Below, piece after piece: positions 1 through 64,000 of a DNA stretch of 64,000 bases. The DNA is from Pyrenula massariospora (Eukaryota > Ascomycota > Eurotiomycetes > Pyrenulales > Pyrenulaceae). A model generated the notes under the pieces. It made no database searches and was not told where the DNA came from. It saw nothing but the letters and a program-made list of their open reading frames with translations. Every line of letters starts with the position of its first letter. Positions within the stretch are counted from its first letter, which is position 1. The position numbers and the translations under genes were made by a program. The DNA is taken from assembly GCA_021030905.1 (NCBI GenBank), contig JAGFMI010000012.1, forward strand, positions 372,001-436,000, in the 5' to 3' direction.

Positions 1-358
1 GCAAATGATCAACCTGGAAGATGCGGAGCTAGATAGCAGAAGTCATGGTGTATCCATTTATTAGCCCGACTGGCGGCAGTGCTTACGATCGAACGCGCCA
101 TGGCTTCTGATAGCCGGCTTCGGTGGGCTTATTTGTTTTCATGTTCGCGAACCTTGGTCTACTTCAGACGTCAACAAGAATTGATATCTAATGGGGAAAT
201 TGCCTAGCATAAGGATAATGCAGCTTTTTTAGTTGAAACTTTTTCATCCTAGAAGAACGTCCGCAAGAACAGCGCTTGTATTAGGAGACAAGGCTAATTC
301 CACGATCTATTGGTACATTTTTCTCGTTTGACCACGTTCCGTTCATTACGTGCTAAGA
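1..358. other. Left-edge intergenic DNA
   Basis: I see no open reading frame or recognisable element. It is the 3' flank of the minus-strand gene that ends at 359. Confidence 0.5.
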
Positions 359-1694
359 CTACTTCTGGCCCTGATACACTAACCCGCTTCTGCACCCATC
401 GAACCATATCTGAGACTCTACAGGAGAGCCTGGGCTGCGATGGTGGTAGAACTCTTCCAATTTGATCTTCATATTACCATCTTTCCACATGAAAGGCGAT
501 CCCACTCGAAGTAAACAGCCAAGTTGGGCGGCAGCTATTGGTCCTGCAGATACGTATTGTAGAACATTGTCCTGGACCTCGACTGGCAACGAATGAATAG
601 GGGTAGAAACTGGACTGTAGGTCGTGTGTGTCGCCCAAATGAGATAGTCCAATGCTAAGTTTGATGGAGATATCGTTTCATAGTTGCCACTGAAAAGTGG
701 CTGAGGTGCAGTATGCTCGAGCACGTTCAAGCTGTTAACGCAGCATAGCGCGATATCCCTGATAGAAAGGACCATGTACCGTGTCTGTAGGTAGCCATTA
801 CCTTGTTTCGAAGGGGCTTGAGCTTCCAAGAGATTTTGAGAGGCAGCATGTTTTCGAGCCTTTGACAGCCCTTCCGAAATCGTGTCGCAGAGCACGGCAT
901 AGATATCACCAAGGCGCACGATGTCGGCTTCAAATGGTTGCCATTCTGGGAGACGGGCGCAGGGTACATACCGACCGGAATCGCCGTTATAGCTCCTTCC
1001 AGGATTGTTTCGACTCCCGGTAACCTCAGAGATTGTAAAATCAACGGTTGCAAGCCGTATCATGCCTCTTGCAAGGACTCTACGTGTCAGGTAATTGTAG
1101 TTGTTTCGGAAAATGTGCCGCCACTGGTGGTTGAAGTCTCGAAGCATGCGATGTGCCAAAGCATGTATTCTTGCATCGATTTGGATATGTGGTGTCCAAA
1201 CACGAGTTTTCGAGTCAATCATCGAATTGATCGGTGAAGGCACAGGAGGTCCGAGAAACTGCATATCCGCCATGGTCACCGCACGCTCTCGAAGAAGAAC
1301 AAGGGCGATTCTGCAATGACCGTTGCGATTCGTGTGGAGCAGAACATCGTTATCGATGTCGAATACCCAAAGGGACTGGAAATGACACTGCCGTTTATCA
1401 CCAAACGGATTCACGACGTCATACTTTTCACTTTTGTCCCAATTGAACTTTAGCTTGTCGCGCAACGTGTCAAAGGCCACTTCTATAGATGTCTTTAGCA
1501 TTACAGATAGGACTCGCGTGCAGTCAGAAGAGAAGCTTACCTCTGATCGATCCAAGCAAGACCCTATTAAAAAGCTGCAATGACTCTTCGTCGCTTTCAT
1601 CGGTCCTCCGAGCGCTGACGATAACTCTCTCTTTCTCAAGCGAAATATGCGAAGAAGGCCGGAGTAGATTAATCAGAATAGCCGGAGGCGACAT
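359..1694 (-). CDS. Conserved fungal protein of unknown function
   Basis: Two exons: complement(359..1482, 1541..1694), 425 aa. I chose the ATG at 1694-1692 because a good intron (donor GTAAGC, TGCTAAAG branch region, acceptor CTATAG, 58 nt) joins a stop-free upstream exon to the main frame. The simple long frame starting at 1639 reads through that intron in a different upstream frame and is probably wrong at its N-terminus. The C-terminal part begins LPVEVQDNVLQYVSAGP and continues with GSPFMWKDG and VESQIWF. From memory this resembles the end of an uncharacterised ascomycete family, in which the first stretch looks F-box-like. No catalytic motif, signal peptide or membrane segment is visible, and the function is unknown. 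Confidence 0.7.
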
Positions 1695-5057
<3,363 letters not shown>

Positions 5058-5581
5058 GATGAGAGATTGATGCAAGTTTGGGTGGGAGGGCTGAGTTCTC
5101 TGCTCCTGTAGGTAGCTCTGATGATCATTCATCGAGACAAAGATCTGTAAATGGCTCAGACTGATCCTGTAGCTGCGATGTAAGTGTTAAAGCAAAGGGA
5201 TCGGCGGTGGTCCTGCCTCTGTCTCCACTACCATTCAAGGATAGATAGAAAATGAAACCTGCCTACTCTTTGGCGCACAAGCTGGGTACTTCCTACCGAC
5301 ATTTGTGGATTTGCTTACACCGCGTCAATACATCCTCTTCATTCTTCTCAGAGAAGGACAACCTCCAGGTACACACGTACAGTAGATTCCCCGCCAAGAT
5401 CAATCGCTCCGTCTTTCGGTGCGGGGAGCAGAACCACGCCCGCTCAACTTTTTTTGAACATTTTCATGGCCACACTATCTCAGGAGTCACGAAGCGACTG
5501 AGCACTTCCATCCATGCGTCATACACACTTATGAGCTATACTTCAGCTTCCTCCTAGTGATAATCCCGCAATTTCTAGAAA
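5058..5581. other. Intergenic katG-cms1
   Basis: Contains the katG 3' region and the cms1 promoter. No supported gene. Confidence 0.5.
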
Positions 5582-6499
5582 ATGACCATGTCTATCGACG
5601 TCGATGTCGACTCCCAGACCCAAACACTTACCTACACGCCTCCGTCCCCACACCGAAAGATCCAGCACAAGCGCAAACGCGCACAAAGAGACGACGGTGA
5701 ACGAGAAAGAGAGGGGGAGCGGCTGGACAAAAATCCTATAAAAGAAGCTCAATTGAAGAAAAAGTCTAGACCTCAACCTACATCCACAAAGCGATCTACA
5801 AAAAAGCACCACAAACCTCCCCGAGCTCCAACTTCCACCCCCAGACCACAACTCACACCCGAAAATATCGACACCACCATCGCGCACCTCGACCCGCCCC
5901 TCCTCGCCGACCTCTTCGCCCAAAAATCCAAAAAGCACCTCCCCACCCTCACCCCCCTCGACGCAATCCCTAGCACCGCCTTCCTCGACACCACCCCCTT
6001 CGCCCCACCCCGAACCCTCCCCAACCTCCCAACCTACCTAACCACCTTCACCCCCGGCGGCATACCCTCCCTCACCCACCCCCCGCCCCACCCAGCATCC
6101 CCACACACCCTCCTCCTCACCCCCTCCGCCCCCCGCGCCCTAACCCTCACCCGCGCCCTCCGCCCCCCCTTCCAAACCCCGCACTCATCCGTCTCCAAGC
6201 TCTTCGCCAAGCACATCAAGCTCGCCGACGCACAAGCAATGGTAACAAAAACTCATATGGGCATCGGGGTGGGCACGCCGCAAAGGGTGCTGGATTTGTT
6301 GGAAAGCGGGGTGTTGCGGGCGGGGGGGCTGAGGAGGGTGGTGGTTGATGGGTCGTGGCGGGATGTGAAGGGGAGGGGGGTTTGGGATGGGGGGGAGGTG
6401 TGGGGGGCGGTTGTGGGGGTTTTGGGGTGCGAGGGGGTGAGGGGACGGTTGGGGGAGGGGAGGGAGGAGGCGGAGGGGGTGAAGGTGCTTGTTTTTTGA
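5582..6499 (+). CDS. cms1: Cms1-like 90S pre-ribosome (SSU processome) protein
   Basis: 305 aa, single exon. The N-terminal 85 residues are low-complexity and very basic (KIQHKRKRAQR, QLKKKSRPQP), which fits a nucleolar protein. The C-terminal half carries the Cms1 signature SKLFAKHIKLADAQAMV followed by THMGIGVGTPQRVLDLLESG, resembling the DEAD-helicase-like core of yeast Cms1 and human CMSS1, which associate with the U3-containing 90S particle. Start choice is MTMSIDV; the second Met, two residues on, is equally possible. Base composition is odd: the coding strand is strongly C-rich up to about 6240 and strongly G-rich from about 6290 to the stop. This leaves long Pro-rich frames open on the opposite strand that are not genes. 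Confidence 0.85.
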   Translation: MTMSIDVDVDSQTQTLTYTPPSPHRKIQHKRKRAQRDDGEREREGERLDKNPIKEAQLKKKSRPQPTSTKRSTKKHHKPPRAPTSTPRPQLTPENIDTTIAHLDPPLLADLFAQKSKKHLPTLTPLDAIPSTAFLDTTPFAPPRTLPNLPTYLTTFTPGGIPSLTHPPPHPASPHTLLLTPSAPRALTLTRALRPPFQTPHSSVSKLFAKHIKLADAQAMVTKTHMGIGVGTPQRVLDLLESGVLRAGGLRRVVVDGSWRDVKGRGVWDGGEVWGAVVGVLGCEGVRGRLGEGREEAEGVKVLVF

Positions 6500-7924
6500 T
6501 GGGAGAGGGCGGGTTTGAACGTGGGAGGATGATGGTATGAAGGAGGAAGGAGGGAGCGCGCAACTGGCTGTGTTCTTGAAGAGACTGGGAATGGCATGCC
6601 ACACATAAGGAGGTGACATTCAAAAGGAACTGTAAAAGCAACAAGAAGAGGCGCCTGAACCTTGGTATGCACTGTTAGGATAGGAAACAGACTAGCTGTA
6701 GTGCCATACCTGCACATATTCTGACCATAGATGTACAGAGAAACCGCCATATAAGCATCCAGGGTGTTCCCCATTGATTGATCTTTTCGTAGACCCCCTC
6801 GGAATGATAGCGGCCGCCATTTTGGAAAACATTTGGTCTGTGAAGACTTTGCTCTATCGAGACCGAAAGAAGATGTGAAGGCTGGGTGATGGGACAGTTG
6901 CTCATATCAAAGTTTTCACTGTACGAGTAATCGGAACTACCCACCCGGAGACTCTCTTCTGAGACACGGCAAGGTACAGATAAACACGTGTCAATGAGCT
7001 TTCATTTACAATTCCGTGGCTCTTCATTCAATATAGGCAACAAAGCGTAATAGCCTAACACTGTGAAAGTATTAGGCAAGAGCGATATCCTCTCTAAAGT
7101 TCCGATATCAAGGGCTGTACACACAGAACCGCCTTCTTCCCGTCAGGTACTGAAAGGTGTACAACAAGGATAAGAGATTGAAACAGAGACCCAAGCCGTT
7201 CTTCAAACAGCTACTTCGGTGACATTCTTATTAACCCATCTGTGTTCTTGGTAAAGAAGTGTATACTTTACGACAAATTCCACTTCTCATTTACATTTGA
7301 TGGTAGCGAGCAATTGTAAGTGTACGCTAAACATTGGCGGCGCAGCAGTATCCAATACGATCCATCACCCACGTGACCGAAGTACCGAGCAGAGCGTGCC
7401 TGGGTGTGGTGCAGAATGTGAAGCTTGTTGTTCTAACTTGGACACATTGTCGGTGCGGCTTTGCTATGTAGCAATGTGCCATGACGCTCCGCACGGGACG
7501 GTGGCTCCTGCTCCACGACCACGGTGGGCGGGTACCTACCGACCGAGTTGAGGAAGCGACTGCGCGGACGGGCAGTATGCTGTAGGGAATAGAGGTTGTC
7601 AGAGTCCTGTTGGTCGGCGGACAACCCCCGGAGGAGGCTTGAATGGTCGGTATAAACTTGGTATTTTTAGAAAAAACTTGATGCAGTCGCCTGCGAGCGA
7701 GATTGACAAACCCATGTACGTCGCTGTTGCTCCTGCTTTACGAAATCGGTGATTGGGGAGGCGAAGGAATCATAGGGGTAGGCGGAGTAACCGTGTATCG
7801 TCCTCAGCGTCTGCGCAGGTTTTTGAGCGTTTTTGTCATACTGTACATTGTTGAACGGCTCGGCTGCTTATGACAAGGCGCACAAGAGGCCTTCCTGACC
7901 CTGCTGGATATCTTGGTACTGCTG

Positions 7925-8220
7925 TTGCTGACACGGATAACGTTGTCGCCGTCATCAAGCATTGTTTCACATGTCACTGCCTGTCGACTAGCAGCAATGA
8001 ACATTCCTACCTTCCAGATTGGAATATAGAGAGATTTCGCGATGTTGTCAGACGGCCACAAGTGAGATCTTTGCAGCTCCACTGTAGGTCTTGCTGACGC
8101 TGAAACAGATAGCATGGTCTAACTTGCATCGAGCATCGTTTCACATGTCTTTGTCCGTTGACTAGTGACGGAAACATACCTACCTTCCAGATTCGCACCT
8201 AGATGAGGGATTTCGCAATG
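7925..8220. repeat. Diverged tandem duplication
   Basis: Two units, 7925-8044 and 8091-8220, align over about 120 nt. Shared blocks are TTGCTGAC, then CATC(A/G)AGCAT(T/C)GTTTCACATGTC, GACTAG and CCTACCTTCCAGATT, ending at GATTTCGC(G/A)ATG. Offsets drift from 166 to 176 nt, so small indels have accumulated. I do not recognise the source. Confidence 0.75.
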
Positions 8221-8325
8221 GCGCCGAAAATGCTCGATGGCGTTCAGAAACGACATGATTAGAGCTCGGCTACCATGACTTCCCTCCAGCCCTTTGTGCT
8301 GGGAGATGGTGGGTCTCTTCGCGCT

Positions 8326-8502
8326 GTAGGTGTTCATTTGGGGGGCCGTTATGCACCTGAGGCCAGGATGTCGACAGACTATGTCCTGGAGCGCGATCTG
8401 ATCGCTGTTTCTCCTGGGCAGAGTGGGCGGCGGGCATATAGCTCACGTCTTTATCATGTTCCTGACGGGAGTTGTGTTGTCTATTTGGAGCACCGTTGTG
8501 CA
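8326..8502. repeat. Short diverged direct repeat
   Basis: A segment of about 30 nt, 8326-8355, recurs at 8471-8502. Both carry a GT-rich lead, ATTTGG, then CCGTT(A/G)TGCA. It sits just right of the 7925-8220 duplication and may belong to the same decayed unit. Confidence 0.5.
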
Positions 8503-10457
8503 TATCGTATGTTGACTATCTAATTCAGTGGGTTGGGGATTCTGGCCGCCAATTCCTTCACATGCTCGAGCCTTAGCTTATCATTCCGCTGGTGCATGTT
8601 GAAGGTGGAGCCCATTAGTGATGAGAGTGCGGACTTTGCATGAGATACGTGGTTGAGGAGTGGCCCCGAGATCGCGGACTGCATTTGGCGGGGCGCGGAT
8701 GATGTCCGCCTACTATGTTTATCAATTGAACAGGGAGACTTACCATGAGGCATTTACAAAACTTTTGCTGTAATGCTGCTTGTTGAGGGTATGGAGAAAA
8801 TGATAACGTGTGGAGACGGTTCGAGAGCTCGTCACGAGAGAATGTCTAGCGACAAATCTGGACTTTCTTAGATCTTTTCGAAGCTATGTTGACCCAACAA
8901 TGCGGTTCTTGGAAGTCGGAGCGGAGACATTCTGTTGAGCGGTGTCGACTGGGGACCAACGGCACGGGCGAGTTCCTGGTAGCTGGTACCAGAGTGGATG
9001 AAAAAGATGTCGATTACCTAGCTGCTGGGTCTGAAAATAGAGGTAGCGAGCAGGTACCTACGACCTGGGACGTCTAGAGCCGCTGAGACTTTCGGTGGGA
9101 TTTGGCGGCCAATTGCAGGCGAAAGTGCAGGTCAGGTGAGCTGGCAGCAAACGACGGCGAGACGCGCGAAGGCGAAACAGCGGAGACCATCCGTGCCCCG
9201 AGGGCTGATCTGGATTTCTTGCAGGTCACGCTGGCCGTGGAGGCTGACGAGGTGGCAGGAATTGGGGCCTTCTTGACTATCAATCTTGCCCTCTCAGCAT
9301 CTTGCTCTGCCGCCACCCGGCCCACCACTAGCTAGCCCCAAGCTGCCCAACGGCCGCTTCTCCACGCGCCAAGCGCCCACTACCGACGGTAAACCCGGGG
9401 ATTTGGATTTGGTGAGGTATCTGATCGTGGGCTTTGGTGAGTCAGCTCATGGGAGCATCCAGCCATAGTTCGAAGAGACGAGTGCAGGAAAGTACGCGAT
9501 ATTTCTCTTTGCGGAACTCGCGTACCATCTCCGACCCGTGTGCACACGTTACACCAAAGGAGGCCGGAAGTGATAGTCAGGGGCGTCCAGTACGAGTCGT
9601 GCGCTGTATTGGTGGCCAGATGCGGTCAGACGGGGATCGGGGATGGAGCAGCCTGTAAGCCTTCGATGGAAAGTTCTCTGCAGGCGACTAAGGGACTGAG
9701 GGACTCACTAAGGGTCTTTCGGGCCACGGCTTGACGGCACTCGACGCCGTTTGGGGCAAGCGCCGTCTCTCTTGACGCGCATCCTCATTTTGCGCCACCC
9801 CGGCGAACGGCACGGCTGAGCGAGAGTTTGTGGTCGCTTGACACCGTGTTCCACCGGAAGGGTAGCAACGGCATGTGGGAGAGAACGCTCGTCGGTGGCT
9901 GATCGTTGACCATATCTTCCCCCTCTGGTGTTTGATTTGCTCGGTAGATCTCGCGAATCAGCTCCTCAGGGACGAGAAGGCTGAGGCGAGTCGACGTGCG
10001 AATTCTGAACAATTAGCGGCTGGCGTTCTGGGGATCACTCGAGATTTGCCCATTGGCGTGGGTGGCTACGAGGCCAATCATCATAGGGGGGTGTCGTGAT
10101 TTGCGGACCCCCCCGCATAAGCTCGGAGCCTCTACCCGGACTTCGAGCTGCAGCAGCAGCCCTTTGTGAAGGACGGGGGCGGCCCAACACACACCACGAC
10201 GCCCTTTTGATTACGGGCGCTGTGCAACTGAACACCACACCACACCACACGTTACATACGCGCCTCAGGGTCCTTTGTTCTTACCTCATGGCCAAAAGCC
10301 TCAGTAGCATTGCTAAAACCAGCTTCAGGGCTCGTGGGAACATTGCATTTCCGCCCATCATTCATGCTAATCTCAAAGGATCTGCCGGGGGTGGAGGCTT
10401 CCCTGCCTCATGAAGCTTAAAAGAAGCTTGAGGCGGTCGAGTCCTGCTGGCTTCTGG

Positions 10458-11076
10458 CTGGGGAAATGGAGACAAAGCGCCTCGTACGCTCCCCATTCCC
10501 TGCACAGCCAGTACAGCATCGTGAAAAGTGTCACATGTCAATCTTCATGATCTAAATCTATGCTAGACAATCAAATGCAGCCAGATCAAATGGCATTTCT
10601 TAATTGGCGGTGGAAATCCCCAGTGAGCAGCGCCCTGACTGAGAGATCCTCACGAACACCACCGTTCTGGCATACGGGCAGCAGCACCGTCAAGGTTACA
10701 TTTTAGTATGAAGAAGTCTTGCTGCGTCCAGATTCCAATCTCGGACTCACCTCGACAGCCAATGGCCCGCCAGCTACGGTTCGCTTCTTCCTGGTCGGCT
10801 CCCCCGAACCCTTGCTAGCTTGCAGCGACACCATCAATCAGAGACCCGCCCCGTATACTTTCGCTCCACTAGCCCAAGCGGCAGACTCCCTGACCATGTG
10901 CCCCTCGCCGCCTAGACTATTCCAAGTCCCATGTGTTCACGATCCATACCCCAGCAGTCGTAGTAGTAGTAATGAATTTGCCCAGGGGACAAGAAAAGAG
11001 GCGCGACGTGGTGGGCGTGCTGAGGCTTGCGATGCCACCAAATTATAAACACCCACATTCCCCGCCGTTTCCCCAG
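10458..11076. promoter_or_regulatory. Four CreA-type (SYGGRG) sites upstream of the sugar porter
   Basis: CTGGGG occurs at 10458-10463. Its reverse complement CCCCAG occurs at 10618-10623, 10949-10954 and 11071-11076. Single sites are common by chance, but four within 930 bp of a sugar-transporter start fit carbon catabolite control by CreA/Mig1. Binding is inferred. Confidence 0.45.
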
Positions 11077-11267
11077 TAAACATTTTTCCCTTTCCGCCAT
11101 CTTGCGCTTTTCCAACACTCTTGGTCGGGTCGGAGGCTGACCTATTCTATCCTTCACGGTGCCTTCACTTCACATCAACCCTTCACTGTGCCCGGTGATT
11201 CTTTGGTGAGTTCACTGATTTTGCACCTCGCCGTACCTATCCTCACCCATCCCTACCAATCTTTTCC

Positions 11268-11275
11268 TATAAATA
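11268..11275 (+). promoter_or_regulatory. TATA box of the sugar porter
   Basis: TATAAATA lies 112 nt before the ATG at 11388, with CCAAT at 11256-11260. Pyrimidine-rich DNA follows up to the start. Confidence 0.6.
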
Positions 11276-11387
11276 TTCCCCCTTCTCGAAAAATTCCTTC
11301 TCCGCACCTCGCCAATTATCTTACACTGACCCTAAAATCTAGATTCTGAAGTCTACCACAGTCTTTTGCATACTATAATCAGCCATC

Positions 11388-13191
11388 ATGCCAGGAGGCT
11401 CTGTGCCAACGCTGACCGCGACGGCGGACGTCAGCCGTATCGAGGCGCCCGTCACATTCAAGGCCTACTTGATGTGTGTCTTTGCGTCTTTTGGTGGTAT
11501 TTACTTCGGCTATGACTCTGGCTACATCAACGGCGTTGTCGCTATGAACTACTATATCAACCTGCAAACCGGCAAGCCTATCCCAGGTGCTGATGCCACC
11601 AAGGCCGAAAAGAGTGCCTTTGCTCTGCCTTCCTGGGAAAAGTCGCTCATTGTCTCAATCCTGTCCTGTGGTACTTTCTTTGGAGCTCTGATTGCGGGGG
11701 ATATTGCGGACTGGATTGGGCGTCGTCTGACTATCATCTCCGGCTGCGGCATCTTCCTGATCGGTGTCATCCTTCAGACTGCCAGTGGCCACGGACTTGG
11801 CCTCATTGTCCCTGGTCGTCTGATTGCTGGTATTGGTGTTGGCTTTGTCTCTGCCATCATCATTCTATACATGTCTGAAATTGCTCCTAAGCGAGTTCGA
11901 GGCGCCATTGTTTCTGGTTACCAATTCTGCATTACCATCGGACTCATGCTTGCATCTTGCGTGACCTACGGTACCCAGAATTACACAGACACCGGTTCCT
12001 ACCGCATTCCTATTGCCTTGCAGATGTTGTTCGCCATGATCCTTGGTGAGTGATACTCTTACTTTCTTTTCGCTGCATTTCGCTAACGATGCCCAGCTGG
12101 CGGTCTCCTCTTCTTGCCTGACTCCCCTCGTTACTTTGTGAAGCGTGGGCGGCTCGACCGAGCCACCGATGTATTGGCTAGACTCAGGGGCCAACCCCAC
12201 GACTCGGAGTATATTCAACAAGAACTCGCTGAAATTGTTGCCAACCACGAATACGAGCTCTCAGTGATCCCTCAAGGAGGATGGTTCCACTCATGGTACA
12301 ACTGCTTCACTGGAGGCCTGTTCCGTCCCAGCAGCAACCTTCGCCGTACAATCCTAGGAAGTAAGTGTAACCGATCATCATGTCTCGAATATAACTAACG
12401 CATCTTCTAGCGAGCTTGCAGATGATGCAGCAATGGACGGGTGTCAATTTCATCTTCTACTTTGGTACAACTTTCTTCCAGCAGCTTGGCTCCATTAAGA
12501 ACCCATTTTTGACTTCCATGATCACCACTATCATAAATGTTGTGTCCACTCCACTCTCCTTCTGGACAATTGAGAGGTTCGGCCGCCGACCTCTCCTTAT
12601 CTGGGGAGCCGCTGGTATGGTTGTATGCCAATTCATTGTTGGTATCACTGGCACTGCTGCGACTCAAACCAACCCCGTCACGAGCGCCATGATCGCCTTC
12701 ATCTGCATCTACATCTTCTTCTTTGCCACCACATGGGGTCCTGGTGCCTGGGTTGTCATCGGGGAGATCTTCCCTCTCCCCATCCGTTCCCGCGGCGTGG
12801 CTTTGTCGACTGCCTCCAACTGGCTCTGGAACTGCGTAAGTCTAAAATACAACCATCTTTCCTTGGACTGATCGGCTAACAAAACTTGTAGATTATTGCC
12901 GTCATCACACCCTACATGGTAGATCCCGACAAGGGCAACCTAAACGCCAAGGTCTTCTTCATCTGGGGCTCCCTCTGCTTCGGCTGCTTCGTCTACGCCT
13001 ACTTCCTCATCCCCGAGACCAAGGGCCTGTCCCTTGAGCAGGTCGACCGCATGATGGAGGAGTCCAACCCGCGCAACTCTAGCAAGTGGCAACCCCACAG
13101 CACCTTCGCCGCGGACATGGGTCTCACCGAGAAGGGAACCCTCAAGGCCGAGATTGTCGAGGACGTCGAGCGGAAGGGCAGCGTGGTTTAG
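11388..13191 (+). CDS. MFS sugar porter (hexose transporter type)
   Basis: Four exons: 11388..12045, 12097..12360, 12411..12835, 12892..13191; 548 aa. The introns are 51, 50 and 56 nt with GTGAGT/GTAAGT donors and CTAAC branch sites. Sugar-porter signatures are present in order: GRR after TM2 (DIADWIGRR), the central LPDSPRYFVKRGR loop (PESPR-like), ERFGRR in the second half, and PETKGLSLEQVD after TM12. With about 12 membrane segments and the family length, it should be a plasma-membrane proton-coupled monosaccharide transporter. Its similarity is to fungal high-affinity glucose transporters, but the substrate cannot be read from sequence. The promoter has four CreA-type sites, which fits glucose repression. 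Confidence 0.93.
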
Positions 13192-14251
13192 GAGATCCGC
13201 TCCCAGTACTCGCTTCAAGGCTGAGATATCTTTGTTGATGAAAACAGTTAGTTTGCTTTTTGGAAGGGGTTACCAGTGCTGGCTGGTTTCCTACAGAGTA
13301 CAAGTACATAATACCCTGGGCGATAATACATAGTATTAGCGGATAACCTTGACGGTTGTAAGCAGCCTCGAAATACGATTCATGTCCAAATACTTTGACA
13401 AATTTCGTATTTTCAATAATTCATTCCCGCTACTTTGGCCATGAGCACTCTCAATATTCTGACCCCGTAGGTGACGCTGTCCCCTTAATCTGTGGATGTG
13501 CGCCAACGAGACACGCTTGGCGTGTACCGACGCCTCCAGAACAAAGGTCAATCCTTTTTACAATGTTCGAGTACTACACTTTCATATATACCAAATCTAT
13601 CAGTCTTTCCTTACCGACCTACCCTCGGTGCACGGAAGGCGATCACTAAATCGGTTGTTGGGAAATCGGAATCAAGAGCGGATATGCATTAACTATTATA
13701 AAACAATCTTTTCATTCAATTTCATCACGACTGCTCTAGACCTCTCGAATTCTATTTCTGCATCAATGGCCTCGTTCTATATCATAGATGAATCTTACAC
13801 TTTTACCCGAGCTTGGCTAGCTATTCCATCTCCATGGCCCTTTGTATATGGATACAAGGCTGGGGAACAGAAGTCGTGGCCACAACCTCTGTCCCCCAGC
13901 CTCGATTCCTCCCCAGAAATGCCAAGCAACTTGTTCAACTCACCAAGCAATGCGCCACTCCGCACTGAACGTAGAGATAGGATTTGCCGCCCTTGTTCGC
14001 ACAGCTGTGCGCGCTCGACCAACTGCGGCTGAGCGAGTACTGACAGAGTTCGCCGTACTTTTCTTTGTTTCTTTTGATAAGTGCGAGGTTACTGCAGCGG
14101 TGAGTCCTTCTGGCCTTATTACCACTGTAACGCCCCGGGTTATCGTAGTTTGGATTCTGGGGGTATGAGTTGAAATCAACTGTAGCGTCGGTCATTTTGA
14201 CTCTTTTTGCTAGTGCTGTCTGCCTCGACATGCGCTCTCTCGCTGTTTGGA
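13192..14251. other. Intergenic with a fold-back
   Basis: Lies between the convergent sugar porter and the membrane-protein gene at 14252. A 178-codon plus frame (13496-14032) has no family resemblance and runs through the fold-back at 13855-13904, so I do not call it. Confidence 0.5.
13855..13904. repeat. Imperfect 25+25 nt palindrome (fold-back)
   Basis: The left arm 13855-13879 (CAAGGCTGGGG...GTCGTGG) pairs with the right arm 13880-13904 at 21 of 25 positions with no loop. The arm core AGGCTGG...ACAGAAGTCGTGG is shared with the fold-back at 22669-22752. This could be a very small MITE-like remnant. Confidence 0.7.
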
Positions 14252-15579
14252 CTAGATTTGACAAAATGGTCCAGTGCCGGGAGACAAACCACGAAATGGC
14301 ATACTAGTCTTTGGAGAAGCGGCGGTTGGGCTCAACTGACAGTGGGAACTCTGAAGAATTGTTTGGTCAAGAATTCGCGTCTTCATGGGAGAATCAGCCT
14401 GTCTTGAGCTCGGATTCTCGAGTCTCAGGAGACACAGCAGCTCTTTACGACCCCCGACGACAATCTTCACAAGCCCAATAACTCCGATGACAAAAGGGAT
14501 CAATTGGCCTGTAGACTTTAGGCTATTGACGCCAGCGACGTGGTTCCAATGAAGAGTTAGTTCGATGCCAGTGACTGACCATACAAACGCGATCGTGATT
14601 GTCAAAGGAATCGACATTGTGAAGACCAAGCTGGAATAAATAAGTATAAGCATAAGGAAGGAAATACGCTTAAGCGACACTCAATTAAATACATGCGAGG
14701 CACATACCTTAGAGCCTTTCCAATGGTAGGCCGCCCTTTTGCACCTTTATTGAAATTTTTGACAACCTTCGCCGCCTTTTCAAGGGCGATTTGAGGGCTG
14801 CGGGCAAGTTGCAGCCATTTCTCGTAATTCCGATTCGCCTCCCCATCCCTAGGCATTGCCAATAGTTTCTTACTGATTCGCTCGAGAATCACACTGAACA
14901 TCAACAAGAAAAAGCTGCCGAATAAAGCGGATGCGATCAGAGACATTGAGGCGAGAAATCTGTAAACACCAGGGCGATAAAGCCGCACTTTATGCATTAG
15001 AAATCCGTAGGTCCCACAGGGCGTCTTTTTGAAATCATGATGGATCCCTCGCAGCCAGAACCAGCTACAGTATATCGCAGTGACTGTTAGAAGTAATGAA
15101 TACACTGCGAAGATCACCACCCAGACAGCAGTGGGCCGACGTGATTGGAAGTGCCCACGATCGTACTTTGTGCTGATGGCCGTCACAAGAACCGTGAAGA
15201 CGCCTCCAAAAACGATAAACATAAGAACCATCACTTCGGCGGCGAACGTAGAATGGGCGTCTGCTGTGATGAACAGTGTTCCAATTGATACGGCGATTAT
15301 AAAGGAGGTATAAGCGAAAGCGAGCTCATCGCGACCAGCCGGGTACTTTTGGTAAACGAGGAAGGCCGACAACCACTGGAGGTAAATGCCAAGTCGGATT
15401 CCTAGGCCATAGAGGTCAGGGTTTCCTTCAAACCCACATCCAGTCGAAATGACTGGTTCTGCATTGCGAAAAACTTCAACTTCGCTCAGGGAGGGAATGG
15501 CAATGCCGCAAGTCCCACAGATATAGAGAGCAAGAAATAAAAAGCCAACATAGACGCTCAGAAAATTGATTAGAGACAT
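14252..15579 (-). CDS. Fungal multi-pass membrane protein, function unknown
   Basis: Two exons: complement(14252..14630, 14708..15579), 416 aa. The 77-nt intron (GTATGT...TTCCAG) joins GKAL to SLVFTMSIP in frame. About eight hydrophobic segments are visible, beginning near residue 8 (FLSVYVGFLFLALYICG), with a conserved-looking stretch NPDLYGLGIRLGIYLQW near residues 53-69. That stretch recurs, in my recollection, in uncharacterised ascomycete membrane proteins. The last 60 residues are hydrophilic and Ser/Pro-rich. No transporter or enzyme motif is recognisable. The next gene, at 16318, also encodes an unknown membrane protein, but they are divergent and need not be related. Confidence 0.75.
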
Positions 15580-16317
15580 GAAATGAACTCGTACGATGAA
15601 CGATGGGTGTAGTCAAAGGTATCCCGAGCTGAGGTTGATGACGAGATGAGACTTATATGGAATTGTTAGCTTTTGCTGGATCAATCGACCCGGAAAGGCC
15701 TTCGTTATCTTCACCTTGGCCATTATTGGCAAGCCTAATCGCTCGATCAAGTTAAACTTTGTACCTGAAAGATGTGGGCGCCACTCCTGGGATAATGGGA
15801 TGAACCGAGCCGACGCAGGTCTCTCTGTTGCGGATTTGGAGGCTCAAAACCCTCAGCCGCGTCGTATTGTTTCGTATCATTCTTTACCACCATTTTTCCA
15901 TCAGCGCCACAATTTCTTTTCTTTTTCGCTCTTCGTTCCATGCCCATCCAGAGTCCACAGCTCGACAAATGCCACACCTCGAAATGGCTCTCGCTTACCG
16001 CCGATCAGATTTGGATAAAGGCGTGCTGCCATGTTTGGTAATCCCTACTTGTGTGAACCTGGCTAGTTTTGGCGTCGAAAATGGATGGCGACCTGATCAT
16101 AGCCGCGCTGAGTCTGGAAGGAATCTGACCATTATGTCATCTCCATCTATACATGTCAACGCTACGGAGCCCACTGGCCTCACTGCTACTAGTTCCACAG
16201 TCCATTGGTGACCATGTTTTCACGTAGTTACTGACTATGCTTGGCGGTCATTGATCAAGAATGATCGAGTCTTCCTAATATGGCCACCTTTTTCAGGTCC
16301 TCTTCTCGAGATCTATA
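15580..16317. other. Divergent intergenic region
   Basis: 738 nt between two divergent membrane-protein genes. It presumably holds both promoters. Short frames inside it show no family features. Confidence 0.5.
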
Positions 16318-18579
16318 ATGGCTAGTATCAGCTCTCCACCCCCACAGCTATCACCTGCGACTCCGGGCAATGCTCAAGAATCTAGCTTAAGTCAGGTGGG
16401 ATCCAATGAACAACGCACAGAAAACGAGTCGGAGCCGAGACCGCGGTCTTCTTCACCAACACCCTCGGAGCGAATGACAGTGACTGAGTCACATACTGAG
16501 GCAGAGTGCAACCAACACCCATCCAACTTGAATTCCGTCCAAGAACATTCCGTTGAACAGAGGGAACATTCTCAATCACCAATCCCGTCTGAACCCTCTA
16601 GCCAACATGAGCCTGCCGCCGCACGGAGACAGTCAGCCCTCGAGAACAGTCGAATCTCGGATGATTTTCCAAAGTGGCCGCGTGAGGGAAAAACACTGGA
16701 ACACAGCAAAAGCTTAAACTACTATACTACAGTTCTTGCAGATACCGTGTCAGTCATTCTCCCACTAGGATTTCTAGCGATTGCCGTTATGGGAGAGATT
16801 CTCAACGGCAAGTTAGTCTCCGCATATCCATGGGGAAACGACCTTATCACTCTCCGGAGGTACGGTGTCACAATATACCAGATCTTGTTCGCCGCTGTTT
16901 GCGGCCGGGGCCTAAAGAATATTGCGAACTGGAGACTAACGCAAGGGATCCGAGTTGAGCTTTTGGAGCAATTACTTGGCAGCCATAGCGTTACATCCTG
17001 CCTAACAACCCAATACAAGCTGCAAGCCTTACTTGGATGGTCCTCTTGGGTATTGATTGGAGTCTGGGCGCTATCACCAGTTGGCTCACAGGCTACGCTC
17101 CGGCTCCTTGAAATCAGCAGTCGCTCGAACTCTTCACAAATACCGGTTCACTACATCAATTCAAATTTGTCTGGCTTCCCATCCGCCTTCCTCATTCCAC
17201 GGCAGGTCGATAGGGACAGCACAAGTCAGGTGTATCAGGCTTCATTGTTGGCCCCAAACCTAACGCAGAACGGCCCACGAGACATCTGGGGTAACTTGAA
17301 GGTGCCGTTTCTGGAAGATCTTAGTTCAAATGCTACTGCATCAGGGGAGTGGGTTGTGGTCTATGAAAGTCCTAGCTTCTCTTCCCTAGTCGGTACTCCG
17401 GTTACCGGGCTATCAGAACGCGACGACTCCCATTTCGTACTGCCCTCTTCTTATTTCAGGCTCGAATGTCCTGGTGGTCCTGTAATTCGTCCTGCGTCTG
17501 AAGAAATTTTGTGGACGGACCAGGGAGGTTTATATCGTGGTAGTCGGCAATTTGTACCTGGTTTCGGCTCGTCTCGATATTCTGATGATAATTTTGCCGA
17601 TATCGTCAATTGCGATGCAAACTCTACACAATTTACCTGTCTGAACTTTACAATGGCCACCTATCAATGGTCTGTTGGGACATTTTCCGTGTTCGCGGAG
17701 TCGCGATATAGAAGTCCTGTCGAGCCGCTCAGCCTGTATTTTCAATTTGCAACAATTGACGAGACGCAATATGCAGAGCAAATTACTGCTCTAAATTGCC
17801 GACTTTATTACATGAGCGTTGAGTCCGATGTCGTATGTCGTAAGAAAGATTGTCGGGTCCTTCACATCCGATCCCAAAACGACCACCCAGAAGACGGTTT
17901 TGCTTCTCCACTAGATAATCAAGACGTCACCCAAGGCTTCTTCGAATATTTCGTATCTTCTGCTGGTAGCAGCACCCTAGTGACTGACTTTGTCAAGAGC
18001 TCGTTCTTTTTTCAGTACTTGCGACACGGCTTCAATCCCATAGGCACGCCTGATTACGGCTCCTCTTCAAATCTATCTTTCGTATCCGGTGACTTGCTTG
18101 CAACACGTTTGAGCCGGCTAATGAATTCGTTCTGGCAACCTTCGCTTTCGCTGGAGTTTGTCACTGGCAATTTCCCCGAAAATCTATCGTCTGTTGATGG
18201 TATTGAATCAGTTGTGGGAACCTTCACATCGACTCGGCGAATCTACGTGTGCTCTCCGTTCTGGTTCAGTTTCTTGCTCTTTTCGTCGCTGGTATTGTTC
18301 ACAATTGGAGCCATTGGGTATTTTTTAAATTATTTCGTTACTGTTGCGCCAGATATTCTTGGACATGTATCTTCTCTTACTAGAGACAATCCATATGTAA
18401 GAATTCCCAGTGGAGGATCATCATTGAGTGGGTTCAAGAGGGCAAGGTACATCAGAGACGTTTCTCTCAAATATGGAGATATCAGACCAGACAACAATAT
18501 CGGGCATGTCGTTTTATTATCTACGGACCACAAACTCCACAAGTACAGATCGTTGGAGGAGAAACGCAAGTACGAATAA
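16318..18579 (+). CDS. Large fungal membrane glycoprotein-like protein, function unknown
   Basis: 753 aa, single exon. Layout: a disordered Ser/Pro/Glu-rich N-terminus (1-130); hydrophobic segments near 145-160 (VILPLGFLAIAVMGEIL), 185-200 and 238-258 (LLGWSSWVLIGVWALSPVG); a long presumably extracellular part with several N-x-S/T sites (about 260-650); a strong final TM segment near 655-675 (WFSFLLFSSLVLFTIGAIGYF); and a short basic cytosolic tail. The pattern TIYQILFAAVCGRGLKNIA...WRL plus WALSPVGSQA is typical of a large uncharacterised ascomycete family. No enzymatic motif is seen, and its role is unknown. Confidence 0.8.
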   Translation: MASISSPPPQLSPATPGNAQESSLSQVGSNEQRTENESEPRPRSSSPTPSERMTVTESHTEAECNQHPSNLNSVQEHSVEQREHSQSPIPSEPSSQHEPAAARRQSALENSRISDDFPKWPREGKTLEHSKSLNYYTTVLADTVSVILPLGFLAIAVMGEILNGKLVSAYPWGNDLITLRRYGVTIYQILFAAVCGRGLKNIANWRLTQGIRVELLEQLLGSHSVTSCLTTQYKLQALLGWSSWVLIGVWALSPVGSQATLRLLEISSRSNSSQIPVHYINSNLSGFPSAFLIPRQVDRDSTSQVYQASLLAPNLTQNGPRDIWGNLKVPFLEDLSSNATASGEWVVVYESPSFSSLVGTPVTGLSERDDSHFVLPSSYFRLECPGGPVIRPASEEILWTDQGGLYRGSRQFVPGFGSSRYSDDNFADIVNCDANSTQFTCLNFTMATYQWSVGTFSVFAESRYRSPVEPLSLYFQFATIDETQYAEQITALNCRLYYMSVESDVVCRKKDCRVLHIRSQNDHPEDGFASPLDNQDVTQGFFEYFVSSAGSSTLVTDFVKSSFFFQYLRHGFNPIGTPDYGSSSNLSFVSGDLLATRLSRLMNSFWQPSLSLEFVTGNFPENLSSVDGIESVVGTFTSTRRIYVCSPFWFSFLLFSSLVLFTIGAIGYFLNYFVTVAPDILGHVSSLTRDNPYVRIPSGGSSLSGFKRARYIRDVSLKYGDIRPDNNIGHVVLLSTDHKLHKYRSLEEKRKYE

Positions 18580-18671
18580 AATGACGCTTCCCGCCCTTGT
18601 TCAACCTCACGAGATGAATAAGAATTCTTAACTCAACAAATGATCCAAGCATACTCAGTGTTGTCATGACA

Positions 18672-19415
18672 CTATACAAGATTAGATTCTAGCACAACAA
18701 GCACTACCATGATCATGGCTTCTCCGAGACCTCCAAAACCCTTCACTAGTAATGGAAATTCAGGTCGATTTCTTCCTGCAGCGCCAGTTGGCGTGGCTGT
18801 TGGAGTCGCAGTCACCACGGTTGTCGTTGACGAGATTGGAGCTGGACTAATTGTGATACTTGAGGTAGGTTCAGCGCTTCCTGAGCTAGGCACCGTGGTG
18901 ACTCCAGAAAATGTTGTCGAAACGCTCTCAACAGTCGATAGACCTGATTTGCTCTGCGCACCAGGTACTGTGCTCGGATTGAATGTTTGGGTCGGCGAAT
19001 AAAGAGTATCGGAAGCCGGATACCGTCCCATGGCCGAGAACTCGGCAGAGTTTACCGCCGGTGGATGGCTCAAGACCTCACAATTTGACTGCAAAGTTGC
19101 AGCAGCGTTTTCCAAAGCGTCTTCTTTCTGGCATTTGCTCGCTATGTCTATGGCGACCTGCTCAAGGTAGAATGCCGGAGCATAGCACATGCAATCCGTT
19201 GTCGGGGGGAGGCATGCGTTGTCGGCGTCCATCCACCGTACAACCCAGATAGATGAGCAATCATCGTATAGCTTTAGATCCCCTGCTATCACCTTGGAAA
19301 CGACGATTGCGACCTAAACAAATTCTGTGAGTCCTTTTGATTCACAATTCGAATAGTTTGCACCAAGTCTTACGCAGGTAGCCCATTTAAGAAGTTTTAA
19401 GGAGAACGAGTGCAT
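18672..19415 (-). CDS. Secreted CFEM-like, probably GPI-anchored protein
   Basis: Two exons: complement(18672..19313, 19374..19415), 227 aa. The 14-codon first exon is short but supplies the only ATG and a good signal peptide: MHSFSLKLLKWATC joins VAIVVSKVIAG across a 60-nt intron (GTAAGA...TTTAG). The mature N-terminus has six cysteines in a C-x14-C-x6-C-x-C-x17-C-x16-C array including TDCMCY, similar to but shorter than the eight-Cys CFEM domain. A Ser/Thr-rich stalk follows (about 115-190), then a hydrophobic C-terminus (EAMIMVVLVVLESNLV) after small residues, as expected for GPI attachment. Likely a cell-wall or plasma-membrane surface protein; haem or iron binding is known for true CFEM proteins but is not shown here. 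Confidence 0.7.
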
Positions 19416-20481
19416 GGCTCTATATTAGTCGTGCGAAGACGGGAATAAGACTTATCGTCTAGCAGCCTTTCTGTAGATGTGTCCACAAGGTAGTTTTGTA
19501 TTCGAGGCGTCTTAGAACTGCATTTGTCGTAGCAGGATGAGTAGTTGCGTTGCTGTGAGGTGTCACAGGCTTTTTGGGAAAAGGGCAATGATATGCCATA
19601 CCCTTGAGACAAAAAGCCACCATCATAATGTGATTTCTAAGAACCAACAAGGCGCATGGCCAGAGCTCGCAGAACGCCAACTGCTCACTGAAGAATCATT
19701 GCAGTTTCGCCTGTCAATTCCGTCCTGCTCAACGTATGGGTCGTCGACCTAGTCGAACTCCTAAAACAGCAAGCGTCCACACGCCACAATCGCCACAATT
19801 AAAGCCTCTCTTGTGTATCGTACGGTAACAAAAGCTGGGCTCTGAATGCGGCCGGACTATCTCAGATCCTTACCTCTTTTGATATGTCATGGCCCCCCAC
19901 TAAACCTAAAGATCTATTTGAATGACTCCATGGTCGGAAGGATAAGTCTTGGCTTCTGGTGACGGTCCTATTTCAGGCCTCCCTGAGCTTTCAGACTCTC
20001 TTGAGCCTTGAACGCCTCAAAGCCACAGATTTTCTGCGAGGCTTTTGCTACCTTATGCACCTAATGAGCTGAAAGATAAAGACTACGCATAATGTGTCCC
20101 AATCCTTATTGAGACTAGGCGCCTACAACCACTACTAAGGTGGCGTTGGTGCTCGTCAAAACTCCCTTCCGAAATATGGTCTTCTATCTCCGATCTTGAT
20201 TCTGGCCATGAAATTCTGCCTTACAGCTAATCAGCTTGTTTCGTTGTGGCATTGACGACGCCTCCTCAGCTGAGATCGTCGCGGACATGCGTGTCAAGGC
20301 TTTTGCGACTGCTCAGCGGCTTGCAGATATGGGTTAAGTATAACTTTGATCCATACTATGCGTCATTTGGCGGCTGCTGTATGGCTCCGTCTCACCACCA
20401 AGACATCACACAGTAGAAGATTATAGCAGCGAGGACCCCTACGGTCAAACAACGTTCATCTATCTTTGTCTTCTGATCAGA
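19416..20481. other. Intergenic, divergent promoters
   Basis: About 1.1 kb between the CFEM-like gene and the protease. No reading frame or repeat worth calling was seen. Confidence 0.5.
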
Positions 20482-22269
20482 ATGCGTGCTTCAATCTGGT
20501 TCTCGTACATGTTAATTGCTTTTGATCCGCTCTGCGCCCTCACTGCCGCACGCCTGTCGTCACATACTAATGTCATCAGCGTGCCTTTTTCCCGCAGCAT
20601 ACGGCCAAACCTTGTGAAGCGCGGCAACCCGTCCGAGATTCCTATTGGCAATGCCGGCCAATTTGGAATCTACTATGCCAATGTGTCAATTGGCGAGCCT
20701 CCACAACCGATTTCCTTACAAATTGACACTGGAAGTTCCGACGTATGGATGTTTGGTGTGCGTTCGTGTAACCTAGATACTTCGCCTTGTCTAGGCGGCG
20801 CTTGTGCGTTTCCCCCCTAGACGCTCAACTCTTGAGTATTCCCATATCATCATTTGGAGAATCCTGATACGTTGTTGTTAAAAGCGAACAAGTTCCTACC
20901 GAAATGCGCTAACGTGTGCTTTTCCTAGTCGATCTGTCTGAATCATCATCCGGTGCCTTGCTGAGCGAGGACAACTTTTCCATTCAGTATCAGACCCCAG
21001 GCTCACAAGTTTCTGGCGACTACATCAGCGACAATTTATCAATCGGAGACTTGACTGTCACGAATCTGACGATGGGCGTCGCTACCAATGCTGAATACGT
21101 CTCAACAGGGGTTATGGGCATCGGATTTCCTGCGAATGAGGCTATCGTCGCGGAAGGTGGAACAGTATACAAGAATATCATGGACGAAATGTTTGAGCAG
21201 GGATTGATAAGTTCCCGTTCCTACAGTCTCTGGCTGAACGATCCAAGTAAGGTCCTGCTACTGTATTTTAAGGAACAAGATCACCCTGACACTCAATTCT
21301 CTCTAAGCCGCCGACAACGGAACCATCCTCTTCGGCGGATACGACACATCCCAATACACTGGCGACCTCATCGGCCTCAAGATCCAACCCGATCCTGCAA
21401 CCGGCAAAATCACCAGCATGACCGTCGCCCTAACCCACATCTCCACCAGCGACCCCTCCTCCGGCACCCAAGTCCTCACCCCACCCTCCTACTCCGTCCC
21501 CGCCCTCCTCGACTCGGGAAGCACCCTCACCCACCTCCCCCGCTCCATCTTCGACCCCCTCGCCGCCTTCGCCAAAGCCGTCCCCACCGAAGGCGACTCC
21601 TCCATTTTCTACATCCGCTGCGACGCCCTGGGCAACTACCGCGGCGCCCTCGACTTCGGCCTCGGCGGCGAGCCCAACGGGCCCAAGATCTCGGTGCCCT
21701 TCTCGGACCTCGCGAAGCGGGCCTACGACAGCGCGGGCGCCCCGCTGCAGTTCAAGACGGGCGGCGCCGTCTGCGTGTTCGGGGTGACGGCTGCGCAGGA
21801 GGGCGAGCCGGTGATCCTCGGCGACTCGTTTCTGCGCGCCGCGTATGTGGTGTACGACCTCGACCGTGAGGCGATCGGGATTGCGCCCACGGCCAAAGAG
21901 CGGCCGCTCGGCGGCGACGACGACAGTAGTAGTATCCACGCGATCGACGGGCCGAATGGGGTCTTGGATGTGGTGAAGAGCGTGGCGACGGCTGCACCGC
22001 TCTCGCAGACAGGCGGCGGTGGTAGCAGCAGCAGCAGTGTGCACGCGCCGCCGCCGGGCCTGGTGAATCCGACGGCCACCTCGGAGTTGACGATGAGCGC
22101 CATTTCGACGGGGCTGGGCGTGATCACAGTGACGAGCACGAGCACGGGCCTGCCGGCGAGCGTGACGGCGACGCCGAGCGATGAGGGGGCGGGAGCGAGG
22201 AATTTTGCAGGAGGTGGGGAGTTTGTTGCGGCTTGGGCAGTTGTGGTGGTGGTGGTGTTGGTTGTGTGA
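20482..22269 (+). CDS. Yapsin-like GPI-anchored aspartic protease
   Basis: Three exons: 20482..20803, 20929..21246, 21308..22269; 533 aa. Introns are 125 nt (GTGCGT, branch GCTAAC, acceptor CTAG) and 61 nt (GTAAGG, acceptor AAG). Pepsin family A1: signal peptide (1-22), propeptide ending in a Kex2-type Lys-Arg (46-47), first catalytic motif IDTGSSDVW (Asp82), second ALLDSGSTLTHLP (Asp282), and a GG-F-D junction restored by splicing. A Ser/Thr-rich C-terminal stalk ends in a hydrophobic tail (FVAAWAVVVVVVLVV), so it should sit on the cell surface by a GPI anchor, like yeast yapsins and Aspergillus OPSB-type enzymes. Exon 3 is GC-rich and switches from C-rich to G-rich near 21680. Confidence 0.92.
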
Positions 22270-22924
22270 TTCTTAGGGAAAGGATGCTGGTTTTGATCGG
22301 CGGAAGTGGCCATGCTCGCCTTTTCGCCCATTCATCAAAGTCCCAAGCGGGCTCATGAATGGTTCCGAAAGAGCGTGCTCCTTCGAGATGGGTGGCAACG
22401 ACTGTGTCACTGGCTAGGTTTCCGGGAGGTCTAGAGGCCAGCCACACTTGCTGCCACAGACGGAAATAATGCCTACCCAAAAATCAGGGGATATCTTCGC
22501 CGAGCATGGCAGAACCGAACGGTGCATTTGGCACGGTTAATGGGGCGGCAATGTCTTGTCTGAAATGTGATAGGTCCAAGTCTAGAATACCATTTGTTGT
22601 TAGATGCTGTGAAAATAGTCACATGATAAGCATTGCCCTTCCAGTCTTTTTGCAAGCGCGTTAACCATCGAGGCTGGTCACAGAAGTCGTGGTCCCCCTT
22701 TAGACCGGTTATTAGCCGGCAGGGGAGCCACGATTTCTGTCACCTAGCCTCGGACTTGCCTCTTGGAAGCACAATATAGCTGATATCGGCGTAACAGACG
22801 ATTAGACAGGCGCAAGCTCTGGGGCTGGAAAACGGCGAGTGCTTCGGATAGTGCGAGCCTTGGCAGCAACGAAAACATTTCGGTCATTCATTAACTTACA
22901 CACCAACAGACCTTCCTTTATCTA
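22270..22924. other. Intergenic with a long fold-back
   Basis: Contains the imperfect inverted repeat at 22669-22752. Nothing else supported. Confidence 0.5.
22669..22752. repeat. 84-nt fold-back (imperfect inverted repeat)
   Basis: The left arm 22669-22699 (CGAGGCTGG...GTCGTGGTCCCCCT) is nearly the reverse complement of the right arm 22721-22752 (AGGGGAGCCACGATTTCTG...CTAGCCTCG), with about 28 of 32 positions paired. The 21-nt loop itself holds CCGG...CCGG. It shares its arm core with the 13855-13904 palindrome. Either a MITE-like remnant or a hairpin in a non-coding transcript. Confidence 0.75.
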
Positions 22925-23320
22925 ATGGAGTCGCATATCATCTCCGGTGCGACCCCGCTGCCGCCCACCGTTCTCCAGCAAATCGCGAACGCCGGTGCAT
23001 TAGATGAAATCTCAAACCATCCGGGAGCCGTGCGTCACCACATCTACTGGCATGGCAGTCGTAATAGGACCAACAATGCTTTACACGAAGCAATGCTATT
23101 TTTCATCTATCAAACCGGCCGTCACGGGCCGCAGAATGGATTTCGACTTTGTCTCGTCCACAGGGGGTTCCGTATTGAGTCTGCTACGAAATCTGGTGGC
23201 GATGGAAAAAATGATATTGATCGGCTTGAGAAGGAGATTCCTGAGGGGCATATGGAAGTCGTAATTCTGGGGTCTGAAACTCCTGCTTCTCCTGCTGGAG
23301 AAGAGGATGGAAGTGGATAG
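22925..23320 (+). CDS. Possible small orphan protein, 131 aa
   Basis: A single-exon frame starting in good context (TCTAATGGAG) after a plausible 5' leader. The protein is hydrophilic, with no signal peptide, membrane segment or known motif (starts MESHIISGATPLPPTVLQQ). It could be a lineage-specific gene or chance. Composition is not unlike neighbouring genes. Confidence 0.35.
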   Translation: MESHIISGATPLPPTVLQQIANAGALDEISNHPGAVRHHIYWHGSRNRTNNALHEAMLFFIYQTGRHGPQNGFRLCLVHRGFRIESATKSGGDGKNDIDRLEKEIPEGHMEVVILGSETPASPAGEEDGSG

Positions 23321-26300
23321 ATTGACCAGGAAATGTTCAATCCGCTGAGCGCACCGGCTTGAAGTGTTGACGCTTCTCACATGAATCATTTCTCATGCTT
23401 CTGTAGGGCAGTATGTTGGGTGTTCCCGGTAGTAGAAAAGGCGCGTTTAGCTTGCTCATCACCTTTGCACCTGTAGTCGACTGCATGCGACTTAAAACCT
23501 GTGCATGTTGCTAAGAGGGGAATTATCTTGGATCTCCTTTTGGATTGCCTTGTTTTGCCTGTGAATTTTGCTGCCGCCAAGATTGATATAAGGAAGCGGG
23601 AATGTGGAGGGAGAGGGCTTTCGATGTTCAGACTTCGGGAATAGGCTTGAGCTAACGTCGGTGTTGATATTATTGGAGGGAGGAGAGAGGTGTTCCTAAC
23701 ACACTGAACGCCGCGAGGCGATTTCGACCGCGGATTTTCTCTAGATCATAACTAAGAACAAGATTATTTCAGGTTCAAGTAAGGGGTGAGGAAAAGGTAT
23801 CTGCTGTGCCAATTGCGGCCGGCCAGCTATCTGACCTACGTTACTATAGGTGAGCAGAAATATCGGTACCCCAAACAAAATCGTGTCCCCCAGCTTGCCA
23901 CCACGATTTCTTTACCAAACCGAACACGAACTTCAAGCCAAAAAGTGTCAAGTGATTGCAAAGAGCAGGATTACCTATCAATACAAATTTCGTCTAGTTC
24001 GAAATATTGTAAGCGCTCAATGTTAGCAGAAAGAAGGCATAGTAATTCTCTGGATCCCTCTTCTTCCTTACTTCATAATTACTTATGTGGATCCCAAAGA
24101 CATGGCTTTTTCTAAGTCGAATGCTCGCCTGCCATCTAGCCTGACCTGATATTCGAAGAGCGCCAAGACAGGTTGGTCGACAAAGTCGTCCCGCAATTAG
24201 TAAGACTTTCGAAGCTGCAGGTAACATTTGCACGCATACTTAAGTTGCGAGGTAAGGTCATCTCCTATCGAGAGTCTTCTCCTGACGAACATCCTCAAGA
24301 CCTGATGCGAATGGTTTTAATTAAGAGCTTTGATATAGAGCAGAGATAGGGTTGTAGCGCAAGGCAACGTCAATATCTCGTATTTGCGCTGAAGAGATGA
24401 GACATCGCCAACACGGCCATGAGGCTGATATTGGACCAGCGTTCCATGCTCATGACGACAGCTTATCAAGAGCAAAGGCCGACAAGACAGCAGAAAGGAT
24501 ATGCACGCAGAGATCAAAGTATAGAGACATAACGATGAAGTACGAAGGTACTACTGGGGCCGTCTATTCAAATCGCATTGGCTTTTGGATAGTCACGGTA
24601 AACATTGCTGTAGCTTAGCTGATGGAATGAAAGACTAGACTCTGCCTCACGATTCCTCTGACCTATAACAGAGCCTTCGCATAGCCCCATGGGGTGTTTC
24701 ATCACCGGTAGCTAGGTCACTCACATTACCTCCACTGATCTTGAGCCTCAACGCAATCTGGCGAGAGAGCTTTCTCCAACCGGCGAGGATTCCTTCCAAG
24801 GGCAGTTTCCTCATGTAGTTGACTACCTTTCTCACGACGCCAACGTCTTTAATGTTGCTCGTTTGTTATTTCTGATCACAGGTCGTAACAACATCCGGTA
24901 TGCTCGCTTTGTCTGGGGCACCATTGTCACACCTTGATGGACTATAAGTGGTAACTCAAAGGATGTACGCTGCGGCGGAATCGTGCGGCTTGGTTTTGGC
25001 CCTGGTAATGGTACAGACCCCACGGCTGTGATACGATGCCCAACTCTCGTTGCGAGACGAGCACATCAACAGCATAGGTGACCAACATTGCGGCGGCTGG
25101 CCCAGCTCTGAGTCCCAGACGATGTTTAAGACCGGAGAAGCGCGGAAACCGGCTCAGCCATGAACGTACTTCTAGTGCACGATTTGGAGTAAAAGAGTGA
25201 TGTGGGCCATAGTATTTTCTTGGGGGGTAAGATATTGAAGATATGGATATTTCTGAAGGGATGTCAACTGTTCACCGTTTGTAGTACGGAGATGGTTGCC
25301 AGCCTGATCCGGTCCTACCTTCCCTTCTTCGTCTTGTCTCACCAACCATCCTTTCATTATTCAGCCGCAACACTAAGGAACGATCGAGGTTCACGATTCA
25401 CTACAAGGGGGCAGTGCGAGTGGGGCATCTAGAGCGAGAAGCCCCATGGAGATCGGCTGTGTCACTATGGGGTGACCCGATCCATGAACAGGATCATTTG
25501 TCATGAACATGTTTTGGCCGTAGAGTTTACAACATTACCAGATAGGGTAGCCTGAACCTGAGGAATATTTTGTCGCTAGATCCGAAAAAGGACAATGCGG
25601 CAAATCATTGAATCAGCAAGACCATTCAAGGATACAAAAGGGGACTTTGTGCTGTTGCTGACCGAGTGAGATTTTGGGCCATTAGACAAACCGATGATTA
25701 GTCGGCCTGATGCAAACGACAGGCTGCCAAGTGAACATTTTGCTGTCGATGAATCAGGAGGCGACGACATGGCCATCAGCGCATCAAATCTAATTGTCGC
25801 TGCCATGAGGAATGGTAAGTATGAAGGACCCCTTGGCTCCTTGGCCGAGGTCCCTTAGAACCCCTTACAATAGAAAATCTTTTTATGCGAGAAGGCTGGA
25901 GCGTTGTGGAGACCGCCAATCGTGGCTCGCGAACCCGAGATTGGGCGCCGAGTGCCCAGAGCTCTTCAAGGCTGCGTATCGGCGTGACGAGGCCATCCTT
26001 GCTCCGTTTACACGGAAGGATTGTTGACAATTTCCTAGCTGGTCAGCATTCTACAAGAAAATTTTCAAAGCCTCGCCGGGAGTTCCGACACACCACATGC
26101 TGGCACCTCTTTCTGGCACCTCTTTCTTTCGAAGGCAAAATAGTCGTGGTCAGCAAATGCTTTACAAGTAGTAGGCTGGTTGATGATGGGCGGGCAAGAT
26201 AAGGACCGGGCTGTGAAACGCGCAACAGGCCACGAGTGTGTCTACCCCGCATGGCAGAAGCACGCAGGCTGGCGATCTAGGAGACTTATTATTGCGAAAC

Positions 26301-27805
26301 ATCATGATGCGATTAGATTTTGTGCGCCATTGTGAAAACGGACGTGAGAGGGCTTTGATTTGCTCGAGAAAATTACCAGGGACATACCATTTGAAATCAG
26401 CAAAGCAGAGGGCGTAACGGTGGGCGTTACCCCTGATCTGATCGACTGTACCTTTTCGGTAAGTCGACCGCGTATCAGACTTGAAATGAGGGCTCGAGAA
26501 GGTTAAGCGCGGTACTGAATGCTGTGTCGCGTTCATCATTTTTGGGACTAGCTGGACGCCACGATCGGTCTCTCCTGCTCCCTAGATTGAAAGAGATAGG
26601 GAAGCAGGCGCGTTTGTCGCGACTATTGAAAGCCCGCGCTTTCAAGCGCACGGAATCGAGATAACTATGGAGAAATGTGGAGTGGAAGAAGTCCACCTGG
26701 CACCAGCAAAACCAGCGACATGGTTCGGCAACGTGGATTTGGCGTGGTTGAAGTGACCTCCTGTGCGGAGGCAACGCATGTATCCTCAACACCAGAGTTA
26801 GCGCCGCTGGGTACTTTCAGCACGGCACACGGCCTGTACCTCTCGGGGTGCCTCAACAATATGGGCCGGGCCGGCTGCTATCTATTAGGAAGCCCAATGG
26901 GAAGTCTTCCAACCACCACCTGGACGCAACTCGGCAGAGATCCCGTTGGCTGATAGCAGAGAAGCCCTGCAGAGATTCGCACCACTTGAGTTATTCACAG
27001 CCTACTCTTCTCGCGACTGACAGGAATTTCGATATATGTGTTCGCATATGTGATTCTGACAGCAAGTCGGGACCGCCGCCTGGCCGTTGAGCGTTTGCTC
27101 TTCAATTTTGGGGGCGCCGAGGTACATCCTCGACCGGATATTGTCCCATTCTATTAATGGGGCTGAGATGACGGCGGGCGAGGGTAGAACAGAGGGCGCG
27201 AATGGTTCTGGTGAGGGGCGTGATGCATTCTGAATTACCCGAAGGAAACCGTTTCCTCCATCATCATGATCACTCTTGCTGATCCGCTGCAAAGATTGGC
27301 GGCGTTCTGACTGTGCCGTGGCGACCAACACCGACCTAAGCTTAGCCCCTCGTCGACGCTGCAATACTCCAGGGATCCCGGCAAATCGTTGCTCGCATTG
27401 TCTTACTAGCTCGCTGTTTTGGTTTCCGCCCCCAGTGAGTTCTCCCCATACGTTTTGTACGGCGCCCACGTTTTCTCTCCACCATCACACTGCAGAATCT
27501 TCCCGCTTTGGTTACGGTCCCGCCGGGCAGAAATACACCAGGCCCTCAGCCACTGCTAAATGAGGTGAGGATCCATACCTCTTCTCTGGTATCGTTACCG
27601 TGATTCTCAAATTACATGCCACTGGTGCGCAGGATCCTGGGAGCTCTCGTGCTGGTGGAGTGGAGACTCCACCGCTCCTGCTGGCTGCTCACTCTCGCGT
27701 CTTACTGACCTTCGCTTCTTCCTCCTGTCCTTCCCTCTTCGTCCATCCACGTCTGAACGCATGATTGAGATCTCGTCGTCGCCCTTTTCCACGAGATCAT
27801 CAATC
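23321..27805. other. 4.5 kb gene-poor stretch
   Basis: No convincing gene. The longest frame, 155 codons on the minus strand at 27002-27469, matches no family and lies in the 5' flank of the FAS1 gene. A small fold-back lies at 23877-23910, with a related half-site AGGTTGGTCGACAAAGTCGT at about 24170. A perfect 13-bp tandem (TGGCACCTCTTTC twice) lies near 26101-26127. Confidence 0.5.
23877..23910. repeat. Small fold-back related to those at 13.9 and 22.7 kb
   Basis: AAAATCGTG (23877-23885) pairs with CACGATTTC (23902-23910) around a 16-nt loop containing CCCCCAGC. ATCGTGG-type arms and the CCCCAGC stretch echo the two larger fold-backs. Confidence 0.45.
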
Positions 27806-29437
27806 ATGTTGTCGCTACTGTCACTATTGACTGGATGTGCATCCTTAGCAGCCGGCGCCGACTTCATATCAACCTTGAAGGGTACCTCGGACCTGAGCAA
27901 TTTGACCTATTACCTCGACCTATTCCCCAACTTCCTCAACACCCTTAATTCGACCGACAATATCACATTGCTTGCCCCCAGCAATGAAGCGTTCCAGACT
28001 ACCCTCGCCGATCAGAACTCGCAATTCGCCGATGCAAGAGTCGTCGGCTACGTCGACACAGTTCTTTCATACCACGTTGTAAACGGAACATGGGGTTCCT
28101 CGAGCATATCAAGCACGCCACAGTTTCTAGCGACATGGCTGACGGATAGAGACTGGACAATCATGTCGGGAGGGCAAGTAGTCGAAGCAGTTTCGCAAAA
28201 TGGTCACCCTCAATTTGTCTCTGGATTTGGAAAAGCAGCGACGATCAAGACCTCAGTAGGCCGTTCGAACCATTCGAGCACTGCCGCCAACTGACACGTG
28301 CACAGGACGTATACTTCGATGGAGGCATAATACATATCATTGATGAGATTCTGACAATGCCTTATAACACTTCAAGAACGATTGCTGGCTTAGACATGCC
28401 AGTCGCATCCATTGTCTTCGCCAACCAGTCGCTCCAAGTCGGCATCGACACTGCTTTCACCGACTTGACCGTTTTCATTCCCAATGACCAGGCCATGTTG
28501 GCCGTGTGGAACGACGTTCAGTACAAGTCTATTCCTGAGACTCTGAACATCCTTGGCTATCACATGGTCATTGGAACTCGACTATACAGCCCTGACTTTC
28601 GAAACATGTCTCTGGCTACGTATACGAATAATAACGAAGACATTCAAATCTCCTCCATCGATGGCCAATTTTTTGTCAATAGCGCGAAGATCATCAAAAC
28701 TGACATTCTCGTCAATGCTGGTGTTGCCCACATTCTCGACGCGTAAGTGGTTTCTGTGGTCCTCATGCCATCTTCCGCTAATAGAATCGTCTAGCGCCCT
28801 AAACCCAGCAAACACCACCGTTCCACCGAACCCTCAACAGACCGGTCCTGTCCTTGTATATAGCCCCGTCCCAACGCCCACCCTCTCCACTTCCTCCGTT
28901 GTTAACGCTTCTCCGACAAACGTCACTGCCGCCTCTCCCTCCGCCTCCGCAAACACGAGCAGCAATCTCTCGTCAGGCGCTTACGCTGGGATCGGTGTCG
29001 GTGCCGCTGCAGGTGCCCTCGCCGTTGTTGGCCTTGTCTCATTCTTCTGCATCCGCCGACGCCGGCAGCTTCGGGAAACTACATCCGATACAACCTCGCG
29101 CTCGAGCTCTGATGCCGAGAAAGCGCCCGGCTTCTTGCCTCGTTCGGCTGGTGCGGTACGGAGGAATAAGAAGCCAAAGAAGGGTATTCTCAAATCACCT
29201 CGTCCTGCACCCGTCGAGGTACCAACAGGTGAAGAGTTGGCGGCAGAGCTGGAGACGCATCCTCAGCCCAGAAGTCCGGAGCTGGACAGCAAGACAATTA
29301 TGAGCCAAATTCCGCAGGACATCTACGAGCACCGGGCGGAGCTGGATGCTGATGCGGAGGTCGATGCAGCGCCGAGTTATGAGCAGAGTAACGAGATGAA
29401 TCGGCGAAGTACAGGCGGCAGGAGAGGGACCCTGTGA
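27806..29437 (+). CDS. FAS1 (fasciclin) domain membrane protein
   Basis: Three exons: 27806..28255, 28306..28742, 28795..29437; 509 aa. Introns of 50 and 52 nt. I placed the start at 27806 because MLSLLSLLTGCASLAAG is a signal peptide; an in-frame ATG at 27761 would add 15 residues before it. Two FAS1 repeats follow (about 20-165 and 180-295), each with the H2-type YHVV or YHMV motif (LSYHVVNGT; LGYHMVIGT) and N-glycosylation sites. Next come a Thr/Ser/Pro-rich stalk, one TM segment (GVGAAAGALAVVGLVSFFCI) stopped by RRRR, and a cytosolic tail of about 130 residues rich in charged residues. Likely a cell-surface adhesion-type protein; the ligand is unknown. Confidence 0.88.
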
Positions 29438-31070
29438 CAATGACAGTAGCCCGGGAGTGGTCTTCTTTGATTAATACCTTTTGTTTGGTGTTCGTTCTTT
29501 GAGAGTTTCGGTCTTTATATTCTTGCTTGCATTCGGCAACGGCTCGCGAAAGCCCTCGCCTTCACCACTACCTCTACCACTACGTCTCCTTACCTCTCCT
29601 ATTGTCATCAACATCATCACTACCTCGAATACTCTAAATCGCCGCGCCAGAAGAACGTCTCGTTCGGTTCGGAAAAAGAATCATCGCGCCACGCTGTCGC
29701 ATTTTTTGCAAAGGATGGATTTTAACTAGTCATATGGGGTGTACATACTATCATTTCTTCTCTACGCTTCTACGGGTCTGTCGTTTGTTATTACTTTATT
29801 TACCATGCCGTTGAGGAAGATAGAGAGAGGAGTGGGTGATCTTATCCACCAATTTTTTTACTACGTTGAGCGATGGACTGATGGATGGAATATGTTGGAT
29901 ACCCTGCATTATCTATAGCGATTGACTACTAGACGACTACTATCATTTCCCTTGTGAGGGGGAGAGAAGGAAAGAAGAGATGGACAGCATAGGATAGCAT
30001 AGGGCTAATATCAGAAAGAAAAGCTTTCAATGTTCAATTTGTTCTTCCTCTTGATGTGAAGCTTGTTGAGGCAGGCAAGTACTTGGAATGGAACGTGCTG
30101 CCCGATACTGTAACAACCACCCATTTAACGACCCAACAACAATACTGAGCGTTCATTTGATACTAATCTATTACCGCGCTTTTACACGAAAGGCAGACCT
30201 CTACATCGAAGCTCTACCTGGTGATGACAATGAAAACGTATCTTGATACAGACCCGGTCGATCGGTATAGCGACTTTCTACACCACACCGACAACCACTC
30301 GACGCCAACCCGACCACCTTCGAATGCCTATGTACGTATACCTACAACCCCCCCCTTACCACCCCCCTCTCCCTCTGCCTCTACATAAAACACAAACATA
30401 CGCACACAATCCCAATGAAACAAAAGAAGGCACTCCCACCTCGCACTCTCACTCACCTCCCCGGCCTACCAATCGCCAAACCCCAAAGGAGAAAGAAAAA
30501 CAAACCCTACATGGCTCCTACCTCCCACCCGTCCATCCCCCGACGACCCTTCCTCCCCTCGCAATCTAATCTACGTATAGACATATGCCTCCCCCGAAAA
30601 CATCTACGAAATAATCCTATACACGTCAGCAACTCCCGTCGACCAGCTCCGCTCCCCTCCCATCCTGCAAGACTTCTGCTCTTCTCTGGCGCGCGGCAAG
30701 CGGGCAGGACAGCGCTGCTACCGCCCAGCATCCCCGGAGAAAATCATTGCGCCGTGACATGTGTGTGAAATGTGTCTCTACGAAGGAGGAGGATTTTTTG
30801 TTTTTTTCATTTACGTTTCCAAGGCTTGGCTTCTGTATCACGGGTGGTGGGACGGGGGATCTGTGATTTAACGTGTAGATTCAGGGTCGGAAGATCAAGA
30901 ACATGTGATACAAGAGCGACTGTGTCTGTATGCCGCAGAGGGGTTTTCAACATTCAGGCAGTCATGGGAAATTTTGACACGACGCTGTTGGGGAGATGTA
31001 GGAAATTTTTCTGGCTTGTGTCATTCAAATCATATTCAAAGTGTCTCATCTCATCTCATCTCACGTTACG
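29438..31070. other. Intergenic, convergent 3' regions
   Basis: 1.6 kb between two convergent genes. It is low-complexity in places: pyrimidine-rich C tracts at 30330-30560 and a TCATC-type run near 31045-31065. Short frames within it look like composition artefacts. Confidence 0.5.
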
Positions 31071-32834
31071 TCAAATATCCATCCCCTCCCACAGCGGCGG
31101 CAGCGTGTAATCCCCCTCGTCCCACCCATCGTCCAGCATCGCGAGCGCCGCAAACCCGGGGACCTCCTGCCCCACCGGCACCGCTTTCTCCTTGTCCTTG
31201 TCCTTGTCCTTCTCCTTCTCCCTCTCGCCCTCTCCATCCGCCTTCCCCCGCCCCTTAGCCGTAGAACCCGTCGTCAACTCTTTTTTCTTCTTCTTATCCG
31301 GACCCGTATTGTCCTTATCCTCCCCCTTGATCTTCTCCCTCATCCCCGCCCTCGGCGCGCTCGGGGCCAGCCGATACCCCTCAGGGAACCGCGTGCGGAT
31401 GCGGTCGCGCAGGTCCTGCGGGCGGCGGTGGCCGAGGTCGAGGCTGTCGTCCTGCTGGATGGCTTTCCATGCCATACCGTATTTCTCGAGGCCGGTGAGG
31501 AGGTGCGCGTCTTCGGTGGGGGTCCATGGGCGGCGGGGTCGGCGGGTTGTGGGGTTGGGGGTTGATGGGGAGGAGGAGGGTGGTGGATGGAAAGATTTCT
31601 GGAGCAGGGAGAGTTCGGCGGTGTATTTGGCGGTGGTGTGGGGGGTGGCTTTGCGGGAGTTGCGGGGAGAAGAGGCGAGGTTTGGTTTGGAGGGGCTGTT
31701 GTTTTTATCATTGGGACTAGGTTTGGAATTGGGATTTGGGACTGCTGGATTTAATAGCGCGGAGATGTCATCCGTCGAGTGTCTAGTTCGTGGTGGCTTG
31801 TGGACTGGGGCTTTACTACTTTTCTCCGGAGCATGCTCCGATTTGTAGGAGTCTGGACAGACCAAGCGGAAGCGATCCTTGAGGTCGACCGCGGAGCGGT
31901 TATTGAAGGAGAGGTCTGGATCATTCTTGATCGATGCCCATTTACCCACGCCATGTTTGACGACGCCTTTGAGGAGCTGAGAAGTCTCCTCTTCAGTCCA
32001 TCGCCTGAAAATTTTGCGGGGCTTCACAGATTGTGAGGACGCACTTGCAGGATTGTCTGACTGGTTCCGGTGTTCCTCTGAGCGGTCAGGGGAGGAAATT
32101 TCCTTGCTCTCAGCTGTGTCTTGCACAACTTCTTTCCCTACGCCGTTGACATCTTTTTCGGGCACCTCCACTTTGTCCGGCGCAGTCGCCTCTCGGACCT
32201 TTGACAGAGCGGTTTCAGCTTCGATCGGGGGTAGCAGATTTGCATCAGGAGGCGGGTCCTGAAGTCCACTCAATATGACATAGTAAGGACTAATGTTGGA
32301 CCTCTGCTTTGAACCTTTCGTTGGTAGCTTCGGCAGCTGAAAGTAGTCAGACACAGCAACTGCTTTGTCCGTATTTACTTTCGTCTTCTTCTTTGGTGGT
32401 TCTTGTTCAACAGCAAAGATGGGAGGCAATTTGTTCTCAATCGCTGCGAGATTCACATAAGCCGGCGGTAGCTGGCTCTTGAACAGTGCTGAATTTTGAC
32501 TCTCCTGCGAGGGCGGCTGAATTAGCGCCTGGATCGATGTCGGCTTCTCACTTTTTCCATCTTTAGACTTCTTTGAGCCATTTTCTCGGCGGGAAAGCTT
32601 GGCCTTGCTCGCTCGTTCATCTTTGTCAGCTGCTGCGCTAGGTTCGAGGGGAGGTGGGACATTGAGTATGCGAGAAGGGTCTGGGTCACGGAGAGGCGCG
32701 ATACGGAGAGTTGGGTGGGCGGTGGGGAGGGGGTTTGTTTGCGCTTGTGGATCATCGAGGAGGATAGGGAGTGGAGGGACTGAGGGGTAGGCATTCATGT
32801 CATTTTGTAAAGAACGCGGCGGGTTGGGTATCAC
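31071..32834 (-). CDS. Two-Myb telobox DNA-binding protein (Teb1/Tay1 type)
   Basis: 587 aa, single exon; a Met 12 residues in is an alternative start. Two Myb/SANT domains lie at about 274-332 (RRWTEEETSQLL...WASIKNDPDLSF...AVDLKDRFRLVCP) and 432-488 (RRPWTPTEDAHLL...AWKAIQQD...PQDLRDRIRTRFP). Both end in a telobox-like D-L-(K/R)-D-R-(F/I)-R motif, the mark of TTAGGG-repeat binders. Two such domains in one chain fit S. pombe Teb1 and Yarrowia Tay1, which bind telomeric repeats and related promoter sites. The N-terminus is disordered and the C-terminus highly charged (an EKEKDKDKDK run). It probably acts in the nucleus at telomeres, in transcription, or both. The coding strand switches from C- to G-rich near 31385. 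Confidence 0.85.
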   Translation of the reverse strand: MIPNPPRSLQNDMNAYPSVPPLPILLDDPQAQTNPLPTAHPTLRIAPLRDPDPSRILNVPPPLEPSAAADKDERASKAKLSRRENGSKKSKDGKSEKPTSIQALIQPPSQESQNSALFKSQLPPAYVNLAAIENKLPPIFAVEQEPPKKKTKVNTDKAVAVSDYFQLPKLPTKGSKQRSNISPYYVILSGLQDPPPDANLLPPIEAETALSKVREATAPDKVEVPEKDVNGVGKEVVQDTAESKEISSPDRSEEHRNQSDNPASASSQSVKPRKIFRRWTEEETSQLLKGVVKHGVGKWASIKNDPDLSFNNRSAVDLKDRFRLVCPDSYKSEHAPEKSSKAPVHKPPRTRHSTDDISALLNPAVPNPNSKPSPNDKNNSPSKPNLASSPRNSRKATPHTTAKYTAELSLLQKSFHPPPSSSPSTPNPTTRRPRRPWTPTEDAHLLTGLEKYGMAWKAIQQDDSLDLGHRRPQDLRDRIRTRFPEGYRLAPSAPRAGMREKIKGEDKDNTGPDKKKKKELTTGSTAKGRGKADGEGEREKEKDKDKDKEKAVPVGQEVPGFAALAMLDDGWDEGDYTLPPLWEGMDI

Positions 32835-33772
32835 TCAAGCCGAACCAAATTCGCAGCTTAGCTTGAAGCTTCAAGAACGGGGACAACTGTATGAGAGTTT
32901 GCGGACGAGGGGGAGGTGGATGTGTAGGCTTGGAAGCCTAAGTCCATAGTGAGGCTTGGCATCGAAGTCCTCCAATTCGAGTGCAATTCCCTTTGGAACT
33001 CAACAAAAAAGATACGAGGCGACGTTCGTAGTGTCTAGGTAGGTTTCATACATTAGTAACTCATGATAGAACGTCTATCTCTATGGTGAGCTTTCGTAGC
33101 ACGCTCAAAATTCGATAGATTGCGCCAAGGCGATTCTGTCGACACCGTTCGCAAAGCATCATCTTCCGCAAGGGCTTCAAAGAAAGATCACAGAAAATGC
33201 TCATAGGGATCACTGACTACTTCTTATGTCTTGGCACATGAGAAGATTTTGCTCAATGGAGGTCTCACATTCCATTTCCCTATTTGAGTCATCACCTTGC
33301 CTTTCCAGGTGCTGCAAGGGAAACAGTCATCCACCAGCTACACAGGGATGAGACTTGTTGGTAGAAAAGGACACATTCTCCATATTCTAAGACAGGAACA
33401 TCCCTTCTCACTCTAAGTAGTGAGATGCCATTGTCGTCTGACAACGGCCAAGAAAAACAGGGAATCTCCCTGGCATTTCTCGGATGGGGGAGTTGGCCCC
33501 CCATGTTCTCTGCGCCACGATGGATCCGATCCACGAGATCAGGTGGAGCAGGTTAGACAGATCTACCTTGTAATCATGGTACACTTGAACGAAAGATCTC
33601 GAAATCCAAGAACAGGACAGAAGATGTAGGATTATTGATCAGTATCCCGCCTGGCCCCGATCGAACAAGACCTTGAAACACCATGCACACACCCATGATT
33701 TAAACGGTAATCAAATATTACACAAACGTCCTCGCCAGGCCCCCCAGACCTACGGGGGCCCTGATAATAGCA
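32835..33772. other. Intergenic
   Basis: About 0.9 kb upstream of the Myb gene and downstream of the DUF2235 gene. No supported gene. Confidence 0.5.
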
Positions 33773-35419
33773 TTAGGCGGGCGCAGACCCATTTCCAATT
33801 TCCTTCTTCGCATCCGCCCTCACTTCCTCCATCCCATCGTTCCGCGGCATGTAATGCCCCTTCGTCTTGACAATCCGCGCCTTAACGCTGTCATGGATAT
33901 CGGCGTCTTTTGGTATATCTCTTGACGCCCCCAAGTTTGGCGGAAATGCCAGGGATTTCCACGTGCCCTTGATAAGCTCGAGGCGGCGGAGAGGGAGGAT
34001 TTCTGCGATCTTCTGTTAGCTCACAGAGGGAGTAATTCAATATGATGTTCTTACCGAGCAGCCACCAGAACCCTAGCGCGAAAATATTCGAGCCCTTGCC
34101 AAGTTGCAAATTGTCGTGTTGTTCAGCGATCGTCGCCTTGTCGCGCTTCTCCTTGAAGTTTTGAGTGAACTCGTCGAGTAAGGAGCGGTTGAATTCGAGC
34201 TTGGCAGCCTCCTCGATGTTGGAATGATTCAATTCTTCGAGCTGCTCGAGCATCCAGTTAAGTGTGATATCGGAGAGTTGCACGGATTTGTCGTGCCAGC
34301 TGCCGGTGTCGTGTTTAGATTTGTGACCACCACCTATATTTCGGAAAGTTTCGTCAGGGAAGGGTTGACGATGAGAAAATGCTATCACGGCATACCTATA
34401 TCTGAATGATCTCCGGCGAAGAAGACCTCGCGGATATGAGTGATGGTTTCCTGGCTTGCTGAGCCATTCGTCGTGTGGTATGGGTTTTCAGGGTTGTCGT
34501 CTTGCTGGTCCGTAGTCCCTTTATTCTGGGGGCACAGCAATGCAGGCTTGAATTTGACACGCCTCTCATCGATCGAGCAGGCATGGCGGATGTAATGCGC
34601 GGTGGGGGCGCGGCTATCGTATTGAAATTGTTCGTCTACGTCGGACTCTGGCGAACCGGTCAAGAACGTGTAAAGAATGGATTGAATAAGCGGCACTTAC
34701 TAGGGCCGTGGTGTACCAACTTCACCCGCTGTTTGAATGGTATCGGAAACATTTCAACGCTGTTGACTGTGTCGAAAACACCGAGGAAATGTGGCACTGC
34801 ACCTTCACGGCAGAAGGTGGCTTTGAACATATCCATCTCACTACGGATTTGATCGTCGCTCTTTCCTTTGAATGGTCCTGATCGGTTCACACAGTCCTTG
34901 TACATTTTGTACGCAAAGGCGACCATCTCTTCGTTGCCTTTAGACAGAAGGCCAACCGCGCATATCATGCGGGCGACAAAGCGGGCTGTGAAGGCTCCTC
35001 TTGAGAACCCGAAAAGGTAAATGTAGTCCCCTTGTCCATAGTAGCGCATGGCGAATTGGTATGCGCCCATGACGTGGGCGTCAAAATCTGTGGCAAATCC
35101 CTCATCGAGAGTCTGTGCAATGTTCCGCACAGCTGGTCCGAGTAGAGGTAGATTAAGGGAAGTCCAGCTAGCATTGTAGGTCCCGATTCCGGCTAAGTAG
35201 TGGGTTAGCAAGCACGAATCAATTCTATGGCCCCTCGACTCTAGGCTGCATACGTTGATAGTAGTGATACTGATCTTTGGTGGTTCTGTCGAGCTTCTGG
35301 AATATTTTTACGATATTCGTGTTGCTAGAATTTGAGTCCGCATGAAACTCGTTTCCAGTACCGTCAAAGCAAAGTACTAGCTTCTTGCGCGGGCCGTCGT
35401 CGTCGGTTTGGGGTGCCAT
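33773..35419 (-). CDS. DUF2235 alpha/beta hydrolase (Tle1-like)
   Basis: Five exons: complement(33773..34002, 34055..34333, 34396..34647, 34701..35192, 35254..35419); 472 aa. All four introns are 52-62 nt. Splicing restores the family signatures [12 protein letters not shown] (about 14-25), [19 protein letters not shown] (across intron 1), the nucleophile elbow [19 protein letters not shown], and GDHSDIGGGH (across intron 3). The last exon gives [16 protein letters not shown] and ends [18 protein letters not shown]2235 shares the catalytic domain of bacterial type VI phospholipase effector Tle1, and many ascomycetes carry intracellular copies of unknown role. No signal peptide or membrane anchor is seen. 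Confidence 0.9.
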
Positions 35420-36864
35420 AGCTGGAGCAAGAGAAAGCCAGAGGAAAGAATATTAGGAGAACGGTAGGAATACAGCACGATGAGAAACATTAACAGGAGT
35501 AAAGATTCGCAGAAACTGAAGAGCGCAGAAGGAGCTCTAGTCATCTTGAAGGTGCTGCCCTGGGCACGAGGCTGGCCTGCGCCTTCTGAATCCTCTCCCT
35601 CAGCAGCGCCCCCATCCACTGACATTTCCATGTGTAACACGAAAAGGAATCGCAGATTGGGTGAAAATAGGAAAGAGCCTGGACCCCATGGTCGCGGAAT
35701 CTGCTAAGCCGTGTTGTAAGAAAAGGCTACCATTCAGCTTGGCTGACCAGGGGCCAGCCATTGTCAGCTACGCCTTTTGCCGTGGTCAGATGGCGTTCGC
35801 GAAGTAAGCTAAGACTCAGGAAATCATCCGCTTCCGTCGATGATTTGCCACAAATACGTATTTGAAAGGGTACCTCGCTTGACATTGATAATTGGTGGCG
35901 GATTATAATTGCTGGATGGCAGCTTAAGTATCGCAGTCGGAACTCCTTCCTCAATACACGAGCTCTGGAGATGCCGGGTGACCGAAGGACGCAAGATTTA
36001 GGGCAAGAGAAGCGCGGGGTAGTGCGTCCACCCCTTTTGCCCCTTATTTTCCTGGCGCTGTACGAGGTTGACCTGCATCAATCCATCTTGTCTCCGATGC
36101 ATGCACTGCAGGTAGCCTTTTCGCAGCAAATCCAGGATTTTACAATAAGCCATGCCAACCATATCAAGAGATTTTTTGCTTGACGGGAGAGAATTTCAAG
36201 CACAAATCGTGCCTCTACAACCGCCACTGAACAATGTGGAATAGCGCTGACGGCCTTAGGCCACCTGCAGGTTTGAAATTTACAATGTCCAGGTTCCAAG
36301 CATTGTTCAATCGACATCACTGGTGGACACATATCTTGCTCAGACAGTCCCTGAACTGTACATTCATGCCTCCCACATCCCGTCTGTCAATGTGCAAGTT
36401 CCTGCATCCAGCCGCCTTCGCTCTCGTCACAACGAGCATGGCAAGTTTTCTCTGTGTTTAAGCCAGCAGCTCTTGGAGGGGACTTCTCAATATCGAGAGA
36501 ACCAAGAATGAATCTCACAGAGCAGCAAATATGTTAGTATCAGGTGAAACGGCCATTTCTGTATATATGTTGGTCGAGAAGGGAAGTATAAACTGGTCGA
36601 CATCCTATCGTTAAAGATACTTCAAGCTGAGAGGTCCAGGGATGCTGCTGTGCCATGATGCCAGGCCCTCTGGAGATCGACAAATCCAGACCACTTGTCG
36701 CAAGGTGACACTGATGATAAGCCTTTTCATCGTTGCGGGGTCTATATTACCACCTTTGGCTCTCTAGGTCCGACTCTTCTTTCTTAGCATATACAGAAAT
36801 AGATGAAGTTCTCTTTCTTGGTTTTATTTCTCAGAATTGAATAAGTTTTTGGAGAAACTTGGCG
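35420..36864. other. Intergenic, divergent promoters
   Basis: 1.4 kb between the DUF2235 gene and the permease. No supported gene. Confidence 0.5.
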
Positions 36865-38760
36865 ATGGATGCTGAAAAAGATTATACCGTTTTCTTTGAA
36901 GAGGCCTCTATAACCTCGTCGGAAAAGTCAAGTATCGAATCCACGTGGAGACATAGCATCACATACGCTGCCAGCGAAATAAGAATTAAAGTATAATTCA
37001 TACCCCCTAGGTTCGATGAACACTTAATGACGCGGAGCCAGAGTGTCTTCAGCAATCTCAAGATCATTGGCTTTGCTTTAAATTTTATGTCTTGTTGGGA
37101 AAGTATATGCATGTGAGTCTTCAATAATATGCCTCGAACTGAGAATGCTAGGGAACCTGATTGGTCCAGGAACATGTACTTCGCCCTTCACAATGGTGGA
37201 CCTCGGACGCTAGCTTGGGGCATGCTAATTGTGTTTGTCGGTGTCCTGGCGCAATCAGCAGCTTTCGCAGAAATGGCCTCTTCCCAGCCTCTTGTTGGGG
37301 GTCAGTATCAATGGACGTTCCACTACGCGGATGCTCGATGCAGAAGATTCATCACGTGGATGCAAGGTCCTTATCCAGTCATTTCTCACTCGAGGTTGCT
37401 GAAGCTAATGTGAATAGGTTGGATAACGTGGTTTGGGTGTGTTTGAATACTTTCCCTTACCTTCGTCCTCGTAGTGATCTCAGACAGATCGTTGTGTGAC
37501 TTTGCTGGCTTCCACGCTAATTGTGTGACTTATTAGCTGGCTAGCTCTTTTCGGGAGCATCACAAATCTCACAGCTGCTCTGGGGCAAGCACTACTTGCT
37601 GCACTCTTGGAGGACAAGTATGTGCCGGAGCCGTGGCATGTGACATTGATCGTATATGCATTGCTCTTGTGTCATGGCATGGTTAATCATCTTGCAATTG
37701 GCATCATCTCATGGATCGGTATCATCTCAGGTATACTTCATGTCTGCGGATTTGTTGTCTTCCTTACAATTCTCCTCGTTCTCGGAAAACGGAATAACTT
37801 AGAAACCATTTTTCTACAAGGCAACATGTCCTCTGGATGGCGTAATAACTTTGCAAGCTGGAACGTTGGTATGGCAACTTGTGCTTATGGCTTTGTTGGT
37901 ATGTCTTACTTCATCCAAAACCGCATCTGCATGCTCACTATGTCCAGGCTTTGACGGAGCCGTCCAAATGTGCGCAGATGTTCGCAGATCGAAGCAGGCT
38001 GTCCCCCGAGCGATGGTATTGTCCGTCGCTTTGAACGGCGTTCTTGCATATGCGATGGTTATTGCCCTGCTTTTCGCTCTGCCCAACCTCCATCAGAGCC
38101 TCGACACGAGGTTCCCAATCATCCCAATACTCTTGCAGGTCACCAAGTCCAAAGTATGGAGCGCACTAATGGTGACAATTTTGCTTCTTGTGACGTTTTC
38201 GGTAAATCTGTCGTGCCTTGCATCGGTCTCTCGCCTGACCTGGGCATGGGCGAAAGATGGCGGGCTGCCGCCATGGCTGTGCCACGTGAGACACCTCCAC
38301 CGCTGATGAGTTCTAGAACACTGAGTTTGCCGCCTAGATTCATCCAAGACGTCGCGTTCCCGTGCGCGCGATCTGGTTTTCGGTACTTCTGGTCGGCGTA
38401 CTCGCCCTCCTGAATTTTGTCTCCTCAATTGCATTCAATGCCATCATGGCGTTGTGCTCACTTGGATTATACTTCTCCTACTTGATCGTAATTGCGTGCC
38501 GAACGAGGGCACATTTCAGGGATCCAGCTGCCAGGCTCGGGCGCTGGGGTTTGGCGCGCAATGTCTTTGCGTTGATCTTCACTGGATGGATTTGCATTTT
38601 CCTACCTTTCCCACACATGCTGCCGGTCACGGCGTCCAGCATGAATTACTCCGGTCCCATCTTTGTGTTTGTGCTTGTTTTTGCAGTGGGTCTTTGGTTT
38701 ACAAGAGCCAGGAAATATTGGAGTGGCCCAAGCATCGAAAATTGTATGAATAGCGTATGA
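36865..38760 (+). CDS. APC-superfamily amino acid/choline-type permease
   Basis: Seven exons: 36865..36944 (tentative), 37011..37112, 37170..37366, 37418..37436, 37537..37898, 37948..38285, 38338..38760; 506 aa. Joined exons give a full fungal GABA/choline permease pattern: NGGPRTLAWG, AEMASSQPLVGGQYQWTFHY, RRFITWMQGWITWFGWLALFG, SWNVGMATCAYGFVGFDGA, PRAMVLSVALNG, FPIIPILLQ, SRLTWAWAKDGGLPPW and RRRVPVRAIWFSVLL, with about 12 membrane segments. It imports an amino acid, polyamine or choline across the plasma membrane; the substrate is not readable. Exon 4 is only 19 nt. The exon 1 donor (GTGGAG) is weak, so the first 27 residues are uncertain. Every exon keeps frame, so the gene looks intact. 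Confidence 0.85.
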
Positions 38761-39088
38761 AAATTAGGCAGTGAGGTTATGTGCTGGCGAATGCTGTGTG
38801 CAAGACTGAGCTAAGAAGTGGAGCTGTAGAAGAAATGAAGATATAACTTTCGAAGGAAACACTGACCAGACGCTAGAAGGGCGAGAACGGAAAAAACGTT
38901 AAAAAAGTCGCTGGCTTTTTCTCCATGAATGATAGACAAGAAACATTTAATGTGACGTAAATTACGTGTTGAAGCATACATGTTTAACATACGATTTTTT
39001 AACTAATCGCCGAGTAGTCAAGTGCTCCAGTGGCGTCGTCTCACCTCAAAGTAATGACCATGACGATTTCCTGGTCATAGTCCGATGT
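38761..39088. other. Intergenic, convergent
   Basis: AT-rich 3' flanks of the permease and the transcription factor. Nothing else seen. Confidence 0.5.
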
Positions 39089-41537
39089 TCATAGGAAGAA
39101 TTCATCATCATGAGACGAGTCATTGCCAACAATGGGCAGTCCAAGAAGGTGACGTGCCTCTTGGAGTGATTGAGCTCCAGTCTGGGAGCTTGATACTATT
39201 TTAGATGACAGGTTCGAACAAACATGTTGATCATCCTGCGCTTGTTCAACGCCGGTGCCCGGATGACTTTGCTCATCAGCAAACTCGTTATAAGTAAAAG
39301 GTAGAGTTTCGCCGAGAGTGGTCAGCCATAGTTGATCCAGAGTATTAGGTGACGGAATAATAGATGCTGAGTTGGCGACTGGCGTCGACTTGGAGAGTAT
39401 AGTTGACGCAAGAGCACGTAGTCTCGGAAACATGGCAACAAATTTTGGGTGCTGACCTTGCGTACCGTACACCTTTTCGAGGTAGCTTGTGGCGTGCTTG
39501 ATCAGCTATTAGGCGGATTAATATGTTGTACGATAGGTTCTCAAGAGAATAACTTACCTCCAGGTCCGACTGGGCTGTCCAAGAGGCTGGTGTCCTCATG
39601 ATATGAATGACCAAGATATAAATAGCCAGTACGGGCTGTGTGGGAGAAATAAGCTGAGAACCTTGGCATTGAGACAAAACGTCGTTCAGGGATCGGATGA
39701 TCGCTCTAGCTGCAGTGGCACAAATTGCTTCACCTGCGAGTAATCTGTGTTTCCAATTCGATGATGGACAGCTCGCCTCGACTTTTATACGGTGTAATTT
39801 TGGCTCGATGAGCAGAGAAGTTCGATGGAGCATAGACAATCTTTCGAAGTTAGCAAATTTTCGTCCGCAAGACCGAGAGTGCATACGTGCTATAGTACTG
39901 AAAGGCCAAGACAGAGGCAAAGGGGAGCATTTCTGGAGGACAGTATGTGATATCTCTTCCAGGCCTGATCTAAACTGTCAGTCATGGTGGCGATGGAGGC
40001 CACACTCACTCACCTAATGATCTCTGGAACACTGTCAGTCCAATCTGTGAGCTGCGCATCAAAGTGACCTAGGAGTGGAATGATCTGTTCTAATGACTTC
40101 TTGGTTGCTCTTGGGCTGAAGATGTCTGCAGTGATGCTTCCCTGTATCTTGCTGAGCCCAACAAGTGCGCATAAATAGTCTGGCTCTTCTACGGCGAGTG
40201 GCTCTGATCGCGAAATTTCTGCTTCATCTATTATGGATGGGCGCCCTGTCTCGAATCCCATGTTTCTCTCCAAACAGTAAACAGCCCACCATATACGAGA
40301 CTGGTAGCCCGAATTGTGTTCTAGTGCAGGTTGACTGTCTCTTTGCAAGCCGATCGTCTGAGCAATTCGAACCGCTTGACCAACGAATTGTCCAGCTGCT
40401 CCATCCTTCAAGCAGCCCCTCAAAGCAACAGCAAGCGTCCCAAGAGCTTGTACTGATGTTAGATAAGGATGAGCAATGATATGAGCCAAACAGGAATATG
40501 CCGCTTTGAGGAGAAGGTCACTTGTCTCTTTAGCACATCCAGCAGCTTCTCTTGCACCGGCACTGGCGGCAGCATATAAGCATACTAGCTCTGGAACATC
40601 TTCTCGAGATATAGTAGAGAGATCTTTGCAAGTCTGGAACTTCAAGAGTATCATGGATAAGGTCGATGAGTCTAAGAAAGGATAGATCGGATTTATGGTG
40701 TCCAGGTAAGTTCTTATGTAAAGACCCAGATCATCTATTGCTCGAGGAGCTGGCAAGCTCATTACTAGAGGTAATTCTACCTCTTCTGCGAACCTCATGC
40801 CGTAACAGAAGCCTTCAGAGAGGCTATCGTTGATACCATAGGCTATGAGTCCAAGGTCCACCCATTGGGCGAAGACCTGGAGGCTGCTAGCCCCCAAGTA
40901 CTTCTGACGCAATAAAGTTTCGTCCACGTTCACGGCGGCTTGCATGCCATCAATGGGGGATAGGTGCCCGTCATGGCCAGCCTCTGAGGGATGTCCACGT
41001 TCAGCCTCCAATGGACCAGTCATTAATTCCCTTCCTGCGCATAAAATTGCACGCTCTGATTCCCTCGAGGCGGTGGACGGTCTTCTGATGCTAGTTCGGT
41101 TGATAGCCGGACTGCGATTACTTGACGGCTCGCCGTTTCGTATTCGATAGCGTACTGCTCCAAATCTTGGGCTGATGACTTCATTAGAGACCGCATCTGA
41201 ATTCACCGTCCGAGCAGGACTTGAATGGGTTCTGCTTGGAGATCGTGACATAGCCCTTCTTCTAGCCACCTCTGGTGCACCTGGTTTCCTTAAAATCTGT
41301 CGTGATGCATTGCTGGTTAGAGACTAAACAATTCCGGCAAGAAGGACTCCCTTCATCGCAGCGTTTTTTTTGTGAGCGACAGTAGTTGCAAGCATGGGAC
41401 AGCCGCTTGCGTTTTGCTCCTTGATTGTGTCGCGGCGCTTCCATAACATATGACCTATGGCAGGGGGCCTGTCCTGCCTTTTGTCGATTTTCATTGCCGG
41501 CTAGATTTATGTCCTCATACCTCCCATTCCCAGTCAC
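39089..41537 (-). CDS. Zn2Cys6 fungal transcription factor, possible one-base frameshift
   Basis: Exons: complement(39089..39505, 39558..39969, 40014..41537), about 783 aa if continuous. A Zn2Cys6 binuclear cluster (HACNYCRSQKKRCDEGSPSCRNC...C) follows a basic RKRLS. A fungal-specific TF middle domain is recognisable (YLDTINPIYPFLD, AVRIAQTIGLQRD, IWWAVYCLERNMGFETGRPS). The zinc cluster and the rest are in different frames: the family-like stretch LRKPGAPEVARRRA appears one base out after TTD, at the run ATTTTAA near 41291-41297. Either one base has been gained, or an unusual 49-nt intron (41232-41280, donor GTGCAC, acceptor AAGCAG) restores frame. Introns at 39506-39557 and 39970-40013 are ordinary. 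It is the probable regulator of the genes to its right. Confidence 0.85.
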
Positions 41538-42002
41538 CTTTCATGGGTGTTTATAACCGACGGGAAGTCATTATGAATGTGTTTGGATGCTAGTTTTTCA
41601 AAAGGCAAACAGGGGAGCCTAAGACTTCATTGACACTAATTACCGCTGCCGAAGTAGTGTTCTGCCGGCGTGTCGTCAGCTGCGGGGGAGCAGAGATGGG
41701 GATTCACTCATGGGTCTAACCGCCGGAATGAAGGCGGGCGGAATTCTAGGCATTGGCGACTTCAGGCGAGACATGCTTTCGACGTCTCAACTCTACCCTC
41801 GAACAGAGAATTGCAATTATAGAGCTGTTAGAATCACACAAGAGATACGTCTTAGTATCGTCATTAACTTGTGATCACTGATTTGGCCACGGACATCAAA
41901 AAGAACAGTGCTGGCGCAAACTATGTAGTCGTTCTACCATACTAGCCTGATATTCATTCCTGAGCACTTTATGTCTACCTAGCTGCAGCCGTAATTTCTC
42001 AC
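41538..42002. other. TF promoter region
   Basis: 465 nt upstream of the transcription factor and downstream of the MFS gene. It contains CGG-rich half sites (CCGACGGG near 41558; GGCGGGCGG near 41733) that could be autoregulatory, but none is the full shared element. Confidence 0.4.
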
Positions 42003-43743
42003 TTATTCTCTTCCGAGTGCTTTTGCTCGCCACTAGATTTTTGTCAGCCGTAGTCTTCGATCACTAGGAAGTATACGTACCCAAGGATTGATATAATAAG
42101 TCGGGATTCCCAACAGGAATACCGCTCCATGTACTCCTGCCAGAATTCCTAGCGATTTTTGATAGCCGAACTTTCCAAGCATGGGGATAAGACCATAAGA
42201 CACACCAAAAGCAATTATATTCTTTGCCCCAACAACCATGACAAGGGCTGGTCCAGGATTTTGTGGCCAACTCTCCGCGGCAAATGCTGTAGTAGTGATG
42301 AGAATGGTGACAAAGGTGAATTGGTACAATGTCCATCCAATGTATGGGCCCCACCAGGTGGCATTGCCAGACGAGGTGAAGCCGTAGAGCAAAAGAGCGG
42401 CAAATCCAACGACTCCGGCGAATGGAAGCATGAGCAAGCGGTGTTCTGGTTTATGCACACCACCATTGCGTCTTGCAAGCCGCACTGCTAACTTGTCCGC
42501 CGGCAGTCCCGCATATGCCATCCCGAGAAAGGCACCGATCACGCCGCCTATGTTGATCAAGCCAACATTTGAGGCCGGCCAATGATAGTTCTCCTCTAGT
42601 ACGGTGTTGTAAGTCAAAGAGACGGCAACAGCACAGCCGAGAACCGTAGCTGCTAACAGAAGCGCGTACATGATGCTTGGAGAAGTAAGAGACTGAACCA
42701 TGTTGAGATAGCATCTCACAACGATATGTAGTGGGTTCTCTGTCACTCCAGAGAAAGGATTGAGCATTTGGAAGTATGTCTTCTTCGTTGTGGCCGGGAA
42801 TTGATGGATCATCGCTTCCTGCTCAGCAGCAATATAAGCGGCCGCTTCTGCACCCTGTAGCTCCCTGGTCACCCCAAATTCGTCTGTTACAATGACTCGA
42901 CCTTGAAGAGCTGTCGCTGGACGTTTGAAACGGGTTTCAAATGCGCCAAAAATCGCCATGATGAGTCCAAAGCCGATTGCAAAGACATAAACCCAGTAGA
43001 ACCAGCGCCAAGACAGGCTGACAGTTTCGTAAGAACTCGCAAGATTGAGAGCGCTCGATAACCCTGTCTGGGTTGCCCAATAGAACCCAAACATAATACT
43101 TCGCTCGTGTACGAAAGTGATCTCAGTGATCATGAGAGGAAGTAAGCTCTCGGTAGCGCCAGTTGTCAGACCTTGGACGATTCGGGCGGCCAAGTGACTT
43201 TCGTAAGATTTGTTGACAGCAGCACCAATTGTCGCAAGGAGCAAGCCGACCACCGCAGTGATAAATACTGGACGCCGGCCAAAAATCAGAGCCAGAGGTA
43301 AGATCACTAGATTTCCTTGTATGAGTCAGTACAAAACCGGCTCGAGGAATGTCGAGAAAAGTACCTATTCCAATGAAAAGAGATGGAAAGGTTGACAGCC
43401 AAACAATCTCATTGGTAGTGTGGCCTTGCGGAGCATAAATCTTGAAGAAGGTCACAAGAATCGCTCCCAGGCCACCAGAGAGAGCCAAAGACATGATTGA
43501 GAACCAGCAACAGTTGACCGTGATGCTCAACTTCGCCCATTTCGAGTAGTTTAACGGATCGTTCGGATCTGCACTTGGGACAGGTAGCTTTTGGAGGCAC
43601 CCTTCCCGGGTGATGAGCACTGCATCGCCAGCTGCGAGGTCCACTTCCACTATGCCTGGTTTATTGTGTTGAGAAGCCTCCTCCACGTGGAATTGAGAGC
43701 CTTGTTCTTTGTCCATGACAAGCCTTGCGGAGGTTTTCGTCAC
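42003..43743 (-). CDS. MFS transporter (DHA1-like exporter)
   Basis: Three exons: complement(42003..42032, 42081..43306, 43365..43743); 544 aa. The 58-nt intron joins FPSLFIGIG to VILPLALIFGRRPVF, restoring the MFS loop 2-3 motif. A strong GTACGT donor and CTAG acceptor remove 48 nt near the end and give the C-terminus NPWWRAKALGRE; reading through would instead give a different 16-residue tail. The N-terminus with DPNDPLNYSKWAKL before TM1 is typical of fungal multidrug or metabolite MFS proteins. About 12 TM segments. It lies between the TF and the PhyH gene and carries the shared CGG element 205 nt upstream, so it probably exports or imports the cluster's compound. Confidence 0.88.
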
Positions 43744-44540
43744 AATATGAGCCAGAGGAGAGTATTCGAGAGCATCTTGCTGAGCACCCAGGATCCGGGC
43801 CTCGGTCGGCGTAGTATGAACTTCTTGAGTCTACAAGAAGCGACCATGTCCAACCCATAATGCCGTAAAGTATCTGGTGCATGTTACCCCGGAAAGTTTG
43901 GTCCAAAATGGTCTGGGATGGCTCCAGGCAAGAGCTAGAGAATCGCTTCGGGTCGGCTGGGGTGTGACCCCACTCCATGCATTGACGGCTGACAGCCTCC
44001 GCCTCGGATTTCTTCCATTGGAGTATCACCGAGCTCATAAGGCTTTTTTCATCGTAGCGGCCTATCATTCCACGTTCGCAGTTCACCCCTCTGTTCAACT
44101 TTACCACAGATTACTGTCGATCAACCTGGATTGGTTTGATATGCCGCACATCAGTCCTCCATTTGCATGCTATGAACTGAAGCGCATGATGATGGACTGG
44201 GGTGCTCTCGCATTGGCTTGGGATCTCCCAATAATGTAAAGAGTGGCCATTCGATTTTGTTACAGACTCTATCCATGCGAAGACACCTGATTCGAGATCC
44301 ATCGTACAAGCTCGAGCGGGCTATTAGAGATCTCGCTAGCTCTGTGTCTAAATGATTCGGATTCCCAAAGCTGAATGCCATTTCTGGGAATTTCTGGCTC
44401 CTGGTCGCCCTGTCGATTGTCGATTACGGAGACCAATTCTTCACTGTTACAAACCATGAATATTCCCCTTCAAGCAGCTTTGATTGCGATATTTGTCGTC
44501 ACCGAAGTAGCCTTTGGGAAGACTGGATCAGTCAATCACG
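43744..44540. other. Promoter of the MFS gene
   Basis: 0.8 kb upstream of the MFS gene and downstream of PhyH. It holds the shared element at 43948-43962. Nothing else supported. Confidence 0.5.
43948..43962. promoter_or_regulatory. Shared CGG-N2-CGG element, MFS promoter
   Basis: TCGGGTCGGCTGGGG, 205 nt upstream of the MFS ATG. Its first 14 bases equal those at 46095-46108. CGG-N2-CGG is a plausible Zn2Cys6 site, and its right end CTGGGG is also a CreA-type site. Confidence 0.5.
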
Positions 44541-45838
44541 TCACCTAGTGGTCTCTTTGAGGACTATGGATGGCAAATGGTGGGCTTTGTCATATCGTAC
44601 CTTGATGTATGGAATGCCAGTCAGCTTGAATGCTCTCTTGCTCAACACCGGATCATTAAATGGTTTGTCACGACTGTGAGGATCAGGCTGGCCGTCGCGT
44701 TTTGCTTCGTTTGAACCGGTATGTCTGGCATTTGGCCAGTGTGTTGTACCTACACGGCCTGCCGGAGGGAGAATTCGTCAACGACTTGAACGGAATTGAA
44801 AAAAAAACCGGAGATGAACTTAAAAGCTATCTCGCATCGTGATTGTGGAAGCACTTACGGTCGAATGCGTCCTTCTTCCTCAAGAGATCTTCCTGGCTTG
44901 CATCGACGGCTGGCATGTAACAAGTATAGATGCAGAATCTGGGCTGTTCTGTTGTCGAGGAGAGATTATAATGGGCACTCCGCGAGTCCCAGAGGAGTAA
45001 ATCTCCTGGTTCGGCACAGACTTTGATCCACTCACATCCGTGCTCCTTGAGCCACTGGAGACCGGTGTCTTTGAATCCATACCATTCCGACGTCCAGGCT
45101 GGAATTCGTTCTTCGTCCCTGAAGGCTTGGTGATATTCTTCAGAGAGGATATGCGAGCCTTTGCAAACGATAAGGCCTCCGTCGTTTGGCCCGTTCGGAA
45201 GGAGATTTACCAATCTGTTAATTGCAGGTTAGGAATGCAGTGATGACAAAAGTCTTGGAGGAATCTGAGAATCTCCTAGACGCTGCTTACCCCTGCAAAC
45301 ATCGAAATCCTGGCTTTGCAGGATCCTGATCTTGATGCGGCCATGGCTTATTGGGAGGCAGATCTTTTCTGTTGGCGAAGCCAAAGTTGACTGCATCGAA
45401 TGAAACGATGAGGTCCTCGTCCTGATATACCTTTGCGAAGGCATCGACGACTCCTGGCTCCGCGCGAACTTTCCAGACAAAATTCTCGTGGCTGATGCCG
45501 TAGTTCAAGCACATGCCCTTCTCATTGATGACAGGGAGGTTGTCCTTATGAACCGTGGAGAGGTCGTCGCGTCTGAAGCCAAGATTGAATTTCTCCAGCC
45601 ATGCAAACATCTCAGAGGCATATTGGTCGGCTCGCAAACGAGGAACGGCACCTTTAACGACAGCGTAACCATCGCGGACAAGGTCTTGGTACCACGAATC
45701 TTTGATGCTTTGAAGCGGAAGCAGTTGGCGGGGAGCCTGTTGCTCTGTCTGAGCTTCAGTGACAGTAGTGGTGATAGACATCTTGCTTTCAGAAATGCCT
45801 ATGATTGAAAATATTTCCCAAGCTTGTCGATTTTTCAA
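44541..45838 (-). CDS. PhyH-family Fe(II)/2-oxoglutarate dioxygenase
   Basis: Three exons: complement(44541..44749, 44859..45214, 45291..45838); 370 aa from the first ATG. The Met at 45781 (MSITTTVTEAQ) is an equally good start and gives 351 aa. Introns are 76 and 109 nt; the third exon supplies TTHWPNARH and the closing AFKLTGIPYI. Metal ligands are visible: His168-x-Asp170 (PWPHQDQDP), a distal His in RSAHYNLS, and a following Arg (QPRFCIY) for 2-oxoglutarate. NLLPNGPNDGGLIVCKGSH is the family core. It should hydroxylate a small molecule or acyl chain in the cytosol; the substrate is unknown. It shares a bidirectional promoter with the FAD monooxygenase. Confidence 0.9.
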
Positions 45839-46024
45839 GAAGCGAGTCTAGAACTGAGAGTTTGAGGTGCTGATGTACCTTAAATACTGTCCGAATTGGC
45901 ACGGCTTGATTCCAAAATTCGCTAAGTTTCTGAAGCTGATACGAAGCATAAATCCCAACGTTCTCCAGACACGGTTCGGGAAAAGTCCATCTTCCTCTGC
46001 ACAGCTCAGGTTGTGATATTGTGA

Positions 46025-46034
46025 TCGGGTCGGC
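46025..46034. promoter_or_regulatory. CGG-N2-CGG element copy 2
   Basis: TCGGGTCGGC, identical to the first ten bases of the elements at 43948 and 46095. Confidence 0.45.
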
Positions 46035-46094
46035 ACATGAGATTCAACTCGTGTCTGAGTCTGATAAGAATTTTGTCAACGCTCAGAGAGGCCA

Positions 46095-46108
46095 TCGGGT
46101 CGGCTGGG
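46095..46108. promoter_or_regulatory. CGG-N2-CGG element copy 3
   Basis: TCGGGTCGGCTGGG, a 14/14 match to the MFS promoter element and 70 nt from copy 2 in the same orientation. Confidence 0.5.
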
Positions 46109-46440
46109 CGAGAATGAGTGGCCCTTTTTCTACCGGGAAGTGTGCCAGCCGAACCGCTAAAAACGTCAGCTCCGCATTAGTCTTTCTAGTGTCATTTAGT
46201 CATAAGCCAGTCCCATTGATTGACATCTTAGACGCTGGAAAATAGGTCTCTGAACCCATTTCGAAGAACGGCTCAGTTGAGATCTCACCATCCCGGAAAA
46301 AATCAGTTCGCTACACCGGCGAACTGCACTGATAGGTCGATCCCTTGTTTCTGATCATCAGACATTTCCAACTCTGGAGGGCCCTTAGTTCTTGTGTTCA
46401 AGAAGTTTCAATGGCATTCCCAAGGTCTCCTATCATCAGC

Positions 46441-47919
46441 ATGGCAGAAAGGAAAACCCATATCATCGTTGTTGGGGGAGGTATATGTGGTCTTGCGACT
46501 GTGCGTTGGATCAGATCCTTTCAAGACTTGACTTGAGCTTAAATGACTTAGGCAATTGCCTTAAGAGGTGCTGGAAGGCATATCACGGTTGTGGAACAAT
46601 CGCGAATGAATAGAGAAGTCGGCGCGTTGATCTCACTTCAGCCGAATGCTACCAAAATCGCTAACAAACTGGGACTGGAAGAATTCTTGAGCAACAAAAG
46701 ACCAATGACAGACACAGCCTTTAGGATCTATAATAATAACGGCAACGTCATCAACACAATCAGCTTGGATAATGACTCGTCATCGGCAGGTCGAATCTTA
46801 TACCACAGAGTTGACTTGCATGAAAGTTTAAAGGAGGCTGCAACTATATGCACTCGCTTGTCACCGTCTACAAACGGGGTCTCGTCCATGCCTCCGCAGG
46901 ACGGCTCGTCAGTGCCGGTGACCATCCGTATTGCATCACGTGTTTCTACTTGCAATCCTGAAGCCGGGACTGTGACGTTAGAAGATCGGACCACGCTCAC
47001 TGCAGATATCATCATTGGAGCAGACGGTGTGCACTCTGCACTTCGAAAATATGTTCTCAACGACGGCGAGGACCAGTCAATGTACGATGCTCAACCGACC
47101 GGCGTGTCCGCATATAGGCTTTTGCTACCCACAGCCAAGATAACCAAAGTTCCCAGCATTACGTCTCATCTAGACCCAGCAGCGCCGATTACCCACATGG
47201 TCCTCGGACCGAGCCAGCGAGTGGTGATGGGGCCAGCACGTCAAGGAGACGTCTTCGGTATTACAGCTCTCGTGCCAGATGAGGACATGCACGAGCCCTC
47301 GAGGCAGTCTTGGACATCAAAAGGGTCCATGAGTAAATTAATTGAAACGTTTAGAGAATTTCCTCAATGGCTCAAAGACATGTTCTCGCTCGCGGGTACT
47401 GGTCAAGGCGCTGACGAGTTTGAAAGTGAACTTGCCCTTTGGCAACTCCGAGATATCAATCCTCTACCCCGTTGGTCTCGTGGACGCCTGATATTAGCAG
47501 GAGACGCCGCCCACGCCATGCTTCCAACACAAGGTCAGGGGGCGTCTCAGTCATTCGAAGATGCTGAAGCTCTAGGAGTTTTCCTTGGCGATACACTGGA
47601 TACATCTTCTAAGCCAACGATACAAGTGATTGAAAAAGCTTCCCAACGCTACTTCAATTGCAGGTACGAGCGCGCCAGCCTGATACAAGCATACAGTCGA
47701 CAGCAAAGTTTGAAGCCGGTGGCAGCGGCTGGCAAGGAAGTAAAAGCCACCGCGATTCTGAATCCCGCTGAATTCATGAGATTTAACACCGATTACGATG
47801 GAGCGCTCGATTGGGAGATAAGACAAAGGAACCGAAACTCAGCGGCCAATGCTGAGGCTTCTGCACTACGAATCCAACCACACACGGAGACACCCAGAGC
47901 TGTCAATGTCGAGATCTAA
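46441..47919 (+). CDS. FAD-dependent monooxygenase (salicylate hydroxylase type)
   Basis: Two exons: 46441..46500, 46552..47919; 475 aa. The 51-nt intron (GTGCGT...TTAG) splits the Rossmann motif, and splicing gives VVGGGICGLATAIALRGAG (residues 10-28), the GxGxxG FAD site. Further class A flavoprotein motifs are the DG motif IIGADGVHSALRKYV and the GD motif RLILAGDAAHAMLPTQGQG. An upstream ATG at 46411 would add ten residues before MAERK. The enzyme should hydroxylate an aromatic or similar compound with NAD(P)H and O2; the substrate is unknown. Divergent from PhyH with a shared promoter, and followed by the GH78 gene. Confidence 0.92.
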
Positions 47920-48505
47920 CGACCAATGGTAAAAGTTCTGGACAGCTAAATCGGGAATTAACAAGGGCTTTGGGGCTTTCACCCTTTCTTAAACATGTAG
48001 CTATACAAGGCAGCTCTGTCCCATTCGCTCTTCGATCGCAAGCTGTTGCAGCCCTATCTATCCAGTCCTGTAGTCATGATTCCATGACGACCTCAATGAT
48101 CACCCTTGATCTACTCAAGTAACCTTCAACTACCACGTATTCGTATCCATCAATTACGAGAAATTTCAAAGTATATGTGTTAATTGCTGGACTAGATACT
48201 GTGCCTCGGTAGAATGTTCTACCGAAGGTGAGGGTGACATATATGTTGGAGCGGTAAACAGGCCGGCAATATATACAACTAGCGGACGCAGGAACAAGAG
48301 GACCCTGGCAGGGCCAGTAACGATCGTGGAGAATCCAAGAATTATCCCTACATGTCTTAAATGTTCCACGCCGATCCCCTAATTCAGACCACTAACCCGA
48401 GCCTGAAGATAATCCCCAGCCGAGCCGTTCTGCCAGGTAAAAGTAGAAGCAGATCGTGGTGAAACAAAGAGTGTTAGACGATGCGTGTAGTACGTACGTA
48501 CAGAA
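47920..48505. other. Promoter region of the GH78 gene
   Basis: 0.6 kb. It contains a reverse-oriented CGG element at 48413-48427. A 67-codon hydrophobic minus frame (48166-48369) is not called. Confidence 0.5.
48413..48427. promoter_or_regulatory. CGG-N2-CGG element copy 4 (reverse)
   Basis: The reverse complement reads CGGCTCGGCTGGGGA, which differs from the MFS element (CGGGTCGGCTGGGG) at one of 14 positions. It lies 79 nt before the GH78 ATG and overlaps a CreA-type CCCCAG. Confidence 0.45.
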
Positions 48506-51500
48506 ATGCTTTTGTTCAGGGTGTGCAGCGCCGTCCTTTCATTGCACGTGCTAGGTTGCGCCGTGGCCGCACATTGGCCGCGAGATTCGGCTGCCGACGT
48601 TCCCTGGCCAGCGATTCCCTCTCAAGAACCCTATCCGACACCAACAAGACCTGTCGAAATCTACCCTACTGCTGTAGCACGAGCGAATCCATGCGAGGCT
48701 GTCAACAGCACAAATTTGACGTTCAAGTCGACGGGGGATACCTACACGCGTAAGTCGTGCTTGAAAACTTCTTCCTTTCCTCCCTAGAAGACATACATTG
48801 CTGAGGTCGATAACAATATCAGTTGATTATGGGCGCGACTTCGCCGGCAAACCAATCTTTGAAATCGCCGCTGTCGAAGGGTATGCGCAAATAGAAGTGA
48901 AGTACAGCGAAACATACGAGCAAGTATATCCCTTGGAGCTCCATTGGAATTCTTGCTAATCCGTGCAAGAGGACTGCTTAAGCCACAGGCCGACGGACCT
49001 TATGCATTTGCCAATGCATTAGGAGGGACTTTCCGAGTTGAGGCGTACAATATCACCAGCATTGGCAATATCACAGGCTATTTCATTCAAGGATCCCAAA
49101 GGTGGCAATCCATTAAGCTGATTCGAGGTAATGGGTTGATCATATCAACCGCAGGATTTGTGTCCACTGTCGACGAGGCTCCAGTGAGTCTCCTTGTCGC
49201 GTCTGTGGTATCGTAATCGTTGTCTGACGCTTTCCGGCCAGCTATCCTCGATAGCGGGTTATTTCGCTTCGAGCAACTCAACATACACGGACATATGGGC
49301 CCTTGGACCCCGCACGCAGCAGCTCGTCTGCTACTATCCTGGTTCCCAAACCTCAACATGGGACATCACAGCTAGAGGAGCATATATACGGGGCCAAAAG
49401 CCAGCAACGTCTCCAAGAGTAGTCAATCTATCGAACTATACTCTTACCTTTGAGACAATGATCGACTTTGGCGGAGTTGGATGGCGCTTGGATACTGAAA
49501 TTGATGCCATACAAGCCACTGGCCCGCTTTGTAAGGTTGAAGCTGCGGGCAAATCACCGAGCTCCAGCTGACAGGTATGACGCCAGTCGTTCTCACGAGC
49601 GAGTATCCAGACGGATCATTTGCCAATATCGATCAAGAGCTAGTTCCTCCAAATACTCTAGTTCTGGGAAGAGGCTGGTCTCTCCAGAACCAGACGAGCT
49701 TGCCAGGTTTCGTACTAGCTAAGTTCCCTGTTAATTTGGTACGACATGTTGACCGAGAAAGGCGAATGAAAGCTAAAACTCCCGTGGTGATAGAATGTCA
49801 CCGAAAAGACATGGCATACCGTCAGTACAAATTCGCATGGCGATGGGATCTATGCAGTATCTTTGGACGGACAAAAGATTTCTCAGTTCAACATTAGCTC
49901 CTACGGTATCGGTGATCCCTCCCCTTACATTCCTGGCGGTGTCTATAAGAGCTTTGCGCTTGGACCATGGCAAGATCAAGCGGCCTATTATCGAAATATC
50001 AATGTGACCCTGGCTACTGGAGACAACGTTTACAGTAACCCTTTGGATTCTGAAGATGTCCTTATTGAGTATGGCATTCAAACCCTCGACACTTATGTCT
50101 GTTCCGACTCAGGTAAACGTGATCGATACTCGTGGCTAGGAGATCGTCTCGTCTCGTCCCGGTCAGTCATGGTGAGTACAGCTGAAATGCATTTTGTTTG
50201 GGGACCTGCAGAAGAGGCTTTTTCAAGACAAATTGCTTCCGGCCAGGTTCCAATCAACACCTTATTCAGCCCACTGGAGCCGGAAGATGCCGCCATTAGA
50301 ACCACAAATTTAGACCCTCTACTGGTTGACTATATGTTCGATTTCATGCAGACCATCTATAACTACTGGTTGCGGTATGTGGTCTTACCCATCTGAATAA
50401 AAGCGCATGTACACTAACTTTCTGTCTCTCAAAGAACCTCAAATGATACCTTCATTCAAAGCCATTGGTCTGAAATGGTCGCGGTGACAGCTTATGCAAT
50501 TAGTCGATCCTTGGATCAGGAAGCTCAGCTATACGGTGCCATAAGCGGTTCCGGGGCAATTCCTCTGACGGGCGAAAAAGGGCAGGCCCTTGGACCTGCC
50601 AACACGATTTCTCTGATACTAGGTCTTGAAAGAATGGCCGACATGGCAGCTTACCTTAATTACACCACAACAGCGTCCGACTATCGAGCACAAGCTACTC
50701 GGTCTCGAGAAGCTATCGATCGCCTATTGTGGAATGAAACTGGAGGATTTTATGCGGCCACGATTGGAGAATCCGGTTACGACATGATGGATATTGCTCA
50801 GGTTTTGCTGGGTGAGGTTGGATCCAGTGAGCGTAGAGCGACGTTTCTGGAGAAGTTGAAGGCGCTCAAGGTCCCTGCTGGCTATATCAATGGAACTCGT
50901 TATTTCGATACCCCCGGCATTGTTAACCCTTATTACGCAAGCTTCCTTCTTGAAGGCCTCGCTGAATCTAATGAAACAGCGTTGGCACAAGACTTGCTGG
51001 ATTCTACGTGGGCCCCTATGGTGCGCAAGGATAACAATTATACTGGTGGTTACTGGGAATATATTGTAAGTGTCACAAGGAATTCCTCCGCATGCCATTA
51101 TGCGCGACAACTTGCCGCGTGCTTGTTTCCTACTGACCATGCCTTTCCGATAGAGTCCTGATGGCAGCTATCCCGGCTTGGACCTTTTCACCGGGAATTC
51201 ACACTTTTGGGGCTCATATCCAACCGTCTTCCTGACTGAGTACGTCCTCGGTGTTCATCCCACCTCACCAGGCTACAGGAGGTTCTTGTTCGCGCCGCTG
51301 CCCGGTTTCAAGTCCGACTGGGTTCATGGTCGTGTGCCCACGCCCAAGGGTATCATCTTTGCCGCTTGGGGTTACCAGGAGGACGGGAGGATGGTGATGG
51401 AGATCACTGCACCCGAAGGCCTGCAGGGAACAGTCAAAGTGCCGTTCGATGGAACCTTCACCGTTCACAATGAGAGTGGTGTGAGCGGTGACGTAATGGT

Positions 51501-51540
51501 CTACGGAGGCAGCGGAAGCGTCAGGATTGTTCAAGATTAG
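48506..51540 (+). CDS. Secreted GH78-type alpha-L-rhamnosidase
   Basis: Eight exons: 48506..48749, 48823..48901, 48970..49183, 49242..49530, 49575..49738, 49794..50374, 50435..51065, 51154..51540; 862 aa in this model. The signal peptide is MLLFRVCSAVLSLHVLGCAVAA. Family landmarks are LDYGRDFAGKPIFEI, GSQRWQSIKLI, STWDITARGAYIRGQ, VVLTSEYPDGSFANI, GKRDRYSWLGD (the conserved acidic catalytic-region motif of the (alpha/alpha)6 barrel), GPANTISLILGLERM and FWGSYPTVFLTEYVLG, then a C-terminal beta domain. It should remove terminal rhamnose from plant glycosides or pectin side chains outside the cell. Intron 2 is uncertain: the natural-looking GTATAT donor at 48924 breaks the frame by one base, whereas GTACAG at 48902 keeps it but drops YSETYEQ. 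Confidence 0.85.
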
Positions 51541-51911
51541 GTGGCGGGCATGCGTTTCGGACAAGTGAGTCTCGGTAATGTCCGTTACACCTTTTCTCTT
51601 CTGCAAACCATCGCAGGAAGAGATCAATCGGTTAGAGCTATACTCTACGAGCATAGTATCAAGTCAACGGACAACGCGTATTCCACGATGAAGTATATGA
51701 GGGATGAAAAGTCTTAGGTCTCCAAGGAGGCAGGTAACATGCAGGTGTTGCAGAATATAAGACTAGGTAATCAGAGCGACTTGTTGTCGGGTTTCACATT
51801 CTTCTGCTTTCATTTGAAGTGATACTGTGTTTCTACTAAAGATAGAGCGCACATAGAGGGCTCTCACGCAATCTCCTTTGAATCACTAAGTATTTTGTCG
51901 ATCGATCAGCT
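51541..51911. other. Convergent intergenic
   Basis: 3' flanks of GH78 and the KamA-like gene. Nothing supported. Confidence 0.5.
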
Positions 51912-53522
51912 TCAAAAATCCAATTGACCGGAAGATCCCTCCTCTCTCCGCGCAAAAACCCGTTGATATTCGTCCTCGAAGAAAAACTTCTCCTCCCCAA
52001 ACGCCGGAACAAGATCCGTCATCCACCTCGCCTCGGGATCAAACCTGGCTAAGAACACCCTCCCCACCCACGACGGCACCCTCGCCTGCAGGAACTTCAA
52101 CAAGAATACCTCCTCCCCCTTGATCGTCTCAATCCCCATGATCCCCACTTTCCCCGGCGAAGCCGACATCGACGGCCCGCGCACCGTCCTCGCCGTCCCA
52201 GCCAGCCCTGCATACGCGGCGGAGAACACACGGTACGCCTCCACCAACGGGACGGAGAAATAATGGCTCGCGCCCGTGTCGCGCTCGACGAACATGTAGT
52301 ACGGTATGAGCCCGAGCGCGACTTGCGTATTCCACATGTCGCGGAATGTGTGTGCGGAGTTGTTGACGTGGCGGATGAGCGGGTTTTGGCACCGGATGTT
52401 GGCGCCCGTCATGCGGATGAGTCGGATGGCTTCGTGGACGGCGGGCGTTTGGAGCTCGTGGGGGTGGGAGAAGTGGGCTTGGATGGTGAGGTGGCGGTTG
52501 GAGTGGACGAGGGAGGAGAAGAGGGTTAGGAGATCTCTGGAGTCGGGATCGGAGATGAAGCGGTGGGGCCAGAAGGAGAGGGATTTGGTTCCGAGACGGA
52601 TGGTTTGGATGTGGTCGAGGGATGGATCTTGGGTCGTGAAGGGGGATAAGTAATGTGAGAGGACTCGGGTAGGCATTACTAAGGGGTCGCCGCCGGTAAA
52701 GAGGACGTCTTTGACCTGCTGATTAGCTCGTAGATATGAAACGAGAGCCTGGAGATCGTTTGACCGAAATTGAAGATCTGAGCCGACAGATGTGAATTGC
52801 GCCCAGCGGAAGCAATAGGTACAAAAGCTGTGGCAGAATTGCCCCTATAGGTCTGTTAGCCTCCATTGTCGGAGCATGGACACGGCGTATCGACGAACTT
52901 CGGTGGGAAAGAACAACACAGTCTCCCGGTACTTGTGTTGAAGTCCTTCAAGTCTTCTCCCAGAGAGTCGAGGAACATTTTCTTCTTTTTGCCCTGATGG
53001 GTGAGCGTTCAGCTCGCGACGTATGTTTTCCGCTGACCTTCTCAGATCGACCCGTGAAGATTGTCCTGACTCCAAGTCCGTCTTAATCTTACGAAGCTGC
53101 TCCTTCTGGAGCATTTCAGGCTGAGGAAAGACGAGTTGAAATATGGGATCGTTAGGAACATTAGACCTTTCGAAATCGTATCAATAGTAAGCGACCAATC
53201 CTGAAGTATCAGAAAAGCCCATGACATAGAGCAGAGCTTACCAGTCAATAAGACTATCCACGACATAATTGTTCACACGCATGGGAAACACCTCTGCGGC
53301 GGCCCTGTAGGTCGATGCATCCAAGGAGGGAGCATGTTGCTGTAACAAGTGTGGGATATGGCTTTTAGTATAGAGCTGAAAATGCAATTTCCTATTGTAG
53401 TCTACCTGATTGGCGAGAGCGACAGCAGTCGAGAAGCTGTTTCGGGACATTCTAAATCTTCGGTGAATCGTTACGAGCCGTAGGAATCTCAGTCCTGGTC
53501 TGTGTAGCATGTTCAATCGCAA
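51912..53522 (-). CDS. KamA-like radical SAM aminomutase
   Basis: Three exons: complement(51912..52844, 52899..53166, 53242..53522); 493 aa from the first ATG found, though the true start could lie further upstream. Splicing restores LIDWSNVPNDPIFQLVFPQPEML and ETVLFFPTE|GQFCHSFCTYCFRWAQF. The radical-SAM cysteines are CHSFCTYC at 187-194, followed by VLFTGGDPLVM. The donor of the second intron is GTTCGT. PSMSASPGKVGI resembles the PLP-lysine loop of lysine 2,3-aminomutase, and VERDTGASHYFSVP the substrate loop. The Asp that holds the lysine epsilon-amine in the clostridial enzyme (in VDAPGGGGK) appears to be Ser here, so the substrate may not be lysine. The C→G skew switch is near 52300. Likely PLP-, SAM- and 4Fe-4S-dependent. 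Confidence 0.88.
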
Positions 53523-55814
53523 TCTGCTTTACGCATTGCTTCAAAAGAGTTCTGGAAAGCATTCTCTTTGCACTGTCAGTTGTCTCAATGCGATCAACTC
53601 GTAGATGTGAGCAGCAGGAAGCAAGAACATGCGATAGAATATGGCCAGCCGTAATATGCAGCGCGTAACCGAAAGCTTAGGGGTAGACAAAGGTGTCCGC
53701 GTGGCAGACAGTAGATCAGGTCCGAGAACGGAGCTTTATCATTCTGTCAGAGACCAATACAGCTTTGTCTTACATAAATGACATTCGGGTCATTGGAGCA
53801 TAATCCGGCTCTAAGATCGTTGCTGTGGTCCATCATTATGTTGCTGCACAGCATACCTCGTTGCCGAATTTAGGCATTGCTGTAACATGATATCCATGTG
53901 GTTCCGAAGGAACGCCACGTGAACGATTCCTAAACAAAGCTCTAACGACAAGGATCTCGCTTCGTATGCAGGACGATAGGATTGGCCGTCAACTTCTGCC
54001 ATGTTTAGTAATTGGCGGATCTTGGCGAGAGCAGTCGATCGACGTGCCCAGTATGGCGGGGAAGTATAAAATGTATGATAAGATTTCCTCGATTAGTCCT
54101 CACGACGCTGAGCTTAAGTCTTTACGACATTTGATTCGCTCGAAGATCAAAGAAACGGCGAACTTCGCAATGGCCGATTAAAGGAGTCTCACTACGGTCA
54201 ATGAATACTTCTAATAGCAAACATACCCTTATAAGTATTCCTCTACATAATTTTATCAAGCATGTTTTCATCAATGTAAAGCCTTCCGGTTTAAAATTGA
54301 CTTCGCTTAAAGTGCTCCCACAGCAGACATTGAAATGGTCAGAGGGTACGAAAATGTGGTTCTAGGTTCCAAAGCCGAGCATGCTTATGTGCTATCTCAA
54401 CATTGGCAGAGTGGCGTAGTGCTCTGACCGCCCTCAACTAGATCGAATTGACTACGCACAATTTCAGAAACGGGAAGCTATAAGCGATTCGTGCGCCCCA
54501 GAGCAATTGAAGAGTCCCAAAATTCGAAATCGGAGTTATTAGTGACGATTTCTGATCCAAAATCTCACCCATCTCTAGATTTTTGTGCGTGTCTATACAT
54601 CCACTCTAGGCTTCTTAATGTTGTGAATGTGAAAGAGGTTGATTGACGGTGCGTTAGCTCATCCTTCTACGCCCTACAACCCCTGAAGTAGTCCTTCAGA
54701 CCCTTACCCCGGTTGCGTGCCAAGACTATCCAGCGAGGATCTCGATCCTACACCCTTGAAGTGCCGCAGTGGGGAATCACAGCTTTGTGGAGCACAATCT
54801 CGAAAACTGTCGCTGGCTGCGATGAATACAAGTCCAACAGAGCTATTGTCTTACAGACGAACTTTGATCTCTAAGGGAAGGTATCGGGTAAACTAAATGG
54901 TGGGATGATATTGAAGCACCAATGGCCAATGTCGCCATGTCAGAGATCAAAACCCTAATCCATCTGAAGAAGCCTGAAAATCTCCAACACAGCATCTGAA
55001 ACTCTCTTGAACTCCACCATAATAGAAAACAGCATGTCCACGCTTGACGGATGGAGCGGCACCAGCCCATACAAGAAATATTGGAATGACTTCAGCAAGA
55101 ACTCCTTCTCTAGGGGAAAATACTTGTTTTACTGACCCGATACAGTGGGGATAATGTACCAGGTCCGATTGGTAGATCCGTCACCAGGGCTTGACCATTC
55201 AAGAAGGAAAACGATGGTATCATCGCTTCTGTTCCGCCGCTATGCCGAAGATTTTGGAATCATCGGGACTGCGAGGCGCTTTTCCTGCGCGATCAACACC
55301 CACAGAAAACGTGCATGACGATTGACGAGATAGCAGCTCGTTTAAGTCAGTATAAGCAAGGATTTCAACATAAATAGGCTTTAATGAGACATGTACTCAC
55401 TTGAAAAATATCTTAGTAGGTACTGAATATGCTTTGATAGCACGATTCAAAATCCTCGGGTGTCCTCGACCGCTCCTTGAAAGGCTGTACTAAAAGCATG
55501 TCGATATTTGAAGAAAAGCATGAGTCTCTAGAATACCATGGGTCAAGTTTTGATACCAGGTGACGATTCGTCGATTCTTGGTAACGCTGTAGATTACTCT
55601 ACATCTTGTCAGCAATGGATCGTGCATGTAAATTACCACTAATGCTGGGCAAGGTAGGACGATCACGATCTGGATCGCATCTTCTGACCCTACTGTATCA
55701 TGGTTCAATCATGTGAACCATGGGCTTAGCTACTTAGGAAATTGTTTGAACTCCTCGTAGACGCGGATGATGTGAATGATTGTCAGGAGTGATCGCCTAT
55801 GGAAATACCCAACA
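53523..55814. other. 2.3 kb gene-poor stretch
   Basis: AT-richer DNA with frames no longer than about 75 codons, none family-like. It lies between the divergent KamA-like gene and the 2OG oxygenase. No copy of the shared CGG element was seen. Confidence 0.5.
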
Positions 55815-56944
55815 ATGGATTTTGCACAAGATATTTCGCTTCCAACCATAGATCTGGAGGATTTACTGTCTGGTCCTTTTCAAACAAGCGAGATCGCAAG
55901 ACTGGTCGCTGCAGCAACCTCTGTGGGATTTTTCTACTTGAAATTTGGTGCAACGAAGTGTAAGCACAATGATAATAATGTTGCAGCTACTCTCGCCCAT
56001 ACACTAAATGAAGCCAACGAAATCTTCATATTAATGAGAAGTCTATTTGATCTCCCGGTCGAGGAGAAGAAAGAGTTCGGCGTCTCAAAAAATGGTGGTT
56101 ACTTTGGGTAAGCTCTCACAACAACAATGTCGCTTTTGCTTAGAAGATCAGCTACAAAGGTTTAGGCATGTCTTTTATCGACGAGCATGGCACTCCAGAT
56201 ACCAACGAGTTCTACAACATCTCCAAAGACGACATGCTAGATCATAATGGCAGCAGATTCCAACAGCCACAGATTCTAGAGCACAGTCGACCACTCCTCC
56301 AGTCGTTTATCGTTCATTGTCACCAGATTGCAACAATATTACTTCAAGCACTGTCCGCAACGCTAAAGCTGGAGCCTATCAGTATTGAAGACCATGACAG
56401 CAGCGACGTTTTACCAAATCTTCACAGACTAAGCGCACCTTCAGAGGACCAAATATCCATGATCAAGTATCCAATCTTAGAATCCATGCCCTCCTCCCAA
56501 CCTTTAGCATCACACACCGATTATGGCTCCATCACCATTCTTTTCACCTCCAGTCCAGGACTTCAAGTTCTCAGAAAGAGCATCGCCGAATCTGAAAGCC
56601 AATGGTACGACATTCCACCGAAAGAAGGCCACGCAATCGTAAATTGCGGTGACGCGCTCTCGCTCTTCACTGGGAACATCATCCGCTCCAATGTCCACCG
56701 GGTAACAAGCCACGCGTCGCGAGGCTCGCAGACACCTAGATACTCCCTCGGATATTTCGCTCGCCCGGAAAACGATCAGATCCTTCGACCTCTTCGCAGC
56801 CCGCTCATTGAGATTCCCGAAGGGGAGAGAAAAGAGGGAGTCCGCACACAAGAGTGGATCTTGAGACGCTCTTACGGGAGGCTGCTTGATCGGTATGAGG
56901 GCGAAAAGTCTTGGGCGGCTACTGCCGGAACTGAAAAGCTTTAG
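55815..56944 (+). CDS. Isopenicillin-N-synthase-like Fe(II)/2OG oxygenase
   Basis: Two exons: 55815..56107, 56152..56944; 361 aa. The 44-nt intron (GTAAGC...ATCAG) joins NGGYFG to YKGLGMSFIDEHGTPDTNEFYN, a typical stretch of this family. Iron ligands are His219-x-Asp221 (ASHTDYGSI) and His280 (RSNVHRVTSH); the 2-oxoglutarate site is Arg294-x-Ser (PRYSLGYFARPE). The N-terminal DIOX_N part begins LPTIDLEDLL. Soluble and probably cytosolic. Such enzymes hydroxylate, desaturate or cyclise small molecules in many fungal pathways. It lies beyond the KamA-like gene and lacks the shared promoter motif, so membership of the cluster is open. Confidence 0.92.
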
Positions 56945-59157
56945 TTATCAGGGATATGATGTTTCGGAGACGACCTAAAAATTGAGAAGTCTGAGTGGAA
57001 CTATGCGCAGAGCCACGCTCTACCCTGGTCTTGTATTATCTCTTTCTAGTCCCAGGGATGGTTCGACGCACTTAGGTCATCCGTCAGATTGCGGCGCTAG
57101 AAATTGATATTGGTTTATGATACTTCCTATGTCTAGTGACGTCCGCCGAGGACCTGGAAACTCGGTCCTACTTAAAGTACGAACTAAACATACAGAAACT
57201 TGCTCGCCTATGCATGAATCTCTTGTCTGTTTTTGTCATCGAATGCGCCGCAACTCCGCCACCGAGATTTGATCGCTGTGCCGCACCGGGGCCCATTTTT
57301 CTCTTCATCTTCGCTGCGCCCACCATGTCTATATCCTCTCTTGAGAAGTCTCTCCTCAATTCTCAATGATTGCCCTTAAGACAACCATGTCATAAAGTGC
57401 TCGTAGAGCCATTTGGCAGGTATTTTTACCATCGAGCAGCTTCAATCGCTTGGTGTCTCCTACTCCTTTCAACAGCACCGTTACCGGTGATCAATTAAGG
57501 TTGGACACGGAGATGATCTTTCGTCAATCTCGCCACTTTGCATCTTGATACTAGTCCTAAGGATAGTGGAGCTCTAATCTAGCCTGTGATAAAATTTTAC
57601 TGGTATAAACTTTTGTCCGATACGTCCGTAGGGATCCTTATACGTCCGTAAAAGGTTCAGATGTCCCTGAAGGATCAAATTCATCAATGAGCGATGGTAG
57701 ATAGATAAATGAAGGTTCTCGAAGATCTTGAAATTCATGACAAGGTCAAGGGTGAGATGAAAGCCCCATATGCTGATAGGAAGACGTCAAGCATCTCACC
57801 CTTCGGAAGGCCCTGGGCTCTGCAAGTCCTTGCGAAGTAGATATGTGGCAATAAGGTAGTATGTCCAATAATCGAGTTGAAGGAGAAAATTCAAGCTGAT
57901 CTAGTCTCCGTTAGAGCCTTATCTGTGCAAATGATCGCGCTACCACTGGTCGCACCTGTCAGTGTACCTTTTTCGATTTGTCCAGCTTTCAGACTTCGAT
58001 GTTCTTAGTCAAAGGCAGTAAGAAGCGTGAAAGTCGAAAGAAAACCTATGCACGTAATCCATGGTAGAGGACCTGTCAAGTGAGTGCGGAAGATCGAGAG
58101 GCTCAGGCAGAGTCATAAGAAAAGTTCCATTGCTCAGACTTCACATATGCTTGGAACTTGCAATGGAGCCATGCGCGAGCGAGCAAAAGCGTTGCATGAA
58201 GCCGTGGTGTCTCATGGCGTCTTCTTATCTCTATCCAATAGACTATCTCCCTTCATTTCGTCAGATAAGGTATGTAAAGGTGTTGCGCCACACGTCCGCA
58301 GCTTAGCAGTATTTTGGCAAGACGTAGATTTCAATGACAAAGACTGCTGAGGAATATCATCCAAGCAATTATCGTCGCACCGAATTGAAGAAGCAGACAA
58401 GCGGTATGAGACTACCCTTCAGTCTTGGCCATACTACCCAGGTCAAGCATTTTCCGGCGGTACATGACGCGTCACCCTTCTCTACCTACAACGCTTGTTT
58501 CTTATTTTATTTTGACATCCATTCCACAAATCCGTTTTCTGCATTTTAGGTCTTACTAAAGACCTACTAATTAAAAACGAATATTCTTCTACGCTCTTCT
58601 TTCTGTTCCCGCCTTTCACGTTACATACCAACATGTAAGTTTCGCGTCGAAAGTATGTCAGTACACCTTGTTCAAATATATTAGATTTTTTAAAATTAAT
58701 TTTGATCTCTATCCTCACCGAAAGTGAAATAGCCACCGTATGCAAGCGTAGATCATTGCATAGTATCCATCTTTCAATCGATACACAAAGGAGATATTCT
58801 CTATGCGCAAATGCAAGAACCTCACCAATATTACATCTATTGACTACGCAAAAAGGACTTGTGAAAGCGCTAGAACGCAAAGAATCTTGCTCAGATGAAG
58901 AACCAAAGACGTCCCAAACTCCCTGATAGTCCCAGAATCCCACCACAACAATTTAGTTCATAGAAAGACGCCTCACTTGATCAGCAAAAAATTCCACCCT
59001 ACAGACCGGTGAGTGGTTCCCCCAAAACTTGCTCATGTCAAAAAGGCACAACTCTCGTCTTGCACTGCGTAAAATAAGAGAGATTCATCAAAAGATGGTC
59101 GGAAGGTTCCACCGTTCGCGTTTGTCACTTCCTGCCTAGGAGACCAACGGATGTTAT
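56945..59157. other. 2.2 kb gene-poor stretch
   Basis: No supported gene. ATACGTCCGTA occurs twice near 57620-57650. Several frames of 60-90 codons around 58050-58350 have no family features. Confidence 0.5.
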
Positions 59158-61113
59158 TCAACTTTCAGCGTTACCATTAGACAGCTCATTCGAAGCCGCA
59201 CCCCTCAATAATTCCAAAATTCTGTCATGATCTTTACTTCTGGGCGCGCTTGTCAAGCGCCCTGCATCAAGAAATGCCTCAAGATCATGTTGATAAGGTT
59301 GAAGAAACGACGCGTGTGTGTGAGTAAGGTGTTGTCGTAATTGATCTCTACAATTGGTGTCCTCCGAGTAGCGGCAGGAGTCCTTGTCCACGCACTCCAG
59401 AAATGGACAATAGTACTCGACGTCAGTAGCAAAGCCCTCCCAGCGTTCCGTCAGTGCGCGGCGTCGCCGCTTTTTGACGAGATATTCTGCGCATTCGTCG
59501 AGGTCCTTTTGAGTTTCGTCTAAGTCAAGGTATTTTTGGGTAAGGTCATGAATTTTCTGCAAAGTACCTTCGCCAGAGTAAGCGGGTCGCCAGTCGTCGA
59601 GAGCAATAGGTCCGAGACCTTCCTCGACATTGAATCTACGGCCCTTTGTCTTGTTAGCCTTGCAAAGGGCGAACCAACGATTGTTAGTGTCTTCGGTTTC
59701 AACAGAAAGATCTTTGAGCATTTGGTGTATTTCGAGGTACTTTTTCAGAAATTGCCTTCGGGGCATCTTGTCAACCCGGTCTTTGGTGAATACTTTTTTC
59801 TTCTGGCCCTTTTCCATCTTTGGAGTCTTCACGTCCTCATTCTCCTTGATCCCAGTTCCAATGCTTACAAAGAGCTCCGGGGCGTAGTTTTCTTTGTGGT
59901 GTATCTCTGAAAATGCATGGACGGCTGGATTGTTGGCTCCAAAAGCCCCGTCAATGAATTTGTCGCCTGCAATTTTTATCGATTCAAAAAAAAATAGGCG
60001 CGGCAGTTGTAGCACGTGCGACTTGCCAAAGAGGTTCACGGTGAGCCTTAGAAGGATTCATGTGTCTAAATTTATTTTTCTGCTTCATGATACATTCTTT
60101 GTGATCATAGGTCCGCCATAGGTGAGGTGTGGTAACCTTTTTCCGTTTATCGTGGCGAGTAGAAAATACAATCCTAGAAGTGCTTAGTATTTGCAAACAG
60201 GGTCTGATGAACAAGACTTACGTCCGCGTCTTATAGTCTGGTGACTCAAAAGGCTCATACTTTGCCTTTTCATCGGCCTTTTGATCTGCTATTTCTGGAT
60301 CTTGTTGCTTTATTCTGTCATATATGACCGTCAAGATTGCGCGACGGATTTTCCTCGAAGGGTACTTGGCTCTTGGGAGCCAGAGAAAAGATCGCTCATG
60401 CCACCATCGAGCTTGTCCAAAGACTGCATTTCCAAAAGCTACATACTTGGCCAAAGCTTCATCTGTACTCATACGTAAGCGGCCCAACATGATAGCAGAC
60501 AATCTGCGAACGCGTTAGTAAAGCACATCTTCGTAAGGTGATCCTTTACCCTCCGGTAGAAGTTCCAGTGATATAGTCGAAGTAGTGGCAAGGAAGGAAG
60601 ACTGCAGGCTTCTCGACCGAGTTTGTCTCCGTCGATGCCGTAGACACCTTTTCCATCCAGGGATAATCACTGCTTTCTTTGATATCTCCAGAGAGTCTCT
60701 CCTCTATTTCCCGAATTTTAGCCATCAAGCATTGCAAAATCAAGAGGCTAGAATAGCCGCGAACACCTCCACCATCTGCGATATAGCATTTTGCTTAGCT
60801 CTATAAACGCTCGTGACTTGAATAGATGCGACTCACCGAAAGCAAGAACGGTTTTCTTTGCCCATGGGCCATGTTCATAAGCATCAGATATATCCACATA
60901 ACTTCGAAGTGGACCATGGAATGTAGACAACCCATTTGGTGAGGAAATTGATGGTCCTGCGCCAGGTTCTTGAGGTGGTTGGATTTGACTCGCGTTATGC
61001 GCACTATCGTCAGTCGTTATTTCATTTTGTCGAACTAGAGATTGAGAAGCGTTTATTTGTTGTGAATGTCGTTCCTTGATTCCGATATCGTCATCTGAAA
61101 CGGTTTTGCTCAT
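59158..61113 (-). CDS. Patatin-like phospholipase with C-terminal Cys/His region; apparent frameshift
   Basis: Exons: complement(59158..60173, 60222..60503, 60550..60775, 60837..61113); about 599 aa if continuous. Introns are 48, 46 and 61 nt. Patatin signatures are LAFDGGGVRGYSSLLIL (oxyanion hole, across intron 1), the nucleophile elbow TGTSTGGLSAIM (across intron 2) and FIDGAFGANNP (catalytic Asp). Between ATTAAPIFF and ESIKIAG an A9 run on the plus strand (59986-59994) puts the two halves one base out of frame; a run of eight would be in frame. The C-terminus has a C2H2-like pattern (YYCPFLEC...C...H...H, in the last 90 residues). Known patatin relatives are phospholipases A2 or acyl hydrolases, and in fungi the domain also occurs as an effector of NLR-like proteins; this one is free-standing. 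Confidence 0.85.
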
Positions 61114-62234
61114 TGCGATCTAACTTCGTTTTTGTCTACAGTAATCCAGAAGAAATGGTCATTGCTGAAATTGCGAGTAGCTGATGCGTGATACCAAACA
61201 CCAGCAGATGCAACCACTTGGCTGAGATTTCAGCATGACGGAAAACGTTTGCGCTTTAAATTCCTCACTCATTGGTTGAGCCGGAAGAGGTTGATGATCG
61301 AAATTTAAGGGTGACGGGCCGTTACTAGGACATGAAGCTTAGAAGTCGTCTTCTCACCAATAAAGGTAGCGATCGACGATGCCAGCTGAGGCTCTTGGTG
61401 GGTGTCAGAGATACCAGGTGATGAATTTCAACCTGTGCCTTCAAATGAGAGCAAGGCATTTCAGCCATGTTGCAGATGCTCTGCTCGCTGTTCATAGGGG
61501 CAAGTGCCATCGTAACGGCGGCTGAGAGCGGTTGTCAATTTGAGAAGGGTGTCATCCATCCCACCTTGTAGAAAGGCAACGGCAAAGAAGGCAACGGCAA
61601 GATGGCCACGGCAGATTGGTAAGAATTTCAGCGACACGGCTGGGGCGATACTAACTAAAGAAAGAGGTGCACCGATTGCCCCTCATCCAACCAACAACGC
61701 TATTATTCAACCTGCTAAAACGCCGCGGGATATGTGTAGCACAAAAAGTAATCATCAGGGACAAAAAGCAACCACGAAGCGCAGCCTCGCAGCCATGTCT
61801 TCCGTGTGGAGGGCTGCGCCTCCACTAGAGCGTTCTCAAAGATACGGCCCATCGCAAATTACACCAGCTTAAAATTTGCATCGACTTGAACCTCAGAAAA
61901 AACCTGCTATCTTGCACAATTCGCGCAAAGCAGCGTCGTGTGACTTTAAGGCCTTTCTAGACGCAAGTGATGAGAGCGGGAAACGGCGAAGATGCTGAAT
62001 TTACGAAAGCCGCATGCTGCAGTTCCTCGATGAGGCTCGGAAATCGGCACGAGACACATCCGGTATCAGGCGTACATCAAGCCTCAAAAAGCCCCCTCTG
62101 ACTACTATATTAGAGAGAAATCTGATCTCCTAAGATCTTTGCTGAAACCATTTCTTCCTCACCGCTTTATCGACTTGTTTGAACTTCTATTGACTGAATT
62201 GCACAACCATTACCCTTCCTGTTACATAGGTCCT
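61114..62234. other. Intergenic
   Basis: 1.1 kb upstream of the patatin gene. A short imperfect repeat AAGGCAACGGCAA occurs twice near 61570-61600. No supported gene. Confidence 0.5.
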
Positions 62235-62668
62235 ATGCCCGGTCACCGCTCTGCAGAGCCCTCCACCACCCACCGGAGCAATAGTTGGCGCCTAAAGAAA
62301 CTGAACTCGAAGGTCGCGGTCCTTGACGCGAAGGATCTTCAACTTACAACGCTCGAGAAGGATGCCGCTGAACGTAAGTCACATCATTATCATTGTACTC
62401 GCAAGAGAAGGTGAAGATAAAGACGCCTTTTCTTGCTATAATATCACACGAACGTTACTTACACCTAGAATCATGGGACATAGAAAAACCGCACACCATA
62501 ATTAATTTGCCTCGCTGGAAGAATAAGGTCCCTGTGTATCTTTCGGAGGATGCACGGAGTTCAAGTAGCGACTGGGTCGCCACTGTTCACTTACAACGCC
62601 TAGGTTTAGGCTATAATATTCAGAGGCATTTTGGGGCGGGAGAACAGTTATATGTTTGGACATGTTGA
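62235..62668 (+). CDS. Doubtful small two-exon gene
   Basis: ATG at 62235 followed by 46 codons. A GTAAGT donor at 62374 and a CAAG acceptor at 62405 would join a second exon (62406..62668) in frame to give 133 aa. The implied intron is only 32 nt, shorter than any other in the window, which argues against it. The protein (MPGHRSAEPSTTHR... to ...GAGEQLYVWTC) shows no known motif. It may be chance or a decayed gene. Confidence 0.2.
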
Positions 62669-63786
62669 AGATGTAATCGCTTTCGCGTTTTGGAGAACTG
62701 TGATTAGTGCAGAAATGGAATTTTCAGGCTTTTTTCAACATATTATCACCAAATCTTGTTTTGGAATTAGGTTCTCTTCCCTACAATGAAACACGCACGT
62801 CAGCTTCTGCTATTTAATTCAATGGAGCGAGTCTTGAGGAATGGTGAAGTTATGCTGTCGTTTACAATGTCATTATGTGAATTCGACATTTCGATAAGCG
62901 TGGTCTATGACAAAGTAACAACGACTAGATACATATCGCTAACAGCGTAGATGACTACGTTGGTATATTTAGCCATAAATCCATACTAGGGTCAGCGAGG
63001 AGGTCAATAATATCGTCGAAGGCATAGAATACAATAAGTCTAGCACTAATTTGGATAGATGTCGATCGCGAGACTTTGCTGGGTCAACAACGAAGTTCGT
63101 AAGGTCAACTGAAGGAAACTTATCCTCGAGTAAATAGCCATAGGCTTACAATAACTACCTAGCCAGATACTAGAAGTGACAATGTCGAATTGCAATATGT
63201 TTTTGACACATATCACTCGACACTACTATCGGGTCTTGAAACCTAGTGGCAAAGCTTTTAAAGATGCAACAAGTCGTACAAGATGATGCGTGAGACAAGC
63301 ATCAGGTTGGATGATCTATAAACCTGCACAAAGACGTTACTTAGCCTTGAAAATCGATCTTACTCGGAATTGAGCTGGATTAGAAAGGCCAAATCAAGCA
63401 AAGACGCAGTTTCAGAGATGCATGTCGACAGACCACCTTGCTTCAGAAGAAGGTAGCGGCGATCGTACTCGGGCAAGCCCATTTTAGAAAGATGGAAATT
63501 ACAATCCCAACGACTTTGCCGCTGATATCGTTTGTTCTTGACATCGATTGAGCTTCTCTCGCACTTGCTTTCGGATCACTATGAATTGGACACCGACCAT
63601 TGCTGAAAATAGCCGTAGATCGTTTTGTGCATGGCGACCGTTTAAGTTCGACTTCGAAGCTTCTCCAAATTATAGTACGTACATCTAGAATCTCTGAATC
63701 TCAGACTATATGCTTCTATACATCCTTTTCACCAACTTTTCGAACAATTGTAATCCCTGCAAGGACCTCCGTCGTCATTATTTGAT
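62669..63786. other. Intergenic, AT-rich
   Basis: Mostly AT-rich with short frames. Nothing supported. Confidence 0.5.
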
Positions 63787-64000
63787 CTAAGCAAGCACCT
63801 TCATCAGCTTAAGGTCAGCGGCCGCACATCTCTTGCTTTGGTTCTTCTTCGCCTTCTCGGTATCACTTTCACATATATTCTTATCTGCAGTATCATCTTC
63901 ATCTTTCTTCAAAACAGCGGTATTATCCTCCCTAACTGTGGTCGTAGTCCTTTTGCTGTGGCAGCTGAGCTTTACCGCTCCACTAATCAGCTCCTTGCTG
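63787..64000 (-). CDS. 3' end of a gene running off the right edge (partial)
   Basis: An open minus-strand frame of about 71 codons from the window edge to a TAG at 63789-63787. The encoded tail is hydrophilic, rich in Lys, Asp and Thr (VREDNTAVLKKDEDDTADK, then EKAKKNQSKR) and ends DLKLMKVLA. The composition looks coding and like a disordered, possibly nuclear, C-terminus. The family cannot be named from this piece. Confidence 0.45.
   Translation of the reverse strand, partial: SKELISGAVKLSCHSKRTTTTVREDNTAVLKKDEDDTADKNICESDTEKAKKNQSKRCAAADLKLMKVLA

Follow-up and report, generated by a model that had tools for sequence, protein, structure and literature searches.

A Candidate Glycoside-Processing Gene Cluster with a Shared CGG-N2-CGG Promoter Element in the Fungus Pyrenula massariospora

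Gene Content of the Locus

The locus is found in a 64 kb stretch of DNA from Pyrenula massariospora (assembly GCA_021030905.1, contig JAGFMI010000012.1, positions 372,001 to 436,000; genome size, 37.8 Mb), which is referred to here as the window and to which positions refer unless a contig is named. Five spliced gene models were set by hand, and all five read through:

39089-41444, minus strand: Zn2Cys6 transcription factor (TF) gene, five exons modelled, of which the exon 1/2 junction (first intron) and the 3′ exons are uncertain
42033-43716, minus strand: MFS transporter gene, two exons, 544 aa (PF07690, 8.2e-22)
44827-45781, minus strand: PhyH-type Fe(II)/2-oxoglutarate dioxygenase gene, two exons, 292 aa (PF05721, 1.3e-10)
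46411-47919, plus strand: class A flavoprotein monooxygenase (FMO) gene, salicylate-hydroxylase-like, two exons (PF01494, 6.4e-21)
48506-51540, plus strand: GH78-like six-hairpin glycosidase gene, eight exons, 859 aa (PF17390, 9.2e-12; PF17389, 9.1e-06)

The FMO gene has an intron at 46501-46551 and encodes a product of 485 aa, or of 475 aa with the second in-frame ATG as the start. The TF is composed of a CX2CX6CX6CX2CX6C zinc cluster, encoded in exon 1 (PF00172, 6.8e-08), and a Fungal_trans domain (PF04082, 2.5e-14), both above their cut-offs. The first-pass annotation of this DNA had a Zn2Cys6 gene adjoining a cluster at 41262..51540, and the gene model and the two domains agree with it. 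The annotated gene set also stands; the left edge of the interval does not, since it cuts the TF gene modelled at 39089-41444.

A Promoter Element Shared by Four Genes

The 14-mer TCGGGTCGGCTGGG is present exactly at 43948-43961 (+) and 46095-46108 (+), that is, in both the MFS and the divergent PhyH/FMO promoters as first annotated, and the repeat of its 10-base core, TCGGGTCGGC, is likewise found at 46025. The best 12-base pattern, CGGNTCGGCTGG, is the 14-mer with one base relaxed and the ends trimmed, and was chosen after the sites were known. Four exact copies of this pattern occur in the window, within 4.5 kb and all between modelled genes; they fall in the MFS, divergent PhyH/FMO, and GH78 promoters, which together serve four genes. 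The four copies, together with a core and a partial element, are as follows:

43949-43960, plus strand: element CGGGTCGGCTGG, MFS promoter, 233 bp before the modelled MFS ATG
46096-46107, plus strand: element CGGGTCGGCTGG, divergent PhyH/FMO promoter
46145-46156, minus strand: element CGGTTCGGCTGG, divergent PhyH/FMO promoter, facing the 46096 copy with 37 bp between
48416-48427, minus strand: element CGGCTCGGCTGG, GH78 promoter, 79 bp before the modelled GH78 ATG
46026-46034, plus strand: core element CGGGTCGGC, PhyH/FMO promoter
45972-45979, plus strand: partial element CGGTTCGG, PhyH/FMO promoter

In the divergent promoter, the two 12-base elements lie 315 and 364 bp from the modelled ATG of PhyH and 304 and 255 bp from that of FMO. 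The copy at 46145-46156 had been overlooked previously. The reverse copy described for the GH78 promoter is present, at 48415-48428 (-) rather than at 48413 exactly; it differs from the 14-mer by one base across the final 13 positions and by two across all 14, and the 79 nt to the GH78 start is correct when measured from the end of the 12-base core to the modelled ATG. Counted by intergenic region, CGGNTCGG occurs once upstream of MFS (1110 bp), four times between PhyH and FMO (629 bp), once upstream of GH78 (586 bp), and not at all upstream of the TF gene (588 bp).

Simple counting had earlier put the chance of the 14-mer match at order 10^-3. This value is optimistic for the 14-mer alone: in dinucleotide-preserving shuffles of the four intergenic regions (n = 300), an exact shared word of 14 or more bases arose in 4/300, and the argument from the 14-mer alone is therefore only moderate. 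A one-wildcard 12-mer family over three of the four intergenic regions was seen in 0/300, and four copies of CGGNTCGGCTGG were seen in 0/100 shuffles of the whole window (mean, 0.02). Neither the 14-mer with three mismatches (6 matches; shuffle mean, 4.72; 6 reached in 35/100 shuffles) nor plain CGG-N2-CGG, CGGNNCGG (28 matches; shuffle mean, 22.26; reached in 14/100 shuffles), is enriched in the window.

Genome-Wide Distribution of the Element

The 14-mer has no third exact match anywhere in the 37.8 Mb genome, both copies being those of this cluster. The pattern CGGNTCGGCTGG has 29 matches genome-wide compared with 22 for a reversed control pattern, and the element is therefore not enriched across the genome but clumped at the cluster; no other pair on the same contig is closer than 40 kb, the spacing of the next closest pair. 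Clumps as tight as four copies in 4.5 kb are expected about 2e-7 times per genome, a figure to be read with the post hoc choice of the pattern in mind. The looser core CGGNTCGGC has 889 matches (control, 1139), of which five fall in 4.5 kb, with an expectation of about 0.004. Both the 12-mer and this 9-mer were picked after the sites were seen, and the genome counts may be lower bounds. An inverted CGGNTCGGCTGG pair, with a spacing of 20-50 allowed, occurs once in the genome, in the divergent PhyH/FMO promoter.

Outside the cluster, 18/25 genomic CGGNTCGGCTGG sites fall within open frames of at least 110 aa and 7/25 do not; of the cluster's own four sites, the one at 43949 is likewise placed within such a frame by this crude test. 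Next to six of the seven outside-frame sites are ten open reading frames, which match PPR, PNPOx, GH5 cellulase, zinc dehydrogenase, collagen-like, and WD40 families or, in four cases, have no match; the seventh site has no open reading frame of 110 aa or more beside it. A scattered regulon was rejected on these grounds, with most other sites in open frames and the neighbors of six of the remaining seven unrelated or without a match.

With a weight matrix, six sites in the window reach at least 13 bits, and the five in the cluster score 15.0-20.3 bits. The highest score in 25 kb of sequence flanking the window and in 10 kb surrounding the genome's other recognized GH78 gene is 12.7 bits. At 8 bits, other loci totalling 75,175 bases give 42 sites; with so many such sites everywhere, only high scores were used. 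The sole near-match in the window outside the cluster is CGGCTCGGCTGC at 7856 (+), with 14.8 bits.

It is highly improbable that the promoters share these words by chance and that the genes are independent. The shared words of 14 or more in shuffles, the ordinary frequency of CGGNNCGG as such, and the post hoc definition of the element would fit such a reading, which is opposed by the absence of a four-site, three-region family from all 300 shuffles and by the genome clump expectation, with either the 12-mer or the looser core. The common control of MFS, PhyH, FMO, and GH78 proposed in the first-pass annotation thus stands on one rare shared element in a local clump, with the qualification that the pattern is post hoc, and putative joint control of these four genes via this element is well supported by their promoter sequences.

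The Zn2Cys6 Factor and Known Regulatory Systems

Sequence matches of the TF include LAC9, GAL4, and PPR1. In the alignment with GAL4, Lys is kept at K18 and Gln is found at K17. According to PMC4245848, K17 and K18 of GAL4 are base contacts, RhaR has Arg at K17, and the regulator gene often adjoins the enzyme genes in Zn2Cys6 systems. The adjacent Zn2Cys6 protein is the likely regulator of the element-bearing genes. That the element is real but bound by some other regulator is improbable. The TF's own 588 bp promoter has no copy of the element and twelve TF-like matches, all weaker, are found elsewhere in the genome, as such a reading would suggest; the sites, however, clump at the cluster alone, as expected of a cluster-specific factor, and the open reading frames beside six of the seven other outside-frame sites belong to unrelated families or to none. 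With a rare promoter element common to the transporter, the two oxygenases, and the probably secreted glycosidase, and with a matching type of regulator adjoining them, these four proteins very likely work as one unit.

The AmyR, InuR, and RhaR systems have the same type of Zn2Cys6 regulator and CGG-based sites in their target promoters. The site in the cluster repeats CGG directly with a 2 bp spacer and is extended by CTGG, whereas those of AmyR, CGGN8(C/A)GG, and InuR, CGGN8CGG, are of the CGGN8 type (PMC5468973), and the enzyme set differs. The RhaR regulon of Aspergillus nidulans likewise has a Zn2Cys6 regulator linked to alpha-L-rhamnosidase genes. The RhaR site is given as CGG-X11-CCG, and the zinc cluster coding region is split by an intron in the RhaR gene (PMC4245848), whereas one exon encodes it in the cluster TF.

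The co-occurrence of a GH78 gene and a Zn2Cys6 regulator could also be taken to indicate an L-rhamnose utilization system of the RhaR/LRA type, which is very unlikely here. The RhaR-type site CGG-N11-CCG has 11 matches in the window and none in the four intergenic regions, on which basis a RhaR-type rhamnose regulon was rejected. In addition, the MFS protein has no sugar-porter match, and no LRA-type rhamnose catabolic family was found among the 30 longer open reading frames of the window and the five gene models that were scanned.

The literature was searched by title or abstract start among the matches listed, with subscription journals mostly uncovered, and no described cluster of rhamnosidase, Zn2Cys6 factor, monooxygenase, PhyH, and MFS was seen; among the matches listed, by title or abstract start, flavonoid catabolic clusters were not of such make-up either. 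The sole match for rhamnosidase, phytanoyl-CoA dioxygenase, and monooxygenase together concerns an insect's microbiota. PMC5372324 was rejected as a described cluster, its available text giving the components in separate tables and not as a cluster. The site spellings CGGNNCGG, CGG-N2-CGG, CGGN2CGG, and CGGNTCGG had no match in the same mostly non-subscription literature.

The GH78-like Glycosidase

The C-terminal domain of the glycosidase (PF17390) scores 45.1 bits against a cut-off of 22.1, and the catalytic domain (PF17389) scores 25.6 bits, barely over its cut-off of 24.5. Its solved relatives are the bacterial rhamnosidase B (PDB 2okx, 5e-12), N12-Rha and AoRhaA (both about 2e-11), and a putative bacterial rhamnosidase. 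N12-Rha of A. niger and AoRhaA of A. oryzae are solved fungal enzymes, as named in PMC11901676. Similar to N12-Rha (8iwd/8iwf) and AoRhaA (8hmm), the cluster protein has a six-hairpin domain with a KRDR stretch; in the alignment with A. niger N12-Rha (8iwd), this stretch is kept, as are a Glu and a His downstream. The cluster protein differs in being distant from both enzymes and in exceeding the solved chains by about 220 residues. The six-hairpin GH78 assignment of the predicted protein holds at the family level, though it is distant. As judged by eye, the protein has a signal peptide, and it has 18 N-glycosylation sequons; it is probably secreted.

A Pfam search of the genome finds at least two GH78 genes, the cluster gene and one on contig C11, whose product is closely related to the Aspergillus enzymes (2.8e-117). 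The two proteins are 25% identical over 449 positions. Because of this low identity and a match barely over the cut-off, the substrate specificity of the cluster GH78 could differ, and a divergent GH78 beside an ordinary Aspergillus-type GH78 in the same genome could have a new specificity. Scans of prokaryote genomes with the GH78 and PhyH proteins found no close relatives.

The Oxygenases and the Transporter

The nearest solved protein to the FMO is decarboxylative vanillate 1-hydroxylase (PDB 8x38, 7.7e-38), and in NCBIfam, salicylate monooxygenase (TIGR03219) leads with 4e-44, below its cut-off. The likeness to vanillate 1-hydroxylase and salicylate hydroxylase extends over most of the protein length, and GxGxxG and GD stretches are seen by eye. 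The FMO is distant from the class A flavoprotein monooxygenases, falling below the NCBIfam cut-off in the best 25 of 90 matches. Its matches include TropB and AfoD, which are biosynthetic enzymes. In the PhyH protein, HxD and a distal His are seen by eye, and its match to ectoine hydroxylase is weak (0.025). The MFS protein is of the general MFS_1 type; efflux families match weakly, far below their cut-offs, no sugar-porter family matches, and a search against the PDB at E 0.01 returned nothing informative.

No paralogue of PhyH was found in the genome, and the closest FMO paralogue shares 33% identity. The existence of a second cluster copy was rejected, with PhyH having no other match in the genome and the closest FMO paralogue at that identity.

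Genomic Surroundings and Secondary Metabolism

Several other genes were identified in the window. Tail to tail with the GH78 gene, at 51912-53180 (-), lies a gene for a radical SAM protein of the KamA family that resembles lysine 2,3-aminomutase at scores under the NCBIfam cut-offs, with no 12-base element near it. A different 2OG-Fe(II) oxygenase (PF03171) is encoded at 56144-56941 (+), 4.6 kb past GH78 and also without the 12-base element. Farther to the left are found a two-domain peroxidase of about 800 aa at 2637-5054 (+), catalase-peroxidase-like by its make-up (PF00141, 1.7e-66, two stretches), a sugar transporter at 11379, 27 kb left of the TF gene, and a Tle1-like phospholipase catalytic domain protein at 34663-35307 (-) (PF09994, 5.8e-43).

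The genome is rich in polyketide synthases (PKSs), with 115 exon-wise ketoacyl synthase matches. Neither a ketoacyl synthase nor a condensation domain was found in the window, and no condensation domain on the whole contig; the closest ketoacyl synthase begins at contig position 477951, about 54 kb beyond the end of GH78. A biosynthetic cluster built on a PKS/NRPS core was rejected on this account. On contig C4 (588403-599654), a PKS locus contains an FMO paralogue together with a Zn2Cys6 factor that weakly resembles the cluster TF. This TF-FMO pair was rejected as a copy of the cluster: of TF, MFS, PhyH, and GH78, all tried there, TF alone matched, and the site is that of a PKS.

The main rival to external rhamnoside processing is a secondary-metabolism tailoring cluster without a core enzyme, in which FMO, PhyH, and MFS would alter a metabolite produced elsewhere and export it, and the glycosidase would trim a glycosylated form. 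Such a role is considered unlikely, less so than the other alternatives. It would be in keeping with the abundance of ketoacyl synthases in the genome, with the weakly similar TF beside an FMO paralogue and a PKS on C4, and with the TropB and AfoD matches of the FMO. However, the search for core enzymes, which covered ketoacyl synthases and condensation domains, found neither in the window, the nearest ketoacyl synthase on the contig being about 54 kb away, and a probably secreted glycosidase suits external substrates better.

Proposed Function of the Cluster

The reading that is considered probable, with some reserve, is a five-gene, locally regulated fungal metabolic cluster that handles an external, probably plant-derived glycoside via a Zn2Cys6 activator. 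This activator, probably the product of the gene at 39089-41444, would recognize the asymmetric direct repeat CGG-N2-CGG with CTGG and would switch on MFS, PhyH, FMO, and GH78 together. Most likely, a secreted GH78-type glycosidase would cleave a terminal rhamnose, or a sugar like it, off an external phenolic glycoside, and the MFS protein may transport either the aglycone or a product through the membrane. The compound may then be modified by the FMO, of the salicylate-hydroxylase type, and by the PhyH oxygenase, for breakdown or detoxification; this order of steps is itself conjectural. The term "rhamnoside-processing" in the first-pass annotation is in agreement with the family-level GH78 match and is weakened by the distance of that match and by an MFS protein that is not of the sugar-porter type. 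External rhamnoside processing is a plausible best guess for the function.

More speculatively, the locus could be an undescribed fungal unit for the catabolism or detoxification of a rhamnosylated plant phenolic. It would comprise a secreted GH78 of divergent sequence, an FMO that hydroxylates or decarboxylates, and a PhyH dioxygenase, under a Zn2Cys6 sensor of its own that recognizes a new type of site, CGG-N2-CGG-CTGG, present as a facing pair in the divergent promoter; this fuller version is offered tentatively. If the proposed reading is right, an orphan regulator, its DNA site, and four target genes would have been linked from sequence alone, and the cluster would provide a compact and testable entry into the sensing and processing of a glycosylated compound by a fungus.
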